Below are positions 1 through 64,000 of a stretch of 64,000 nt of DNA, one piece after another. The stretch is taken from positions 1 to 64,000 of the forward strand of contig MPMM01000009.1 of assembly GCA_002238505.1 (NCBI GenBank). Reading direction: 5' to 3'. The notes beneath the pieces were generated by a model, which saw only the letters and a program-made list of their open reading frames with translations, was not told the DNA's origin and made no database searches. This DNA is from SAR202 cluster bacterium bin22. GTDB lineage: Bacteria; Chloroflexota; Dehalococcoidia; Lucifugimonadales; UBA3495. Every line of letters begins with the position of its first letter. Positions within the stretch are counted from its first letter, which is position 1. Made by a program: the position numbers and the translations under genes.

Positions 1-172
1 AAACGGGTTTATAGCCTTCCTTGCGGGAGGCGTTGCGGTTCAACTCCCGCGAAATTGTCGATGGCGAGCGATCCAGGCTTGTCGCGATTTGGCGCTTAGT
101 GTATCCCTGCTCACGTAAACTGGCCAAACTACACCGCTCTTCAAGGGTGAGGTGCTGATATACATTTCCCAT
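1..172 (-). pseudogene. IS30-family transposase, N-terminal part (cut by window edge)
   Basis: Reading the minus strand from an ATG at 172 gives 57 residues beginning MGNVYQHLTLEERCSLASL, followed by a helix-turn-helix (TKRQIATSLDRSPSTISREL). This is the N-terminal DNA-binding region of IS30-type transposases. The frame is still open at the window edge, so the DDE catalytic domain lies outside and the element may be intact or broken. The 40 bases upstream of the ATG (about 173-210, containing AGTGTTGCACTTCG) look like the end of the element. A dispersed repeat begins immediately beyond it. Family assignment is fairly sure; intactness is unknown. Confidence 0.8.
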
Positions 173-213
173 GGCAACACTCTAACCAAGTGTTGCACTT
201 CGTTTGTGAGTCT

Positions 214-268
214 AGCGAACCTCGAACCTCGACGGAAATACGGTTGACGTAAAATTCTCCAAGTGCAA
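214..268. repeat. Dispersed repeat A, copy 1 (truncated by IS30)
   Basis: The core contains AACCTCGAACCTCGACGGA, then TTGACGTAAAATTCTCC and AAGTGC. Related copies lie at 4821-4914, 20379-20474 and 25395-25492. Those copies extend about 40 bases further upstream (ATATCAGCTT..GGGGCAACCCCG). Here that part is replaced by IS30 sequence, suggesting that the IS inserted into the repeat. Confidence 0.6.
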
Positions 269-285
269 ATACGCTTCACCGCAAG

Positions 286-371
286 GCAGGGTCTTTCGAT
301 TGTATGGGTGCCGACTCCTCCTCCGCCCGCCCTTAGCCTGTCGAGGAGCCCACCACCAACAATTCCCGGCA
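286..371. repeat. MITE-like element, short copy
   Basis: The left end GCAGGGTCTTTCGATTGT matches the right end of the element at 826-985 in inverted orientation. The right part (ACCACCAACAATTCCCGGC) is a degenerate version of the opposite terminus. It is probably a shortened member of the same small non-coding family. It has no coding content. Confidence 0.4.
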
Positions 372-742
372 AAGGCCATCAATAACCGTCTCCGTTCCCC
401 CTCGTGGATGACTCTCATTTCCTTGACACGACCCCCTTCCCACCCTGGATAACCCGCCCCTACCATTAAGAAACAATACCAGGAAAGGACCAGCCGCCCG
501 GGCACAAACCCTGTCGCCAGAAACCCCTGTCATCCTGGGCAAAACCGGAGGCTCTAGAATCCATGCCAGAAACCCTGTCCTGTCAACCCCTGTCAGAATT
601 CCCCCCTCGCCCCTTGGAGAAGGGGCAGAAAATGAGGGAAACACCCTTTCATCAACCTGTTATCTGCCCCCATCCCCAGCTACAAAACAACAGGAAATGA
701 AAGGGAATAACAGGAAAAAACGAAATTCACCCTTTTTCACGT

Positions 743-766
743 AGGGGCGGGTTTCAAACCCGCCCT
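743..766. repeat. GTAGGGGCG-type palindrome
   Basis: AGGGGCGGGTTT pairs with AAACCCGCCCTT to form a near-perfect hairpin. It belongs to a palindromic family with members at 4627, 6151, 8774, 12201, 20055, 31575 and 51232. All of them lie in intergenic DNA. Confidence 0.7.
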
Positions 767-825
767 TGACCCTGGCAACAAAGAAACCCAAACTCACCCC
801 TCGCCCTGTTGGACAAGGGACGGGT

Positions 826-985
826 GCAGGGTTTTTCAATTATTGTGGTAGAGTCTCTTCCACCGTTCGCCCTGAGCCCGTCGACACCGTTCGCCCTGAG
901 CCCGTCGAAGGGCCGCCCGGAATGGTTCTCCAAGCTCACCACGAACGGACTCGAAGAGTTGCCACCAACAATCGAAAGACCCTGC
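826..985. repeat. MITE-like element with terminal inverted repeats
   Basis: The left terminus GCAGGGTTTTTCAATTATTG and the right terminus, which on the minus strand begins GCAGGGTCTTTCGATTGTTG, form an imperfect inverted repeat of about 20 bp. The interior carries two tandem TTCGCCCTGAGCCCGTCGA units (about 873-914). No target duplication is obvious. It is non-coding. Confidence 0.5.
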
Positions 986-1060
986 GCCACAAGGGCAAAT
1001 TCTTGAACCCCTCCGGGAATTGATATATCATTGCGCCGCCGGATAGGGGGCCGTATTTCA

Positions 1061-1993
1061 ATGAATCAGCAGTCTGCCACTCGCCATTTCCTTTCAGTTA
1101 CCGACATAAGTCCCGAGGAAACTGCGTCCCTGGTCCAGCGATCCCTTTCGATGAAGCAGACCAACCAGGGAGACACGTCCAATGCGCTGGCCGGCAAGAA
1201 AGTCGCCCTCCTGTTCGAAAAACCCTCCCTGCGCACCAAGGTCAGCTTCATGGTTGGAATCCAGGAAATGGGCGGCTACGCCCTGTACCTGGGCCCCGAT
1301 GAGGTGGGCCTGGGGTCCAGGGAGCCGGTTTCTGACGTGGCCCGGGTACTGTCAGGCTACGTGGACTGCATCGTGGCCCGGGTCAACTCCCACAGCAGCC
1401 TGGAAGAACTGGCCGACTATGGCTCCGTTCCCGTCATCAATGCCCTGTCAGAGTGGGAACACCCCTGCCAGATAATGGCCGACCTCCTGACGGTGGCCGA
1501 GCACCAGGGCGACCTGGCCGGTCGCAAGCTGGCTTTTATCGGCGACGGCAACAACGTGGCCCGCAGCCTGTGCCTGGCCTTGCCAGCAGTGGGCATGGAT
1601 TTTGCCATTGCCTCGCCCCTGGGGTACATGCTGGAGCGGGAGACCCTCCAGAAGGGCAGGGAAATTGGCGGCAGGCAGGACCGGATTCAGTCAGTTCGGG
1701 ACCCGGCGGAAGCGGTCAAGGACGCCGACATAGTTTATACCGATGTCTGGACCAGCATGGGCGATGAGGCGGAACGATACGGTCGCCTGGAGGCCTTCCA
1801 GGGCTACACAGTAGGCCCGGAGTTGCTCCGCCAGGCCAAGCCCACCGCCAACTTTATGCACGATATGCCAGCCCACTACGGCGAGGAAGTGCCGCCGGGG
1901 ATGCTGGAGCACCCCCAGTCCATCGCCTACACCCAGGCCCACAACCGCAAACACGCCCAGAAAGCCATCCTGGAATTCCTGCTTAATAGTTAG
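1061..1993 (+). CDS. argF: Ornithine carbamoyltransferase
   Basis: The 310-residue protein should transfer the carbamoyl group to ornithine to make citrulline in arginine synthesis (cytosol). The carbamoyl-phosphate motif is seen as KPSLRTKVSF (about residue 53), followed by EHPCQIMADL and the ornithine-loop motif DVWTSMGDE (about 232). The usual HCLP motif is HDMP here (residues 267-270), so the conserved Cys is replaced by Asp; this could affect the amino-acid specificity. The ATG at 1061 was chosen because alignment with the family begins right after it. A TTG at 1031 would add ten residues. No Shine-Dalgarno is close, and no other arginine gene is adjacent. The carbamoyltransferase assignment is sure; ornithine as substrate is likely. 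Confidence 0.88.
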   Translation: MNQQSATRHFLSVTDISPEETASLVQRSLSMKQTNQGDTSNALAGKKVALLFEKPSLRTKVSFMVGIQEMGGYALYLGPDEVGLGSREPVSDVARVLSGYVDCIVARVNSHSSLEELADYGSVPVINALSEWEHPCQIMADLLTVAEHQGDLAGRKLAFIGDGNNVARSLCLALPAVGMDFAIASPLGYMLERETLQKGREIGGRQDRIQSVRDPAEAVKDADIVYTDVWTSMGDEAERYGRLEAFQGYTVGPELLRQAKPTANFMHDMPAHYGEEVPPGMLEHPQSIAYTQAHNRKHAQKAILEFLLNS

Positions 1994-2368
1994 TCCGCCA
2001 GGGACACGCAGAACCGCGAAGGATTATAGAGGCAGCTTTGGCCCTTCCCTCGCGCCTCCCGATTGCTGAATGTTCTGGAGCGTTCAGGACTTGCAGCTAG
2101 CTTTAAGAGAGGAAGTGTATACAATAGTTGGTACGGCTATTGAAGTACACCGGGACAGGAAGAGGCGCAAGTACTAAACTATTTGTAAGCAACTGGGCTC
2201 AAAGTGGGCTTGCTCCTAAATCTTGGAAAACATCCCAGTCTGGAATGGAAGGGGTCAGTCCTCTGGCCCACCCTGTTTACCGCTTGCCCCAGCCAACTAC
2301 GGTAAAAGTATGGCAAAATTAGTGAATCTTCGAGTCCTTCGTGAATAAATCGGGAATGCAGAGAAGTC
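1994..2368. other. Spacer with gene remnant
   Basis: Apart from the GxxExxY remnant at 2106-2275, nothing is recognisable between argF and der. Confidence 0.5.
2106..2275 (+). pseudogene. Remnant of a GxxExxY protein
   Basis: Two pieces in different frames resemble the two ends of the small GxxExxY family. The first, 2106-2177, reads REEVYTIVGTAIEVHRD and then stops. The second, from about 2192, reads GLKVGLLLNLGKHPSLEWKG, matching the usual C-terminal (L)KVGLLINFG..LE(Y/F)K(R) pattern. The conserved central part is missing, so this is a decayed gene with an internal deletion and a frameshift. Function in life was unknown; the family is common in Chloroflexota and Bacteroidota genomes. Confidence 0.6.
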
Positions 2369-3823
2369 ATGGTAATGGAAAGTAATTTGGAAAATAGCAT
2401 GGATGAAGGTGAGGAGCGCCCGCTGCCCATTGTAGCGGTGGTTGGACGCCCCAACGTGGGCAAGTCCTCCCTCTTCAACCGAATCCTCGCCCGCCGCCAC
2501 GCCATAGTCTCCGACGTGGCGGGCACCACCCGCGACCGCCTCATGTCCGAGGTGGAATGGGAGGACCACCGCTTCATCCTGGTGGACACCGGTGGCCTGG
2601 AGTCGGCCCCCGAGGGGCACATCCGGGAAATGGTCCAGGAACAGGCCGATATGGCCATGTCCGGCGCCGAGGTCATTGTCTTCGTCACCGACGGGGCCGA
2701 TGGCATGACGCCCACCGACCTGGAAATCGCCGACCGGCTTCGCAGGGCGCAAAGGCCCGTAATCCTGGCCGTGAACAAGATAGACAACGACGGCCGCGAG
2801 GTCATGGCCTCCGAGTTCTACCAGATGGGCATCGCCGAAACGGTCATGATCAGCGCCTACCACAACTACGGCATCTACGACCTGATGGACCGGGTGCTGT
2901 ACCACCTGCCTCCCCCGGAATATGTCCCGCCCCAGGATGAGGAAGACGACTGGGGCGAGGAGTTCGGCGAGGAAGGCGATATTGACGTCAACCCGCCCAT
3001 ACCCGCCTCCGCCAGGGAGATGAGGCTGGCCATCGTTGGGCGCACCAACGTCGGCAAGTCCATGCTGCTGAATGCCATCCTGGGCGAGGAACGCTCCATC
3101 GTCAGCAGCGTGGCCGGCACCACCCGGGACGCCCTGGACACGGAAATGACCTACCGCGACCGCTCGGTTACCCTGATAGACACCGCCGGCATACGGCGGC
3201 CGGGGCAGGTGCAGCCGGGAATCGAGAAATACAGCGTGATGCGCTCAGTGAACGCCGTCAGTCGCGCCGACATCACCCTGCTGATAACCGATGCCTCGGA
3301 ACTGGCCACGGCCCAGGACGCCCACATCTCCGGCCTGGGCTGGGACCTGTGCAAGGGCATCATCGTGGTAGTCAACAAGTGGGACCTGATCCCCGAAAAC
3401 AACCGGTATGCCCGGGAAGAGGCCATCGCCCGCATTCAGGACCGGTTCCATTTCATGCCCTACGTGCCCGTGTGCTTTACCTCGGCCCTGAATCGCCAGG
3501 GCATTACCACCCTTATGAATACTGCCATTGACCTGTGGGAAGAGCGGATGCGGTGGATTCCGGGGCGAGACCTGCAATACCTGCTCGCCGACGCCCTGTC
3601 CGAACACCATCCCCCGCCGGTCAAGGCCAAGGGCATCCGGCGGGGCGAGTTCCTGCGCATCACCCGGGTGAACCAGGTGGGCGTCAATCCGCCGACCTTC
3701 CTCTTTTCCTGCAACAATCCCCGGCTGGTTCACTTCACCTACCAGCGATACCTGGAAAACCGTATCCGCGACAAGTTCCGTTTCGACCGCACCCACCTGA
3801 AGCTGGTCTTTCGACCGCGATGA
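2369..3823 (+). CDS. der: Ribosome-associated GTPase Der (EngA)
   Basis: This 484-residue protein has the tandem GTPase architecture unique to Der, which acts in 50S subunit maturation. The first G domain shows GRPNVGKSSLFN (residues 26-37), DTGG and NKID. The second shows GRTNVGKSMLLN (about 224), DTAG and NKWD. The C-terminal KH-like domain follows (from about 380, ending in HLKLVFRPR). A very acidic linker (EEDDWGEEFGEEGD, about residue 190) joins the two domains. Length and motif order are normal. The stop overlaps the plsY start as ATGA, so the two are probably translationally coupled. Confidence 0.97.
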   Translation: MVMESNLENSMDEGEERPLPIVAVVGRPNVGKSSLFNRILARRHAIVSDVAGTTRDRLMSEVEWEDHRFILVDTGGLESAPEGHIREMVQEQADMAMSGAEVIVFVTDGADGMTPTDLEIADRLRRAQRPVILAVNKIDNDGREVMASEFYQMGIAETVMISAYHNYGIYDLMDRVLYHLPPPEYVPPQDEEDDWGEEFGEEGDIDVNPPIPASAREMRLAIVGRTNVGKSMLLNAILGEERSIVSSVAGTTRDALDTEMTYRDRSVTLIDTAGIRRPGQVQPGIEKYSVMRSVNAVSRADITLLITDASELATAQDAHISGLGWDLCKGIIVVVNKWDLIPENNRYAREEAIARIQDRFHFMPYVPVCFTSALNRQGITTLMNTAIDLWEERMRWIPGRDLQYLLADALSEHHPPPVKAKGIRRGEFLRITRVNQVGVNPPTFLFSCNNPRLVHFTYQRYLENRIRDKFRFDRTHLKLVFRPR

Positions 3824-4560
3824 AGGGTTACCTGACGCCCTCCGCCCTCAGTTCCCTTATTGCCGTTCCGGTGCTGGTAGCGGCATCGGTGGCAGCCCTG
3901 CTGACCCTGTCCGACGCGCCAGTCCTTTTCCGTTATGCCGCCGTGCTGCCCCTGGCCTACGTTATGGGCGCCCTGCCCTGGGGGTACGTAGTCCTGCTGA
4001 TGCACCGGGGCATCGACATTCGGGACTACGGCAGCGGCCGCACAGGCGTTTCCAATGCCCTGCGCACCGCCGGCTACCGACCGGCTGGCCTGGTGCTGGT
4101 TCTGGACCTGGTCAAGGGAATCTCGGCGGTGCTCCTGGCCCGCGCCCTTATCGGTGATCCCACGTCAGAGGTGGCGGCGGGCCTCGCAGCCCTCACCGGG
4201 CACAACTGGCCCGTGTTTCTTGGCTTCCGCGGCGGACGGGGCATAGCCCCGGGCCTGGGCGGCCTGGCGGTAATTTCTCCCATATCTGCAGTGTGCGGAG
4301 TGGTAGTGTTCCTGCCCGTCTGCATATTTACCAGGTACCTCTCCCTGGGCTCCATCATGGGAGTAGTATCCGCCTGTGGAGTGCTGGTAGCGCTGATTCT
4401 GCTGAAATTCAACCCCTGGGGCCTGGTCTCCAATCTCTACCTCATCTACGGCCTTCTCGGTGGGACCGTCATAGTCTGGCAGCATCGGGACAACATCCAG
4501 AGGCTGCTGGCCGGCACCGAGCGTCGCATAGGCAACCCTGCCGCGCGCATCGAGGAATAA
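3820..4560 (+). CDS. plsY: Glycerol-3-phosphate acyltransferase PlsY
   Basis: This is an integral membrane acyltransferase that uses acyl-phosphate to acylate glycerol-3-phosphate, the first step of phospholipid synthesis. The 246 residues contain several hydrophobic helices and the three PlsY motifs: YGSGRTGVSNALRTAG (usually SGNIGATN), DLVKGISAVLLAR, and GHNWPVFLGFRGGRGIA. The ATG at 3820 overlaps the der stop (ATGA), which fixes the start and indicates coupling. The der-plsY-gpsA order is common in Gram-positive and Chloroflexota genomes; here about 500 bp of repeats separate plsY from gpsA. The first motif is a little unusual but the assignment is secure. Confidence 0.93.
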   Translation: MKGYLTPSALSSLIAVPVLVAASVAALLTLSDAPVLFRYAAVLPLAYVMGALPWGYVVLLMHRGIDIRDYGSGRTGVSNALRTAGYRPAGLVLVLDLVKGISAVLLARALIGDPTSEVAAGLAALTGHNWPVFLGFRGGRGIAPGLGGLAVISPISAVCGVVVFLPVCIFTRYLSLGSIMGVVSACGVLVALILLKFNPWGLVSNLYLIYGLLGGTVIVWQHRDNIQRLLAGTERRIGNPAARIEE

Positions 4561-4626
4561 CCCCCCGCCCCTCTGCAACCCACAAATCAAAGTCGCCCTG
4601 CGCCCCAACCATGCCGCCCTCCCCCT

Positions 4627-4652
4627 GTAGGGACAGGTTTGAAACCCGCCCC
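4627..4652. repeat. GTAGGGGCG-type palindrome, degenerate
   Basis: GTAGGGACAGGTTTGAAACC followed by CGCCCC is a diverged hairpin member of the palindromic family, with mismatches in the left arm. Confidence 0.5.
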
Positions 4653-4667
4653 GCCAACCCAGGAGTC

Positions 4668-4752
4668 ATGTCGCCCTGAGCGCAGCCGAAGGGCCTGAAA
4701 TCTCTCACCGCCCACCGGGACACGGACCCGTAACCCGGCTTGCCGAATGGCG
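4668..4752. repeat. Dispersed repeat B, copy 1
   Basis: It starts ATGTCGCCCTGAGCGCAGCC and contains GAAGGGCCTGAAATC. It ends near AACCCGGCTTGCCGAATGG. Copies with the same order of blocks lie at 14457-14579 and 31698-31899. Confidence 0.65.
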
Positions 4753-4820
4753 CTTCCACTCCTCAGATCCTTCCTGCCGCCATCCCGCATGGCATAAGTT
4801 CCCCCACCCCAAGGGCAACC

Positions 4821-4914
4821 ACATATCAGCCTCGCCACAACCCCGCCTTTCCCGCACCAGCTGGAACCTCGAACTCAGACGGAACTACGTCAGACGTGAA
4901 ATTCTCCAAATGAG
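4821..4914. repeat. Dispersed repeat A, copy 2
   Basis: It runs from ACATATCAGC to GTGAAATTCTCCAAATGAG and aligns with copies at 20379 and 25395 across its full length. Confidence 0.65.
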
Positions 4915-4961
4915 ATCTCCCTGCCTCCCTCCAAACCTCTCCGGCAATCCGGTTGCCGCTG

Positions 4962-4970
4962 TGCTATCAT
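4962..4970 (+). promoter_or_regulatory. Probable extended -10 promoter of gpsA
   Basis: TGCTATCAT is a TGn-extended -10 box. The identical context CTGTGCTATCATT occurs upstream of rseP at about 41829-41839. No good -35 is present, as is typical for extended -10 promoters. It implies a leader of about 80 nt. Confidence 0.45.
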
Positions 4971-5055
4971 TTAAAGGACCCGCCAGGTTCTATCCCGCAC
5001 GCGTACTCCCCTCTCCTCAAAATTAACCGGAAGCGCCATTGACATTGGAAAGCTT

Positions 5056-6081
5056 GTGACCGCTACCGCCGCCATAGTCGGGACAACCACCTGGGGCACC
5101 ACCCTGGGGATAACTCTGGCCCGCAACGAAGTGCCCGTCACCATCCTGGCGCGTACCCCGGTAGAGGCCGACCGCCTTAACCAGCACCGGGAGAACCGCC
5201 GGTTCCTGCCCAGCGTCCAGTTCCCCAGCCTCCTGAAAGTAAGCAGCGATCTGGCGGCAACTATCGAACGCGCCGACCTGGTCATCCTGGCCGTACCTAC
5301 CGAGCATTTCCGCAGCAACCTCCAGCAGATCACCCCCTACCTGGCTTCCGGGGCTACTGTGGTCAGCGCCTCCAAGGGCCTGGAACTGCCCGAAGGCTAC
5401 CGCATGAGCCAGGTCCTGGAAGCTGTACTGCCCCCCGAAATGCACGAGGGCATCTGTGTCCTGTCCGGCCCCAACCTGGCCCGGGAAGTAGCCGAGGAAA
5501 AGCCCGGAGCTTCCGTTGTAGCCGGCCGCAACGATGAAAGGACAGCCCTGGTCCAAAGCATGCTGATGTCCCAGGCCTTTCGAGTCTATACCAGCGACGA
5601 CGTCATTGGCGTGGAACTGGGTGGTACGCTGAAGAACATCATAGCCCTGGGCGCCGGCATCGCCGACGGCATGGAAATGGGACAGAACAGCAAGTCCACG
5701 CTCATCACCCGGGGGCTGGCGGAAATTACCCGCCTGGGCACCGCAGCCGGCGCCCAGCCCCTGACCTTTGCCGGGCTGGCCGGCCTGGGAGACCTCGTGG
5801 CCACCTGCTACAGCCAGCTCAGTCGCAACCGGTTCACCGGCGAGCAGCTTGCCCGGGGCCGCACCTGGCTCGAAATTCGCGAAAGGATGGACAACGTGGT
5901 GGAAGGCGTTAACACCACCGGCGCCGCTTTGGCCATGGCCGAACGCCTGAACGTGGAAATGCCCATCACCGAAGTCACCTACCGCATCCTCTTTGAAGAC
6001 CTGCCCCCAAAAAACGCCATAGCTGAACTGATGGGACGGCCACCCCACTCCGAGTGGAGTCAACTGAGGCTAGGGGAATAA
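5056..6081 (+). CDS. gpsA: Glycerol-3-phosphate dehydrogenase [NAD(P)+]
   Basis: The 341-residue cytosolic enzyme reduces dihydroxyacetone phosphate to glycerol-3-phosphate and so supplies PlsY upstream. Family motifs are clear: SASKGLE, LSGPNLAREVAEEKPG, the catalytic-lysine segment GGTLKNIIALGAGIADGM (about residue 190), and GLAGLGDLVATCYSQLSRNR. The N-terminal dinucleotide motif is unusual: GTTTWG where GxGxxG (commonly GAGSWG) is expected, so the second glycine is replaced by threonine. The start is GTG at 5056, with GGAAAG a few bases upstream; no ATG fits. Length is normal. Confidence 0.93.
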   Translation: MTATAAIVGTTTWGTTLGITLARNEVPVTILARTPVEADRLNQHRENRRFLPSVQFPSLLKVSSDLAATIERADLVILAVPTEHFRSNLQQITPYLASGATVVSASKGLELPEGYRMSQVLEAVLPPEMHEGICVLSGPNLAREVAEEKPGASVVAGRNDERTALVQSMLMSQAFRVYTSDDVIGVELGGTLKNIIALGAGIADGMEMGQNSKSTLITRGLAEITRLGTAAGAQPLTFAGLAGLGDLVATCYSQLSRNRFTGEQLARGRTWLEIRERMDNVVEGVNTTGAALAMAERLNVEMPITEVTYRILFEDLPPKNAIAELMGRPPHSEWSQLRLGE

Positions 6082-6253
6082 GTCGGCGCCGCCTGGAAAC
6101 GGCAGGGGTGTATGGCGCAGTAGCGGGGGCTGAACCCAGTGTCAGGACGGGTAGGGGCGCACGGCCGTGCGCCCCTACGGTTCAGGGAAAATCTGAACTA
6201 CTGCCACTCCAATCCCAGGTACCCTCGATGTAGTTTTCACCGTGGCTTTGGTT
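6082..6253. other. Spacer with repeat C and hairpin
   Basis: This 172-bp space between gpsA and the convergent Fe-S scaffold gene is mostly repeat C copy 1. Confidence 0.6.
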
Positions 6254-6254
6254 C
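6150..6254. repeat. Repeat C, copy 1 (hairpin plus conserved tail)
   Basis: A perfect palindrome (6151-6178, GTAGGGGCGCACGG and its complement) is followed by about 75 bases ending GTTTTCACCGTGGCTTTGG. The segment at 20054-20158 is nearly identical (a few substitutions in 105 bp), much closer than the other hairpin copies. A recent duplication is therefore likely. Confidence 0.8.
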
Positions 6255-6721
6255 TAGACCCTCTGCGACCGCCGCAACTCGTCCAGCCCCTCTTCCAGGG
6301 CAGTCCAGGGCAGCAGGGCGCACTTAATCCGCACCGGGTATTGGCGGACCACCTGCAGGGCGGCCAGGTCCCTCAGTATGGCCAGCCCCTCGTCAGACAT
6401 TTCCCTTCCCTGCATCAACTCGCGGAACAGGCGGGCCAGTTCCTCCAGTTCTTCTGCAGACTTGCCCTCCATTCCCTCGGCCATCATTGACGCCGAGGCC
6501 TGGATAATTGAGCAGCCCTGAGACTGGGAGGAAATGCGGGCGAACCTGCCCGCCTCGTCAAGCTGGGCCTGCAGGGTTACCTCGTCACCGCAGAAGGGGT
6601 TGAACTCGTGGGCGGACATATCGGCGGAAGGCAGGGGGTCGCGGTGACGGGGGTTGCGGTAATGGTCCATTATGGCCGCGCCATAAAGGCCGTCGAAGGC
6701 AACATCTGAGAACTGAGTCAT
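6254..6721 (-). CDS. SufU/IscU-type Fe-S scaffold protein (paralogue)
   Basis: The 155-residue protein carries all three scaffold cysteines: NPFCGDE, QGCSIIQASASMM and RIKCALLPW. It would accept sulfur and assemble or relay Fe-S clusters or zinc-bound persulfide. It is distinct from the SufU encoded at the end of the suf operon at 30916, where the motifs read NPLCGDQ, GVGCAISRASASM and TRIKCAVLAW. This gene stands alone and is not next to a cysteine desulfurase. The ATG at 6721 was preferred over a TTG at 6739; neither has a clear Shine-Dalgarno. Whether it is a redundant SufU or a specialised scaffold cannot be told. Confidence 0.85.
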   Translation of the reverse strand: MTQFSDVAFDGLYGAAIMDHYRNPRHRDPLPSADMSAHEFNPFCGDEVTLQAQLDEAGRFARISSQSQGCSIIQASASMMAEGMEGKSAEELEELARLFRELMQGREMSDEGLAILRDLAALQVVRQYPVRIKCALLPWTALEEGLDELRRSQRV

Positions 6722-7000
6722 ACAACGAATCCGCCGCAAAATTCGGGCGACGGAGCGGCCCGGACAGGCTCTCCCATCGCCGGATATAGCTTACCACAAA
6801 CCTCCTTTCCCGTCGGATTTGGAGTCCTGGCAGTAACGGCAGCGCCGTCTGACCGGACTCCCTCTCTCAAACATCCCGTTATCCGCAGGCGTTTTGGCTA
6901 GAAAACATTTGCCCCTTTCGGGTAGCGTTGGGTTGCAATTTTCCACTTGATCGCTTCTGGCCGACAGGAGTCAGTCTGGGTTGTGCCAGGGAGGAGAGGT

Positions 7001-8731
7001 ATGAAGCGACCTACCAGAGTTCTACTGTTTCTCGTACTGGGCCTGCTGACCGCCGGCCTGGTATCCTGCTCTTCGGAAGAGGGCCCCGCAACGCTGCCGG
7101 AGAAAGCGGAGGATACCCCCGCCAAGCCGGCGGCCGCCAGTTCAGCTACCCCTGTACCCGCGCCGGCGGACTCGCCAGCCGTGGCCGAAATTGACCAGGG
7201 AACTCCCCGGCGCGGCGGGAGCCTGGTCCTGGCCTCCATGGCCGACTATCCCCACCGCGACGTCCACCAGTCCAACCAGGAAACCCTGGCCAGCATGGGC
7301 CCGGGCCTGGCCTACAGCCGGTTGCTCCGCGTCAGTTCCGGCCCCGAGGTGGATCAGCCCAGCCTGGTCCTGGAATGCGACCTTTGCGAGAGCTGGGAGA
7401 TGGCCCCCGACATGACCTATGTCTTCCAGCTTCGGCCGGACGTGGCCTGGCAGAACCTTTCGCCCGTGGACGGAAGGCAACTGGTGGCCGACGACCTGGC
7501 ATTCAGCTACGAACGCATGCGTACCACCGGTTGGCCCGGCGAGGCCCGGTTCACCGACCGGGGTATCGGGGAAATCGAGGCCGTGGATGACCTCACCCTC
7601 AAAGTGCACCTGGAGTTCCGGGACGCCGATGGTCTGCTGGCCCTCGCCGACGGCCACAGCAAGATTGTGGCTCCGGAAGTCGTGGAACGCTTTGGCGACC
7701 TCCGAAAGGCCCCCGTCATCGGCACGGGACCATGGATATTTGAACGTAAGCTGTCCAGCGGCGCCACCGAATTCACCGCCAGTCCTTCCTATTTCGAGCC
7801 CGACTTGCCCTACCTGGACGCCATAACCGTCAAGGCAGTCAAATCGGCAGGCGACACCGCTTCGGTCAACCCCAAGCGGCTGGCCTTGCTCAACGCCGGT
7901 CAGATAGACGTGGTAGTTGCTCCGCCCACGGACTGGACGCAACTGGACCGCAGCAGTGTGGAGTTCAATTCCCGCGTATCGCAGCAGCCGGAAATCGGGA
8001 TGGTCCTGTCCCTGAACACCCAAGCCGAACCCCTGAATAACCTGGCCATACGACAGTCCATCTTCCGCGCCGTTGACCCCTGGGAATACGTGGACCTGGA
8101 CTGGCAGGGTCAGGGCGGCGTGGGCATGGGGATGCCCGTACCCAGCCCCCAGTGGCAACTGGACCAGAGCGAACTCCTGGCCAGCTACCTGGGCTCGCAC
8201 AGCGTGGCCCGGGACATCCTGGAAGACAACGACATAATCTTCCCGCCAGCCCTGGAAATCGCCGTTGCCGACCTGGGGCCCGACTACCGCCGGGTTGCCA
8301 GCCAGGTAAAAGGCGACCTGGAAGCGGTGGGCTTTGAGGTCAACGTGACTCCCGTGGACCCCGCCACCATGCAGGAAGCCATGTTCGGCCAGGACCGGGA
8401 CTACCAGATTGCCCTGGCTCCGGCGCCGCCCCACCCAACCACCAACGGCTACCTGTACTCAATGCTGCACAGCGGCGGGCCGGGCAACATCGCCAACCAC
8501 GATGACAAGGTAATGGACGCCCTGATTGAGGTCCAGGCGGCGGAACTGGACCCCGTACGCCGGCAGGGCCAGTTGCTGGAAGTCCAGCGGCACGCCCTGG
8601 AACAGGCCTACATGTTCAGCCCCATAACCGGTTCCTACCGCTGGGTGTTCGACTGGAACCTCGAGAATTTCTACCCCAACACCGCCTTGTCGGAGTACCA
8701 CTACTGGGCGGAGACTTGGTTCAGCCAGTAG
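7001..8731 (+). CDS. ABC transporter substrate-binding lipoprotein, family 5 (peptide/nickel type)
   Basis: The 576-residue secreted protein has a lipoprotein signal peptide with lipobox LVSC (Cys23), a Pro/Ala-rich linker (to about residue 65), then a solute-binding family 5 domain (RRGGSLVLASMADYPHRDVH; AFSYERM; GTGPWIFER). The family captures oligopeptides, nickel or other ligands for an ABC importer. No permease or ATPase gene is adjacent, so its partner lies elsewhere or the ligand is sensed rather than imported. The start is well supported by GGAGGAGAGG just upstream of the ATG. A hairpin follows the stop (8774-8801). Confidence 0.9.
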   Translation: MKRPTRVLLFLVLGLLTAGLVSCSSEEGPATLPEKAEDTPAKPAAASSATPVPAPADSPAVAEIDQGTPRRGGSLVLASMADYPHRDVHQSNQETLASMGPGLAYSRLLRVSSGPEVDQPSLVLECDLCESWEMAPDMTYVFQLRPDVAWQNLSPVDGRQLVADDLAFSYERMRTTGWPGEARFTDRGIGEIEAVDDLTLKVHLEFRDADGLLALADGHSKIVAPEVVERFGDLRKAPVIGTGPWIFERKLSSGATEFTASPSYFEPDLPYLDAITVKAVKSAGDTASVNPKRLALLNAGQIDVVVAPPTDWTQLDRSSVEFNSRVSQQPEIGMVLSLNTQAEPLNNLAIRQSIFRAVDPWEYVDLDWQGQGGVGMGMPVPSPQWQLDQSELLASYLGSHSVARDILEDNDIIFPPALEIAVADLGPDYRRVASQVKGDLEAVGFEVNVTPVDPATMQEAMFGQDRDYQIALAPAPPHPTTNGYLYSMLHSGGPGNIANHDDKVMDALIEVQAAELDPVRRQGQLLEVQRHALEQAYMFSPITGSYRWVFDWNLENFYPNTALSEYHYWAETWFSQ

Positions 8732-8773
8732 GGAAACGTAACCGCAGGACGACAGGAGCGCACAGTAACGACG

Positions 8774-8801
8774 CAGGGGCGGGTCTTGAAACCCGCCCCT
8801 G
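8774..8801. terminator. Hairpin after the binding-protein gene
   Basis: CAGGGGCGGGT and ACCCGCCCCTG form an 11-bp stem with a 6-nt loop between two convergent genes. No T-run follows. It belongs to the dispersed palindrome family and may also act as a bidirectional terminator. Confidence 0.5.
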
Positions 8802-8831
8802 AGACTTGTCAGCCACCGGCAATCCTGGAAT

Positions 8832-9119
8832 TTACAGACCTTCCACCAGCACCATATTGATATTTGAGGAGCTGGTACGGATCTCATTCAGTTCATTGTA
8901 TTCGGGTGAACTGAGCCACTCACGGGCCCGCGCTGCGCTCTCGAATACCAGCACCGCCAGGCGAGCGGGAGTCCAGTCGCCTTCAATCACATCGAGGTCG
9001 CCGCCCCGGACCACGAACTTGCCACCATATGCTTCAACCGTAGCAGTTACCTTCTCCATGAACTCTCCGTACGTCGCTCGGTCGGTAACTTCAACCTCGA
9101 TAATCACATAACCCGACAT
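8832..9119 (-). CDS. DUF1330 domain protein
   Basis: The 95-residue protein begins MSGYVIIEVEVTDRATYGEF and carries the ferredoxin-like dimeric alpha/beta-barrel pattern of DUF1330 (GGKFVVRGGDLDVIEGDW, then LVFESAARAREWLSSPEY). Its biochemical role is unknown; relatives resemble antibiotic-biosynthesis monooxygenase folds. The ATG at 9119 has GAGGAG at good spacing and is preferred to an upstream in-frame start at 9236. It stands as a single gene. Confidence 0.85.
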   Translation of the reverse strand: MSGYVIIEVEVTDRATYGEFMEKVTATVEAYGGKFVVRGGDLDVIEGDWTPARLAVLVFESAARAREWLSSPEYNELNEIRTSSSNINMVLVEGL

Positions 9120-9219
9120 CTCTATCTCCTCACATTTCTTGATCCTGGGAAGGTGTTCCACTGACCGACCTGGGTAGCCGACGGCTGCCTGTTTCACGGA
9201 GGGCCTTTCATCTAAACCC

Positions 9220-9756
9220 CTACCCCGGCGTGGCATAGGTGGGGGGCAGGGCCCCCGAACCGCGCTTAAGTCCCTTGAGGTAGGCTATCTGGCCCTGGTG
9301 CTGGAGAAATTCGCCCAGCAACTGGCGGTACACCGACCCCACGGTCAGGTTGGGGCGCTGCTCCCGGGGAACCTGGTCAAAGTCCTCCGGCGAAAGGCCG
9401 CGCAGGTGTTCCAGCGTCCCGGCCCGTACCGCATCTCCGTACCTGAGCAGTTCCTGCAGGTCCAGCGCGGGAAAGCTGGCCACCTGCTCCGGCGTGTGTC
9501 CAAAGCCATTGTCCCGGTTAGGCAGCCCGAACTTCTCGTGCCAGCCGTCCCGCTCCCACATTTCAACCTGGCGCTGGATGAAGAACTGGATCCACATATC
9601 TTCCACCCGTAAGGTGTGCCACAGCATCCACCCAATCGAGTTGGCGTCAGTACCCGGCTGCCAGGTCAACTCCTCAGGCGTCAGGTCCTCCACCGCTTCC
9701 ACCAGCAGTTGCTGTTCCATGTTCAGGGCCGACTCGATAAATTCGTTGAGGTTCAT
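9220..9756 (-). CDS. DinB-family metal-binding protein
   Basis: This 178-residue predicted four-helix-bundle protein of the DinB/YfiT type shows the metal-ligand histidines in WMLWHTLRVEDMWIQ (about residue 47) and GEFLQHQGQIAYLKGL (about residue 155). Members are thiol-dependent transferases or damage-inducible proteins of mostly unknown substrate. No neighbour suggests a role. Start ATG at 9756 fits the domain. Confidence 0.85.
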   Translation of the reverse strand: MNLNEFIESALNMEQQLLVEAVEDLTPEELTWQPGTDANSIGWMLWHTLRVEDMWIQFFIQRQVEMWERDGWHEKFGLPNRDNGFGHTPEQVASFPALDLQELLRYGDAVRAGTLEHLRGLSPEDFDQVPREQRPNLTVGSVYRQLLGEFLQHQGQIAYLKGLKRGSGALPPTYATPG

Positions 9757-9798
9757 GCGACTACCCCTGTCTGACCAGGATTAGGTTATCGAAAGAAA

Positions 9799-10593
9799 TC
9801 AATCCTTCAGGAAGCCGGTTATTGCAGCAAAGAACTCGTCGGGCCGTTCCACCTGGGGAATGTGGCCGCACCGGTCGATTACCTGCAGGGAGGCGTTGGG
9901 CAGCGCCTGTTGAAAGGCAGGACCGTAGGCCGGCGGCACCACACCGTCGGAGTCTCCCCACAGCAGCAGGGTGGGCATGGTGATGCGGTGGGCCCGCTTG
10001 GGCAGCCCCCGGTCGGGGATGGGCCACACGAACTTGCCCACCGACGCCAGGGTCTGGGTGCGGGACAGGTCAGCCTCCATCCGCTCCACCGGGTCCTCGG
10101 GCTGGGCCATGAAGGCCTGGGCGACCTCGGACTCGCCGTCGTGCCACAATAGCTCGGTTCGCTCCGAGCGGGTGAGGATAAAGAAGTCAGCGACGGGCGT
10201 CTCCTCCAGCCACAGGCCCAGCGAACCTACCAGTACCAGTCGTTGCACCCGCTGCGGACACTGGGCCGCCAGTTCCGCCGCCAGCAGGCCGCCGTAGGAG
10301 TGCCCCACCACGAAGGTTCGGTCCAGGCCAAGTTCGTCCAGCAGTTCCTCGTAGAAAAGGACCAGGTCCCACAGGTCGTCCAGGTGCTCCAGTCCCTCGG
10401 AACTGGCTACGCCCGGGTGGGCCGGCGCCACGACATGAAACTCCGAGGCCAGGCGGTCGAGGCAATCATCCCAGCCAGTGAACCCGCCGGCGCCGTGGAG
10501 ATACAACAGGTTGTCGCCGCTGCCGCCTTCTACCAGTTGAACGTTGAACTTGCCGTCCCTGAAGGAGACGAACCTCTCGGTGTGCTGGGTCAA
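9799..10593 (-). CDS. Alpha/beta hydrolase
   Basis: The 264-residue hydrolase has the oxyanion HGAG motif (LLYLHGAGGFTGWDD), the nucleophile elbow VGHSYGGLLAAELA (Ser about residue 94), the acid in LLLWGDSDGVVPP and the catalytic His in DRCGHIPQVERP. It is probably an esterase or C-C hydrolase of unknown substrate. A TTG at 10593 with GGGAGG eight bases upstream was chosen. An ATG at 10662 would add 23 residues and overlap the end of rnhA. It lies just downstream of rnhA on the same strand. Confidence 0.85.
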   Translation of the reverse strand: MTQHTERFVSFRDGKFNVQLVEGGSGDNLLYLHGAGGFTGWDDCLDRLASEFHVVAPAHPGVASSEGLEHLDDLWDLVLFYEELLDELGLDRTFVVGHSYGGLLAAELAAQCPQRVQRLVLVGSLGLWLEETPVADFFILTRSERTELLWHDGESEVAQAFMAQPEDPVERMEADLSRTQTLASVGKFVWPIPDRGLPKRAHRITMPTLLLWGDSDGVVPPAYGPAFQQALPNASLQVIDRCGHIPQVERPDEFFAAITGFLKD

Positions 10594-10633
10594 GGGTGAA
10601 ACCTCCCGGTGGGAGCATGGTTGAATGCTGAAG

Positions 10634-11158
10634 TCAGGGACGTGGTGGGTAGCCCGGATCATCGGGCAGACTGGACTGTTTGGCTGCTGCCACCGCCAGC
10701 CGGTCGCACCGTTCGTTGTCGGCGACGCCCGTGTGGCCGCGAACCCAGCGGAACTCTACATCATGGGTCGCGCACAAGTCCAGCAGCCTGGCCCACAGGT
10801 CGGGGTTCACCGCCTTCTCCCGCTTGTTGCGCTGCCACCCATTGGCCCGCCACTTGACGGCCCAGCCCTTCTCCATGGCGTCAACCACGTAGCGGGAGTC
10901 GCTGTACAAGACCACCTGGCAGGGCCGGGTCAGGGTCTCCAGGCCCTTGATGACGGCCAGCAGTTCCATGCGGTTGTTGGTGGTAAGGCAGAAGCCCCCG
11001 CTCAACTCCCGTTCGTGGTCGCCCATTCGAAGAACCACGCCATAGCCACCGGGCCCGGGATTGCCCAGGCAGGCGCCATCGGTGTGTATCAGGACCTGGT
11101 TAAGCAGAGAAACTCTCCAGCGCCGCCGCTGCTCCCAACCCTGGCATCTGCACCCCAA
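10634..11158 (-). CDS. rnhA: Ribonuclease HI
   Basis: The 174-residue enzyme cleaves the RNA strand of RNA-DNA hybrids. The four acidic catalytic residues are visible: LIHTDGACLGNPGPGGYG (Asp), NNRMELLAVIKGL (Glu), LYSDSRYVV (Asp) and GVADNERCDRLA (Asp, last). The His loop is seen as RWVRGHTG. The protein starts at ATG 11158; the family match begins about 17 residues in, so an internal start cannot be excluded. It appears monocistronic or co-transcribed with the hydrolase. Confidence 0.94.
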   Translation of the reverse strand: MGCRCQGWEQRRRWRVSLLNQVLIHTDGACLGNPGPGGYGVVLRMGDHERELSGGFCLTTNNRMELLAVIKGLETLTRPCQVVLYSDSRYVVDAMEKGWAVKWRANGWQRNKREKAVNPDLWARLLDLCATHDVEFRWVRGHTGVADNERCDRLAVAAAKQSSLPDDPGYPPRP

Positions 11159-11360
11159 AGAGTGGACTGGCAGACACCGAAAAGTGCGGGCGACGGCATA
11201 GGATGTATTGGACAGCCCGTATCTATTCTAAATGCTGTGCGCGCCACCAAGCATCATAGCAGAAGCGCAACAGCCGATACAGTGTGGACCAGGTAAGAGA
11301 GAATTACGAAACTCTTTCCCTGACGTGTGGCCTGTGTGGTGGAGGCTGTTGGGAAGGCGA

Positions 11361-11780
11361 TTACTCGCTGTTTCGCAGCAGGGCTGTGAAACCGGCCTGT
11401 TCGAAGTGCCGGTCAAAGGCCAGGGCCTCCTGGATCTGGCGTGTTTCCATGACGATGAAGCTGGCGCAGTCGGCGACACTCCAGCTCTGATCCAACCGAC
11501 TCAGGTAACGCTCCAGGGCGGCCTGAAATTGGGCGCTGCTTTGAGGCACCACCTCTATGTTGGGATCAGCCATCCATTGCAGCACGCTTTCTCCGGCGAC
11601 ACGACGGAGCTGGCTGCCACCGCGGCTTGCGTGGTTGAGGAACTCGGTCAGCACCATTTCCGAGGTGACTATGGTGGACTCTGATAACTGGGCGCTGAGC
11701 TCCCTTGCCTGGCTGTGCAGGCTGTCCCTCTCGTTGAGAAGCGCAATCCAGTAGCCGGTATCGGCGAACACTTCCGGCAT
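11361..11780 (-). CDS. PIN-domain toxin (VapC-like ribonuclease)
   Basis: The 139-residue PIN protein keeps the acidic residues of the family: EVFADTGYWIALLN (Asp7), EMVLTEFLNHA (Glu), SVADCASFIVM (Asp) and EALAFDRHFEQAGF (Asp). Such toxins are Mg-dependent RNases that stop translation until bound by antitoxin. Its ATG overlaps the stop of the upstream DUF104 gene as TAATG, with GGAAGAAG as ribosome binding site, so the two form one translationally coupled toxin-antitoxin operon. Confidence 0.88.
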   Translation of the reverse strand: MPEVFADTGYWIALLNERDSLHSQARELSAQLSESTIVTSEMVLTEFLNHASRGGSQLRRVAGESVLQWMADPNIEVVPQSSAQFQAALERYLSRLDQSWSVADCASFIVMETRQIQEALAFDRHFEQAGFTALLRNSE

Positions 11781-12028
11781 TATTCTTCTTCCTTTGGGTG
11801 CCCGTAGAGGTAGTGCCTGTAATTCTTGGCCCCGTCGGTCGGCAGGTTGTCCCATATTTCTGCCGGCGCAGACTGGCGGTTGCGGTCGGCTATTGCCAGT
11901 GCGCTGTGCACCTGCCTCTGGTTCTGCTCCTCGATGTACAGGGTTACAACGGTTCCTTCCTTGAGGTCCAACGGTTCCAAAGGTTTCAGTGATCCGTTGA
12001 TGTATTCAGCTGTCAGTCGTAAGGCCAT
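11780..12028 (-). CDS. DUF104 (AF2212-like) antitoxin
   Basis: The 82-residue protein begins MALRLTAEYINGSLKPLEPL and continues DLKEGTVVTLYIEE, the signature of DUF104/AF2212 antitoxins, which pair with PIN toxins. The C-terminal part (IWDNLPTDGAKNYRHYLYG) would bind the toxin. ATG 12028 has AGGAGA at good spacing. An upstream in-frame ATG at 12076 is less likely. It lies immediately before the PIN gene, sharing a base at the stop-start junction. Confidence 0.88.
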   Translation of the reverse strand: MALRLTAEYINGSLKPLEPLDLKEGTVVTLYIEEQNQRQVHSALAIADRNRQSAPAEIWDNLPTDGAKNYRHYLYGHPKEEE

Positions 12029-12200
12029 TCTTGTTCTCCTGCTGGCAAAGTTCCACAGCCCGGGATTGAGGGCCACGAGGTAGTGTGTTGCCGCTCTTGT
12101 ATAGCGGATTGGCGGCCAGGTGGCGAGTCCTCCGCTATTGCTATTTTCTTCTTATGGTTAGAGTTTCGCAATTCTCTCAGGTAAGATACCCGGACCCCCC

Positions 12201-12226
12201 GTAGGGGCGCACGGCCGTGCGCCCCT
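12201..12226. repeat. GTAGGGGCG-type palindrome
   Basis: GTAGGGGCGCACGG with its complementary arm forms a near-perfect hairpin. It lies in the space between the antitoxin gene and the pgpA 3' end. Confidence 0.75.
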
Positions 12227-12263
12227 CCCCCGTGCGCCCCCGCGTTCGCCATCACCAACCTCC

Positions 12264-12878
12264 CTACCCCACCCAGCCGGAAATCCAGGTAACCCACAGA
12301 AGATGCGCCAGGTTAAGCAGGACGGCCCCGTAGATTCCGGCAGCCACGTCGTCGGCCATTATGCCCAGGCCACCGTGCAGCCCCTCCAGTTGCCGCGCCG
12401 GCCAGGGTTTAAAAACGTCAAACACCCGGAAACAGATAAAGGCCGCGCCCAGCCACAAAACCGTCGGTGGCAGCAGCAGGCAGGTTATCCACATCCCCAC
12501 AAACTCGTCCCACACGGCCCGGCCCGGGTCCGGATCGGCTTCCGATACCAGCAAACCGGTCGCCCATATCCCCAGGGGCAACCCAACCACTATCAGGGCA
12601 ACCAGAATGTATGTCGCCAGGTCACCGGTAATGAGCGCAACCAGCAAGGAGAAGAACATGGCCGCCAGCCAGTCGGCCGGGCCCGGTGTCACGGGAGAGA
12701 GGCCAGCGCCGGAGCCGACACCGATAAAGCTGCTGAGATATGACGCCAGGTCACCGGCAAGGGTAGCTATCAGGAAGTAGATAACCACCGCCGCCAGGCT
12801 GCCTGCGGTGCCGGGGGCAACGGGCGAGAGGCCCGTACCGAAGCCGATGCCTATAAGCTTTCCGAAGGAAGTCAGCAT
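12264..12878 (-). CDS. pgpA: Phosphatidylglycerophosphatase A with internal duplication
   Basis: This membrane enzyme dephosphorylates phosphatidylglycerophosphate to phosphatidylglycerol. The N-terminal signature GFGTGLSPVAPGTAGSLAA (residues 12-30), AVWDEFVGMWIT, KPWPARQLEGLHGG and LGIMADDVAAG are all present. A second, diverged version of the first 40 residues follows with a period of 43 residues: GSGAGLSPVTPGPADWLAA (residues 55-73), then a similar hydrophobic stretch ending GDLATY (copy 1: GDLASY). The protein (204 residues) is longer than the usual 160-170 residues by this amount. The duplicated unit likely adds an extra membrane segment. Start ATG 12878. Confidence 0.88.
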   Translation of the reverse strand: MLTSFGKLIGIGFGTGLSPVAPGTAGSLAAVVIYFLIATLAGDLASYLSSFIGVGSGAGLSPVTPGPADWLAAMFFSLLVALITGDLATYILVALIVVGLPLGIWATGLLVSEADPDPGRAVWDEFVGMWITCLLLPPTVLWLGAAFICFRVFDVFKPWPARQLEGLHGGLGIMADDVAAGIYGAVLLNLAHLLWVTWISGWVG

Positions 12879-12970
12879 GAATCAGGGAGTAATCCGGGAA
12901 GTTGCCAGCGGGCAGGCCAGTTGATTGTACCCTGCGGATTGATCAGTTCCTGCATGCTTGCCAAAGTCTG

Positions 12971-13339
12971 TTATCCGTAGCCCAGGCGGTGGAGGTCATC
13001 TTCCTCCATACCCAGGTAATGGCCTACCTCGTGCCACAGGGTGACGCGGATTTCGCGCAGGACGTCGCGCCGGGTTGCACAGCTTTCCAAAATTGGCTGC
13101 CGGTAAATGGTGATGCGGTCGGGCAGAAAAGGGGCTCCGCCCTCACGGTCCGTCAGGGGCACACCGTAGTAAAGGCCGAACAGCGTACTCCCTTCCTCCA
13201 GCAGTTCCTCCTCGTTGGGGCCGGGCCATTCTTCAACGGTGATGTCCACGTTTTCCAGCGCCTCCAGAACATGGGCGGGAAGCCGCCGGTAGGCCCGCCG
13301 CACCAGCCGCACAAATTCGGGGTAGCTGATTTCAACCAA
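12971..13339 (-). CDS. Small zincin-type metallopeptidase family protein
   Basis: The 122-residue protein has the zinc motif in VTLWHEVGHYLGMEEDDLHRLGY near its C terminus, matching the minimal zincin family PF06262 (HExxH-xxxxxx-D). Members are widespread but unassigned; protease activity is inferred only. The start is a TTG at 13339 without a strong Shine-Dalgarno. The gene stands between pgpA and nfo on the same strand. Confidence 0.85.
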   Translation of the reverse strand: MVEISYPEFVRLVRRAYRRLPAHVLEALENVDITVEEWPGPNEEELLEEGSTLFGLYYGVPLTDREGGAPFLPDRITIYRQPILESCATRRDVLREIRVTLWHEVGHYLGMEEDDLHRLGYG

Positions 13340-13428
13340 CTCTAAAACCCATGCCGGTAAGCATCCAGTTGAACATCACCCTAACCTCGCCTTCACCCAT
13401 CGAGGTGGAAGGTACCCAACAACGCCCG

Positions 13429-14280
13429 CTATCCCCCAACTTCCTGTCGGATCCGCTTCAGGATGTCGATGTTCTGCTGGTCCGGGCCGTCGCCCTCGAA
13501 TCCCGGCACCTCCAGGAAGAAGGGCACATTGCTGAATGCCGGATTGCCCATAATGCAGGCAAAGCCCTGCTCGCCGATGTAGCCTTCGCCGATGTTGTCG
13601 TGGCGGTCCACGCCCGACCCGCATAGCTGCTTGGAGTCGTTGGCATGAACGGCCGCCAGCTTTTCCGCGCCGATGGCCTCGTCAAACTGCGCAATCATCG
13701 CCTCCACGCCCGGAACGGTGGTCAGGTCATAGCCGGCGGCGAAGCTGTGCTGGGTATCCAGGCAGATGCGCAGCCGGGGATCGTCCACTGCCTGCAGGAT
13801 GCCGCCCAGTTCCTCAAACTTTGCCCCGATGTGCTGACCCATGCCCGCCATGTTTTCCAGGCACAGGTAAGGGCCTTCCGGGCTGTTGTCCAGCACCCGC
13901 TTTATCGCGCCCACCGCCTGGTCAAACACCTGCTCGTAGCCCTGTCCCTTGTGGCTGCCGGGGTGGAAAATAACCCCCTCCGCCTCAATGTCCGCGGCCA
14001 GCGTCATGTAGTTGACCAGCGACTGCACTCCCTTATCCACCAGCGCGGGATCGGGACTGCCCAGGTTTATAAGGTAAATGGCATGGAAGAACACTGCGCC
14101 CATGCCCGTTTCGGCCCTCCGCTCCTTGAAGGCGGCAATTTCCTTCTCCGGCGGGTGCTTGAAGGCCCAGGTGCGGGCGGAAGACCCGAAAATCTGGATG
14201 GCCTCGCACCCAATATCCAAACCCCGGTCAATGGACTTGCTGATGCCGCCGGCCGATGAGACGTGCGCTCCGATCTGCAT
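13429..14280 (-). CDS. nfo: Endonuclease IV (AP endonuclease)
   Basis: The 283-residue TIM-barrel enzyme cleaves abasic sites in base-excision repair using three zinc ions. Visible metal and active-site motifs include MQIGAHVSSAGG, FHPGSHKGQ, CLENMAGMGQHIG, CLDTQHSFAAGYD (usually DTCHxFAAGYD), VHANDSKQLCGS and DRHDNIGEGYIG. ATG 14280 is preferred because AAGGAG precedes it by eight bases. A TATAAT box lies about 70 nt upstream (14349-14354). Confidence 0.95.
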   Translation of the reverse strand: MQIGAHVSSAGGISKSIDRGLDIGCEAIQIFGSSARTWAFKHPPEKEIAAFKERRAETGMGAVFFHAIYLINLGSPDPALVDKGVQSLVNYMTLAADIEAEGVIFHPGSHKGQGYEQVFDQAVGAIKRVLDNSPEGPYLCLENMAGMGQHIGAKFEELGGILQAVDDPRLRICLDTQHSFAAGYDLTTVPGVEAMIAQFDEAIGAEKLAAVHANDSKQLCGSGVDRHDNIGEGYIGEQGFACIMGNPAFSNVPFFLEVPGFEGDGPDQQNIDILKRIRQEVGG

Positions 14281-14348
14281 TGCGCCACTCCTTTTCCTGC
14301 ACGGCCACACCCTGGGCCGCTGCAAAATCTGTCCAGAGAAGTGCCAAC

Positions 14349-14354
14349 ATTATA
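14349..14354 (-). promoter_or_regulatory. -10 box upstream of nfo
   Basis: On the minus strand this reads TATAAT (context GGCGGTTATAATGTTGG), about 70 nt before the nfo ATG. The -35 is not clear. Confidence 0.45.
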
Positions 14355-14456
14355 ACCGCCGGGATATTCCCCCGTGCCAGAGCCAATCCAGTTCCCCAGG
14401 CCCATCGCCCCATAAATTCAGACTAAAGGCGGCAAACACCCGCAAAGCAGAAACCA

Positions 14457-14579
14457 ATGTCGCCCTGAGCCTGCCGAAGGGCCTCAAATCCCTCATGACA
14501 GTCCCCTTGCGGGCCCGCAACCCGGCTTGCCGAATGGTGTCTGAATTCTCCAATCCTTCCAAAGCGACAATTTCCCCGG
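14457..14579. repeat. Dispersed repeat B, copy 2
   Basis: It starts ATGTCGCCCTGAGCCTGCC and includes AACCCGGCTTGCCGAATGG. It continues through GAATTCTCCAATCCTTCC and GCGACAATTTCCCCGG. The order matches copies at 4668 and 31698. Confidence 0.65.
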
Positions 14580-14596
14580 ACCACAACTCCCCCAAA

Positions 14597-14936
14597 CGCC
14601 TTCACCCTGCATACCCCCTTCTTGCCTCCCAAATTACTAACACTCTCCCCTGTCCCAACTGCCTGACCATTGCCTAATATGAGAGTGGGTAGTTACAGGA
14701 GACTGTCCCGTTACAGTTGAGAAGACAGTTACAGGAGTGAATAAACCATGCCTTACAGGTCCCGCCATAATCCGCCTGTTTTCGCTCAGCTTCTCCGCGC
14801 ATAGCTTTGAATTGGTGGCGGGAGAAACCCTCAAACCGGCTCAACTGCTGACCGGCAAGTGCCCATGCTCAGATACAAAATGGACGCAAATGGCTACAAT
14901 TAACGCAGAATTTTCATTTTTCCTGGGTGGCCCCCC
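14597..14936 (+). repeat. 340-bp repeat F, copy 1 (inverted copy at 60326-60663)
   Basis: Shared blocks include TGAGAGTGGG, AGTTACAGGAG, ATAGCTTTGAATTGGTGGC, CTGACCGGCAAGTGCCC and ATGCTCAGATACAAAATG. It ends near TTTTCATTTTTCCTGGGTGG. The reverse complement of 60326-60663 aligns over the full length with scattered substitutions. It does not code for an evident protein. It may be a non-autonomous mobile element or IS remnant. Confidence 0.8.
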
Positions 14937-14972
14937 TGGGCCAGCCTGAATGTGCAGTCGCCCATGCCGAAA

Positions 14973-14997
14973 GGGCTGCCCATTTTCTGGGCAGCCC
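14973..14997 (-). terminator. Probable terminator of the amino-acid-binding protein gene
   Basis: GGGCTGCCCA-TTTTC-TGGGCAGCCC forms a 10-bp perfect stem 28 bases past the stop of the lipoprotein gene. On the minus strand it is followed by TTTCGGC, a short T-run. Confidence 0.65.
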
Positions 14998-15024
14998 TCC
15001 GAATTGCAGTAATGCGCCGGACTG

Positions 15025-16158
15025 CTAACGCAGGGGAGCGGCGTAAATCTGCCCGCCCTTGGGGCAGTCGGTGCAGGGGGCAGCGCTCCAGAGCGCGTTG
15101 CGGCTGCCTTCCCGGGCTATGCCCAGGGGCGCAAGGTGCCGTTCGTAAATCTCGCCGTAATTTCCCACCGACTTGATTACGGTCTGCGCCACCGTCACGT
15201 CCAGGCCCAGGTCTTCCTGGCCGAAGGAACCCTCCAGCCCCAGCAACCGGTCAACCGGGGTGTTGCCCGTAACCGAGGTGGGAACGTCGTCGGAGGTAAC
15301 TCCGTAGGCCTCGGCATAAATCAGGATGGCCATTACCATCTTGACGATGTCGTACCACTGGTCGTCACCGCTGGGCACCACCGGCCCCAGGGGTTCCTCA
15401 GATATAGTGCCGGGCAGAATGATGTGGTCATCCGGGCTGGCCAGTCCCTGGCGGGTGCTGACCAGGCCCGAGCGGTCGGTGGTCATGGCGTCGCACTGGC
15501 CGCCGGAGTAGGCGGTCTCAGTGGCTACATTGTCCGGGAAGGTCGTTATTGCGAAGTTCATCCCGTTTTGATTGCTGAAGTCCTGCAGGTTCAGTTCCGT
15601 GGTGGTGCCCTGCTGGACGCAGATGGAGGCATCCTGCAACTCCATGATTGTCGAGACTCCCATGCTCGTCGGGGCCATGAATCCCTGCCCGTCGTAGAAC
15701 ATGGTCTGGGCAAAGTTGCCCCACTGGACGTCCCTAGACGAGGTCCAGGTGGTATTGCGGGACATCATGTCTATTTCACCGGACTGCATAACCGGTCCCC
15801 GCTCGGCGGCGGTGGTGGGACGCAGCTCCAGGGCGTCCGGGTCGCCCAGCACGGCGGCGGCTACCGCCCGGCAGAGGTCAACATCGAAGCCGCGAATATT
15901 GCCGTCAGCGTCCAGAAACCCAAACCCGGCCAGTGTGTCATTGCCGGCGCAGACCAGTACTCCCCGCTCCCGAACCAGTTCCAGCCGGCTCGTCTCGGGT
16001 CCCGAGTCCGCCATTGCCTCCTGTACCCGGGCCTCTACGGTGGCTTCAATATCAGGAGCCGGGGCCGGCGCCACTGTCTCTTCCGGTGATGTGCAGGCCG
16101 CCAGCACAGCAAAAGCAAACAACGCGGTAATGATCGCAGCAATTTTGAACCTATTCAT
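15025..16158 (-). CDS. Amino-acid ABC transporter substrate-binding lipoprotein (AapJ-like)
   Basis: The 377-residue lipoprotein has signal and lipobox LAAC (Cys22), an Ala/Pro linker, then a family 3 binding domain (RGVLVCAGNDTLAGFGFLD, RGFDVDLCRAVAAAVLGD). It ends with the long C-terminal region typical of general L-amino-acid binding proteins (GNYGEIYERHLAPLGI). It would capture polar amino acids outside the membrane. No permease or ATPase genes are adjacent. The start has AAAGGAG ten bases upstream and a TATAAT box at 16206-16211. A hairpin terminator follows the gene, so it is likely transcribed alone. Confidence 0.9.
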   Translation of the reverse strand: MNRFKIAAIITALFAFAVLAACTSPEETVAPAPAPDIEATVEARVQEAMADSGPETSRLELVRERGVLVCAGNDTLAGFGFLDADGNIRGFDVDLCRAVAAAVLGDPDALELRPTTAAERGPVMQSGEIDMMSRNTTWTSSRDVQWGNFAQTMFYDGQGFMAPTSMGVSTIMELQDASICVQQGTTTELNLQDFSNQNGMNFAITTFPDNVATETAYSGGQCDAMTTDRSGLVSTRQGLASPDDHIILPGTISEEPLGPVVPSGDDQWYDIVKMVMAILIYAEAYGVTSDDVPTSVTGNTPVDRLLGLEGSFGQEDLGLDVTVAQTVIKSVGNYGEIYERHLAPLGIAREGSRNALWSAAPCTDCPKGGQIYAAPLR

Positions 16159-16478
16159 GATGGCGCAGGTCTCCTTTGAAAGAAAATGGCAGATACGGTC
16201 AATCCATTATACCTTGCGTTACGATGCTTGCCCGGACCAATGGTTTCCTGGACCTTGGCAACTTCTTCGGACGGCGCCCCCACCGCAAATGAAGGCCGAC
16301 GACGGGCAGCTAAGCCATCCGTCTTCGCCCGCGCTGAACTTGGTTCAACCCCGCATTTCGGGCTTCAGCCAGGATTGACCCGACAAAGGCTCTTCAAGGC
16401 TTGCCAGCCCGGTCAAAAATGGCTAGACTAGGGTACGCTTAAGTCAGATACTAGGGAGGAGGATCAAAGTTAAGCATT
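16159..16478. other. Intergenic region between divergent genes
   Basis: It carries the promoter of the amino-acid-binding lipoprotein (16206-16211, minus) and a GGAGGAGG purine stretch (16454-16462) ahead of the small plus-strand gene. Nothing else is recognisable. Confidence 0.5.
16206..16211 (-). promoter_or_regulatory. -10 box of the amino-acid-binding lipoprotein gene
   Basis: The minus strand reads GCAAGGTATAATGG, a consensus TATAAT about 48 nt before the ATG at 16158. The -35 is weak. Confidence 0.5.
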
Positions 16479-16664
16479 ATGTTTGATCAAAATTCACTCA
16501 CTGCTCTCTTCGACGAATTGCGGGACGAGTACGAACTGGAACCCGACTGGGAGGAAATTCAGAGGGACGCCCACTTGGCAGTGGCCCGGGTTGATGCCGG
16601 CCAGCCCCTTGGCAACGTGGATGCTCGAGTTGGTCCCCTGGTAGACAAGCACAATCCCGGCTAA
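16479..16664 (+). CDS. Small acidic hypothetical protein
   Basis: This 61-residue reading frame (MFDQNSLTALFDELRDEYEL..) encodes a small acidic, probably helical, soluble peptide of no recognised family. Support comes from its own signals. A strong purine stretch GGAGGAGG lies upstream, although 17 bases from the ATG. A near-perfect Rho-independent terminator lies 28 bases downstream. It is flanked by divergent genes, so it is a stand-alone transcription unit. It could instead be a small RNA with a fortuitous frame. Confidence 0.5.
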   Translation: MFDQNSLTALFDELRDEYELEPDWEEIQRDAHLAVARVDAGQPLGNVDARVGPLVDKHNPG

Positions 16665-16691
16665 ACGCTTTCCAACGATCACGGCGAAAAG

Positions 16692-16722
16692 AGAGGGACG
16701 GAAAACTCCGTCCCTCTTTTTT
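16692..16722 (+). terminator. Strong Rho-independent terminator
   Basis: AGAGGGACGGA-AAAC-TCCGTCCCTCT forms an 11-bp perfect stem followed by a T-run. It terminates the small gene at 16479. Confidence 0.9.
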
Positions 16723-16776
16723 GTTACCCGATTTCAAGCCTCACTGCCCCGCGCGCTACTTCCCACCGATAGCCAT

Positions 16777-17031
16777 TCAGGAGAACTTGACCCGCCATTG
16801 CTGGTAAAGGTAGAAGCCGATTATCGTCGCCGGAATGGCCAGCACCACCAGTGTAAGTACGACTATCAGCACCCACGGGTCCAGGGTGATGATGTGGTCC
16901 AGCCGCGCCTTGAGCCAAGCCAGGAAGTCCGGGTCAATGATATCGTCATGATGGGACGCCAGCCCCAATAGCAGAGTGAGACTTTCGCCTCCCATCCATT
17001 GCCCTGGCAGCCACAGTCCCATGCCAATCAT
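16777..17031 (-). CDS. Small single-pass membrane protein
   Basis: The 84-residue protein starts MIGMGLWLPGQWMGGESL, carries an acidic/His segment (ASHHDDIIDPDF) and ends with one clear membrane helix (PWVLIVVLTLVVLAIPATII) before a short basic tail. GGGAG lies five bases before the ATG at 17031, supporting this start. It follows the MFS gene by 35 bases on the same strand and may be its operon partner. No family is recognised. Confidence 0.6.
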   Translation of the reverse strand: MIGMGLWLPGQWMGGESLTLLLGLASHHDDIIDPDFLAWLKARLDHIITLDPWVLIVVLTLVVLAIPATIIGFYLYQQWRVKFS

Positions 17032-17066
17032 GCCAACTCCCGTCAAGCGGCCAAGTCTCCTGCGCT

Positions 17067-18395
17067 CTAGTCGCCGGCAGCCGGCGCTGCCACCGCCTCC
17101 ATCGTCTGGTAACGGGAAGAGTACTTCTTCTCCTTGATGGAGAACGCAAATACGGAAGCCGGGAACAGGAGCAGCCCGGCTATGAGGAAGGGTATGGTGT
17201 AGGAACCGGTCAGGTCGAAGAGTTCTCCCGCCAGCCAGATGCTGATTCCGCTGCCAACGGCGTGCACCAGGAAGGCAACGCCGGAAATCGTGCCCAGCGC
17301 CCGTACGCCGTAAACGTCCGCAATCAGGGCGGTGGTCAGGGGCGCCGTAGCAATCCAGGATATCCCAGCTACTACCGCAAAGATCAGCAGAGCCGGCGTT
17401 CCCAGTCCGAATATCTCCACGCTGGCCAGCATGAGCATGTAGGCCGTACCCCGCACGAAATAAACCAGCGCCAGCATGTTCTTGCGGCTGAACTTGTCCG
17501 ACAGAATGCCCGCGCCGATACTGCCCACCACGTTCAAACCCATCATCAGGGCGAAAATGAAGGCCGCGGTCTGCGGTCCAACCCCCAGGGAGTCCGCGAA
17601 GGGCACGAAATGGACCGACAGCACCGCCGTCGTGTAGCCGCAGGCAAAGTAGGCTATGGTCATCTGCCAGATGGGCATCGACCGGAATGACTGGGCCCAC
17701 CGGTCCGTATCCAGCATCCCCGCCATTCGTTGGGCGGCCGAACTGGTGGGGCTGTCCAGCGGATCATCATCGCCGTCAGGCCTGAGCGACAGGTCCTTCG
17801 GGTCGTCTTTCAGGAAGAAAAATGCCAGGGGGACCGACAGTACCAGAATCGCCACGCCAAAGGCGATCCAGGTCACCCGCCAGTTGGTGGACTGCAGCAG
17901 GTACATACCCAGGGGTACCAGGATCAGCCCTCCGGCAGAAAGACCGGAGGCGTTGAGGCCAACCACCGTGGCCCGCCGCCGCCGGAACCACCGGGACAGC
18001 AACGTACCCGTGTTGTTGAGGGACATGCCGCTCAACGCTATGGAAGAAACAATGCCGAACAGGAAGATCAGGTACAGGTAGTGGAAGGTCAAGCTCAGGG
18101 CTATCGTTGCTACGCCAAAGATGGCCAGGCTGACAACGATGACCCTGCGTCCGCCGAAACGGTCCAGCAACCGCCCCATGAATGGCTGGGTCAGTCCGTT
18201 AACCAGGAAGCCCAGGGCCGCCGCGAAGGAAATGGTGCCCCGGCTCCACTCGAACTCCTCGCTCATGGGAAGGACAAAAATACCGAAGCTGTTGCGGGCG
18301 CCGTTGGTAACGAAGGCTACGAAGATGCAGGTGGCAACGATATACCATCCGTAGAATATGGGTTTGCGCTGTTTGGCGCCTGCGTCAGGAGTCAT
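17067..18395 (-). CDS. MFS transporter (monocarboxylate/oxalate-antiporter type)
   Basis: The 442-residue protein has about twelve hydrophobic helices in two halves joined by a charged loop (KDDPKDLSLRPDGDDD, about residue 205). The MFS signature is seen as GRLLDRFGGRRV (about residue 80) and again in the second half as GILSDKFSRKNM. The N-terminal FYGWYIVATCIFVAF is typical of the OFA/monocarboxylate branch (GW-x-IV). The likely substrate is an organic anion, but this is inferred from family resemblance only. Start ATG 18395 was chosen over TTG 18398. Confidence 0.85.
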   Translation of the reverse strand: MTPDAGAKQRKPIFYGWYIVATCIFVAFVTNGARNSFGIFVLPMSEEFEWSRGTISFAAALGFLVNGLTQPFMGRLLDRFGGRRVIVVSLAIFGVATIALSLTFHYLYLIFLFGIVSSIALSGMSLNNTGTLLSRWFRRRRATVVGLNASGLSAGGLILVPLGMYLLQSTNWRVTWIAFGVAILVLSVPLAFFFLKDDPKDLSLRPDGDDDPLDSPTSSAAQRMAGMLDTDRWAQSFRSMPIWQMTIAYFACGYTTAVLSVHFVPFADSLGVGPQTAAFIFALMMGLNVVGSIGAGILSDKFSRKNMLALVYFVRGTAYMLMLASVEIFGLGTPALLIFAVVAGISWIATAPLTTALIADVYGVRALGTISGVAFLVHAVGSGISIWLAGELFDLTGSYTIPFLIAGLLLFPASVFAFSIKEKKYSSRYQTMEAVAAPAAGD

Positions 18396-18838
18396 CAAGC
18401 CCGCCTGGATCAGTATGGGGAGAATTATACACCCACGGGGAACAGAGGCTTGCCCCGCAGTGCAGGCAATGGCATGTCAGCTAAACCTTATCTCAAATTG
18501 CCACCTGGTCTCTCAGCCGGAAAGGAACGAGGAACCTGCAGGAACAGCTGGCCCTAACCGTGCCAGGCGCATCGCCATGCGCCCCCGCAGGGTAAACCCT
18601 CGCTTCCGTCCCCAATTCCCCCAACAAGAGTCTTGGATCAGTAAACCCCTTTAGAGACTATCTCAAAATCCCTTCCCCCTTGACGGGGGAAGGTTAGGAT
18701 GGGGGTGATCCCTTGCCCCTCGACGGGGGAAGGTTAGAGCCTGTCCTGGGCCTGCCGAAGAAATGGAGGTGAAAAGCAATCTCTTTTGCTGCCGCATCTT
18801 GCCCCATGCTCTGCCTTGAATAATCTTGAGATAGTTCC
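18396..18838. other. Spacer containing a MITE-like element
   Basis: No gene is supported. The right half is the MITE-like element D1; the left half has only degenerate repeat fragments. Confidence 0.6.
18656..18836. mobile_element. MITE-like element D, copy 1
   Basis: The termini GACTATCTCAAAATC and AATCTTGAGATAGTT form a 15-bp inverted repeat with three mismatches. The element at 46709-46825 has the same ends and interior (CCTTCCCCCTTGACGGGGG, AAAAGCAATCTCTTTTGCTG). Copy 1 carries an extra 60-bp module. TTAG at 18651-18654 and 18839-18842 may be a target-site duplication. The second TTAG includes the stop codon of the Xer gene. Confidence 0.75.
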
Positions 18839-19819
18839 TTAGTCCTTCGCGGCCCGGGGATGAAAGTTCAGGTAGGCGGCCCTGGCTTCCTGCTTGGTTA
18901 TGTGGGTGTATATCTGCGTCGTAGTTGGGCTGGAATGGCCCAGCAGTTCCTGGATTACCCGCAGGTCGGCGTCGCCCTCCAGCATGTGGCTGGCGAAAGT
19001 GTGGCGCAGGGTGTGGGTGTGAACGCCATCGCGAAGGCCGGCTCTGGCAGCGTACCCCTTGACCACCTTTTCGATGGAACGGCGGGACAGTCGCTTTCCG
19101 TACCGGTTCAGGAATAGAGCCTCGGTGGGCTTCTCCAGCAGTTGAGGTCTTGCCTCGTCCATGTATTTCTGCAGAGCATCGGCGGTGGGCTGTCCGAACA
19201 GGACCCACCGCTCCTTCGAGCCCTTGCCCTCCACCAGTATCTGCCGCTGCTCAAACTTCACATCGGGCAGGTCCATGCCATTAATCTCGGCCAAGCGGAC
19301 TCCGCAGGAATACAGCACCTCCAGGATAGCCCGGTCCCGTATGCCGAACAGGTCCTCTTCGCCGGGGGCTTCCAGCAGGCGCACCGTTTCCTGTTTGCCT
19401 ATGAATGAGGGCAGTGGTTTTTCCACTTTCACTTGGAGGCTGCGCCCCGAAGGCACAGGGCAGTGCTTGAACATCCCCTGCTGGACCAGGAACTGGTAAA
19501 AAGAGCGCAGCGCCGTCAGCTTACGCACGATGCTGACCCGGGCGTAGCCCTCCTTCTGCTTGCGGCCGGAATAGGGGTGCCTGGTTTCCCGCGCTTCGGT
19601 GGCCAGCCAGGCCAGGTAGCTGCGGGCCAAGCGCCGGTTCATGTCCGACAACGCGTGTCCCCCGTCAGACACATACCGAAAAAAGGATTCCAGGTCGGTG
19701 AGATATACGCGGACGGTGTTGTCGGAGAGGCCCCGCTGCCCTCTCAGGTAGTTCTCGTACTTTGCGGCCAACTCGGAGTCGGGGGACGAGGGAACGGCTG
19801 TTTCGGTAAGGGTTGCCAT
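18839..19819 (-). CDS. xerC: Tyrosine recombinase XerC/XerD
   Basis: The 326-residue recombinase has an N-terminal SAM-like core-binding domain (LRGQRGLSDNTVRVYLTDL). The catalytic domain shows Arg in SCGVRLAEI, Lys in EGKGSKERWV, HxxR in HTHTLRHTFASHML, His in LLGHSSPTTTQ and Tyr in QIYTHITK. It resolves chromosome dimers at dif sites with a partner, or acts as a lone Xer. The SD AAGGGAG lies before ATG 19819. A MITE-like element abuts the stop codon. There is no sign of a phage or integron nearby. Confidence 0.9.
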   Translation of the reverse strand: MATLTETAVPSSPDSELAAKYENYLRGQRGLSDNTVRVYLTDLESFFRYVSDGGHALSDMNRRLARSYLAWLATEARETRHPYSGRKQKEGYARVSIVRKLTALRSFYQFLVQQGMFKHCPVPSGRSLQVKVEKPLPSFIGKQETVRLLEAPGEEDLFGIRDRAILEVLYSCGVRLAEINGMDLPDVKFEQRQILVEGKGSKERWVLFGQPTADALQKYMDEARPQLLEKPTEALFLNRYGKRLSRRSIEKVVKGYAARAGLRDGVHTHTLRHTFASHMLEGDADLRVIQELLGHSSPTTTQIYTHITKQEARAAYLNFHPRAAKD

Positions 19820-20053
19820 GCTGGACTCCCTTGGATTGGGATAATTCCAGCATAGCGACGAGTCTCTGGATTTGCGTTTATGGCAGCCGACCCGTTTGGG
19901 TCATTTCAGCGCCCGCGACGAGCTTGGAAGCTGTACCTGGCCGGACTGTCGGTCCTAAACCAAAGCTGGGGTGGGATGTGCATTGCCTTTCTATCGGCTA
20001 TGGTGTGCCATCTATCGGGCATGACGCTTATGCCGAATTTGATATGGCTCCCG

Positions 20054-20158
20054 GGTAGGGGCGCACGGCCGTGCGCCCCTGCGGTTCAGGGAAGATCTGA
20101 ACTACTACCACTCCAATGCCAGGTACCCTTGATGTAGTTTTCACCGTGGCTTTGGTTT
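20054..20158. repeat. Repeat C, copy 2
   Basis: It is the nearly identical partner of 6150-6254, with the palindrome (20055-20080) followed by the conserved 75-base tail ending GTTTTCACCGTGGCTTTGG. Confidence 0.8.
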
Positions 20159-20378
20159 AGTACGCAATGACAGCGTCCCTGTTTTGGTGATTTGCTGGCG
20201 GAACCGCGGCCGGGGCAGGCTCGGTTCGCGACCCCCCCGCGGGTAACCCGACCACCTGAAGGACAACCAGTGGACGCTGGGGCCATAACCCTGTTGCGGG
20301 CATCAACCCCACCCTGATCTTTCCTCACCCGAAAAAAAGGAAAGCTCAAGAGCGTTCTTTAGACCCCCAAGTCAATTG

Positions 20379-20474
20379 CATATCAGCTTTGGGGCAACCC
20401 CGTCGTTCCCGCGCCGGCAGGAACCTCGCACCTGGAGAGAATTACCGTTGACGTGAAATTCTCCAAGTGCGATA
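20379..20474. repeat. Dispersed repeat A, copy 3
   Basis: It runs GCATATCAGCTTTGGGGCAA through GTTGACGTGAAATTCTCC to AAGTGCGATAG, immediately beyond the topA stop codon. It aligns with copies at 4821 and 25395. Confidence 0.7.
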
Positions 20475-20480
20475 GCCTTG

Positions 20481-23078
20481 TCAGTCCCCTACTGTTGCCA
20501 GTTCCTGCTCCCGACCGGAGTTTCCATCCCCATCCGACGTGTTCTGGGGAGCGTCCACCTTCCAGGCGCATACCGTGCAGGCTTGGCTGCCGTCCCGATT
20601 CGCCACCATCAACCCCTGGCATTCGGGGCAGGGCTCGGGCAGGGGACGCCGGTTGTTGGTGTACTTGCATTCCGGATAGTTGGCGCACCCGTAGAAAACT
20701 CCCCGACGGCTTCCCCGTTCCACCAGGTCTCCCCCGCAGCGAGGGCAGGAAGCGCCGGTCTTCATCGGGTGGGTATTCTTGCACGTCGGGTAGTCACTGC
20801 AGGCGATGAACTTGCCGTACCTGCCCGTCTTGAGCACCATGGGCTTGCCGCACTGTTCGCAGACCTCGTCGGTCTCTGTGTCGGCGGCGCCTGCCTCATC
20901 CTCGGCATCCTTAATCTGCTTTGTGGTCCGGCACTGGGGATAGCCCGTACAGGCCATGAACCGGCCAAACCGTCCCGTCTTGATTACCATGGGCATGCCG
21001 CAGTTATCGCAGACCTCGTCGGTGGCCTCGTCGTCCGGCTTCACCCGGGGCATATTCTCGTTGGCGTTGAGCAGCTCCTGGGCAAAGGGCCCGTAAAACT
21101 CCTCCAGCATGGGCACCCAGTCCCGTTCGCCCTGCGACACTTCGTCCAGCTTCTCCTCCATCTGCGCGGTAAAGTCCGGATTCATAATCTCGGTGAAGAA
21201 CTGGGCCAGCAGGTCCGACACCGTTGTTCCCAGCAGGGTGGGATGCAGGCTGTTGCCTTCCTTGTCCACGTATTTGCGATTCAGCAGCACGCCGATGGTG
21301 GGGGCGTAGGTGCTGGGGCGCCCGATGCCCCGCTCTTCCATGGCCTTGACAAGCGTGGCCTCGGTGAACCGGGGCGGCGGCTGGGTGAAGTGCTGGTTGG
21401 CTTCCAGTTGCTGGCAGTTCAGCGTATCCCCCTGGGTCAGTTCCGGCAGGGAGTTGGAGTTTTCCTCCTCGTCGCCCTCATCCCGGCCCTCCAGGTACAG
21501 CGTACGGAAGCCGGGGAACTTCAACACCGAACCCGTGGCCCGGAAGTTGAACACCTGCCCCGCTTCTCCGCTGGCATTGGGCTTGCAGGCGGCGTCTATG
21601 TTTACCGTAGTGGCGTCAGACCGGGCATCGGCCATCTGGCTGGCCAGCATTCTCGACCAGATTAGGCCGTAAAGCCGGAATTGCTCGGCGCTAAGGTGGT
21701 CTTTAAGGGAATCAGGAGTCCGGGCAATGGATGTGGGCCGGATGGCCTCGTGGGCTTCCTGCGCCGCCTTGGTCCGGGTCCGATAGCTCCGGGGCTTGTC
21801 CGGGAGGTATTCCTTCCCGTACCGGCCGCTGATATACTGGCGCGCCTCCTGTATCGCCGTCTCCGCCACCTGGGTGGAATCGGTCCTCATATAGGTGATC
21901 AGCCCCACCGACCCTTCGCTGCCTACCGACAGGCCCTCGTATAGCTGCTGGGCCACCGACATGGTCCGCTGGGCCGTGAAACGCAGCTTGCGGCCGGCTT
22001 CCTGCTGCATGGTGCTGGTGGTAAAGGGCGCCGCCGGGCGCTGCCGCACTTCCCGCTTGCGTACCTCGGCCACGGTATAGGCCGCATCCTTCAGTTCCGC
22101 CTCGTAAGCCCGGGCCTCTTCTTCAACCCCGATGGTCAACCGGCGGCGATTCCCCTTTACGGAGTGCAGCCACGCGGGGAAGAGATTGGCTTTGGTGGCG
22201 GCGTCAGCGGACTTGTGCAGCTGGGCATCCAGCGTCCACGACTCTTCGGGCACAAAGACCGTGATTTCCTTTTCCCGATCGGTTACCAGCTTAAGGGCCA
22301 CCGACTGCACCCGACCCGCCGAAAGTCCCCGCTGGACTCGTTTGGCCAGCAGGGGGCTGATCTGGTAACCCACCAGGCGGTCAAGAATGCGCCGGGCCTG
22401 CTGGGCGTTGACCAGCTTCATATCAATTTCGCGGGGATGCTGAAAGGCTTCCTCAACAGCGTCCTTCGTAATCTCATGAAAGACCACCCGCTTGGGCGCC
22501 TTGCCGGTATCCTTGTCCCAGCCGGCGGCCGTCTGCAGGTGCCAGGATATGGCCTCCCCTTCCCGGTCCGGGTCGGTGGCCAGGAAAATATCCGCCGCTT
22601 CGTCCCCGGCCCGCTTTATCTCCTTCACCAGCGGCATCTTGTCACGCATGGTGACGTAGGTGGGCTCGAATTCCTTCTCCAGGTCCACACCCATCTTGCT
22701 CTTGGGCAGGTCTCTAACGTGCCCCTGGGACGCCGTGACCACATACCGGTTGCCCAGAATCTGACCGACCGTACGGGCCTTGGCGGGAGATTCAACGATT
22801 ACCAGCCGCTTGCCGGCCGTCTTGCCAAGGCTGCGGACGCCCTGGCTGGCGGCGCGGGTGCTGGCCGACGCGGCTCGACCCTTTCCGGCTCCGGTTGACG
22901 CCTTGGCCGTAGTCTTGGCTGTTGATTTGGCCGCAGTCTTGCCCGACGCCTTGCCGGCGGGTTTGCTCGCTGCCTTGGCGCGAGTGGACTTGGCCTTGAC
23001 CGTCCGGCTCGTCATGCTGTCCGGCTTTTTCTTGCTGCCGGCCTTGGCCCTGGTAGAAGTATCTTGCTTAGTTGCCAT
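20481..23078 (-). CDS. topA: DNA topoisomerase I with basic N-terminal tail
   Basis: This 865-residue type IA topoisomerase relaxes negative supercoils. The Toprim domain (KRLVIVESPAKARTV; TDPDREGEAISWHL), the catalytic Tyr in GLITYMRTDSTQVAE and the GRPSTYAPTI motif are present. Four C-terminal four-cysteine zinc ribbons follow (CDNCGM..C..C, CEQCGK, CPRCGG, CPECQG). Unusually, about 88 residues precede the Toprim domain. They are made almost only of Lys, Ala, Ser, Thr and Gly (for example KTAAKSTAKTTAKASTGAG), like a histone H1 or AlgP tail. The start ATG overlaps the dprA 3' end by 11 nt, so dprA-topA is an operon. Confidence 0.96.
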   Translation of the reverse strand: MATKQDTSTRAKAGSKKKPDSMTSRTVKAKSTRAKAASKPAGKASGKTAAKSTAKTTAKASTGAGKGRAASASTRAASQGVRSLGKTAGKRLVIVESPAKARTVGQILGNRYVVTASQGHVRDLPKSKMGVDLEKEFEPTYVTMRDKMPLVKEIKRAGDEAADIFLATDPDREGEAISWHLQTAAGWDKDTGKAPKRVVFHEITKDAVEEAFQHPREIDMKLVNAQQARRILDRLVGYQISPLLAKRVQRGLSAGRVQSVALKLVTDREKEITVFVPEESWTLDAQLHKSADAATKANLFPAWLHSVKGNRRRLTIGVEEEARAYEAELKDAAYTVAEVRKREVRQRPAAPFTTSTMQQEAGRKLRFTAQRTMSVAQQLYEGLSVGSEGSVGLITYMRTDSTQVAETAIQEARQYISGRYGKEYLPDKPRSYRTRTKAAQEAHEAIRPTSIARTPDSLKDHLSAEQFRLYGLIWSRMLASQMADARSDATTVNIDAACKPNASGEAGQVFNFRATGSVLKFPGFRTLYLEGRDEGDEEENSNSLPELTQGDTLNCQQLEANQHFTQPPPRFTEATLVKAMEERGIGRPSTYAPTIGVLLNRKYVDKEGNSLHPTLLGTTVSDLLAQFFTEIMNPDFTAQMEEKLDEVSQGERDWVPMLEEFYGPFAQELLNANENMPRVKPDDEATDEVCDNCGMPMVIKTGRFGRFMACTGYPQCRTTKQIKDAEDEAGAADTETDEVCEQCGKPMVLKTGRYGKFIACSDYPTCKNTHPMKTGASCPRCGGDLVERGSRRGVFYGCANYPECKYTNNRRPLPEPCPECQGLMVANRDGSQACTVCAWKVDAPQNTSDGDGNSGREQELATVGD

Positions 23079-24195
23079 AGGATGGAGTGGCCTCCGCTAT
23101 CCGGACGTAGTGCATGGCGCCCACCTGCTTTACCATTCCCTTCAATTCAAGCATGGTCAGCAAACTGCCGACCAGCGCTATTGGCAGGCTTGCCTCGCGC
23201 CGGATGTCGTCTATATGCATTGGTTCGTGGTCCAGGCAACGCAGCAGGTCCTTTTCGCCATCGGCGTCGGGACTGGGCGGCAGGTTTTCCGCCAGCCTCA
23301 TTTCTATCTGCTTCGTTACCACTGTCAAATTCAGTTCTTCCAGAATGTCCGTGTGGCTTGAAACCAGCTTGGCCCCATCCTGAATGAGGCGGTTGGTCAG
23401 CTTGCTTGCCGGTGAGAATATGCTGCCCGGCACACAGAACACTTCCCTATTTTGCTCCAGGGCATGGTAAACCGTCCAGCGGGCCCCGCTCTTTTCGCCC
23501 GCTTCCACCACCAGCGTACCCAGGCTCAAGCCGCTTATCAGCCGGTTGCGCCTGGGAAACCCCCGCGGATCCGGCCGGGTGCCCAGGGGGTATTCGCTCA
23601 CCACCGCGCCCTGCTCTTCAATCTGCCGACTAAGGCCGGCATTATCTCTCGGGTAGATAATGTCCAGGCCGTTGGCCACCACTGCAATCGTGCGGCCGCC
23701 CTGGCTTAAAGCGGCCCGGTGGGCCATCGTATCCACCCCCAGGGCCAGCCCACTCACAATATTTATCCCGCTGCGTGCCAGTTCGCCGGAAATGGAGGCC
23801 GACACCTCGCGGCCATAGCTGGTTGGGCTTCGGGTCCCCACCACCGCCACCGCCCTTTCGTCCTCGGGCAACAGTGTTCCCTTAACGTAGAGTACCGGAG
23901 GCGGGTCGTCAATCTGTTTCAGGCGGTGAGGATAGCCGGAATCGTGCCAGGTTAAAGCCTGCACCCCGGCTTTTTCCAGCTTTTGCATTTCGCCTTCGGG
24001 CGAAATATGCCGCCGGACGTCGGCCAGGGCCGAGGCAATCCCGCCTTCCAGCCCGGCGTTGCGCAGTTCTCCCGGGCCGGCCTCCCAGGCCTTGCCCAGC
24101 TCTCCGAAGTAATTTTCCAGCTTTTTGAACCGGGTAGCGCCCAGTTTCTTTACCTGGCTCAGCGCTACCCAGTACTTGGTTTGCTCCTTGTCCAT
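23068..24195 (-). CDS. dprA: DNA-processing protein DprA
   Basis: The 375-residue protein loads RecA on incoming single-stranded DNA during transformation. An N-terminal helical domain is followed by the Rossmann-like core (VAVVGTRSPTSYGREV, SGLALGVDTMAHRAAL, SEYPLGTRPDPRGFPRRN, VVEAGEKSGARWTV) and a C-terminal winged helix (EPMHIDDIRREASL). It overlaps topA by 11 nt, a common bacterial pair. A promoter (TTGTTC, 18 bp, TAGAAT) ends only six bases before the ATG, so the transcript is probably leaderless. Confidence 0.95.
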   Translation of the reverse strand: MDKEQTKYWVALSQVKKLGATRFKKLENYFGELGKAWEAGPGELRNAGLEGGIASALADVRRHISPEGEMQKLEKAGVQALTWHDSGYPHRLKQIDDPPPVLYVKGTLLPEDERAVAVVGTRSPTSYGREVSASISGELARSGINIVSGLALGVDTMAHRAALSQGGRTIAVVANGLDIIYPRDNAGLSRQIEEQGAVVSEYPLGTRPDPRGFPRRNRLISGLSLGTLVVEAGEKSGARWTVYHALEQNREVFCVPGSIFSPASKLTNRLIQDGAKLVSSHTDILEELNLTVVTKQIEMRLAENLPPSPDADGEKDLLRCLDHEPMHIDDIRREASLPIALVGSLLTMLELKGMVKQVGAMHYVRIAEATPSYGN

Positions 24196-24525
24196 AGGCC
24201 GATTCTAGCACAGGCCAAAATTTGGGAACAATAACTCTCTGTCAGGATTGGGCAACTCCCCGTCAGAATTGGGTCGAACCGGCGGCCCCATTTCAAACAC
24301 TTGAAAGAAGTCCGGCGAGAGAAATCCGCTGAAAGAAGGCCGGTGGGTGAAGTCCGGGCCGTCCTGGCATCTCTTCCCGCCCAGCAGCCCCGGTCGGTAC
24401 TACCGGAATCTCCCGCGCCGACCGGCCCTCGCAACATGGTTCGGAAAGCCCCCGAACTGCCGCTAAACTGCCCGGCAATGCAAGGGCAAGGGTTCCGGGC
24501 CAGATGGGAAAATACCCGCGCTGTT
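24196..24525. other. Divergent spacer dprA / HPP gene
   Basis: It contains the dprA promoter. The plus-strand frame is open from 24301 but is compositionally odd and lacks a ribosome binding site, so it may be leader rather than coding. Confidence 0.4.
24202..24231 (-). promoter_or_regulatory. dprA promoter, leaderless
   Basis: The minus strand reads TTGTTC (24231-24226), 18 bp, then TAGAAT (24207-24202), with a TGTGC extended -10. The ATG at 24195 falls where transcription would start. Confidence 0.55.
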
Positions 24526-25083
24526 ATGGCGGAGAGAGCAAGAAGAAAACGGCGTCCGGTGCGTAGCATAGTCCTTGAAGGCCGGCTCATAGACCGGCGG
24601 TTTCGACGCCACTGGAAGAGCTACCTGTTTCAATGCGCCCTCTGCATGCTGGCGCTGCTGGCGATTCTGCTGGTGGTTGACGTGGTCCTCAGGGCCGCTA
24701 TCGTCGTCGCCATAGCGTCCACGGCATTCATCGTCTTTGTCCTGCCCCACAGCCAGGCAGCCAACCCTCGCCGCATCGTCGGAGGCCACCTTGTGGCCGT
24801 GCTTGTCGGGTCCGTCCTCTCCCTGCTCTACCTTCTGCCCGGCGGGGGAGACGTGGAAACCGCATCCCGTATCGTCCGGGATCTCATCGCCGTGGTTACC
24901 GTGGGCATCAGCATCCTCATAATGGTGCTGACCGACACCGAACACCCCCCGGCGGCGGGCACTGCCCTGGGCCTGGTTGTAGTGGGGTGGACACCTTCGG
25001 CAGTACTCTTTGTGGTGGCCGGCGCGCTGACTCTGTCCGCCATGCACTGGTGGCTGCGCCCCTACCTCAAGAACCTGCTCTGA
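24526..25083 (+). CDS. HPP-family integral membrane protein
   Basis: The 185-residue protein has a basic N terminus (RARRKRRPVRS), four to five membrane helices and the HPP motif in DTEHPPAAGTALGLVV (about residue 143), together with AANPRRIVGGHLVAVLVGS. HPP proteins are small membrane proteins; some plant and cyanobacterial relatives have been linked to nitrite transport. The start is uncertain. ATG 24526 gives the family length, while in-frame ATGs at 24478 and 24436 and the ORF start at 24301 would add residues with no clear homology. It is monocistronic. Confidence 0.75.
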   Translation: MAERARRKRRPVRSIVLEGRLIDRRFRRHWKSYLFQCALCMLALLAILLVVDVVLRAAIVVAIASTAFIVFVLPHSQAANPRRIVGGHLVAVLVGSVLSLLYLLPGGGDVETASRIVRDLIAVVTVGISILIMVLTDTEHPPAAGTALGLVVVGWTPSAVLFVVAGALTLSAMHWWLRPYLKNLL

Positions 25084-25394
25084 CGCCGCGCCCCCTTCCT
25101 CTCCAGGCTGAAAGTCAAGAGAAAGTGCCCCCGGCGCAGGGCTATCGCATGAATTCTGACTCTGTCCCATCACCCCTCCTACCGTCTTTCCCGCGCAGGC
25201 GGGAATCCAGACCCCATAGTATGTTCCCCACGATATCTTGTTGACCGTTCCCCGGAAGTTTGGCCAATTTGGCGCTCATGCGTTTGCCCTGGCCCACGGC
25301 GCTCCGGGTATGCCCGTCGAAATTGCTTTCCGTCATCCCCTCCATTTCTCCTGGCGATTTCTCTTGGCATGGAAGCGCGTCCATCAAGGCAATC

Positions 25395-25492
25395 CCATTT
25401 CAGCTTCGGGGCAATCCCGTCATTCCCGCATCGACGGAAACCTCGAACCTTGGGGGAATTTCGGCTGACGAGAAATTCTCCAAATGCGCTAG
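25395..25492. repeat. Dispersed repeat A, copy 4
   Basis: The order of blocks is CATTTCAGCTTCGGGGCAA, CCCGTCATTCCCGCATCGAC, AACCTCGAACCTTGGGGGAA and GAGAAATTCTCCAAATGCG, aligned with copies 2 and 3. Confidence 0.65.
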
Positions 25493-25738
25493 TGGTGCGA
25501 CAGGTTTGAAATGACGGGTTGGGGACTTACCGTCTTTCCGGCGCAGGCCGGAATCCAGGACCTTTCCGGTACTTTACGGTGCTTTGCGGTTGACCTGTGG
25601 CTACCCGTCCAAATTCCGAATCAAAACCGGAATGACGTTACATAGTTGCCACTCGTCAATTCAAAGCTGTTGAACTACTAGCCCTGCTGCGCCCATCAAT
25701 CTCCATTGACAGCATATCTGACTACTGCTAACCTACAT

Positions 25739-25759
25739 TGTTGACTGAATGACTCAACA
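25739..25759. promoter_or_regulatory. Candidate operator palindrome upstream of sufB
   Basis: The 21-bp element TGTTGA-CTGAATGAC-TCAACA has perfect 6-bp arms about 90 bases before the sufB ATG. It contains a TTGACT that may be a -35 box. It could bind an Fe-S regulator such as an Rrf2/IscR-type protein; this is inference. Confidence 0.35.
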
Positions 25760-25849
25760 ATTAATTTTGGAACTGGTAAGTTCTGGCCCGGGAAGGATAA
25801 TCTCTGGATTAGCCGGCCAGCTTAATACCAATCACGGGAGGATCGCCTT

Positions 25850-27307
25850 ATGACGACTCAACGGGTAATTTCCCGGGAGTCCACTGACATCGACTCCGAA
25901 TACAAGTGGGGCTTTACCATTGACATCGAGCAGGACGTTGCCCCCAAGGGCCTCAGCGAAGACATCGTCCGCTTCATTTCGGCCAAGAAGGAAGAGCCGG
26001 AATGGATGCTGGAATGGCGGCTGAAGGCCTACCGGTACTGGATAACCCTCAACGAAGAGGAACCCAAGTGGGCCAACATCCAGCACCCCCGCATCGATTT
26101 CCAGGACATCATCTACTACGCCTCGCCCAACTCGAAGGACGGCCCCAAGAACATGGACGAGGTGGACCCGGAACTGTTGGAAGCCTTCAACAAGCTCGGC
26201 ATTCCCCTCGAAGAGCAGAAGCAACTGGCTGGCGTGGCCGTGGATGCGGTGCTGGACAGCTCATCGGTAGCCACCACCTATAAGGATACGCTGGAGAAGG
26301 CCGGGGTCATTTTCTGCTCCATGAGCGAAGCCATCCGCAATCACCCGGAACTGGTCCAGAAATACCTGGGCTCGGTGGTACCCTACGCCGACAACTTCTA
26401 CGCCGCCCTCAACTCGGCGGTGTTCAGCGACGGCTCTTTCGCCTACATCCCCAAGGGCGTACGCTGCCCCATGGAACTGATGACCTATTTCCGCATTAAC
26501 GCCATGGACAGCGGCCAGTTCGAGCGCACCCTGATCGTTGCCGAAGAAGGCGCGTACGTTAGCTACCTGGAGGGCTGCACCGCCCCCATGCGCAAGACCA
26601 ACCAGCTTCACGCTGCCGTGGTCGAACTGGTGGCCCTGGACGACGCCGAAATCAAGTACTCCACTCTGCAGAACTGGTTCCCCGGCGACAAGGAGGGCAA
26701 CGGCGGCGTCTATAACTTCGTCACCAAACGCGGCAAGTGCCAGGGCAAAAACTCAAAGATCTCCTGGACCCAGGTGGAGACCGGTTCAGCCATCACCTGG
26801 AAGTACCCCAGCGTAATCCTGCAGGGCGACAACTCCACCGGGGAGTTTTACTCCGTGGCCCTGGTCAACAATTTCCAGCAGGCCGACACCGGCACCAAGA
26901 TGATTCACATCGGCAAGAACACCAAGAGCACCATCGTCGCCAAGGGCATTTCCGCTGGAAAGGGTCAGAATACCTACCGGGGCCTGGTCAAGATTATGCC
27001 CTCCGCCACCAACGCGCGGAACTTCACCCAGTGCGATTCCCTGCTGGTTGGCGACCAGTGTGGCGCCCATACCGTTCCCTACATCGAGGTGCAGAACCCT
27101 ACGGCCCAGCTGGAGCACGAAGCTACCACGTCCAAGGTCAGCGACGACCAGCTTTTCTATTGCCAGCAGCGGGGCATCTCGCCCGAGGAAGCCAACTACA
27201 TGATCATCAACGGCTTCTGCCGGGGCATCTTCCAGGAACTGCCCTTCGAGTTCGCCATGGAAGCAGGCCAGCTGATGAAGGTGAGCCTGGAAGGGACAGT
27301 GGGGTAG
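25850..27307 (+). CDS. sufB: Fe-S cluster assembly protein SufB
   Basis: The 485-residue SufB is the scaffold subunit of SufBC2D, where nascent Fe-S clusters form using sulfur from SufS. It matches the family end to end: [40 protein letters not shown], a beta-helix core with [20 protein letters not shown], and the C-terminal [21 protein letters not shown] precedes the ATG. It is the first gene of sufBCDSU, 204 bp before sufC. Confidence 0.97.
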
Positions 27308-27335
27308 GGGCTGGGTCCCGGATAGTACCCGGTAT

Positions 27336-27494
27336 TTGGCATTGGATGTTGTCAGCTACGTGCGCCCGGCAAATCTCTTCACCGCCAGTCCGGGACTTAT
27401 TGCAAGGCAAATAGGTTTTCTTAAACCTGATGTGTTTAACGATTTTATTGACCAGGCGATTCGGTTCCTGAACGAACACCGATTGCCAAATTAA
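27336..27494 (+). pseudogene. Short frame, possible MazF/PemK-like C-terminal remnant
   Basis: Between sufB and sufC an uninterrupted frame reads LALDVVSYVRPANLF, then TASPGLIARQIGFLKPDVFN and DFIDQAIRFLNEHRLPN. It has the look of the last third of MazF/PemK toxins (SYVR..LFT, I.xxIGxLKP, then a terminal helix). No start codon with a ribosome binding site is visible, only TTG at 27336 or 27342. If real it is a gene fragment lodged inside the suf operon. Low confidence; it may be chance. Confidence 0.3.
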
Positions 27495-27511
27495 GGAGCA
27501 AAACCACCAAA

Positions 27512-28279
27512 ATGCCACCCATTCTGGAAGTTAAAGACCTCCACGTTTCCGTGGAAGACCAGGAAATACTTAGCGGCGTAAACCTGACCGTCAACGCCGG
27601 CGAGGTTCACGCCATCATGGGGCCCAACGGCTCCGGCAAAAGCACCCTGGCCAGCACCCTGGCAGGGCGGGCCGACTATGAAGTCACCTCCGGCGAGGCC
27701 GTCTATCGCGGGATGGACCTCCTCGCCCTGCAACCCGAAGAACGGGCCCGCGAGGGCGTCTTCCTTGCCTTCCAGTACCCGTTGGAGTTGCCCGGCGTAA
27801 GGGCCTGGCAGTTCCTCAAGGCCGCCGCCGACGCCAGGCGCGTCCACCGGGGCGAGGAGGAATACAGCGCCCGCGACTTTGACCGCATGTTGCGGGAGAA
27901 GGTCAAGCTGGTGGAAATCGACCCTGAACTGGTCCGCCGCTCTGTCAACGAGGGCTTTTCCGGCGGCGAAAAGAAGCGCAACGAAATCCTGCAGATGGCC
28001 ATCCTGGAACCCACCCTGGCCCTGCTGGACGAGACCGACTCCGGTCTGGACATTGACGCCCTGCGCATTGTCTCCGACGGCGTGAACAGCCTGCGCAACT
28101 CCGAAAATGCCATCGTGCTCGTAACCCACTACCAGCGCCTCCTCAACTACATCACCCCCGACCGCGTCCACGTCCTGCTCGACGGCCGCATCGTCCGCTC
28201 CGGCGGCCCCGAACTGGCCCTGGAACTGGAAGAAAAGGGCTACGACTGGATCAAGGAAGCAGTGGAGGCCGGCAACTAA
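27512..28279 (+). CDS. sufC: Fe-S cluster assembly ATPase SufC
   Basis: This 255-residue ABC-type ATPase drives the SufBC2D complex. It shows Walker A GPNGSGKSTLASTL (residues 34-47), Q-loop FLAFQYPLELPG, signature SGGEKKRNEI and Walker B LALLDETDSGLDIDAL, followed by the H-loop VTHYQRLL. GGAG is placed upstream of the ATG. It is followed after two bases by sufD. Confidence 0.97.
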   Translation: MPPILEVKDLHVSVEDQEILSGVNLTVNAGEVHAIMGPNGSGKSTLASTLAGRADYEVTSGEAVYRGMDLLALQPEERAREGVFLAFQYPLELPGVRAWQFLKAAADARRVHRGEEEYSARDFDRMLREKVKLVEIDPELVRRSVNEGFSGGEKKRNEILQMAILEPTLALLDETDSGLDIDALRIVSDGVNSLRNSENAIVLVTHYQRLLNYITPDRVHVLLDGRIVRSGGPELALELEEKGYDWIKEAVEAGN

Positions 28280-28281
28280 CC

Positions 28282-29676
28282 ATGAGCACCGCCCCCACCA
28301 TAAACCATCCCGCTTACTACGCGGATTACCAGAACCTGCGCCAGCAGCTCTCGGGTAGCAGCCCTTCCTGGCTGAACGACCTGCGCGCCGCAGCCTGGGA
28401 GCGGTTCGATGCCAGCGGTTTCCCCACCGCCCGACGGGGCAACGAACCCTGGAAATACACCAACGTCAGGCCCATAGCCCAGGGCCGGTTCGACTCTCCC
28501 GCCAGCGGCAAGGACCCCGAAGCATTGCTGCTTGCCGAGGGCAACAGCGTGCCCTCAACCGGTTTCGAACCGGAGTGGCTGACCCTGATCTTTGTCGATG
28601 GCAAGCCGGTGGTTACCCCCGAAACCCGCCCAGGCATAGTAGGTACCTTGGCGCCCGCGCTGACTGAGGGGGGAGACGGCCCGACCGGAACCCGTGAGAA
28701 CCTCGGCCACCACGCCACCATCGCCGAAGACGCCTTTGTCGCCTTGAATACTGCCTTTTTGAACGACGGGGCCTGTGTCAGTTTGCCCGATGATTACGAC
28801 GAGGAAGTCTTCCTGAACCTGGTTTACGTTCAGGACAGCCCGGACTCGGTTAATTACCCCCGCACGCTGATTGTCGCCGGACGCAACACCAGGCTAACCG
28901 TGTTCGAGTCCTACATCAGCGTCAACTCTGACAACGCGCCCCAGTACTTCACCAACGCCGTTACCGAGGTTGCGGTGGGCGAGGGCGCCCGGGTAACCCA
29001 CTATCGCCTGCTGAATGAAAGCCGCAACGCCTACCACGTGGGCTCCACCCGCGTCACCCAGGCCCGCGACAGCAGCTACGAGGCCGGCTCCTTTGCCATG
29101 GGCTGCTCCCTCGGCCGCCACGACCTGTCCGTGCTGCTGGATGGGACCGGAGCTAATTGCTCGCTGAACGGCCTGTACCTGACCGACAATACCGAGCACA
29201 TGGACAACCTGGTCTCCATTGACCACGCTCATCCCCACGGTACCAGCCGCCTCTACTACAAGGGCATCCTCGACGGCCGCTCCCGCGCCGTCTTCGGCGG
29301 CACGGTACTGGTTCGGGAGGACGCCCAGAAAACCGATGCCCAGCAGACGGACAAGAACCTGATCCTGTCCGACCGGGCCGAGGTGGACAGCAAGCCCAGC
29401 CTGCTGATTTACGCCGATGACGTTAAGTGCGGCCACGGCGCCACCGCCGGCCATATTGACGACGATACCCTCTTCTACATGCAGAGTCGCGGCATAGACC
29501 CGCAGACCGCCAGCCAGATACTTATCCACGCCTTTGCCAGCGAGATTATCGAAACCGTCAGCTCCGAACCGGTACGTGACTACCTGGACCGGCTCTTTCT
29601 TGAAACGGTCAGCGGCAAGACGATTTCCGGCCTGGGCGGCAGACCCGTTTCCCCCCAGCGCCAGGGAGGTGCCTAG
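28282..29676 (+). CDS. sufD: Fe-S cluster assembly protein SufD
   Basis: The 464-residue SufD is the paralogous partner of SufB in the scaffold complex. It has the helical N terminus with ARRGNEPWKYTNVRPI, the central beta-helix (NLVSIDHAHPHGTSRLYYKG, GRSRAVFGGTVLVREDAQKT) and the conserved end KCGHGATAGHIDDDTLFYMQ, SRGIDPQTASQILIHAFASE. It is packed between sufC and sufS with almost no spacer. Confidence 0.96.
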   Translation: MSTAPTINHPAYYADYQNLRQQLSGSSPSWLNDLRAAAWERFDASGFPTARRGNEPWKYTNVRPIAQGRFDSPASGKDPEALLLAEGNSVPSTGFEPEWLTLIFVDGKPVVTPETRPGIVGTLAPALTEGGDGPTGTRENLGHHATIAEDAFVALNTAFLNDGACVSLPDDYDEEVFLNLVYVQDSPDSVNYPRTLIVAGRNTRLTVFESYISVNSDNAPQYFTNAVTEVAVGEGARVTHYRLLNESRNAYHVGSTRVTQARDSSYEAGSFAMGCSLGRHDLSVLLDGTGANCSLNGLYLTDNTEHMDNLVSIDHAHPHGTSRLYYKGILDGRSRAVFGGTVLVREDAQKTDAQQTDKNLILSDRAEVDSKPSLLIYADDVKCGHGATAGHIDDDTLFYMQSRGIDPQTASQILIHAFASEIIETVSSEPVRDYLDRLFLETVSGKTISGLGGRPVSPQRQGGA

Positions 29677-29677
29677 A

Positions 29678-30916
29678 GTGACAGCATCCGTAAACTCATT
29701 TAACGTGACCAGGATTCGGGAAGACTTCCCCATCCTCAAGGAAACAGTCAACGGTAAGCCCTTGGTGTACCTGGACAACGCCGCTACCAGCCAGAAGCCC
29801 CAGGCAGTAATCGACGCCCTGGTCAACTACTACATGACCGAAAATTCCAACGTCCACCGCGGCGTCCATACCCTCAGCCAGAAGGCCACTGACGCTTACG
29901 AGGGCGCCCGGGAAAAGGTCCGCCAGTTCATCAATGCCGAACACGACAAGGAGATAATCTTTGTCCGGGGCACCACCGAAGGCATCAACCTCGTGGCCCA
30001 GACCTACGGCAGGACCCACATTGGGGCGGGCGACGAAATCATAGTCACCGCCATGGAACACCACTCCAACATTGTCCCCTGGCAGATGCTCTGCGAGGAA
30101 AAGGGCGCCCACCTGAAGGTCATCCCCATCAATGACGATGGCGAACTGCTGCTGGATGAGTATGAGAAGCTCCTGAGTCCTCGAACGAAGCTGGTCTCCA
30201 TCGTCCACCAGTCCAACGCCCTTGGCACCATCAACCCGGTCGAGCAGGTCATTGAGCTGGCCCACTCCCGGGGCATTCCCGTCCTCCTGGACGGGGCCCA
30301 GGCCGTAGCCCACGTACCCATCGACGTAACCAGCCTGGGCTGCGACTTTTACGCCTTCTCCGGCCACAAGCTTTACGGCCCGACGGGCGTGGGTGTCCTG
30401 TACGGGCGTGCCGAATTGCTGGACGCCATGCCACCCTACCAGGGCGGCGGCGAGATGATCCGCTCCGTTTCCTTCGAGAAAACCCTGTACAACGTCATAC
30501 CCAACAAGTTCGAGGCCGGTACCCAGAACATCGCCGGCAGCATTGGCCTCGGCGTTGCCATCGACTACGTCAACAGCGTGGGCATGAACAACATCGCCGC
30601 CTACGAGAACGAGCTTCTGGCCTACGGTACCGAACGGCTGTCCGAAATTGAACCGGTACGCCTCATCGGCACCGCCCGCCACAAGGGAAGCATCCTATCC
30701 TTTGTCATGGACACCGCTCACCCCCACGACGTGGGCACCATCCTCGACGCCGAGGGCATCGCCGTGCGCACCGGACACCACTGCGCCCAGCCCCTCATGG
30801 ACCGCTATGGCGTTCCCGCCACCATCCGCGCTTCCCTGGCCTTCTACAACACCAAAGAGGAAATTGACACCCTGGTCAAGGGCATTGACCGGGTTATCGA
30901 GGTATTCAGCCGCTGA
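29678..30916 (+). CDS. sufS: Cysteine desulfurase SufS
   Basis: The 412-residue PLP enzyme mobilises sulfur from cysteine. Visible features are YLDNAATSQKPQAVI, TTEGINLVAQT, the PLP lysine in FYAFSGHKLYGPTGVGVLYG and the catalytic-cysteine loop RTGHHCAQPLMDRYG, as expected for group II (SufS) desulfurases that hand sulfur to SufU. The start is GTG 29678, directly after the sufD stop, with GGGAGG at good spacing; a longer frame overlapping sufD is not needed. The stop overlaps the sufU ATG (TGATG). Confidence 0.96.
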   Translation: MTASVNSFNVTRIREDFPILKETVNGKPLVYLDNAATSQKPQAVIDALVNYYMTENSNVHRGVHTLSQKATDAYEGAREKVRQFINAEHDKEIIFVRGTTEGINLVAQTYGRTHIGAGDEIIVTAMEHHSNIVPWQMLCEEKGAHLKVIPINDDGELLLDEYEKLLSPRTKLVSIVHQSNALGTINPVEQVIELAHSRGIPVLLDGAQAVAHVPIDVTSLGCDFYAFSGHKLYGPTGVGVLYGRAELLDAMPPYQGGGEMIRSVSFEKTLYNVIPNKFEAGTQNIAGSIGLGVAIDYVNSVGMNNIAAYENELLAYGTERLSEIEPVRLIGTARHKGSILSFVMDTAHPHDVGTILDAEGIAVRTGHHCAQPLMDRYGVPATIRASLAFYNTKEEIDTLVKGIDRVIEVFSR

Positions 30917-31365
30917 TGTCTAACCTGCACGACCTCTACCAGGAAATCCTGCTCGAGCACAACAACAAGCCCCGCAACTTCCGAAAACTGGATGACGCCA
31001 ACCGGCAGGCCGACGGCTACAATCCCCTGTGCGGCGACCAGATTACCCTGTACCTCAAGGTGGAAGACGACGTAATCGCCGACGTGTCCTTCCAGGGTGT
31101 GGGCTGCGCCATTTCCCGCGCCTCCGCCTCCATGCTGACCCAGTGCGTCAAGGGCCAGACTTTGAACAAGGCCGAGGAGATATTCGGCGGCTTCCACTCG
31201 CTGATAACCGAACCCGATGCCGACGTGGACTATGACCTGCTGGGAGACCTGGAAATGCTCTCCGGCGTTTCCGCCTTCCCCACCCGCATCAAGTGCGCGG
31301 TGCTGGCCTGGCACACCCTCAACGCCGCCATCGAGGGCACGGAAAACTCGGTAACTACCGAGTAG
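30916..31365 (+). CDS. sufU: Sulfur-transfer/scaffold protein SufU
   Basis: The 149-residue protein ends the suf operon. It has cysteines in NPLCGDQ, FQGVGCAISRASASM and TRIKCAVLAWHTL and the 18-residue insertion typical of SufU between the second and third cysteine (HSLITEPDADVDYDLL). SufU accepts persulfide from SufS through its zinc site. The start overlaps the sufS stop by one base. A second scaffold-type paralogue is encoded at 6254-6721. Confidence 0.95.
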   Translation: MSNLHDLYQEILLEHNNKPRNFRKLDDANRQADGYNPLCGDQITLYLKVEDDVIADVSFQGVGCAISRASASMLTQCVKGQTLNKAEEIFGGFHSLITEPDADVDYDLLGDLEMLSGVSAFPTRIKCAVLAWHTLNAAIEGTENSVTTE

Positions 31366-31574
31366 CCCCTTCCCCACTGGTTGGGCCTGTCAGAAACACC
31401 ACCGGCCACCCTTGGCACACTCCGTCCCACCCTTGCGGGTCCATTGCCGCCATCGTTTGGTCATGCCTCCCAGGCACGACTCCGCCAGGCACGGTCAGTC
31501 CGCCTCGCTGCCCCCATGTTCACCGCCTCTCCTGGGATTCGGGCAGCGCCCCCTGCCAGATGGCCGCGATACCC

Positions 31575-31602
31575 GTAGGGGCGGTTCGCGAACCGCCCCT
31601 AC
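31575..31602. repeat. GTAGGGGCG-type perfect palindrome
   Basis: GTAGGGGCGGTTCG and its exact complement form a 14-bp arm palindrome. The outer arms are shared with the other family members; the inner part differs (GGTTCGCGAACC instead of GCACGGCCGTGC). Confidence 0.8.
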
Positions 31603-31697
31603 CCCTGGCCTGCATTGCTCCCCACCCTGCTCAGGCTGCCAGGACAATCGCGTTTCAGCTTCAGACTATAGGTGCAGACCTCCGCTAGGCATAAGCC

Positions 31698-31899
31698 ATG
31701 TCGCCCTGAGCGCAGCCGAAGGGCCTAGAATCCCTCCCACCTTTCCGGCTACGGGCCCCAAAGCTGGTTTGCTCCAGGTCACAAGCCACGCCACCCTGAG
31801 CGCAGCCGAAAGGCCTGAAATCCCTCCCAACCGTCCCGCTAGCTGGTCTGCGGAATCGTGTCTGCATTCTCTAACCCCTCCGCAACGACAATCTCCCTA
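31698..31899. repeat. Dispersed repeat B, copy 3 (with doubled core)
   Basis: It contains two CCCTGAGCGCAGCCGAA cores (31704 and 31795 regions), then GTGTCTGCATTCTCTAACC and CGCAACGACAATCTCCC. The ends match copies at 4668 and 14457. Confidence 0.6.
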
Positions 31900-31932
31900 A
31901 GACGCGAAGCCCCGCCCCGGCTGCAATCTCAA

Positions 31933-31962
31933 TTGCCCGTCCAACAGCCCCCGTGTTATACT
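31933..31962 (+). promoter_or_regulatory. rpsB promoter
   Basis: TTGCCC, an 18-bp spacer, then TATACT with a TGT extended -10 lies about 40 bases before the rpsB ATG. Confidence 0.55.
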
Positions 31963-32001
31963 TCTGGAAATTCTGCGATAGCAGTTATAAGGACAGTGTA
32001 T

Positions 32002-32961
32002 ATGGTACAGTCAGCTGAGCGTCCTGCCGAACAGGCCCCCGCAGCGGCCCCAGTAGCGGCCCCCCCTCCTGCTCCCCAGCGAGAACCCCTAACCATGAAA
32101 TCCCTGCTCGAGGCCGGTGTCCACTTCGGCCACCAGACTCGTCGCTGGAACCCGCGCATGAAGCGCTACATCTTCACCCAGCGCAATGGCATTCACATCA
32201 TCGACCTGCAGCAAACCCTGGGTCTGATGAACGAAGCCTACCGGGCCATGGTCCAGGTGGCGGCCAATGGCGGCAACGTCCTCTTCGTCGGCACCAAGAA
32301 GCAGGCCCAGGAAGTAATGCAGAGCGAGGCCGAGCGTTGCGGCATGTGGTACGTGAACCAGCGCTGGCTCGGCGGCACCCTCACCAACTTCCAGACCATT
32401 CGCACTCGCATCAACTACATGATCGAGTTGCAGCAGAAGCGCGACCAGGGCTACTTCCGCGTCCTTCCCAAAAAGGAAGGCCTGAAGCTCGAAGAGAACC
32501 TGGCCAAGCTGGAAAAATACTTCCTTGGCATCCGCAACATGACCACCCTGCCCCAGGCCATGTTCATCATCGACATCTGCAAGGAAGACATCTGTGTAGC
32601 CGAGGCCCGGCGCATGGGTATTCCCATTTTCGCCATCGTTGACACCGACACCAATCCGGAACTGGTCAGCCACCCCATCCCCGGCAACGACGATGCGGTC
32701 CGCTCCATCCGCCTGGTTACCGGCCGCCTGGCCAACGCCATCCTGGAAGGAAAGGCCGAACGGGAGGCCATGATCGCGGAACAGCAGGCTCAGGCCGAGG
32801 CCGCAGCCCAGGCTGAAGCCGACGCCCTGGCCGCCGAAGCCGGTGAGGAACTCTCCGACGAAGAGGCCGAGCACGTCGCCCTGGCCTCCATGCCCCTGGA
32901 CGACCTGGCCCAGCTGATGGAACAGTCCAACCGCGGCGAAGGGGAAGGGAGCGAAGGCTGA
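32002..32961 (+). CDS. rpsB: 30S ribosomal protein S2
   Basis: The 319-residue S2 has the diagnostic [37 protein letters not shown] and [15 protein letters not shown]. The N terminus is extended by about 30 Ala/Pro-rich residues ([16 protein letters not shown]). The C terminus has a long Ala/Glu-rich tail ([20 protein letters not shown]), as in several Chloroflexota. ATG 32002 has AAGGA upstream; a start at 32095 (MKSLLEAG) would remove the extension. It should be followed directly by tsf, but a membrane ORF intervenes. Confidence 0.94.
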
Positions 32962-33002
32962 GATAGGCGCCGATTTGGACGTGCCGCCCACCTGGAAGAT
33001 AG

Positions 33003-33386
33003 CTAATCAGCAGATTTATCGGCAAGTACTGGATAGCGTACTACATATCCTACTTGGTAGGCATCGCTATCCTGACTGGAAGGCACTGGTACTCTCCCAG
33101 GTGGAATGATGACTGGCTGGCCTTGCTAGCCGATATACTTAGCGTAGCAATGGGCACGTCCATTGCGCTGACTATCGTAGTCGAAATGGTGGGACGCATG
33201 GTATTGCTGATTCCTGATGCCATAAAGAACATAAGGGAAAAAGAAAAAAGGGCTCAGCGGAAGCTCCGCAAAGAAGCATATGAGCGGTTTGGAATAGAAG
33301 TTGATGGTGTATTAATGCTTCCGAGCACCCCTGAGGTTGAGGCGTTCCTTAACGGACAAGCGCCGACAACGGAAGCTACGCAATGA
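33003..33386 (+). CDS. Hypothetical membrane protein between rpsB and tsf
   Basis: The frame runs uninterrupted from 33003. The first good initiation codon is TTG 33054, giving 110 residues; the upstream part (FIGKYWIAYYISYLVGIAIL) looks like a first membrane helix without its start codon. A second helix (LADILSVAMGTSIALTIVVE) is followed by a charged segment (IREKEKRAQRKLRKEAYERF). Codon use is much more AT-rich (CTA, AGA, ATA) than neighbouring genes, suggesting transfer. No family is recognised. The 5' end may be truncated. Confidence 0.5.
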   Translation, partial: LISRFIGKYWIAYYISYLVGIAILTGRHWYSPRWNDDWLALLADILSVAMGTSIALTIVVEMVGRMVLLIPDAIKNIREKEKRAQRKLRKEAYERFGIEVDGVLMLPSTPEVEAFLNGQAPTTEATQ

Positions 33387-33515
33387 TTCGTTCAGATGCT
33401 TTTGCTTCAGCCCTGATTCAGAACTGCCCTGCACTTCAGGGTTGAGAAATGAAACTCCACCCTGCAATTTTTGCTGAGTAGCAAAAGACGATTTGACGAG
33501 ACACGGAGGACATTC

Positions 33516-34758
<1,243 letters not shown>

Positions 34759-34860
34759 ATTCCGGCGGACGGCAATAGCCTGTCTCGTCTGGACGGGCCG
34801 ACAACCCGTACCGGAACCCCGTTACCCCCGATTCAGGTAATGCAGCGGGAGGAATAGCAA

Positions 34861-35451
34861 ATGCGAGAACAGGACAACATCGACGAACAGCTTACTCCGG
34901 AAGCCGTCTTGACCGAGGTCGAGCGCAAGATGAACCGGACCATAGAAGCGCTGGAAAGAGAACTGGCCACCTTGCGTACCGGTCGGGCCACCCCGTCCCT
35001 GGTCGAGAATGTAAGCGTGGACTATTACGGGTCACCTACCCCGTTGAAGCAGATAGCCTCGATTTCCGCTCCCGACGCCCGGGCTATCATGATCCAGCCC
35101 TGGGACCGGCAGGCCTTGAGAGACATCGAGCGAAGCCTCATGCAGTCAGAAATGGGTTTCAACCCATCCAACGACGGCAACATGATCACCGTCCCTATTC
35201 CCCCTCTTAACCAGGAGCGGCGCCAGGAACTGGTGCGGCTGCTCAAGCGCAAGATCGAAGAGGGCAAGGTCTCCGTCCGCAACGTCCGGCGCGACGGTCT
35301 CGAGTCTCTTCGCAAGCTGGAACGGGACAAGGCCATTTCCCAGGACGAAAACCGCCGCAGCCAGGATCAGCTGCAGAAGACCACCGATTCCTTCATCAAG
35401 AACATCGACCAGGTCTCCACCACTAAAGAAGCCGAGATTATGCAGGTATAG
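34861..35451 (+). CDS. frr: Ribosome recycling factor
   Basis: The 196-residue protein splits post-termination ribosomes with EF-G. Conserved segments are ELATLRTGRATPSLVENVSV, DYYGSPTPLKQIASISAPDA and VSVRNVRRDGLESLRKLERD. GGGAGG precedes the ATG. It lies 102 bp after pyrH and 14 bp before uppS, in the usual order. Confidence 0.97.
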   Translation: MREQDNIDEQLTPEAVLTEVERKMNRTIEALERELATLRTGRATPSLVENVSVDYYGSPTPLKQIASISAPDARAIMIQPWDRQALRDIERSLMQSEMGFNPSNDGNMITVPIPPLNQERRQELVRLLKRKIEEGKVSVRNVRRDGLESLRKLERDKAISQDENRRSQDQLQKTTDSFIKNIDQVSTTKEAEIMQV

Positions 35452-35465
35452 CCCCGGATCAGGAG

Positions 35466-36272
35466 ATGGAAGCCCATACCGGCTCGGTCAACCTACCCGA
35501 AACCCCTGTCTTCCGGGCCAAAGGGCAACCCGGGACAGAGGGTCTGCCCGCCGTCGTCGAATCGCCCGGACGGGTGCCTCGCCACGTTGCCATCATCATG
35601 GACGGCAACGGTCGTTGGGCCGAGCAACAGGGCCTTCCCCGTCTCGCCGGCCACCGCGAGGGCGTTAACGCCATACCCAGGGTGGTCGATTTGCTGGCCC
35701 AGCGGGGCGTCCAGTTCCTGACCGTTTACGCCTTCTCCACCGAAAACTGGTCCAGGCCCTCCACCGAGGTTGAGGGAATCATCGAGTTGCTGGATGAGAC
35801 CCTGCGACGGGAAACGGACCACTTCAATGAAAAAAACGTCCGCGTTATCCACATCGGCAACGCTGCCCGCCTCTCTAACGACATTCGCCTCGCTGTGGAT
35901 AGAATCCAGCACGAGACCCGCAACAACACCGGCATTGTCCTCAACGTCGCCTTTGACTACGGGGGACGGCAGGAAATCCTTGCCGCCGTTCGCGAACTGA
36001 TTCGCGAAGGCGTCTCTCCCGATGACATTACCGAGGAAGTCTTCAGCCGCAAACTCTTTACCGCCCATTGCCCTGACCCAGACCTGATTATCCGCACCGG
36101 CGGCGAGTTGCGAATCAGCAACTTCCTCCTCTGGCAGTCCGCCTACAGCGAGTATTACCATACCCCGGTCCTCTGGCCCGACCTGGACGCCCAGGAAGTT
36201 GACCGAGCCCTTGCCGACTACAGTCAGCGGCAGCGTCGTTTCGGAAACATCGTCCCCGATACCGGGGGTTAG
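35466..36272 (+). CDS. uppS: Undecaprenyl diphosphate synthase (isoprenyl transferase)
   Basis: The 268-residue cis-prenyltransferase makes the C55 carrier lipid for cell-envelope polymers. Motifs: VAIIMDGNGRWAEQQGLPR (catalytic Asp), TVYAFSTENWSRP, and RTGGELRISNFLLWQSAYSE (usually RTSGE). The first 30 residues are a variable extension. It is followed within a few bases by cdsA, so the two are co-transcribed. Confidence 0.95.
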   Translation: MEAHTGSVNLPETPVFRAKGQPGTEGLPAVVESPGRVPRHVAIIMDGNGRWAEQQGLPRLAGHREGVNAIPRVVDLLAQRGVQFLTVYAFSTENWSRPSTEVEGIIELLDETLRRETDHFNEKNVRVIHIGNAARLSNDIRLAVDRIQHETRNNTGIVLNVAFDYGGRQEILAAVRELIREGVSPDDITEEVFSRKLFTAHCPDPDLIIRTGGELRISNFLLWQSAYSEYYHTPVLWPDLDAQEVDRALADYSQRQRRFGNIVPDTGG

Positions 36273-36277
36273 GCCCC

Positions 36278-37501
36278 TTGCTGCTTCGGACCATCACCGG
36301 CCTCATCGGCCTGGCCGTCCTGCTTGGCGCCCTTTGGGCCGGCCTCTTCTGGGTTTTCCTCGTAACCCTGGTCGCCGCCATCCTGGCCGTCCGCGAATTC
36401 TACCGCTTTCATCCCCCTGCCCTTTCCACCCCCCACCCCCCCTTCCCCCTCGCCCCCATCCGGCCCGCCCCGAAATTCTACCGCTTCCACCCCCCTGCCG
36501 TTTCAACCCCCGAATCAGATTCTCCGGAAGCCCCCCCGTCGCCAGTCCAGGAGGACGGCCCAGTTCCCGACGCCGCAACCGCCCCCGCTCAATCGTTCTC
36601 GAGCCCTTCAGAGACGTCCCATTCGGATCCACAGGGTCCGTACCCCGACTGCCCCCCTGACCCAGGTAAGGCATCGGAAGAAGGCCCGATTTCTCCTGCC
36701 GCTGAAGCCGACCCTGCCGTGGAACCGGCTCAGGACCTGCCGGCCCCCACCCCCCTGCCGGCCCTGCTGGGCACGGCCTGGGTAGCCGCCTTCGTTATTG
36801 GCGGCGCGGCAGCCGACGGGGTATTCCATCTGTGGGCCATTTCCCTGGGCATCTTCGTCGGCGGCGCCTTTCTATCCCTCCTGTGGCTCATCGCCTTCTA
36901 CCGTGGCCCCCGTTGGCCGGTGGCCCTGGCCTACCTCCTGGGCGGCCCCGTCTATACCGGCTTCCTGCTGGCCCACGTCATGGCCCTGGCCCAGGTGGGC
37001 GAGGTCTTTTTCTTCCTCGACCCTCTTTACTTTTCCCCCGACACGGGGCCAACCATCTACGAAGTTGGCCGAAACTGGCTCCTGTTCGCCCTCCTGGCCA
37101 ACTTCGCCACCGATACCGGCGCCTACCTCGTGGGACGGACAATCGGTCGCCACAAAATGGCGCCGGTCATCAGCCCCAACAAGACCTGGGAGGGCGCGGT
37201 TGGCGGGTTCCTGTTCGCCCTCCTGGCCTCCTTCCTCCTCGACCGTCTCCTTAACCTGGGGCTGGGCGCTACCTGGTGGGACGGGGCCTGGACCGCCTGG
37301 AATTGGCAACCCGTCCTGATTGGTGCTACAGTGGGTGTGGCTTCCCAGTGGGGCGACTTGCTGGAATCCCGGCTGAAGCGCCTCTCCCTCCTCAAGGACT
37401 CCGGAAGCCTGATGCCCGGTCATGGCGGTATCCTGGACCGCCTCGACAGTCTCCTGTTCACCATCCCTGCGGTGTACTATCTGTTTGCGGCGGTGCTTTA
37501 G
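36278..37501 (+). CDS. cdsA: Phosphatidate cytidylyltransferase with Pro-rich insertion
   Basis: This integral membrane enzyme makes CDP-diacylglycerol. The C-terminal signature is intact (GDLLESRLKRL, KDSGSLMPGHGGILDRLDSL), as is SPNKTWEGAVGGF. At 407 residues it is much longer than the usual 260-290. After the first helices and the EFYR motif (residue 40) lies a Pro/Ser/Glu-rich segment of about 120 residues with no membrane character. It begins with a 26-residue (78-bp) duplication of FYRFHPPA.STP (36395 and 36473). Start TTG 36278, five bases after uppS. The insertion is in frame and probably cytoplasmic. Confidence 0.92.
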   Translation: MLLRTITGLIGLAVLLGALWAGLFWVFLVTLVAAILAVREFYRFHPPALSTPHPPFPLAPIRPAPKFYRFHPPAVSTPESDSPEAPPSPVQEDGPVPDAATAPAQSFSSPSETSHSDPQGPYPDCPPDPGKASEEGPISPAAEADPAVEPAQDLPAPTPLPALLGTAWVAAFVIGGAAADGVFHLWAISLGIFVGGAFLSLLWLIAFYRGPRWPVALAYLLGGPVYTGFLLAHVMALAQVGEVFFFLDPLYFSPDTGPTIYEVGRNWLLFALLANFATDTGAYLVGRTIGRHKMAPVISPNKTWEGAVGGFLFALLASFLLDRLLNLGLGATWWDGAWTAWNWQPVLIGATVGVASQWGDLLESRLKRLSLLKDSGSLMPGHGGILDRLDSLLFTIPAVYYLFAAVL

Positions 37502-37503
37502 CC

Positions 37504-38637
37504 TTGAAGAAGATCGTTGTCCTCGGCAGCACCGGTTCCATTGGCACCCAGACTCTCGATATCGTCCGGGCCTTCCCCGAAAAATTTGAAGTGGTTGGTC
37601 TTGCCGCTGGCGTCAACCACGACCTGTTCCTCCAGCAGGTTGCCGAATTTCACCCCCGCTACGCCTACTGCATCGACCCCCCCAGCGCCTCCCTGGGCGA
37701 CACAAAGTTTCTGCCCATGGAGGAAATGGTCGCCCTGCCCGATGTGGATTTGGTAATGGCCGCCACCACCGGCGCGGCCGGCCTGGTTCCCATCCTCAGC
37801 GCCCTGGAGCACGGTAAGGCGGTAGCCCTCTCCAACAAGGAACCCATCGTCATGGCCGGCCCCCTGCTCAAGGAATGGGAGCAACGGTTCGGTGGCGCCA
37901 TCCTCCCCGTGGACAGCGAGCCCAGCGCCATCTGGCAGTGTATCCAGGGGGAATCGGGATCAATAAGACGCCTGATAATCACGGCCTCGGGCGGCCCCTT
38001 CCGTACCATGCCCCTCGACGAACTCAACTCCGTAACCCCCGGGCAGGCCCTCCGTCACCCCACCTGGCAGATGGGGCCCAAGATAACCATCGACTCGGCC
38101 ACCCTCATGAACAAAGCCTTCGAGGTTATCGAGTCCCACTGGCTGTTCGACGTTCCCTGGAAAAACATTGAGGTCGTAATTCACCCCCAGAGCACCATCC
38201 ACTCCATGGTCGAGTTCGAGGATGGCTCGGTTAAAGCCCAGATGGGCCCTCCCAGCATGCGGCTGCCCATCCAGTACGCCCTCTTCTATCCCGACCGCCT
38301 GCGCAACCCCGACGATTCCCTGATACCCCGCCTGGACACGGGCATAGCCCAGAGCCTGGACTTCCGCCCCATGGAGCCGGAGCGCTATCCCTGCTTTACC
38401 CTGGCCCTGTCCACCGCCCAGCAGGGTGGTACCTATCCGGCCGTCCTCAGCGCCGCCGACGAGGTGGCGGTAAACAGTTTCCTGAATGGCAAAATCGCCT
38501 TCACCGACATCCACCGCCTGGTGGCAACGGTGGTGGACGCCCACACCCCCGCCTCCGGCTCCACCCTGGAAGAACTCCTTGCTGCCGACCAATGGGCAAT
38601 TCAGGAAGCCCGGCGGGTTGCCGGAGAGCTGGCCTGA
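37504..38637 (+). CDS. dxr: 1-deoxy-D-xylulose 5-phosphate reductoisomerase
   Basis: The 377-residue NADPH enzyme commits carbon to the MEP isoprenoid pathway, feeding uppS next door and the prenyl synthase/hpn cluster at 53-59 kb. Motifs: VLGSTGSIGTQTLDIV, SNKEPIVMAG, LPVDSEPSAIWQCIQG, GPKITIDSATLMNKAFEVIE and VVIHPQSTIHSMVEF. TTG 37504 lies two bases after the cdsA stop; a longer frame inside cdsA is spurious. Confidence 0.96.
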   Translation: MKKIVVLGSTGSIGTQTLDIVRAFPEKFEVVGLAAGVNHDLFLQQVAEFHPRYAYCIDPPSASLGDTKFLPMEEMVALPDVDLVMAATTGAAGLVPILSALEHGKAVALSNKEPIVMAGPLLKEWEQRFGGAILPVDSEPSAIWQCIQGESGSIRRLIITASGGPFRTMPLDELNSVTPGQALRHPTWQMGPKITIDSATLMNKAFEVIESHWLFDVPWKNIEVVIHPQSTIHSMVEFEDGSVKAQMGPPSMRLPIQYALFYPDRLRNPDDSLIPRLDTGIAQSLDFRPMEPERYPCFTLALSTAQQGGTYPAVLSAADEVAVNSFLNGKIAFTDIHRLVATVVDAHTPASGSTLEELLAADQWAIQEARRVAGELA

Positions 38638-38739
38638 TGCAAACCATCAGGCGTTAAATACAACGCCGGATTCTCCCGGCGCCCTGCTTCCCGCAATCGC
38701 CGGAATCCATAAGTTCAAACCAAGTCTGCAGGCAGGCCT

Positions 38740-39447
38740 ATGCTGCTCCAGGATCACGTTGCATTAATTACCGGCGCCGGTCGGGGCATTGGCCGGGCCG
38801 TTGCCCTGGCCTTCGCTCGTGAAGGCGCCCGCGTCGCCGTCACCGGCCGCAACCAGGCCAACCTGGCCCAGGTAGTGGACGAGATTGCCTCTGCTGGCGG
38901 TCAGTCCCTGGCCTTCTCCCTTGACGTTACCCGCGAGGAAGACGCCGCCGCAGTGGCGCGGGAAACAGCGGACCGGTGGGGCCGGCTCGACCTCCTCGTC
39001 AACAATGCCGGCGTCATCACCTACAATGTTCCGGTGTGGGAAACCACCATGGAGCAGTGGGACTACGTCATGGATACCAACCTGCGCGGTATGCACCTGG
39101 TCTCCCGGGCGGTAATTCCCTATATGATGCAGCGTAAGTCTGGCATAATTATCAACATCGGTTCCTCTTCCGGTCGCCAGGTCGAGGGCGACAACGGCGC
39201 CTACAACGCCTCAAAGTGGGGCGTGGTTGGCTATACCGCGTCCCTTGCTCAATCCCTTCGTCCCCATGGCATACAGGTAAATGGCATCAACCCCGGCTGG
39301 GTGGACACCGATATGGCCAGGGAATACCATCCAGGTGGCGACCCGGCCTGGATAACACCGGACCAGATAGCCCAAGCCGCCCTTTATCTGGCGGCCCACG
39401 CTCCCGCGCTTATGACGGGCCAGTTCATTGACATGTTCGACGCCTGA
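38740..39447 (+). CDS. Short-chain dehydrogenase/reductase
   Basis: The 235-residue Rossmann oxidoreductase has ALITGAGRGIGRAVALAFAR, LLVNNAGVI, and the catalytic set Ser (INIGSSSGRQ) and YNASK (Tyr-x-x-x-Lys). The substrate is unknown. It interrupts the usual dxr-rseP spacing together with the next two genes, which may form a small accessory operon. Confidence 0.88.
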   Translation: MLLQDHVALITGAGRGIGRAVALAFAREGARVAVTGRNQANLAQVVDEIASAGGQSLAFSLDVTREEDAAAVARETADRWGRLDLLVNNAGVITYNVPVWETTMEQWDYVMDTNLRGMHLVSRAVIPYMMQRKSGIIINIGSSSGRQVEGDNGAYNASKWGVVGYTASLAQSLRPHGIQVNGINPGWVDTDMAREYHPGGDPAWITPDQIAQAALYLAAHAPALMTGQFIDMFDA

Positions 39448-39476
39448 TTTCCATAATTTCCAGCGGCGGTAATACT

Positions 39477-40169
39477 ATGAGCAGCAACCTCGACTATTCC
39501 GAGTCCTTCTACCGCGACTACGCAACGCGTTACGCCGAAGTCAGCCACAACTACATCCAGTCCGTCTATATCAACTCCTCCCACCCTGCTCTCAAGGGTG
39601 ACGACGACCTGTTGGACCGCATGGTCGAATTGGTACCGGAGGGCGGCCGTGGCCTCGACGCCGGGTGTGGTTCCGGCGCCCGGGACGTCTTTCTCTACTG
39701 GCAGCGGGGCTACGACGTTTATGGCGTCGATGCCGTGGACGAGAATATCCAGGAAGCCCGGCGGCTCCATCCCGAAATTGCCGACCGCGTGGCAGTGGCC
39801 GACCTCAGCCTTCCCCTGAGCCATCCCGATGGCTCCATGGACTTCGTCCTCTGCAATGCTGTTATCCAGCACATCGCGCCGGAAAAGACCCTCGGCACTA
39901 CCATCCCCGAGTTGGTCCGAGTCCTGAAACCGGGCGGCGCTCTCCAGTTCATGTTCAAGGTCGGCAGCGGCGTGGCAACCGTCTTTGACCGCGACTATGG
40001 CACCGACCGCAGCTTCCAGCTTTACACCGTTGATGAGGTGCTTAAGGTGCTGGAGGGCCACGGCATGACTGTAATTCCCGAAGAGGAAGGCAAGCTGGGA
40101 GGTATCATGCACTTCACCGACCCCAAGCCCATGGAACACGTCGTCCTGTTCGCTCGCAAGGCCGGCTAA
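39477..40169 (+). CDS. Class I SAM-dependent methyltransferase
   Basis: The 230-residue protein has motif I GLDAGCGSGARD (about residue 60), an acidic motif II in YGVDAVDENIQEARR, the motif-IV region DFVLCNAVIQHIAPE and VLKPGGALQFMFKVGSG. It probably methylates a small molecule; the substrate cannot be inferred. It starts 29 bases after the SDR and precedes a kinase-like gene. Confidence 0.85.
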   Translation: MSSNLDYSESFYRDYATRYAEVSHNYIQSVYINSSHPALKGDDDLLDRMVELVPEGGRGLDAGCGSGARDVFLYWQRGYDVYGVDAVDENIQEARRLHPEIADRVAVADLSLPLSHPDGSMDFVLCNAVIQHIAPEKTLGTTIPELVRVLKPGGALQFMFKVGSGVATVFDRDYGTDRSFQLYTVDEVLKVLEGHGMTVIPEEEGKLGGIMHFTDPKPMEHVVLFARKAG

Positions 40170-40200
40170 AAGGCAGGCGCGGTTCCCATCCCGATGTCCT

Positions 40201-41313
40201 ATGAACGCGCATCCGTCACAACCCGCGTCACTGCCGATTCCCACCTCCCTCGCTGAAATTACGGCTTCCTGGTTGACCAGGGCCCTTGCGGCGGGGGGAG
40301 TTCTGCCGGGCGCAACCGTTACCCGCTATACCCCCGAATCCATAGCCGAGGGCAAGGGCTTCACAAACCGGGTTTTTCGGCTCCACCTGGAGTACCAACG
40401 GCCCAACCCCGGCCTGCCTGCCAGCCTCCTGGTAAAACTGCCCGCCACCGACCCCTTGATGCTGCCCCTTTTCCGCCTGCTGGGCCCAAACCTCCGCGAG
40501 GTTAATTTCTACCGCAACCTGTCCCGTGACTGTGCCCTGCAGACTCCGGTGTGCTACTTCGGGCAAGCGGACCCCGCCACCGGCAACTCGGCGCTGTTGC
40601 TGGAAGATCTGGGCAGCGCCCGGCAGGGCGACAGCGTGGCCGGCTGCTCCCTGGACGAGGCCCGGCAGATTGCTCGCCGGTTAGCCGCCTTTCACGCCCA
40701 GTGGTGGGACAGCCCCCTCCTGGACGGCCTGGTCTGGCTGCCCCCCAGGGACGACGAGGCCCTTGCCTATCAGGAACTGCACGAACCCTCCTGGCGTTCC
40801 CTAACTGAAAAGACAGGACGGTTATTACCCCCGGGGCTGCGCCAACTGGGCGATTCCATGCCCGACCTTTTTGGCAGGGTAAAGTCAATGCTGGCAGAAT
40901 CCCCTCGTACCATCGTCCACGGCGACTTTCGCCTCGATAACTTCTATTACCCGGCCGACGCCGCTTCTCCTGCGCCGTTGGTTCTGGACTGGGAATACTG
41001 TGGCATAGGCCGGGGCGTCTTCGACCTTGCCACCTTCGTATGCGAGGCCTTCCCCCCAGCCCAGCGCCGCCGCGAGGAATGGGGGCTCTTGACCGAGTAC
41101 CACTCTGCGTTGACCGCTAGTGGCATAACCGGCTACTCCCTCAACCAGTGTTGGAATGACTATCGCCTCTCCCTGCTGGACGTCTTTGCCCTGTGGATAG
41201 TCGGCGGCGCCTTTTGCGACTACTCGGGAGAACGGGCGACAACCTTCCTCTCCAACACCCTCCAGCGTCTGGACGCCGCCATTTCAGACCTCCGCCCACT
41301 GTCCCTCCTCTAA
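40201..41313 (+). CDS. Aminoglycoside-phosphotransferase-like kinase (DUF1679/EcKL type)
   Basis: The 370-residue protein has the APH/choline-kinase fold signature: nucleotide-loop GKGFTNRVFRLHLEY, brenner-type catalytic loop IVHGDFRLDNFYY (about residue 238) and metal Asp in LVLDWEYCGIGRGVFDLA. Relatives phosphorylate small alcohols, steroids or drugs. The substrate is unknown. It ends the three-gene SDR-methyltransferase-kinase group upstream of a tandem-repeat array. Confidence 0.85.
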   Translation: MNAHPSQPASLPIPTSLAEITASWLTRALAAGGVLPGATVTRYTPESIAEGKGFTNRVFRLHLEYQRPNPGLPASLLVKLPATDPLMLPLFRLLGPNLREVNFYRNLSRDCALQTPVCYFGQADPATGNSALLLEDLGSARQGDSVAGCSLDEARQIARRLAAFHAQWWDSPLLDGLVWLPPRDDEALAYQELHEPSWRSLTEKTGRLLPPGLRQLGDSMPDLFGRVKSMLAESPRTIVHGDFRLDNFYYPADAASPAPLVLDWEYCGIGRGVFDLATFVCEAFPPAQRRREEWGLLTEYHSALTASGITGYSLNQCWNDYRLSLLDVFALWIVGGAFCDYSGERATTFLSNTLQRLDAAISDLRPLSLL

Positions 41314-41374
41314 CCCCACCCCAATCTACAAGACAACCAGAAATGACCGGAAGAGAATTGGAAAGGAATTTTTC

Positions 41375-41822
41375 CCCCTCTCCCTATGGGAGAGGGGCCG
41401 GGGGTGAGGGCAACCCACCAAACCATGTCATCCTGAGCGAAGCCGAAGGATCTAATATCCTAACTAGAAACCATGCCCACCCAACCGCAACCAACATCAA
41501 GACCAAACATCTCCCCCCTCGCCCCATGGGAGAGGGGCCGGGGGTGAGGGCAACCCCTGTCATCCTGAGCGCAGCCGAAGGACCTAAAATCCATACCACA
41601 TACCATGCCCACCCAACCGCAACCAACATTAATAACAAACATCCCCCCCTCTCCCTATGGGAGAGGGGCCGGGGGTGAGGGCCCCCACCAACCCATGTCA
41701 TCCTGAGCAAAGCCGAAGGATCCAAAATCCTAACCAGAGATAACGCCCACCCAACCGCAACCAACATCAAACCCAAACATCTCCCCTCTCCCTATGGGAG
41801 AGGGGCCGGGGGTGAGGGCACC
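41375..41822. repeat. Tandem array, about 3.3 units of 131-140 bp
   Basis: Each unit carries a hairpin (CTCTCCCTATGGGAGAGG), GGGGGTGAGGGC, CATCCTGAGC..AGCCGAAGGA and GCCCACCCAACCGCAACC followed by AACAT. The hairpin starts recur at about 41381, 41521, 41652 and 41789. A partial fourth unit ends the array. Confidence 0.85.
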
Positions 41823-41828
41823 CCCCCT

Positions 41829-41839
41829 GTGCTATCATT
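41829..41839 (+). promoter_or_regulatory. rseP extended -10 promoter
   Basis: TGTGCTATCAT matches the gpsA upstream site exactly. It gives a leader of about 50 nt. Confidence 0.5.
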
Positions 41840-41895
41840 AAACTCGCCGCTATTTCAGAAATACCGCCCATCCCTTGAAATTCACAGGAACTTAA

Positions 41896-43209
41896 ATGGA
41901 AACAGCCCTTGTCGCCATCATCGCCTTTGTCCCCATGCTGGTGATGCTGGTGGTCATTCACGAATGGGGACACTTCTTTACCGCTAAAGCCTTTGGCGTC
42001 AAGGTGCTGGAATTTGGCATTGGATACCCGCCAAGGGCCTTCGGTTTTTATACCGGCCGCACCCGCGTCTTTCTGGACGCCGACACCCGCTACGTCAACC
42101 TGGAAAACAGCACTGTCATCCAGCCGGGACAACTAGTGCGACTGCATTCGGCCGAGGACGCCGATGGCAACCTGGTAGCCCGGGTGATCGAGGCCGAGCC
42201 CTCTGGCCGCCAGTCTTCCCTCCACGACCGTGGGGCCGACGAGTTCCTGCAGCACGACGGCACGGTGCGCGAGGTGGATGCCAGCTCCATTGTGCTGGCC
42301 GATATGGCCTACACCATCAACTGGCTGCCCCTGGGCGGCTTCGTAAGGCTGGCCGGCGAGAACAACCCGGCCGTGCCCCGCAGCCTGGCCTCCAAGGGAC
42401 CCGGCCCCCGCGCCATCATCCTGGCTGCCGGTTCCGTGATGAACGCCCTGTTCCCCCTGGTTGCTTTCACCCTGCTGTTCATGATTCCCCAGGACATTAC
42501 GGTAGGTCAGGTTCAGGTGGACGCCGTAGAGCCCAATTCGCCGGCCCAGGTGGCTGGTATCATCCCCGGCGACCTGGTACTGAAGGCCGGCGACCGCGAC
42601 ATCGAGACCAGCTCCGACCTGGTGCGGGCTACCACGCTGAACGCCGGCACGGTTATGGAGTGGACCGTTCACCGGGATGGGCTTGAGGAGATAGTTCAGC
42701 TGTCGCCCCGGGTCAATCCGCCTCCGGGCCAGGGCGCCACCGGCATCCGCATCAGCCTCGTAAACCTGCGCTCCGAGACCCGCTTCGAACCTCCCTGGAC
42801 CGCCGCCTGGCTGGGCATCAGCAATACCTGGGAGATGATGACCCTGTTGCGCCAGGAAATCTCCTCGTGGATCACCGGCACGCGCGCGCCCCAACTCTCG
42901 GGTCCCGTGGGTATAGCCCAAGTCACCGGCGAGGTCACCCGCGACGGCGGTGTGCGTGGGTGGGTGGTCCTGTCCATCCTGTTCAGCATCAACCTGGCCA
43001 TCCTGAACCTGCTCCCCATCCCCATGCTGGACGGCGGAAGGCTGGTCTTCGTGGCCCTGGAATGGGTGCGTGGCGGGCGGCGAATTCCCGCCGAACGGGA
43101 GGGCCTGGTTCACCTAATTGGCTTCGTGGTACTGCTGGGCTTCATCCTCTTCATCACCTACAACGACATCGTCCGCCTCATCCAGGGAGGCAGCCTCCTG
43201 GGAGGGTGA
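41896..43209 (+). CDS. rseP: Site-2 membrane metalloprotease RseP
   Basis: The 437-residue intramembrane zinc protease has HExxH in LVVIHEWGHFFTAKAFGV (residue 22), a PDZ domain (VDAVEPNSPAQVAGIIPGD, about 210), SGPVGIAQVTGEV and the second metal motif NLLPIPMLDGGRL. Between the first helix region and YTINWLPLGGFVRLAGE it carries about 75 extra residues (roughly 56-134) in place of the short loop of E. coli RseP. It would cleave anti-sigma factors or signal-peptide remnants. It lies in the classical uppS-cdsA-dxr-rseP neighbourhood. A hairpin follows the gene. Confidence 0.94.
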   Translation: METALVAIIAFVPMLVMLVVIHEWGHFFTAKAFGVKVLEFGIGYPPRAFGFYTGRTRVFLDADTRYVNLENSTVIQPGQLVRLHSAEDADGNLVARVIEAEPSGRQSSLHDRGADEFLQHDGTVREVDASSIVLADMAYTINWLPLGGFVRLAGENNPAVPRSLASKGPGPRAIILAAGSVMNALFPLVAFTLLFMIPQDITVGQVQVDAVEPNSPAQVAGIIPGDLVLKAGDRDIETSSDLVRATTLNAGTVMEWTVHRDGLEEIVQLSPRVNPPPGQGATGIRISLVNLRSETRFEPPWTAAWLGISNTWEMMTLLRQEISSWITGTRAPQLSGPVGIAQVTGEVTRDGGVRGWVVLSILFSINLAILNLLPIPMLDGGRLVFVALEWVRGGRRIPAEREGLVHLIGFVVLLGFILFITYNDIVRLIQGGSLLGG

Positions 43210-43282
43210 TGAAGCCCGCCACCGGATAGGCGCGAACCCTCAGGCCCGTGACCGGCCAGTTACTACCCTGAATCATTTTCAC

Positions 43283-43307
43283 GGGTTCCGGTTCGCGACC
43301 GGAACCC
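43283..43307 (+). terminator. Hairpin after rseP
   Basis: GGGTTCCGGT-TCGCG-ACCGGAACCC forms a 10-bp stem 74 bases past the rseP stop. There is no T-run, so its efficiency as a terminator is uncertain. Confidence 0.5.
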
Positions 43308-43325
43308 CGCCTTCCTGGAGATGCT

Positions 43326-44093
43326 TTGGAGTCAAGACAGACCGGTTCCGACTTTCCCAGGTCCGCCGGCTACGACACAGACTGGGTTCTTGAAAACTCA
43401 ATGGGACCCGACGTTCTCCTGCTGACCGAGTTCCTTGCCCAGGCGATGGATCTGCAGCCAGGCATGCGAATTCTGGACCTGGGCTGCGGCCGGGCCATCA
43501 GCTCCATATTCCTGGCCAGGGAGTTTGACCTTCAGGTATGGGCGGCAGACTTGTGGGTCACGCCGGCCGAGAACTGGCAGCGAATTCGTCAGGCCCAGGT
43601 TGCCGACAAGGTATTTCCCATCTACGCCGAAGCCCATGCGTTGCCCTTCGCCCACGACTTCTTCGACGCAATTGTCAGCATCGACTCATACCATTACTTC
43701 GGTACCGACGACATGTACTTGGGCAACAATTTTGTCCAGTTCGTCCGGCCTGGTGGCCAGCTTGGCATCGTTGTCCCCGGCCTGGTCCGGGAATGGCCCG
43801 ACGGCGACGTTCCTGGTCATCTCCAACCTTGGTGGGAATTTGAGATGAACAGCCTGCACAGTCCCGACTGGTGGCGTCACCATTGGGCAAAGAGCGGGCT
43901 GGTCAACGTGGAACTGGCGGACCTGATGTCCGACGGCTGGAAACATTGGCTGGACTCGATCTTGGCCCTGGCTCAAATCGGGAACGTGCCGGGCTGTGAG
44001 GAAGAAGCAGAAATGCTTCGTGTGGATGCTGGAAGAAACCTGGGGTTCACTCGAATGGTAGCCCGCAGAAACCCCGCCTCACCAGAACCATAG
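43326..44093 (+). CDS. SAM-dependent methyltransferase
   Basis: The 255-residue protein has motif I RILDLGCGRAISSIFLA (about residue 48), an Asp in VWAADLWVT, FFDAIVSIDSYHYFGTDD and VRPGGQLGIVVPGLV. It resembles UbiE/Coq5-like small-molecule methyltransferases with the SxDSYHYF variation found in many Actinobacteria and Chloroflexota. The start is TTG 43326 with GGAG upstream. The substrate is unknown. It is monocistronic. Confidence 0.82.
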   Translation: MESRQTGSDFPRSAGYDTDWVLENSMGPDVLLLTEFLAQAMDLQPGMRILDLGCGRAISSIFLAREFDLQVWAADLWVTPAENWQRIRQAQVADKVFPIYAEAHALPFAHDFFDAIVSIDSYHYFGTDDMYLGNNFVQFVRPGGQLGIVVPGLVREWPDGDVPGHLQPWWEFEMNSLHSPDWWRHHWAKSGLVNVELADLMSDGWKHWLDSILALAQIGNVPGCEEEAEMLRVDAGRNLGFTRMVARRNPASPEP

Positions 44094-44291
44094 GGGAAGT
44101 CGTCAAAAGCCGGAATCCAGATCCGTCATTCAAGTGGGCGATATGCTCAGCAATAGACCAGAGTCCTGGTATATCGCCTGTTTACACCCGATACCCAACC
44201 GGCAGGAAGGGCTAATATGACGACACCCCCAGGGGTGCTTCCCCCTGGCCAGCAGAGGCCCGGCGGCGGCGCCTTCGTGCCCATTCGTGGC

Positions 44292-45356
44292 TTAACCGCC
44301 CCGCCCCTGCCCAACCTTCGGCATCACCTCTTCGCTCAACAGCCTCAAAGACCTGGCCGTCTTTTCCGCCGACACCAGCCCCCGGTTGGTCACCATCAGG
44401 TTGCGGATTCCGGCCTCCCGCATCTGGTCCAGCTGTTCCGTCACCCGTCGGGGGCTGCCCACCAGGCCCTCCCCGGCCTCCGGGTCAGGGCTGGGCCCGT
44501 AGCCCTCCTTCTGCATTGGCGGCGGTTGCCGGTCCATGGAATACTGGGGAGGATTCCAGTTGGTGCGGTAGTACTGCATGTTGGCCCACGCGTCGTGCTG
44601 GGCCGGCAGAAACTCCTCCATGGCCTGGTCATCGGTCTCCGCCAGGTGCATCTCCCGCCACACCCATATCTGGTCCAGGTTGGCCTCGATTGCCTCCTCG
44701 CCAAACCCAGCTTCAGCCATGGTGTCCCGGTACAGGCGGATGCTGGCGGCGGTGTGGTTGGTGGACCGCCCCCGCAGCAGGATGGGACGGCCAATGCGGG
44801 CCATGGCCTTAACCGACTCGTCGTCAATGCACGCCCGCGCCAGCCGCGGGTGGGGCTTCTGGTAGGGCCGTGGCCGTGCCGACGGGAAGGCCACCTGGTA
44901 GTGCCTGCCCTTGAACTCCAGGTTATCCGACGTCCACGCCTTCACCATCAGCTCTTCGGCTTCCTCCAGTTGCTCCGGGCCCAGGTCCGGGTTCGTTCCG
45001 AAACCAATGTACTCGTAGGCGTTGTAGTTGGAACCCCTGGCCGTCCCCACAATCACCCGCCCCTGCGTCAGGTTGTCCAGCAGGGCCGTCTGGATTGCTA
45101 CCCGCACGGGATTGTGCAGGGGCAGCTCCAGAATGCCAAACCCAATGTCCACGCGCTTTGTCTTGACGGCCAGCGCCCCCGCGAACACCAGCGGGTCGCC
45201 ATAGACGCATTCCCCGGTGAAGTAGTGCTCCGCCAGCCAGATGGCGTCGAAGCCCAGTTCCTCCACCAGTTCCGCCTCCGCCAGGCACTCCCGTATTTCC
45301 TGCTCATCCCGGGAGTCATCAAACTTCATCGGATAATAAAAGTGGCCAAACCGCAT
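44292..45356 (-). CDS. LLM-class flavin-dependent oxidoreductase (1)
   Basis: The 354-residue TIM-barrel protein is of the bacterial-luciferase family: MRFGHFYYPMKFDD, FDAIWLAEHYF, VRVAIQTALLDNLTQGRVIVG, and the C-terminal GSPRRVTEQLDQM. Such FMN enzymes oxidise or oxygenate organic substrates. A related enzyme is encoded next to it (45529-46638). The substrate is unknown; SAR202-type genomes encode many of these. Confidence 0.88.
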   Translation of the reverse strand: MRFGHFYYPMKFDDSRDEQEIRECLAEAELVEELGFDAIWLAEHYFTGECVYGDPLVFAGALAVKTKRVDIGFGILELPLHNPVRVAIQTALLDNLTQGRVIVGTARGSNYNAYEYIGFGTNPDLGPEQLEEAEELMVKAWTSDNLEFKGRHYQVAFPSARPRPYQKPHPRLARACIDDESVKAMARIGRPILLRGRSTNHTAASIRLYRDTMAEAGFGEEAIEANLDQIWVWREMHLAETDDQAMEEFLPAQHDAWANMQYYRTNWNPPQYSMDRQPPPMQKEGYGPSPDPEAGEGLVGSPRRVTEQLDQMREAGIRNLMVTNRGLVSAEKTARSLRLLSEEVMPKVGQGRGG

Positions 45357-45528
45357 ACTGGTTCCTTACTCTCTTCTATCCACGAATACCCACGAACTTT
45401 CACAGATAAAGCATTGCAGTTTAGAGGTTCCCTTCCCCCTCTGCGGGGGAAGGTTAGAGCCTGTCCTGAGCCTGCCGCAGGAATGGGGGTGGAGGGTTTC
45501 GATGCCCCAGCCTCTCTTCCCTGCAGAC

Positions 45529-46638
45529 TCACCCGAAGGCCGGCATTACCTCTTCGGCAAACAGCCGGATCGAATTCCGGGCCGCCTCCGGGTCCAGGTA
45601 ACCAAACTGGTGGCGGGCGCAGAAAATGTCGTGCCCGATCAGCTCATGCTGCTCCTGCAGTTTGCGCGCCACCGTCTCCGGACTTCCCACCAGGGCTATC
45701 CCGTTGTCCACCCAGAAGTCAAAGGAGTTGGCCCGCTCCCGGAAGGTGCGCCGCAGTTCCGCCCGTTCCGGCGTCCCCGGATCGTCTCCCCGCATCCCGC
45801 TCGGCCCGTAACCTATCCTGGTTGGGCCAATGATATCCCGCCCCTTGCCGGCGGGGACGGCCTCGGGAAATGCCGCCGTCGCCAGGTGCGGTTCCGCCTG
45901 TTCCCGGGCCTTGGCGTCCGTCTCCGCCACGTGTACGTGACGGGTCAAAAAGGTCCGGGGCATGGGCTCCGGATGCCCCTGTTCCCGCCACAGGCCGCGC
46001 CACGTCTCAAACTTGTCCGCAATGACGGGGTCAATGTCGATATTCTGGGAAACGTGGAAGTTCTTCCTGGCCGAGTACTCAAAGCTGGCCGCGCTGTGGC
46101 AGCCAAACCACACCGGCGGGTGGGGTTGCTGGTACGGCTTCGGATTGGTCAGCACCTCGTCAAACTTGAAGAACTCGCCGTCGTAGGTAACGCTGTCCTG
46201 CGTCCACGCCTGCAGGATAATATCCAGCGCCTCTTCGCTAATGTCCCTCCGCCGGTCAAAGGGCACATTCCAGCGCAGAAACTCGTGCAGCGTAACCCCG
46301 ATTCCCGCCCCGAACTCGATGCGTCCCTGGGACAGGTGGTCCAGCATGGCCACATCTTCCGCCAGCCGTATCGGATGATGGAACGGCAACTGGTAGATCA
46401 TCACCCCGAACCGCAGGGCGCTGGTGGCACGGGCCAGGGCGGTCAGGTAAATGTTGGGCGCGCTGAGGAAGCTGACATTGGACGTCTGGTGCTCGATGGA
46501 GAAATAGTACTTGTACCCCATCTGCTCGGCTTCCTGCGCGCCGCGGATGTGTTCCTCGTAAACATCCGCCGCCGTCGCGTGGGCCTCCATCTGGGGCTGG
46601 TCCAGCACGTCATAAAGTCCAATTTCCATCTTGGCCAT
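45529..46638 (-). CDS. LLM-class flavin-dependent oxidoreductase (2)
   Basis: The 369-residue luciferase-like protein begins MAKMEIGLYDVLDQPQMEAH and has YYFSIEHQTSN, HHPIRLAEDVAMLDHLSQGR and GSPETVARKLQEQHELIG. It shares the fold and operation with the neighbour but is only distantly similar, so the pair are not a recent duplication. ATG 46638 was preferred over an earlier in-frame start (46686). The MITE-like element D2 lies just upstream. Confidence 0.88.
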   Translation of the reverse strand: MAKMEIGLYDVLDQPQMEAHATAADVYEEHIRGAQEAEQMGYKYYFSIEHQTSNVSFLSAPNIYLTALARATSALRFGVMIYQLPFHHPIRLAEDVAMLDHLSQGRIEFGAGIGVTLHEFLRWNVPFDRRRDISEEALDIILQAWTQDSVTYDGEFFKFDEVLTNPKPYQQPHPPVWFGCHSAASFEYSARKNFHVSQNIDIDPVIADKFETWRGLWREQGHPEPMPRTFLTRHVHVAETDAKAREQAEPHLATAAFPEAVPAGKGRDIIGPTRIGYGPSGMRGDDPGTPERAELRRTFRERANSFDFWVDNGIALVGSPETVARKLQEQHELIGHDIFCARHQFGYLDPEAARNSIRLFAEEVMPAFG

Positions 46639-46708
46639 AGGCGATGACACCTCTCTTAACCACGAATCAGTTCTTATATCCACCAATAGCTGTCGATGAG
46701 CATTAAGA

Positions 46709-46825
46709 AATTATCTCAAAATCCCTTCCCCCTTGACGGGGGAAGGTTAGGATGGGGGTGAAAAGCAATCTCTTTTGCTGTCGCATTTTGCCCAATGCTC
46801 TGCCTTGATTAATCTTGAGATAGTT
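46709..46825. mobile_element. MITE-like element D, copy 2
   Basis: The ends AATTATCTCAAAATC and AATCTTGAGATAGTT form the terminal inverted repeat. The interior AAAAGCAATCTCTTTTGCTG matches copy 1 at 18656-18836. TAAG flanks both ends (46704-46707 and 46828-46831), a likely target-site duplication. At 117 bp it lacks the 60-bp module of copy 1. Confidence 0.75.
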
Positions 46826-46889
46826 TCTAAGCCATCAGTGAAAATTCGTGGCTGTTCGTGCCTGAAACCCGGGTCCCTGGACGAGAGCC

Positions 46890-48440
46890 CTACTTCCCGT
46901 CCTTGATATGGTCGGCTATTTTCTCCCCGATGGCCAGCGTGGTCACGTTGGTATTGGCGCGGATGCAGTCGGGCATTATCGATGCGTCCACTATCCGCAG
47001 CCCCTCCAGCCCGTGCACCTTGCCATACTGGTCCACCACTGCCATCGGGTCATCTGCTGGGCCCATCTTGCAGGTGCAGGAAATGTGCTGGGACGTAGTT
47101 ACCTCCCGCCGCATCCAGGCATCCAGCGCCTCGTCGGAAGCCATATCCTCGTCCGTGGGCGACACTCGCTCTTCGATTATGTCCTTAAAGGCTTCGTCGT
47201 TGCCCAGGTCAACGCATACGCGCACCGACTCCCGCAGCCTGCGGACGTCAAAATCCTCCTGCAGGTAGTTGTAGTCCAGAATGGGCTGCTCCGTCGGGTC
47301 GGCCGATGCCAGCCTCAGCTCACCCGCGCCCACCGCCAGGTAGATTCCGGCGGTCATGCGGATTCCCAGCGGCGCCATCCGGTTGCCGCCCAGGTTGACC
47401 CGTTCGGTGGCGAAAGACTGCATGGTTATCTTCATATCGTTCCGCAGGTCCGAATTCTCTGCGGTGTAGCGCAGGGTAAGCTGGGCCCGGGGCTTCAGGC
47501 CGTCCAGCTCAAATCCCTCCTTGGTGCGCCACGTAACCCACACGCCGGGATGGTCCCGCAGGTTCTGCCCCACGCCTGGCTTGTCCAGCACCACCGGAAT
47601 GCCCAGGCTGTTCAGGTGGTCGGCAGGCCCAACGCCGGACAGCATCATAATTTGCGGCGACCCAACGGCCCCGGCCGACAGGATTATCTCATCCCCCTCC
47701 ACCACGAAGGTCTCTCCGCCGCTTTCCACCTCCACGCCGGTGGCCCGGTTGCCCTCGAATACCAGCCTGTGTACCAGGCAGTTGGGGCGGATGGTCAGGT
47801 TCATTCGGTGCCTGGCCTGGTCCAGGTAGCCCATGGCCGTGCTGATGCGGATTCCGTTGGGGTTGTTCAGCGGCGTTGGCCCCACCCCGCTGGTATCCGG
47901 GTGATTGTGGTCGGGGCAGTCGGGATAGCCGGCGGAAATGGCGGCGCTGTAGAAGGCATGCTGGGCCGGCAGCCAGTCTTCCCGCTTGAATCGGTGCATG
48001 ACTATGGGGCCGTCGCCGCCGTGAAAGTCGTCGCCGCCGTAGTCAGTATCCGTCTCGATACGTCGGAAGTAGGGCAGCAGGCTGGTAAATGTCCACTCGC
48101 TGTTTCCGAAAGATGCCCAGGTATCATAGTCCTCCGGCACGCCCCGCAGGAATACCTGCCCGTTGATAGCGCTGGAGCCGCCCGTCACCTTGCCCCGGGG
48201 CACCATCATGGGCGGCGCCTCGTCGGTGGCCCTGCCCACGAACTGCCAGTTGTGGTCGCTGGTCATTACGTCAGCCTCGGTGGCGTAGCCGAACTTCACC
48301 TCCTCTGGCAGGTCCTCGAAGTTGGCGTAGTCCGCTCCCGCCTCCAGAAGCAGCACCGACTTGCTGGAGTCTTCAGTTAGCCGGGTGGCCAGAATCGCAC
48401 CCGCGGATCCGGCGCCGATAATCACGTAATCGTATTTCAT
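46890..48440 (-). CDS. GMC-family FAD oxidoreductase
   Basis: The 516-residue flavoprotein begins YDYVIIGAGSAGAILATRL and has the GMC signatures (MVPRGKVTGGSSAINGQVFLRG, LSAGAVGSPQIMMLSGVGP). The C-terminal active site shows His in TTSQHISCTCKMG and VDASIMPDC. It oxidises an alcohol such as choline, a glucose derivative or a hydroxylated organic. GGAGG lies seven bases before ATG 48440. No partner gene defines the substrate. Confidence 0.92.
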   Translation of the reverse strand: MKYDYVIIGAGSAGAILATRLTEDSSKSVLLLEAGADYANFEDLPEEVKFGYATEADVMTSDHNWQFVGRATDEAPPMMVPRGKVTGGSSAINGQVFLRGVPEDYDTWASFGNSEWTFTSLLPYFRRIETDTDYGGDDFHGGDGPIVMHRFKREDWLPAQHAFYSAAISAGYPDCPDHNHPDTSGVGPTPLNNPNGIRISTAMGYLDQARHRMNLTIRPNCLVHRLVFEGNRATGVEVESGGETFVVEGDEIILSAGAVGSPQIMMLSGVGPADHLNSLGIPVVLDKPGVGQNLRDHPGVWVTWRTKEGFELDGLKPRAQLTLRYTAENSDLRNDMKITMQSFATERVNLGGNRMAPLGIRMTAGIYLAVGAGELRLASADPTEQPILDYNYLQEDFDVRRLRESVRVCVDLGNDEAFKDIIEERVSPTDEDMASDEALDAWMRREVTTSQHISCTCKMGPADDPMAVVDQYGKVHGLEGLRIVDASIMPDCIRANTNVTTLAIGEKIADHIKDGK

Positions 48441-49094
48441 TAACCGCCTCCGTGTTTCCCACTGGCTGGTTCGATTTCAGGATGGGCGTAGCGTAATAGT
48501 CAGCTAGGACGGTGTCAATGACGGCTTCAGCAACGAAATTACCTTCAGCGGCGAAAAAGCCCCTTTTCACCAGCGTCCAGTGCCAGAACCGCCCAACTCG
48601 GACCTGCAACGCACCCTGTGTCCCTGGTCCTCCGGAGAAACCAAAAATTGCTGACGTTACCCCCCTTCCCATCCCGCATAACCCTTGCCTATCATAAGAA
48701 TGTGCCCAAAAATAACGGACTAAGAAGAACTGGGGAAAGGCCGGGGAAGTCTGCCGCCACCTCGGCATCAGCCCCGAAAACTCCGGCAAAACAGTGGCGG
48801 AACACCCTTTCATCAGCCCTGCATTTCCTGTCAAATTAAAGAAACTCCCAGATACAAAATGACAGTAAACGCGAGGAAATGACTGGAGAAAAACTTTTTC
48901 TCTCTGAGGGCTTTGCACAATAGATCGGCATTCAAGGTAATTGGACCGCCTTCTGCACGAGGAATCGCAACCAGACAGATTCATTGCCCAAGGCCATCGC
49001 TAAATCGGAAGACACCAAACTTCCCGCCAACCCCTGAATCCTGATACACTGACCGGGCAGACATCCCGGTACACCGCCGGAAGGACAACATCTC
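48441..49094. other. Spacer with repeat E copy 1 and promoter of the coiled-coil gene
   Basis: The first 200 bp hold no recognisable feature, followed by repeat E copy 1 (48641-48908). The last 190 bp lead to the coiled-coil gene and contain GATACACT (about 49030) as a possible -10. Confidence 0.55.
48641..48908. repeat. 268-bp repeat E, copy 1 (left flank of the coiled-coil gene)
   Basis: It contains CCATCCCGCATAACCCTTGC, ATAAGAATGTGCCC, GGGGAAAGGCCGGGGAAGTC, GGCGGAACACCCTTTCATCA and AGATACAAAATGACAGTAAA. The second copy at 49561-49829 is in the same orientation with few differences. Confidence 0.85.
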
Positions 49095-49550
49095 ATGCAG
49101 CAGCCAGTGGAAGATAGATTAGCCGGTCTCGAAAGCTCCGCCCAGCGGCACGAGCAAACCATAGCCCGCCTGGACGCCATCCTCGAAAACCACGACCAAC
49201 TCCTGGAAAGACTCCTGGCCAACCACGAAGCCCTGCAAGCCAGCCAGGTTCGCCTGGAATCCAACCAGGAAGCCCTGCAAGCCAGCCAGGTTCGCCTGGA
49301 ATCCAACCAGGAACGCATGCAAGCCAACCAGGAAGCCCTGCAAGCTAACCTGGAGCGCTTGGGAGCCGCCGAGCAACGCCTGGAATCCAACCAGGAACGC
49401 ATGCAAGCCAACCAGGAAGCAATCGTCAACCTGCTGGAAGAATTGACCCGTGACGCAGCCACCACCCGTCGCCTGTGGCTCCGCCTGGTTCAGCGCTATG
49501 GCTGGCTTGACGACGAGCAGAACGGGGCCCAGCAGGACCCGCCGATCTAA
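49095..49550 (+). CDS. Coiled-coil repeat protein flanked by direct repeats
   Basis: The 151-residue protein is nearly all alpha-helical. It has 14-residue (two-heptad) repeats of the type QASQVRLESNQEAL, present two to four times with slight changes (residues 46-115), corresponding to a 42-bp tandem repeat at 49230-49420. The C terminus ends LRLVQRYGWLDDEQNGAQQ. There is no signal peptide or membrane segment. GGAAGGACAAC precedes the ATG. Direct 268-bp repeats lie on both sides. No enzyme family is recognised; it could be structural or a binding partner in a cassette. Confidence 0.7.
   Translation: MQQPVEDRLAGLESSAQRHEQTIARLDAILENHDQLLERLLANHEALQASQVRLESNQEALQASQVRLESNQERMQANQEALQANLERLGAAEQRLESNQERMQANQEAIVNLLEELTRDAATTRRLWLRLVQRYGWLDDEQNGAQQDPPI
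49230..49420 (+). repeat. 42-bp coding tandem repeat in the coiled-coil gene
   Basis: CCTGCAAGCCAGCCAGGTTC followed by GCCTGGAATCCAACCAGGAA recurs with a 42-bp period from about 49232, then degenerates. It encodes the 14-residue coiled-coil unit. Confidence 0.75.
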
Positions 49551-50046
49551 CCGCTAAAGGCCGCAAAAACCCACTGACGTTCCCCCCTTCCCATCCCGCA
49601 TAACCCTTGCCTACCATAAGAATGTGCCCAGAAAGAATGGACTAAGCAGAACTGGGGAAAGGCCGGGGAAGTCTGCCGCCACCTCCGCATCAGCCCCCAA
49701 ATCTCTGGTGAAACAGTGGCGGAACACCCTTTCATCAGCCCCGCATTTCCTGTCAAATCAGAGAACCCTGCAGATACAAAATGACAGTAAATAAAAGGAA
49801 TTGACTGGAGAAAATGATTTTCTCACAGAAGGACTCCAGCGCCCCCTCTGATAACCCTGTTGCCCGGGCCCCGCTGCAGAGGCATTCCATTGTTCAGGTG
49901 GAGTATGTCCCCCTTCGCCTTGAGTGTGTCGAAGGGGCACCGGGGATGGTTCGGCAAGCCTGTCCTGAGCCTGCCAATTACGCTATACTAGGCCCCGCAA
50001 TTTACTGTTGCAAAACATTGTAATTTCTTGCTTCGGGGAGCGCCGT
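49551..50046. other. Spacer with repeat E copy 2
   Basis: The repeat E copy (49561-49829) is followed by a CCTTGAGTGTGTCGAAGGGG repeat (about 49914) and CTGTCCTGAGCCTGCC. A CTATACT box (49983-49989) is a possible promoter for the acyl-CoA dehydrogenase. No gene is supported. Confidence 0.6.
49561..49829. repeat. 268-bp repeat E, copy 2 (right flank of the coiled-coil gene)
   Basis: Same orientation and same blocks as 48641-48908. Both copies keep a minus-strand open frame (GNAGLMKGCSATV..), but this is more likely a shadow than a gene. Confidence 0.85.
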
Positions 50047-51183
50047 ATGGACCTGGGTCTTACCGAAATTCAGTTGATGCTCAAGAACAGCGCCAGGGAA
50101 TTCCTGTCCCAGGAATGTCCCCTCACCTTGGTGCGCGAAATGGAGGAGGACGAGCGTGGATTTACCGACGAACTCTGGCGGCAGATTGCCGGCCTGGGCT
50201 GGCCCGGCATCGCCTTTCCCGAGCAGTACGGCGGCACCGGCGGCAGCTTCCTGGACTTGACCGTCCTGCTGGAGGAAATTGGCCATTCCCTCACTCCAGG
50301 GCCCTTCTTCTCCACCGTGGTCCTGGGCGGCTTTACCGTGCTGGACGCCGGAACCGACACCCAGAAACAGGACATCCTGCCCGGCGTCTGCACTGGCCAA
50401 ACGCTGATGACCCTGGCCCTCACAGAAGCCTCCGCCACCTACGAACCCTGGGGCATCGAGACCACCGCCACCCGGGAGGGCGACGGTTTCCGCATCAATG
50501 GCCAGAAACTCTTCGTGCCCGACGCCCATGCGGCCGACGTCATCCTCGTGGCGGCCCGCACCGGCCAGTCCGAAGACCCGGCCCAGGGCATTACCCTGTT
50601 CTTCGTAAACTCTAACGCCCCCGGGTTGACGGTAACGCAGCTAAGCACCATATCCTCCGACCGCCAGTGCGAAATCAGCCTGGATGGCGTCTCCGTCCCC
50701 GCTGACGCCGTGCTGGGCGAGGTGGACGGAGCATGGCCCATCATCCAGCGGGCCCTGCATCGCGCCACCGCCGCCAAGTGCATTGAAATGCTGGGCGGCG
50801 CCGACGCCGTGGTCGAAATGACCGTGGAGTACGCCAAGCAGCGCACCCAGTTCGGCCGTCCCGTGGGTACCTTCCAGGCGGTCCAGCACCACTGCGCCAA
50901 CATGGCCACCGACGTGGAAGGCTGCCGGCAGATTGCCTACCACGCAGCCTGGAAAGTGTCCGAGGGAGAACCGGCCGAGCGCGAGGTCGCCATGGCCAAG
51001 GCCTGGGTCAGCGCCGCCTACCAGCGGGTCTGCAACCTGGCCCACCAGTGCCACGGCGCCATCGGCTTCACTAAAGAGCACGACCTCCAGCTATACACCC
51101 GCCGCGCCAAGGTCCAGGAACTCACCTACGGCGACGTGAACTACCACAAGGAACTGGCCATGCAGCACATCGAGGCGGCCTGA
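50047..51183 (+). CDS. Acyl-CoA dehydrogenase
   Basis: The 378-residue flavoprotein has the ACAD fold: WPGIAFPEQYGGTGGSFLDL, LALTEASATYEPWGIET, FSTVVLGG and the C-terminal QCHGAIGFTKEHDLQLYTRRA. It resembles the subfamily of short- or branched-chain/pimeloyl-type dehydrogenases. The catalytic base is not placed with confidence. ATG 50047 has GGGGAG upstream. The acyl-CoA substrate is unknown. Confidence 0.9.
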   Translation: MDLGLTEIQLMLKNSAREFLSQECPLTLVREMEEDERGFTDELWRQIAGLGWPGIAFPEQYGGTGGSFLDLTVLLEEIGHSLTPGPFFSTVVLGGFTVLDAGTDTQKQDILPGVCTGQTLMTLALTEASATYEPWGIETTATREGDGFRINGQKLFVPDAHAADVILVAARTGQSEDPAQGITLFFVNSNAPGLTVTQLSTISSDRQCEISLDGVSVPADAVLGEVDGAWPIIQRALHRATAAKCIEMLGGADAVVEMTVEYAKQRTQFGRPVGTFQAVQHHCANMATDVEGCRQIAYHAAWKVSEGEPAEREVAMAKAWVSAAYQRVCNLAHQCHGAIGFTKEHDLQLYTRRAKVQELTYGDVNYHKELAMQHIEAA

Positions 51184-51231
51184 AGTACCTTCGAAACCAC
51201 TTCAGGAGCCTGTCCAGGGAATTGGGAGGTG

Positions 51232-51259
51232 GTAGGGGCGCACGGTCGTGCGCCCTTAC
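51232..51259. repeat. GTAGGGGCG-type palindrome
   Basis: GTAGGGGCGCACGG with a nearly complementary arm (one mismatch) lies after the acyl-CoA dehydrogenase gene. Confidence 0.7.
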
Positions 51260-51363
51260 GCCAGCAACGTAGAAATTCGCAACAATAGAGACCGCCCTTA
51301 TGCCAGAGCTATAGGTAAAAGCGTCTCTCTCTGTCCATCAGTAATGATTTCAAGGAGCGCCCC

Positions 51364-51720
51364 ATGACCATGATTCCCGCCCGCAGTTCACCCTTCGCCG
51401 CCATGGCCAGCGACCCGGCCCACCCCGACGTCATTTACCGCGACGAGCGCTGCTTTGTAGTGCGCGACATCAACCCCCAGGCGCCGGTGCATCTGCTCAT
51501 CATCCCCAACATGCCCATCAACGGCCTGGACTACATCAGCCCCGCCATGGAAGCCACCATGGGTCACATATTTGTCGTGGCTGCCGAAATGGCTCGCCGT
51601 GAAGGTGTAACCATCAGCGGCTATCGGCTGGTGGTTAACAACGGCTCCGCCGCCGGCCAGACCATTGCCTGGCCCCATGTGCATCTGCTGGGCGGCCGCG
51701 AACTCGGGGCTATGGGGTAG
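51364..51720 (+). CDS. HIT-family nucleotide hydrolase (first His replaced)
   Basis: The 118-residue HINT-like protein has VHLLIIPNMPINGLDYI, YRLVVNNGSAAGQT and IAWPHVHLLGGRELGAMG. HINT enzymes hydrolyse nucleoside phosphoramidates. The histidine triad HxHxHxx reads W-P-H-V-H-L-L, so the first His is Trp. The middle nucleophile His and the last His are kept, and activity is likely preserved. Seven bases after its stop begins the yqeK-like gene, so the two form an operon. Confidence 0.88.
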   Translation: MTMIPARSSPFAAMASDPAHPDVIYRDERCFVVRDINPQAPVHLLIIPNMPINGLDYISPAMEATMGHIFVVAAEMARREGVTISGYRLVVNNGSAAGQTIAWPHVHLLGGRELGAMG

Positions 51721-51727
51721 GACACCG

Positions 51728-52360
51728 ATGTCACCACAGACCGACGCCGGCCAAATAGACGCTGCCATTGAGTCCCGCATACGCCAGCGGGTCGAAACCC
51801 TGCCCGCCGGTTTGCAGGCCCACATCGGTCGCGCCCAGGATCTTGCCCGTGAACTTGCCCCCTTCCACGGCGTTGATCCCCATCGGGCGGCCCTGGGAAT
51901 CCTGGCCCACGACGTAGCCCGCGCCATGCCCGGACCGGAACTCATCGCTCGCGCTAACGTATTTCAACTACCCATCAAGCCCGTTGAGGAAAAGGTGCCC
52001 CTGCTGCTTCACGGCCCGGTGGGCGCGGAAATCCTGCGGGTGGAGGACGGTCTGGCAGCCCGGGGTGACGGGGCAGACCTGTACCAGGCCGTTTACTGGC
52101 ACACCACCTTTCATCCCAGCCTGGTGGACGACATGGGCAAGGTGGTCTTCCTGGCCGACAAGCTGGACCCCAACAAGCGGAAGCGAATCCCCTACCAGCC
52201 TGAAATCATGGAACTGGCCCTGGAAGACTTGGACGCCGCCATCCTTGAGTTCCTGCGCCGCCAGGTCCAGAGTCTGACCGCCGCTGGCAAGGAAGTTCAC
52301 CCCATGATGCTGGAAGCCCGGGACTCCCTGGCAGCCCGGGTCAGGGGGACACTTCTTTAA
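51728..52360 (+). CDS. yqeK: HD-domain dinucleoside tetraphosphatase (YqeK-like)
   Basis: The 210-residue HD-type metallohydrolase has H..HD..H..H ligands: HIGRAQDLARELA, GILAHDVARAMPGPEL, LLLHGPVGAEIL and HTTFHPSLVDDMGKVVFLADK. YqeK-type enzymes hydrolyse Ap4A symmetrically to two ADP. ATG 51728 follows the HIT stop by seven bases. Its 3' end overlaps the convergent aldolase by 20 bases. Having both a HIT and a YqeK protein suggests a role in removing adenylated or dinucleotide alarmones. Confidence 0.8.
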   Translation: MSPQTDAGQIDAAIESRIRQRVETLPAGLQAHIGRAQDLARELAPFHGVDPHRAALGILAHDVARAMPGPELIARANVFQLPIKPVEEKVPLLLHGPVGAEILRVEDGLAARGDGADLYQAVYWHTTFHPSLVDDMGKVVFLADKLDPNKRKRIPYQPEIMELALEDLDAAILEFLRRQVQSLTAAGKEVHPMMLEARDSLAARVRGTLL

Positions 52361-53102
52361 GGTAGGCTCCGGCCCCCGAGGAAAGCAGGGCAGTCAGGTG
52401 GGTGTACAGGTAGGTTACACCCTGGTCCTGGTACCCCAGGGTAGCGGCAGCGTTGCCGGCCGAGCCAGATATCTTCCCCTTCGAGCGGACGGTGGAAAAC
52501 ACGTGCTCCATCGCCTCCCTCACCTCGGGCGCATCCGGCCGTCCCGGGTGCCCCAGGGACTGGGAAAGGTCCGACGGCCCGACGAAGTACACGTCCACCC
52601 CCTCCACGCTCATGATCTCATCCACGTTGCGGACGGCCTGCCCCTCCTCCAGTTGCACGCACACCAGCGTCTCCCGGTTGGACTCCTCGGCGTACTCGGA
52701 CATGGAGATGCCAAAGCCATAGGAAGATGACCTGAGCCCGGCGGCCAGCCCCCGTTCTCCCATGGGGTGATACTTGACCGCCTCCACTGCCCTTCGGGCA
52801 TCAGCCGCGTTGTTGACGTGGGGTACCTGCACCCCCATCACCCCCCGGTCCATCAGCTGGCAGATGGCCTCAAAGGAGTTCACCTGGGGCCTGGCAATGG
52901 GCGTAATGCCGGCCGCCTCCGCCGCCAGCGCCATCAGCTCGACGCTCTCAACCGAAATCGAACCATGCTCGCAGTCGATCAGCACCCAGTCAAACCCCAG
53001 CCGTCCCACCATGTCCACGACATGGGGCGAAGGGAACATCACCGACACCCCAAAGGCCGGCTGGCCGGAAAGCAGCTTGCGCTTCATTCGGTTCTCGTTC
53101 AT
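52341..53102 (-). CDS. HpcH/HpaI-family aldolase
   Basis: The 253-residue TIM-barrel lyase has FDWVLIDCEHGSISVESVEL, the metal/substrate residues around QLEEGQAVRNVDEI and FVGPSDLSQSLGHPGRPDAP, and the ARPQVNSFEAICQLMDRG motif. The family performs retro-aldol cleavage of 4-hydroxy-2-oxo-acids into pyruvate plus aldehyde with a divalent metal. The natural substrate is unknown. It lies 77 bp past the epimerase on the same strand. Confidence 0.88.
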   Translation of the reverse strand: MNENRMKRKLLSGQPAFGVSVMFPSPHVVDMVGRLGFDWVLIDCEHGSISVESVELMALAAEAAGITPIARPQVNSFEAICQLMDRGVMGVQVPHVNNAADARRAVEAVKYHPMGERGLAAGLRSSSYGFGISMSEYAEESNRETLVCVQLEEGQAVRNVDEIMSVEGVDVYFVGPSDLSQSLGHPGRPDAPEVREAMEHVFSTVRSKGKISGSAGNAAATLGYQDQGVTYLYTHLTALLSSGAGAYLKEVSP

Positions 53103-53179
53103 ATATCAATACACCAACCTTGCCAGTGTGGCGTGGCTACTGCCGAGCCCGCAGTAAAGAGCCAGGCCCTCGATGCACC

Positions 53180-54151
53180 CTACAGGCGGTTATAGTTAAC
53201 GAAGGCGTTCAACGCATCCAGGGAAGTGTAGTCAAAGTGGAAGTCCAGAGTCTGCTTGATCTTGCCAGTGCCCATGATTATGGGATATCGGGTGGTATGC
53301 AGGTTCCAGTTGCCCGTATTGGGCAGGCCCCTCCTGGACGAAATCCAGTCCACCGGATAAGCCAGCGGCGGCGGGAGCTGGGTAAGCTTCCTGCGGGTAA
53401 CCTCCGATAGCTCCTTAAGGAATACGACGCCCTCTCCCGCCACGTTATATACCCCGTCGACCTCCTGCTGGATTACTTCCTCCAGCAGCCTCGCCATATC
53501 CACCTCGTGAAGGAACTGGTAGGGAGGGTTCTCTCCGGCGCCCCAGAACCGGTAGGGGAAAATCCGCTCCACCCGCTGGTGGTCATCCGAATACCCCAGC
53601 ACCGGACAGGTCCGAAGAACAGCCACCTTGATCCTCTGGTCTTCCCCTTCATCCAGGAACATCTCGCGAAACTCCAGCATTGACGAGTCCGCATTGAAGC
53701 TGGCCTGCCCCAGAAAATCCCCAGGCCGGGTACGAATAGGCGACGATTCGGTCAGGGGAATGGGATTGTCGGCAAAGGCCCCGTAAACCGTGTGCGAGCT
53801 CAGGAATATAGCATGCTTCACCCCCGCCTCCACGCATGCGTCCTGGATTGAGTCCAGAATGCCCAGGTCTTCGGCGCTTTCCCTGGCCCAGTCTTGATAG
53901 GTGCTGGTGTGACTGTAGGCGCTGGCCAGGTGTACCACAGTCTCAACCTGGTGTCGCAACAGGTACTGAGTTATGTCGCTGGCAATGTCAATCTGATGAA
54001 AGGATATATTGTGGATGGGGAAGGGCAGCGGATCCTTGTCGAAGGCCACCAGCCGGCCCACGTTCGGGTTGGACTCCAACTGCAAGAGCAACCGGGTGCC
54101 GATATATCCGGACGCTCCGGTAACCGCTACCACTTTAGGGGACTTCGGCAT
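53180..54151 (-). CDS. NAD-dependent epimerase/dehydratase-like protein (atypical)
   Basis: The 323-residue extended-SDR protein has VVAVTGASGYIGTRLLLQL and YNVAGEGVVFLKELSEVTRR. In the catalytic region I see SSHTVYGAF but the usual YxxxK is not found: the equivalent stretch reads DFLGQASFNADSSMLEF. The protein may bind NAD(P) without being a normal epimerase. The start overlaps the hpnE stop by 17 bases, so it is the last gene of the squalene cluster, comparable in place to hpnA of hopanoid clusters. Confidence 0.75.
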   Translation of the reverse strand: MPKSPKVVAVTGASGYIGTRLLLQLESNPNVGRLVAFDKDPLPFPIHNISFHQIDIASDITQYLLRHQVETVVHLASAYSHTSTYQDWARESAEDLGILDSIQDACVEAGVKHAIFLSSHTVYGAFADNPIPLTESSPIRTRPGDFLGQASFNADSSMLEFREMFLDEGEDQRIKVAVLRTCPVLGYSDDHQRVERIFPYRFWGAGENPPYQFLHEVDMARLLEEVIQQEVDGVYNVAGEGVVFLKELSEVTRRKLTQLPPPLAYPVDWISSRRGLPNTGNWNLHTTRYPIIMGTGKIKQTLDFHFDYTSLDALNAFVNYNRL

Positions 54152-55544
54152 GCGCTTCCCGTTTCAGGTATTTGGTGACGGCGCCGGCGGCATTGTAGCC
54201 GCTGCGAACCGCGCCTTCCATAGTAGAAGGCCAGCCCGTCTTAGTCCACTCCCCGGCAAGAAAGAGGCCGGATATGGGCGTAACCGGTCCGGGCCGCAGG
54301 CGGTTAGCCCCGGGCCGGCATCGGAAGGTCGCTTCCCGCTGCTTGACGACCCTTACATTCAGCACCGACGCATTCCCCGCTTCAGGGAATACCTCCGCCA
54401 TTTCCGCGACTAACCGTGCGGCAATCTCTTCCCGGGGCAAGTCTATATGCTCCCAGGCCGCGCTGACGGAGATGGTGACTATATGCCCGCCTGATTCAGG
54501 AGTCTGGCCAGTTATCCGGCTGTGGTCGAATACCCACTGGAGCGGACTGTCCACAAAGACGCAAAAGGGCTCATCCATGACCGGCCGGTCATAGCAGATA
54601 TGCAGGTTCACGATGGGCGACCACTGCAATTGCCCCACGTTGGCAAAGAAGGGCATAACGGCCGTTTCGGGAGCCAGGGTCCGCAATAACGCGGGAAAGG
54701 GCAGGGCACTGACCACAGACCTACCCCAAACCACCCTCCCGGAGGCCAGCGCCGCTCCCATAAAGGCGCCGGATTTCGCGTGACCGTCAGACCCCGCGCA
54801 AGGGAGAATGCGGCGGACCGGATCGCCCAGGATCAGTTGGACTCCGCGCCGTTCCAGCAACTTCCGGGCCGGTTCACCCAGGGCGCTGGACAGGGCATCA
54901 CCTGAATATCCCATGTTGGCGCTGTCTGCCGACGACAGCATTCCGTCCTGGACTACAAACAAGCCCATAGCGGCGCTTACGTCCCTGACATTGTCGTTCA
55001 GGATTGGTTCCACCACCAGGTTCCAAAGGTTGCGGATGGCCCGTTCGGACTGCCCGTTCTCGCGAAGCCACTGCTGGAAGGTCACATCCTCCAGGTGCGG
55101 GGCGTGTCGATTAGCCAGCCGCGCTTTCGCCAAGCCCCAGGTCACCCTCATTTTGTCCACCAGGGACAAGTGCGGATAGGAAAGGAAGGAGGGCAGCAGG
55201 TGGAAGGGCGAAGGCAAGCCGGACGCAGCCAGCGCACCTCGCCGGCCATTGCGGCTGTGAACGGGGATGCGAAGCCTGTCCTGCAGGAACCAACTATCGC
55301 GAACCCCCAGCCGCTCCAGGAAGTCCTGGAATTGGGTGCAGCAAGTTACGAATACATGCTGCCCGTTGTCCAGGTTCATGCCGAAGGTGGAATCGGGATA
55401 GGAGAAGACGCGCCCGCCCAGGAATCTGCGGGCCTCCACCAGGGTAACGGTAAAGCCCGCATCCAGCAGGTCCATGGCGGCGGCGACCCCGGCGATGCCA
55501 CCCCCCAGAATTACGACATTTGCATCGGAGTCGGGTTGAGGCAT
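54135..55544 (-). CDS. hpnE: Squalene-associated FAD desaturase HpnE
   Basis: The 469-residue flavoprotein has the FAD motif VVILGGGIAGVAAAMDLLDA, VEARRFLGGRVFSYP and DNGQHVFVTC. It also has the end motif GLFLAGEWTKTGWPSTMEGAVRSGYNAA found in HpnE and related carotene desaturases. HpnE reduces hydroxysqualene to squalene with FADH2. ATG 55544 is 16 bases after the hpnD stop; longer frames overlapping hpnD are less likely. It forms hpnC-hpnD-hpnE in order on the minus strand. Confidence 0.92.
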   Translation of the reverse strand: MPQPDSDANVVILGGGIAGVAAAMDLLDAGFTVTLVEARRFLGGRVFSYPDSTFGMNLDNGQHVFVTCCTQFQDFLERLGVRDSWFLQDRLRIPVHSRNGRRGALAASGLPSPFHLLPSFLSYPHLSLVDKMRVTWGLAKARLANRHAPHLEDVTFQQWLRENGQSERAIRNLWNLVVEPILNDNVRDVSAAMGLFVVQDGMLSSADSANMGYSGDALSSALGEPARKLLERRGVQLILGDPVRRILPCAGSDGHAKSGAFMGAALASGRVVWGRSVVSALPFPALLRTLAPETAVMPFFANVGQLQWSPIVNLHICYDRPVMDEPFCVFVDSPLQWVFDHSRITGQTPESGGHIVTISVSAAWEHIDLPREEIAARLVAEMAEVFPEAGNASVLNVRVVKQREATFRCRPGANRLRPGPVTPISGLFLAGEWTKTGWPSTMEGAVRSGYNAAGAVTKYLKREAHAEVP

Positions 55545-55560
55545 GTCTGGTCGGTGGCGT

Positions 55561-56457
55561 CTAGGAAGGATCGGGTAGTCGGCGAGGCCACATGCTCGCG
55601 GCCCAGGCCCGGACCATGACTGCCAGCTTTTCGGAAGTGGACAGACTGACCCGGCGACTGAAGACATCGTAGTTGGCTGTTTCTATACGGTCCAGCAACT
55701 CACTGTAAATCCCTCCAAGGACTGCCACACAGGCGCGGGACCTGGGGTTTAGATAGGGAAGCAGTTCAAAGCCGCTATAAAAATACTCCCGGGCACGTTG
55801 GGTATGGAATCTCATTACTTCCCTGAAGGCGTCGCTGACGCTCCCAGCCAGCAGGTCTTCCTCAGTGCAACCAAAGCGCGCCAGTTCGTCCTGGGGCAGA
55901 TAAATGCGCCCGAATTCCAGGTCTTCCTTAACGTCCCGGGCGATGTTGGTCAACTGCATGGCCAGCCCTAGGTCTATGGCGTGGGCCCGGGCCCGTGAGT
56001 CCTTGAATCCAAAGATGTGGATACAGATGAGGCCCACCGCTGAAGCCACCTGGTAACAGTACTGGCGCAACTCGTCGAAGTCCTGGTAGCGTACCTTGAC
56101 CAGGTCTGCTTCCATGCCCGACAGCACCTCGTCAAAGTACTCCCGGGGGATGGCGTATTCTCTGGCCACGTGGGACAGACCGGTGAAGACCGGTCCGCTG
56201 GCCTGTCCCTGGTAGCACTGTTCCAGCAGTTGGCGCAGTTCAGCCAGGCGGCCCAGTTTCTCCTCGGTGGAAGCCTCAGAGTCCACGGCGTCGTCACAAT
56301 AGCGGCAAAAGGCGTAGGCTACGTAGATGGCTTTGCGCCGTTTGGGAGGAAGGATTACGAAGGCGTAGTAGAAGTTCCGGGCTTCACGCCGGGTGATTCG
56401 CTGGCATTCCTGGTAAGCCGCTTCCAGGTCGGTCACGGCAATCTCCCGTTCAGTCAA
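55561..56457 (-). CDS. hpnD: Presqualene diphosphate synthase HpnD
   Basis: The 298-residue trans-isoprenoid head-to-head condensing enzyme has the two Asp-rich motifs CDDAVDSE (about residue 53) and LTNIARDVKEDLEFGRIYLP, plus ARNFYYAFVILPPKRR. HpnD makes presqualene diphosphate from two farnesyl diphosphates. It is translated between hpnC (45 bp) and hpnE. ATG 56457. Confidence 0.95.
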   Translation of the reverse strand: MTEREIAVTDLEAAYQECQRITRREARNFYYAFVILPPKRRKAIYVAYAFCRYCDDAVDSEASTEEKLGRLAELRQLLEQCYQGQASGPVFTGLSHVAREYAIPREYFDEVLSGMEADLVKVRYQDFDELRQYCYQVASAVGLICIHIFGFKDSRARAHAIDLGLAMQLTNIARDVKEDLEFGRIYLPQDELARFGCTEEDLLAGSVSDAFREVMRFHTQRAREYFYSGFELLPYLNPRSRACVAVLGGIYSELLDRIETANYDVFSRRVSLSTSEKLAVMVRAWAASMWPRRLPDPS

Positions 56458-56502
56458 AGATATTGGGCGGCTCCGGATAACGGGCTGGACAAGGATCCTG
56501 GA

Positions 56503-57525
56503 TCAGCGTGGTTTGGGAAGCCCGAACCCCAGTCCCAACTTCCAGCCGGCCCAAGTTGACAGGAACAGGCCAGCCTTGCGGGCACGGGACAAACGGGGAC
56601 GTTCAGTCAAGACATCATAGCTTTGTTTCCTGATGGCTTCAAGCACAGCCACGCCGCCGCGGGTGAACAGGGCCACGTCCAGCCGGACGGTTCCCCTCAG
56701 GGTGGACGCCAGGGGAGCGCCGGCCCTGAACAAGTCCATGGCCCGGTCAACCTCAAAGGCCATCAACTGGCGGAAGGCCGGAGTCACCACACCGCTGGCC
56801 AGTTCCGCCTCGGTATAACCAAAGTACTCCAGGTCCTCCAGGGGGATGTAGATTCGGCCTTTCCGGTAGTCGCGGGCCACGTCCTGCCAGAAGTTGGTCA
56901 GTTGAAGGGCCGTGCAGGTGGCATCGGACAGGCTCTTGCGCTCATCGTCGCGGTAACCGAAAAGCCCCAGGACCAGGTGTCCAACGGGATTGGCCGAATG
57001 CACACAGTATTGGAGCAAGTCACCGTATGAGGGATAACGGTGGTTGCGCTGGTCCATCCGGTTGGCTTCAATCAGCTTGAGAAAGGGTTGCGGTGGCAGG
57101 TCGAAGCATTCAATGGTTTCCTGGAGGGCCACCATGACCGGGTGGGCGGGCGCTCCCGAGTAGCAGGACTCCAGTTCCGACTGCCAGAGATCCAAAAGGG
57201 CCAGGCGGTAGGACTTGTCCTCCGGCCCCGAATCCCCAGTTCCATCTGGAAGGAAGGCCGCCAGGCGCGACACGGCATCCGGTTGCGCCGCTTGCTCCGG
57301 TTGGGCCTGAGGTTCGCCCTGGCTCCGAGCGGTCGCCTCATCACCCAGGTCGTCCACCGTGCGGCAGTAGGCATAGATGGCATACATGTGACGCAGCAGG
57401 CCCCTGGGTATCAGCCACGAGCCTACGGTGAAGTTCTCGTAATGAGAGCGGGCCAGGCGTTGGCAGTAGTCGAACGCGGCCTCGCGGGTCCAGGCGTCAG
57501 GTGTGGATGTAAGTCTGCTGGCCAT
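56503..57525 (-). CDS. hpnC: Hydroxysqualene synthase HpnC
   Basis: This paralogue of HpnD (340 residues) is recognised by SHYENFTVGSWLIPRG, TVDDLGDE (first Asp-rich motif), QLTNFWQDVARDYRKGRIYIP and the segment KSLSDATCTALQL. HpnC converts presqualene diphosphate to hydroxysqualene. A Gln/Pro-rich loop (QGEPQAQPEQAAQPDAVSR, about 68-86) is inserted after the first motif. hpnCDE gives the bacterial three-step squalene route. No squalene-hopene cyclase is in the window. Confidence 0.93.
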   Translation of the reverse strand: MASRLTSTPDAWTREAAFDYCQRLARSHYENFTVGSWLIPRGLLRHMYAIYAYCRTVDDLGDEATARSQGEPQAQPEQAAQPDAVSRLAAFLPDGTGDSGPEDKSYRLALLDLWQSELESCYSGAPAHPVMVALQETIECFDLPPQPFLKLIEANRMDQRNHRYPSYGDLLQYCVHSANPVGHLVLGLFGYRDDERKSLSDATCTALQLTNFWQDVARDYRKGRIYIPLEDLEYFGYTEAELASGVVTPAFRQLMAFEVDRAMDLFRAGAPLASTLRGTVRLDVALFTRGGVAVLEAIRKQSYDVLTERPRLSRARKAGLFLSTWAGWKLGLGFGLPKPR

Positions 57526-57611
57526 AATCTGGGCTGCTGTGCCTGTGCCGATCGCTCCGGGCTCGGCGCTTCAGGGAACTATCGACTCGATTTCCCGTTG
57601 CTGGCGGTTTC

Positions 57612-58688
57612 CTAGTACTGGCGGTGGGCCAGGAAGTCCACCAGTTGATCAACCTCGCTGCGTACCCATACCGGAAGGTCAATGCTGGCGAGGGCGCGAA
57701 GGGCAAGGTCGGCGCTTTCGGCGGTAATACGGTCGGCGTACTGGGGAGCTCCCAACTCGTCCATGATGGTCATGACGCGTTCCACGTCGGTGTCGTTCAG
57801 CTCCTCCTGAGCGTAGATGCGGTGCAGGTCGTCGCGGGCAGCCCCGCTGGCCCGGTCCAGGGCAAAGACAGCGGGGAAGGACTTCTTCCGGCGCCTGATG
57901 TCGTTATCGGTGGACTTGCCGGTGGCGGCCTCGTCGCCCCAGACGCCCAGGTAATCGTCCCGAATCTGAAAGGCCCGACCCAGGTAATTGCCAAAGCTGG
58001 CGAAGGCGACGGTAACGGCAGGGTCCTCGTTGGCCAGCAAAGCCCCTATCTCCACTGCGCTGCGTATCAGGGCGCCGGTCTTGCAGGCAATCATGTGCAG
58101 GTATTCGTCGATGGTTATAGTGGTTCGCTCTTCGAAGCCCAGGTCCAGGCACTGGCCTTCGAACATTTCCATGTAGGCCTCGGTGAGGATGCGAGACACC
58201 TTGACGGCAGTCTGCGGAGACACTCCCCACTGGGCCCCGCGCAGCATGGCAAGGTCACCCAGGCAATGCATGGAGTCTCCGGCGGACAGGGCCTTTGGCT
58301 GGCCCCAAAGGGACCACACCGTTGGCTGGTGGCGACGCTCCACGTCCTGGTCCTGGATATCGTCGTGAATCAGGGAGAAGTTGTGAATGAGTTCTATGGA
58401 CGCGGCAGCGCAGACGGCGTGGTTCAAGTCGCCGTCCAGGGCGTCGCAGGCGAACATGCACAGGGTTGGGCGAAGGGCCTTGCCTTGGGAGGATGGAGCG
58501 GTGGCGGGGATGCCGTCCTTGTCGGTCCAGCCAAGGTGGTACTGCAGGGGTATGTTCAGGTCGGCCAGATCAAGGCCCGGGTCGGGCAGGGCCGCTGCCA
58601 ATCCCTGTTCCACCAGGTCTTTGTACCTGGCAAACATACCGGGCAGGGGAGGACCAGGAGGGGAACCGGGGGCGCTTTGACTGCTCAT
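57612..58688 (-). CDS. Polyprenyl (farnesyl/geranylgeranyl) diphosphate synthase
   Basis: The 358-residue trans-prenyltransferase has the first Asp-rich motif FSLIHDDIQDQDVERR and second Asp-rich motif FQIRDDYLGVWGDEAATGK. Chain-length residues before the first motif (AASIELIHNFSLI) do not settle C15 versus C20. It opens the cluster: it supplies farnesyl diphosphate to HpnC/HpnD 87 bp downstream. ATG 58688 was chosen (MSSQSAPG); a TTG at 58706 is possible. Its DxxxD-type second motif is intact. Confidence 0.92.
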   Translation of the reverse strand: MSSQSAPGSPPGPPLPGMFARYKDLVEQGLAAALPDPGLDLADLNIPLQYHLGWTDKDGIPATAPSSQGKALRPTLCMFACDALDGDLNHAVCAAASIELIHNFSLIHDDIQDQDVERRHQPTVWSLWGQPKALSAGDSMHCLGDLAMLRGAQWGVSPQTAVKVSRILTEAYMEMFEGQCLDLGFEERTTITIDEYLHMIACKTGALIRSAVEIGALLANEDPAVTVAFASFGNYLGRAFQIRDDYLGVWGDEAATGKSTDNDIRRRKKSFPAVFALDRASGAARDDLHRIYAQEELNDTDVERVMTIMDELGAPQYADRITAESADLALRALASIDLPVWVRSEVDQLVDFLAHRQY

Positions 58689-58852
58689 ATAGTTCCGCCC
58701 AAGCAAGATATGCGCAGGAAAGGGTTGATTCAGAGTACCATATTTGGCCGTACGGCGGGTAGTTGGCCGCTGCCCAGCGGGAGTTCCGGTTCCAGTGAAC
58801 TACCCCCCCTCGGAACTAACTCCGGCGGTTCCCGGGGCGGGATCGGGATGGG

Positions 58853-59302
58853 CTATCGTCTTCCCCGGGACCTGCGGCGTAGGGCGCGGCGGGACCTGGA
58901 AGACGGGGCCTCAGTTCCGGCAGCCGGGGAAGGGGCAGCGCGCGCCGTTTCCATTATTCTGCGGCGGTTCCTGATCCAGTGGGCCTGCACTATGACTGTG
59001 AAGAGGAGGCCAGGGGCTATCCAGGCTAACGTGCTGAGGGCCACAGTCCCGCCCTCCTGCATCCTGAAGTAGGTCAGGCCGCCGCCGACAATCAGCCAGG
59101 CCCATGCCAAGGCTCCCATAACCAGTCCGTTATGCCAGGGGGAACGAATTATAAGAATGGACCAGAGGGGCCAGAAGGGAATCATCGGGTAGAGGAACCA
59201 GAACTGGTAGTACCAGGGCCTGGATTCCTCGGGCGGTACCGCAGGGGACGCCTCGGCCTCTACAGCTGGAGGTGGAGGGGTTTCCCGGTTTTCCTGGCTC
59301 AT
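58853..59302 (-). CDS. Small multi-pass membrane protein
   Basis: The 149-residue protein has a Pro/Glu-rich N terminus (ENRETPPPPAVEAEAS). Three hydrophobic helices follow (WFLYPMIPFWPLWSILII; GLVMGALAWAWLIVGGGLTY; VALSTLAWIAPGLLFTVIVQ), and the C terminus is very basic (SRRALRRRSRGRR). No family is recognised. It lies 164 bp before the prenyl synthase gene on the same strand, so it could be part of the transcription unit. Confidence 0.65.
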   Translation of the reverse strand: MSQENRETPPPPAVEAEASPAVPPEESRPWYYQFWFLYPMIPFWPLWSILIIRSPWHNGLVMGALAWAWLIVGGGLTYFRMQEGGTVALSTLAWIAPGLLFTVIVQAHWIRNRRRIMETARAAPSPAAGTEAPSSRSRRALRRRSRGRR

Positions 59303-59329
59303 GACAAAGGGACAGACTGCCGGTCCGGA

Positions 59330-59593
59330 TCAGTTCCGGGCCAGCAGCAGGTGAAATTCCAGGGTCTCCAGGTCTCTGCGCTCCCGTATGGAGGCAACGG
59401 CGTACTCCACGCACATGCGGGCAAAGCCCGAGTACTTGTAGATGTTGGCGCCCAGGGTTACCTGCGGCACCTCTTCGTCCAGGTCAACCTGCAGCCGGTT
59501 ATAGTTTTCCACGTCCACGCGCAGGTCTATGGAGCCGTCGGTGAGGCGCTGGATTTTGTTCCGGATGCGGTGGACTAACTCGTCGTTGTTCAT
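59330..59593 (-). CDS. Hypothetical small protein
   Basis: The 87-residue acidic/mixed protein (MNNDELVHRIRNKIQRLTDG..) has no recognised motif or membrane segment. It ends 28 bp upstream of the membrane protein gene on the same strand, which suggests co-transcription. No ribosome binding site is clear at ATG 59593. Confidence 0.5.
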   Translation of the reverse strand: MNNDELVHRIRNKIQRLTDGSIDLRVDVENYNRLQVDLDEEVPQVTLGANIYKYSGFARMCVEYAVASIRERRDLETLEFHLLLARN

Positions 59594-59856
59594 AGTCAAA
59601 GAGTCCCAGAGCCTGTCAGCTTCCCGGAGAGGCGGTTCGACGGCTTCACCACCAATGGAAGGTGGCTCACCAGAAGTTCATCCCTGGATACCGCTTCAAA
59701 GGTCATCGGCGGGCTCTCAGTATTGTCTAGAAACTACTCCTGGCAGGGCGTCACCCTTATCCTGACCTCCCCCGGTCAAAGGGGAAGGGATTATGAATTG
59801 ACCTCCAGCCTGTCGAAGGACTTGCTGCGGGGTAGTGGCCGGTATAGGACAGTCTC

Positions 59857-60198
59857 TTACGCCTCTGCCAGGGGCACGGCCAGGGAAACCCGAAACTCGT
59901 CGCCGATGCTGCGGGCGATGTGGCCGTGGCCAGTCACGTCCTCGGCGATCAGGACGTCGCCGGGGTTGAGGCGCTTTACCGTGCCGTCGGCGGTTTCAAA
60001 CTCAGCGATACCGGCCAGGTTCATCACGTACTGGCGCCTGGGAGCGGTGTGGTAGTCGGAAAAGCTGGGCGACGGACGAGCGTTGAGGGTAACGTCCCCG
60101 GGGCCCACCCGGTTAACTATTTCCGCGAACTGTTCAACGGTCAGGTCTTCGAAGTGGGACTCCCCGTCATCACCGGCGTAAACCCGTACTATCTGCAT
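59857..60198 (-). CDS. Cupin-domain protein
   Basis: The 113-residue single-domain cupin begins MQIVRVYAGDDGESHFEDL and shows AEFETADGTVKRLNPGDVLIAEDVTGHGH, the second cupin motif with Gly-Asp and His. The first motif is SFSDYHTAPRRQYVMNLAG. Metal binding is likely; the reaction is unknown. ATG 60198 has GGAGG nine bases upstream. Confidence 0.82.
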   Translation of the reverse strand: MQIVRVYAGDDGESHFEDLTVEQFAEIVNRVGPGDVTLNARPSPSFSDYHTAPRRQYVMNLAGIAEFETADGTVKRLNPGDVLIAEDVTGHGHIARSIGDEFRVSLAVPLAEA

Positions 60199-60876
60199 GG
60201 GGAAAGCCTCCAATATAGCGGTAGATTTGGCTGCCACAGGTACCTATCCTATCATAATTCCGGGCCAGGGTTAGATGTCTCCGGGCCGGGGTACAGGGCG
60301 ACGGCACGCTGTAGCTGCCCCCACGGCACCCACCCAGGAAAAATGAAAGTTCTGCGTGATTTGTAGCCATTTATGCACATTTTGTATCTGAGCATGGGCA
60401 CTTGCCGGTCAGCAGTGGACCCGGTTTGACACTTTTCCCAGCCACCAATTCAAAGCTATGGGCGGAGATGCTGAGCCAAAATGGATAATTCTGGTGCGAC
60501 CGGCAAGGCATCGTTTATTCACTCCTGTAACTGTCTGCTCGACTGAAACGGGCCAGTCTCCTGTAACTGCCCACTCTCATAGTAGGCGAGGGTTACGCAG
60601 TCGGGACAGGGGCGAGTGTCAGTAATTCGGAAGGCAGGAAGGGGGTACGCAGAGTGAAAGGGCCTGGTCTGAATTTGCGGGCGGATTGAGTACACCTGTT
60701 GATGATATCGGGCAGCGCCAAGGCAGACACCCAGGTCTGCCCCTGTGGGCCTTTCCGGGATACCCTGATGTGCAGCGCCGCCGGACAGGCAGGACGGCAG
60801 GGCCGTACATTTACCATCTGGTAAGATACCGGCAGCTACAGAAAACCGAACCAATATTAAGACAGGGAGGCATGCC
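60199..60876. other. Divergent spacer with 340-bp repeat F
   Basis: The repeat occupies 60326-60663. A possible -10 (TAAGAT at 60822-60827) precedes the MmgE/PrpD gene. No gene is supported. Confidence 0.6.
60326..60663 (-). repeat. 340-bp repeat F, copy 2 (inverted to 14597-14936)
   Basis: The minus strand reads the same blocks as copy 1, including ACTGACACTCGCCCCTGTCC, TGAGAGTGGGCAGTTACAGG, CTGACCGGCAAGTGCCC and CAGATACAAAATG. No open frame spans the copies in common. Confidence 0.8.
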
Positions 60877-62250
60877 ATGACTGCAGCCAAGCCCGATTAC
60901 CTGGACAAGCTCGCCCAGTTTGTGGTGGGCGCGCGCCTGGAAGACCTGTCTGAATCCACGGTTGCCGCCGCCCGCGATGTGGCGCTGGACACAATTGGCG
61001 CCATACTGGCCGGCAGCAGACTGCCGGAGAACGGCAACCTGGCCCGACTGGCCCCAACCCTCAGCGGGGCGGGCCAGGCAACTATCATGGGTCACGCGGT
61101 CGGCAAGGTCCAGCCCGTGTTTGCCGCCATGGTCAACGCCACCGCCGGGGTGGCGCTGGAACTGGACGAAGGCAGCCGCCTGGGCGGTGGTCATCCGTCC
61201 ATCCACGTTATGCCCGGGGCCATTGCCGTGGCCGAGGAACTGAACGCCACGGGGAAGGCCGCGCTGGAAGCGGTTATTGTCGGATACGAGGTCACCTCGC
61301 GCATTGGTTCCGGGGTGCAGGCCAGGGCCGAAGTTCACTCGCATGGCACGTGGGGCACCATTGGCGCCGCGGCGGCGACGGCGCGGCTGCTGGGGTACGA
61401 CGCGGCGGCCACCCGCCAGGCCATGAACCTGGCCATGTCGATGAGTCCCGCCAACACATGGGCGCCGTGCCTGGAAGGGGCGACCATCCGTAACCTCTAC
61501 CCGGGCCGCTCCGAATTCCAGGGAATTATGGCGGCCTACCTGGGGCAGTGCGGGTTCACGGCCATCAACGACGGTCCCACCGACCTTTACACTACCATCC
61601 TGGGTGAGGGGTTTGACCCGGAAGCGGTGGTGGCGGACTGGGGCAAAGCCGGCCCCGCAGGAATGCTGCGCATCGAGCAGAACTACACCAAGTATCATGC
61701 TTGCTGCCTTTACAACCACCCCATCCTGGACGCTGCCCTGGAGTTGCAGCAACGGGAGGGCTTTGCTGCCGAGGCTGTAAAGCGAATCGATGTTACCGCG
61801 CCGCCCATAGTGCAGATCATGGCCAATCCGGCGCCGGAAAACATGCTGTCGGCCAAATTTTCCATTCCATACGCCGTGGCCGCCGGGCTGGTGGGGGGCG
61901 AAACGGGCGCTCCGGCCTTCTACGACGAGCAGGTGGGGAATCCGGCGGTGCGGTCCCTGGCAGAACGGGTGGTGGTGGCGCCGGACCCGGATATGAACAT
62001 GCGCCGGTACGACTACCCCGCCGCCCGGGTGGCCATAACCCTGGAGGACGGGCGCACCGTGGAGGGTACGGCCAGCGCCCACTACGGCGACAGCCACAAT
62101 CCCCGCCCGAGGGAGGACCTGCTGGGGAAGTTCCGCTCACTGGCGGGAGACAGCCTGGGAGAAGGGGGAACGGAGCAGGTTATTGCCGTTACCGGAAGGC
62201 TGGAAGAACTGGGAAGCATTCGCGAGTTGACCGGATTGCTGGGTGGGTGA
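60877..62250 (+). CDS. MmgE/PrpD-family protein
   Basis: The 457-residue protein matches the MmgE/PrpD family from end to end: DVALDTIGAILAGSRLPENG, AATARLLGYDAAATRQAMNLA, FTAINDGPTDLYTTILGEGF and KYHACCLYNHPILDAALELQ. Members include 2-methylcitrate dehydratase PrpD and cis-aconitate decarboxylase; the substrate here is not resolved. No prpB/prpC neighbour is present. GGGAGG precedes the ATG; a strong terminator follows (62273-62312). Confidence 0.88.
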   Translation: MTAAKPDYLDKLAQFVVGARLEDLSESTVAAARDVALDTIGAILAGSRLPENGNLARLAPTLSGAGQATIMGHAVGKVQPVFAAMVNATAGVALELDEGSRLGGGHPSIHVMPGAIAVAEELNATGKAALEAVIVGYEVTSRIGSGVQARAEVHSHGTWGTIGAAAATARLLGYDAAATRQAMNLAMSMSPANTWAPCLEGATIRNLYPGRSEFQGIMAAYLGQCGFTAINDGPTDLYTTILGEGFDPEAVVADWGKAGPAGMLRIEQNYTKYHACCLYNHPILDAALELQQREGFAAEAVKRIDVTAPPIVQIMANPAPENMLSAKFSIPYAVAAGLVGGETGAPAFYDEQVGNPAVRSLAERVVVAPDPDMNMRRYDYPAARVAITLEDGRTVEGTASAHYGDSHNPRPREDLLGKFRSLAGDSLGEGGTEQVIAVTGRLEELGSIRELTGLLGG

Positions 62251-62272
62251 GTAAACCTCGGGACAAGACAAG

Positions 62273-62312
62273 AATCGGCGCTCCCCTGTAATTCGGGGGA
62301 GCGCCGATTTTT
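62273..62312 (+). terminator. Strong Rho-independent terminator
   Basis: AATCGGCGCTCCCC and GGGGAGCGCCGATT form a 14-bp stem with a run of T after it. It ends the MmgE/PrpD transcript. Confidence 0.9.
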
Positions 62313-62440
62313 GCGTTGATGGGCAGGGCTGGAGCGCGTTGGTGGTGGCCCCCTTACCATGCTTGAATGGTAAGGGGGCGGCTTCCGGGTCGATTAAGCT
62401 GTCCGCCTACGCTGGCGGGTCGGCCCGGGCGCGTAACGGC

Positions 62441-63166
62441 CTAGGTGAAGATGCCCAGGGGGTTGAGAGAGCGTGGAACGTCGGTAACGTCCATTTCTTC
62501 CTTGCGCTTCATGAAGTTGACCACCAGGTAGGTCAGGGGAGTGGCGGCGGACTCGTAGAGAATCTTGACTATCCACTGGGCCAGGGCCGCGCCGAGCAGG
62601 GCCGTGCCGGACCAGTCGCTGAAGACGCCGAAGGCAATGAAGATGAAGATGAAGGAGTCGAGACCCTGCCCCACGATGGTGGAACCGATGGTGCGGACGA
62701 AGAGCAGCCTTCCCTGCATCTTGTATTTGAGCAAGGCCAGGACAGTAGAGTTGGAAAATTCGCCAACCAAGTACGCAATAAACGATGCTACGAGGATGCC
62801 CGGAACCTGACCCAATATACGGTCGTATGATGCTTGATCCGATTCTCCCCAGAAGAAGGCGCCCGGGATAATGCCCGCGACCCAAAGCGCTATCACTACC
62901 AGCAGGTTCATGGCAAAGCCCAGCCAGATGACACCGCGGGCAATTCGGAAACCATATACCTCGGTAAGCACGTCACCCACGATGTAGCTGATGGGGAAAA
63001 TGATGATGGAGGCGGGTAGTATTATTGCCGGGTCGCCAAACCACTGGATGGAGAAAAGGTTTTCAATGGGCAAAATCGTGATGGTCCTTACCGCAATGAT
63101 GTTTGACACAATCAGAACGGTGATAAACAGGGCCACGACAACAACAAAGGTTCCGGTGAATCGCAT
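62441..63166 (-). CDS. yhhQ: Queuosine-precursor transporter (VUT/YhhQ family)
   Basis: The 241-residue membrane protein has six to seven helices and the family motifs IFPISYIVGDVLTEVYGFR and RTIGSTIVGQGLDSFIFIFI. YhhQ proteins import the queuine precursors preQ0 or preQ1. It lies 62 bp downstream of queF on the same strand, which agrees with a queuosine function. Start ATG 63166. Confidence 0.9.
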   Translation of the reverse strand: MRFTGTFVVVVALFITVLIVSNIIAVRTITILPIENLFSIQWFGDPAIILPASIIIFPISYIVGDVLTEVYGFRIARGVIWLGFAMNLLVVIALWVAGIIPGAFFWGESDQASYDRILGQVPGILVASFIAYLVGEFSNSTVLALLKYKMQGRLLFVRTIGSTIVGQGLDSFIFIFIAFGVFSDWSGTALLGAALAQWIVKILYESAATPLTYLVVNFMKRKEEMDVTDVPRSLNPLGIFT

Positions 63167-63228
63167 AACTGCCTCCGAGAGGTCGGGTGTACGCCGGGCT
63201 CACTACAGCGCTAAACAGAAAGCCGGGG

Positions 63229-63657
63229 CTACTTCCCCGGCTCCTGGTACTCCACAATTACATCGGTGTGAATGCCGCCCCGGACCTTGTAGTCCAGCTC
63301 TATTCTCATCCGCCGGGGACAGCAGCAGGCCACCAGGTCCTGGAGGATTCGGTTGGCGGCGTGTTCCTGAACGATGCCCACATCCCGGAAAGACAGCAGG
63401 TAGTACTTGAAGGACTTCAGCTCGATGCAGCTTTCGCCGGGGACGTAGGTTATGGTCAGGGTGCCGTAATCGGGCAGGCCGGTCCAGGGGCAGACGGCGG
63501 TAAACTCGTCGGTGTCGATGATTACCTCGGTTTCCTGGCCTGGATACTCGTACTGAAAGGCCATCAGGCATTCGGTATCTATGGACGCGTCCTGTCGAAT
63601 ATCAACGCGCCGATCGAGGCCTTCGTATTGGTCCTTGAGTTCAGGTATGGTGGCCAT
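63229..63657 (-). CDS. queF: NADPH-dependent preQ0 reductase QueF
   Basis: The 142-residue unimodular (type I) enzyme reduces 7-cyano-7-deazaguanine to preQ1. It has the catalytic Cys in EFTAVCPWTGLPDYGTLTI (usually CPVTG) and the fingerprint CIELKSFKYYLLSFRD, plus GIVQEHAANRIL. ATG 63657 has AGGTG upstream; an earlier in-frame start at 63783 lies inside the promoter. It forms an operon with yhhQ. Confidence 0.95.
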   Translation of the reverse strand: MATIPELKDQYEGLDRRVDIRQDASIDTECLMAFQYEYPGQETEVIIDTDEFTAVCPWTGLPDYGTLTITYVPGESCIELKSFKYYLLSFRDVGIVQEHAANRILQDLVACCCPRRMRIELDYKVRGGIHTDVIVEYQEPGK

Positions 63658-63700
63658 AGTTTCACCTGCAAGTTCCGGAGAGCATTGTATTAGTTGACAT

Positions 63701-63729
63701 ATATTAAATATGTTTTGGGTATGTGTCAA
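63701..63729 (-). promoter_or_regulatory. queF-yhhQ promoter
   Basis: On the minus strand, TTGACA (63729-63724) and TAATAT (63706-63701) are separated by exactly 17 bp, the best sigma-70-like promoter in the window. No preQ1 riboswitch core was recognised in the short leader. Confidence 0.75.
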
Positions 63730-63795
63730 AAGAAAAGAGCCAGGCACGGGACTAAAGCGCTCATGAACTTGCGCCGCAAGCAACGAATTACTGAA

Positions 63796-63823
63796 TTGCC
63801 TTGACGAAATCAGACGCTATAAT
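63796..63823 (+). promoter_or_regulatory. Promoter of the sulfurtransferase gene
   Basis: TTGCCT, a 16-bp spacer and TATAAT lie about 40 bases upstream of the ATG at 63861. Confidence 0.65.
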
Positions 63824-63860
63824 TGTGACCAGCAGCAAGTTAATTTTGGAGGAAATGAAA

Positions 63861-64000
63861 ATGGCAGATTACGCCCATCCCGAGTCTCTGGTAAGCACCG
63901 AATGGGTGGCGGAACATGGCAGCGACGCCAACGTGCGCCTGATAGAGGTGGACGTGGACACTGCGGCCTACGAGCAGGGTCACGTCGCTGGCGCCGTGGG
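63861..64000 (+). CDS. Sulfurtransferase (rhodanese-type), N-terminal part
   Basis: The first 46 residues are visible: [20 protein letters not shown], followed by [20 protein letters not shown]. This is the start of a thiosulfate/3-mercaptopyruvate sulfurtransferase, whose conserved opening is LVSTEWLAEH and which has GHIPGA before the catalytic domain. GGAGG lies eight bases before the ATG at 63861. The catalytic Cys would be beyond the window, so completeness cannot be judged. Confidence 0.8.

Follow-up and report, generated by a model that had tools for sequence, protein, structure and literature searches.

A coiled-coil gene between two long direct repeats is probably the passenger of a non-autonomous cassette with short inverted ends

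A gene that lies between two long direct repeats raises the question of whether these repeats move it. Such a locus is present in the window, i.e., the whole stretch of 64,000 nucleotides that was analyzed, which represents bases 1-64000 of contig C13 of a 4.39-Mb genome in 58 contigs (G000). It comprises a gene for a coiled-coil protein, CC, and two copies of a repeat, R1 and R2, and it was compared with loci in G001, G002, G003, G004, G026, G034 and other relatives from the same genus or family. Chloroflexota bins like these relatives presumably come from marine sponges. Both genes neighboring R1-CC-R2 are ordinary genes, which were named by reading their sequences, without a library scan:

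46890-48440, minus strand: GMC-type oxidoreductase
Start at 50047, plus strand: acyl-CoA dehydrogenase

The gene between them has the following features:

49095-49550, plus strand: CC gene with ATG start, encoding a 151-aa coiled-coil cargo protein
49218-49418, plus strand: tandem 21-bp units (7 codons, one heptad), the number of which varies between homologues

An earlier note on this DNA had described a 151-residue coiled-coil gene with internal tandem repeats, and this description is borne out by the open reading frame at 49095-49550 with its 21/42-bp units at 49218-49418. The protein is predicted to form one long helix (residues 5-134; mean pLDDT 90.7). Relatives of 89-151 aa are present in the genus and the family; their N- and C-terminal parts are conserved, the latter as TRRLWLRLxQRYGWxDDEQNG, and the number of heptads differs. 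The dN/dS values of 0.19-0.45 indicate purifying selection, and CC is therefore a real gene that encodes a protein. G000 contains three such genes, on contigs C13 (window), C24 and C7. When a named family was sought for CC, Pfam and NCBIfam gave weak coiled-coil matches at most. A phage or viral gene was considered, and no relative was found in IMG/VR or phage records; the matches in a library of defense systems were of a generic coiled-coil nature. Two loci deviate in structure. At locus L036 (G000:C7, 11448-11835, minus strand), the N-terminal part of CC is replaced by other sequence, the gene is located directly downstream of a HEAT-repeat-like gene, and the right palindromic cassette end (see below) is intact. 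Locus L038 (G002:C461, 3138-3845) contains two tandem CC genes with 83% identity over 399 bp, next to which no cassette ends were detectable.

The repeat R occurs five times in the window:

48649-48910, plus strand: R1, the upstream copy, with the hairpin GGAGAAAAACTTTTTCTCTC at its 3' end as insertion target
49572-49832, plus strand: R2, the second copy, which together with 49833-49885 reads as a pre-insertion (empty) site
418-741, plus strand: degenerate copy without the gene, found by profile
14632-14928, plus strand: copy of a divergent subfamily, found by profile
60331-60627, minus strand: copy of a divergent subfamily, inverted relative to that at 14632, found by profile

Two direct copies do flank the gene, as had been claimed, albeit not as nearly identical repeats of 268 bp: R1 and R2 align over 262 bp with 87.8% identity. 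The degenerate third copy, also pointed out previously, is indeed present at about 418-741; it is not special, however, as the window contains two more copies and the genome at least 98 matches. R is a dispersed repeat of about 250 bp, the copies of which, when aligned, share a 5' block, TGACACTnCCCCCTT, and, on the 3' side, a block that ends in a hairpin, GGAAAAAnnnTTTTTC. A profile built from 11 copies, with up to 150 candidates scored per genome, gave counts that are lower bounds and that may include noise among the weak matches: at least 98 across the whole of G000, at least 49 in G003, at least 28 each in G002 and G004, and at least 8 in G001. R was also considered as a structured RNA and as an insertion sequence (IS); an Rfam scan of 48000-50600 yielded just a chance match, and the alignment of copies shows no inverted ends. 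The regions 14592-14940 and 60320-60667 form an inverted R pair with a spacing of 45 kb and a complementarity of 84-86%. Other dispersed intergenic repeats in the window are the pairs 6148-6253/20052-20157 and 18650-18842/45429-46831 (89-95% identity), and a tandem array at 41374-41825 consists of 3.3 copies of a 132/138-bp unit with the dispersed motif TGTCATCCTGAGCGAAGCCGAAGGATCT, related motifs of which occur as single copies at 522, 4660, 31690 and 31780.

It would be straightforward to regard R-CC-R as a 1.2-kb unit that either has the long repeats as its ends or gains and loses the gene by recombination between them. Homologous recombination between R1 and R2 could delete CC, and the two copies that flank it share 88% identity with each other compared to 74-76% with the R of G003. 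We nevertheless regard this explanation as very improbable. R is absent from both sides of the CC genes on C24 and C7 of G000 and of those of G001, G002, G004 and G026, the syntenic locus in G003 contains one R upstream of CC and lacks a downstream copy, and in G002 the same two neighbor genes enclose neither R nor CC, such that the site without the gene is a site without the repeat as well. R, on the other hand, is found at least 98 times in G000 alone, and other cassettes, described below, possess inverted repeats and 9-bp target duplications of their own. The conserved pairing of repeat and gene that the earlier note had proposed is therefore not supported, and the absence of the gene is not bounded by the repeat in G002, where this was checked. 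Since CC stands without flanking R and R is widespread without CC, both observations that had been named in advance as arguing against a repeat-bounded cassette were made.

What, then, are the ends of the mobile unit? Inspection of the boundary between R1 and CC revealed the following elements:

48909-48926, plus strand: left terminal inverted repeat GGCTTTGCACAATAGATC, with 2 mismatches to the consensus GGCTTTGCACAATGAATC
48909-48995, plus strand: left end region with the terminal motif, its internal repeat and the inverted motif ATTCATTGCCCAAGGCC
48909-49569, plus strand: cassette E as kept in the window, without right end and right inverted repeat

The terminal inverted repeat of the cassettes is 18 bp long, and their ends are imperfect palindromes; in the left end region of the window copy, the R1 model matches at 48909-48942 (plus strand) and 48951-48995 (minus strand). 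The 18-bp motif, which the earlier note does not mention, begins at 48909, right at the end of R1, with a chance expectation of 0.01 in the window. When up to three mismatches in 21 bases are allowed, it occurs at four sites in the 4.39 Mb of G000, all of them at the three CC genes, and with at most one mismatch in 18 bases a scan of 250 genomes of the order located it in this genus and in no other. At the DNA level, the window and the C24 copy are homologous from 48909 to 49556, and homology to the C7 copy reaches 49565. The cassette in the window stops about 18 bases after the stop codon of CC, where R2 begins, and contains neither a right inverted repeat nor a target duplication. Having lost its right end together with the inverted repeat there, the cassette in the window is truncated on its 3' side. 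Judged from these sequences, the cassette is quite likely mobile by its 18-bp ends, and R1 and R2 would not be the ends of the mobile unit.

Complete units were sought automatically as inverted motif pairs with flanking 9-bp direct repeats at 0-1 mismatch. Offsets of up to two bases per end were allowed, and a chance match at 0-1 mismatch is expected for about 0.3% of pairs under this setting. Six units were retrieved, to which that of G004:C231 was added:

G003:C58, 637 bp: duplication GACGCAGGA (9/9), protease cargo
G002:C19, 636 bp: duplication CTTCATTCC (9/9), protease cargo
G003:C37 12314-13515, 1202 bp: duplication CCACTTGCC (9/9), small partner and protease-like gene
G034:C1, 1206 bp: duplication GGTGCGTAC (9/9), small partner and protease-like gene
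G003:C21, 872 bp: duplication TATCTTGCG/TCTCTTGCG (8/9), small partner and protease-like gene
G000:C24, 762 bp: duplication CAACATCCT/CTACATCCT (8/9), CC cargo
G004:C231, about 684 bp: duplication GTCAGATGG (9/9), CC cargo, left end diverged

The seven units range from 636 to 1206 bp, and their 9-bp duplications are perfect in five and 8/9 in two cases; a few low-quality pairs that a relaxed search returned from other genomes were excluded from all counts. The mobile cassette of about 1.2 kb that the earlier note had suspected is thus supported as regards size and mobility, but not as regards its ends, which are 18-bp inverted repeats with 9-bp duplications. CC is the cargo in two units, and five contain a gene for a retropepsin-like protease. 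For G003:C58 and G002:C19 the latter was identified as a clan AA (retropepsin-like) aspartic protease, with PF13975 scoring above its cut-off and TIGR03698 (E=7e-12) below its curated cut-off; the protease call for G003:C21 derives from a DTG motif only, with no match in Pfam. Relatives of the protease are common on chromosomes across the order, and the cargo was therefore probably captured from there. ORF lists and Pfam/NCBIfam scans revealed no transposase inside any of the seven units. In the window, 45 bases (58768-58813) correspond to 2.3 kb in G003 (C37, 12078-14370), a segment that includes the 1202-bp protease cassette with its perfect duplication.

Could CC simply be an ordinary, vertically inherited family, with palindromes that serve as regulatory or terminator hairpins? 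The ends are indeed imperfect palindromes, and purifying selection maintains the gene. The 18-bp ends that enclose CC, however, also enclose unrelated protease genes, which are located at unlinked sites and have perfect 9-bp duplications, and whereas terminators should occur at numerous other genes, the motif is found almost exclusively in these units. Furthermore, the protease units of G002 and G003 (636-637 bp, 97% protein identity) reside at different sites with different neighbor genes. The divergence of CC also conflicts with that of the species. Between the window and G003, the synonymous divergence (pS) amounts to 0.28-0.30 for the flanking genes and to 0.55 for CC at the same site, whereas between the window and G004 the value for CC (0.29) is lower than the species level of 0.41 (ACAD). 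Vertical inheritance consequently appears hardly credible. As CC has diverged more between the window and G003 than the flanking genes, either independent insertions occurred in one hotspot or the gene was replaced later. The syntenic CC copy of G003 has good inverted repeats, but its duplication matches at 5/9 positions. For none of the 7 complete units was an orthologous site found that is empty and retains one intact target copy; for the cassette on C24, the search yielded no orthologue in the genus. On the basis of the sequence comparison as a whole, we infer that the cassettes transpose.

The window copy lies directly behind R1. Some IS elements are known to insert beside repeats (PMC1525189, PMC10132070). 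Using a profile of R 3' ends derived from copies that do not adjoin a cassette, the distance from cassette boundary to R 3' end was determined as 8 bp for the window and G003:C37 (the same site), 8 bp for G003:C58, 5 bp for G000:C16 and 20 bp for G003:C21, where the profile match ends further away because the hairpin has diverged. Four sites among 15-17 are R-adjacent, for which the binomial probability lies between 1e-7 and 1e-10 when the target size is generously assumed. Insertions thus have a statistically demonstrated, albeit partial, preference for the position immediately behind the 3'-terminal hairpin of R. On G000:C16 (476795-477160), a solo cassette end is separated by 5 bp from the 3' hairpin of an R copy, close to a lipoprotein-like gene.

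How the second repeat came to lie behind the truncated cassette can be approached via G003. There, the cassette borders with its right end on the flank that the window has behind R2. R2 together with this flank aligns without interruption to the G003 site from which the cassette and one target copy have been subtracted, with a score of 115; 500 controls with shuffled right flank reached a maximum of 74. R2 and its flank therefore represent an empty site, and R1-CC-R2 is accordingly most likely a product of rearrangement, for which the joining of a left part with the cassette to a right part without it is the most parsimonious history. R1 and R2 resemble each other more (88% identity) than either resembles the R of G003 (74-76%), and hence they separated after the split of the species or were subject to conversion. 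Two other histories have to be weighed. The same cassette may have been inserted between R copies that were already present in tandem, after which its right end was lost in the window lineage and the second R in G003. Insertion after R is the documented preference, and clustered R copies do exist, for example three matches near G000:C53:29308-29866. The flank junction in G003, though, demands a deletion of R with exactly placed ends, and the close similarity of R1 and R2 to each other is at odds with this history, which we consider unlikely. Alternatively, R-CC may have been duplicated in tandem and the second cassette precisely lost. The tandem CC genes of G002:C461 offer a parallel, but that duplication does not involve R, and precise excision including one target copy would be needed, so that we judge this course of events to be rather improbable.

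The explanation that we consider quite likely is that CC is the passenger of a non-autonomous, inverted-repeat-bounded cassette inserted beside R, and that the R1-CC-R2 arrangement was joined secondarily. The cassette possesses 18-bp terminal inverted repeats of the type GGCTTTGCACAATGAATC and no transposase, and a DDE transposase supplied in trans most likely cuts and moves it. Insertion takes place preferentially just after the 3'-terminal hairpin of R and creates a 9-bp target duplication, as a comparison of the units in relatives shows. In the window, the cassette lies directly after R1 and has lost its right end, and the joining of a cassette-bearing to a cassette-free allele, or an equivalent duplication plus deletion, most likely produced R1-cassette-R2. 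If this is correct, cassettes without a transposase spread cargo in an uncultured, host-associated Chloroflexota lineage, and at least two unrelated cargo types have the same ends and are preferentially inserted at an intergenic repeat that is common in the genome. This would explain small orphan coiled-coil and retropepsin genes at shifting positions, and it offers, with the end sequence and the target, a concrete handle for seeking the missing transposase. It also calls for caution, as the location of a gene between two long repeats does not imply that these repeats move it.

Several candidates for the helper were evaluated. An autonomous element with these ends was not detected by pattern searches in 250 genomes of the order, 50 of the family and IMG/VR. 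PF13737, which recognizes IS903-type transposases, matched nothing in the five genomes of the genus that were scanned, nor in control genomes. An IS5-family-like transposase gene is separated by about 90 bp from a solo end on G000:C28 and, when read by eye, appears to have ends of its own. IS701-type insertion sequences (NF049999, E=3e-93) with ends CTCGACTTTGTACAA are present at loci L100 (G019:C4, 2211-3661) and L138 (G034:C1, 3689-5140), and that of G034 is flanked on both sides by CGCTCAGCG, an apparent 9-bp duplication. This type was set aside as a helper since the cassette ends begin with GG and do not contain CTC. A different reading, which seems far-fetched, would regard the cassettes as a self-serving family that lacks any recognized transposase, moves independently of a resident IS and of an IS903-type enzyme, and homes to R ends; CC and the retropepsin cargo would then be retained for the benefit of the element itself, e.g., as accessory mobility or target-choice factors.

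Among known elements, the IS903 group of the IS5 family resembles the cassettes in its ends and its target duplication. The IS903-type ends GGCTTTGTTGAATAAATC from a Pantoea plasmid, accompanied by a 9-bp duplication, match the cassette ends at 14 of 18 positions, and 9 bp is the length listed for IS5/IS903 elements (PMC3281130). These elements differ in that a DDE transposase gene (PF13737/PF01609) lies between their ends. Miniature inverted-repeat elements (MITEs) are likewise non-autonomous, with inverted repeats, target duplications and solo palindromic ends elsewhere in the genome. MITEs measure about 30-300 bp and have no transposase gene (PMC4133298), whereas the units described here have sizes of 636-1206 bp and contain intact, conserved genes under selection. 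As with REP-targeting IS such as ISPpu9/ISPpu10 (PMC1525189) and IS1202-family elements beside dif sites (PMC10132070), insertion occurs at a defined position within or next to a sequence that is dispersed over the chromosome; here, in contrast, the target is a repeat of about 250 bp and not a REP, the units are non-autonomous, and the preference extends to a part of the loci (about 4 of 15-17). The closest parallel is provided by mobile insertion cassettes (MICs), elements without a transposase that are moved by an IS (PMC3281130, PMC4133298), the first of which, as far as related in papers citing Chen et al. 1999 (PMC2266710, PMC6542083), was MIC231 of Bacillus cereus. The likeness extends to IS-type inverted repeats, target duplications, a passenger gene and the lack of an internal transposase. 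The cassettes reported here are distinguished from MICs by another end sequence with an extra internal palindrome, a 9-bp duplication, coiled-coil or retropepsin cargo, frequent insertion beside a dispersed repeat and, in the searches described above, the lack of a helper IS, and as a family without a transposase of its own they fit this already known kind of element.
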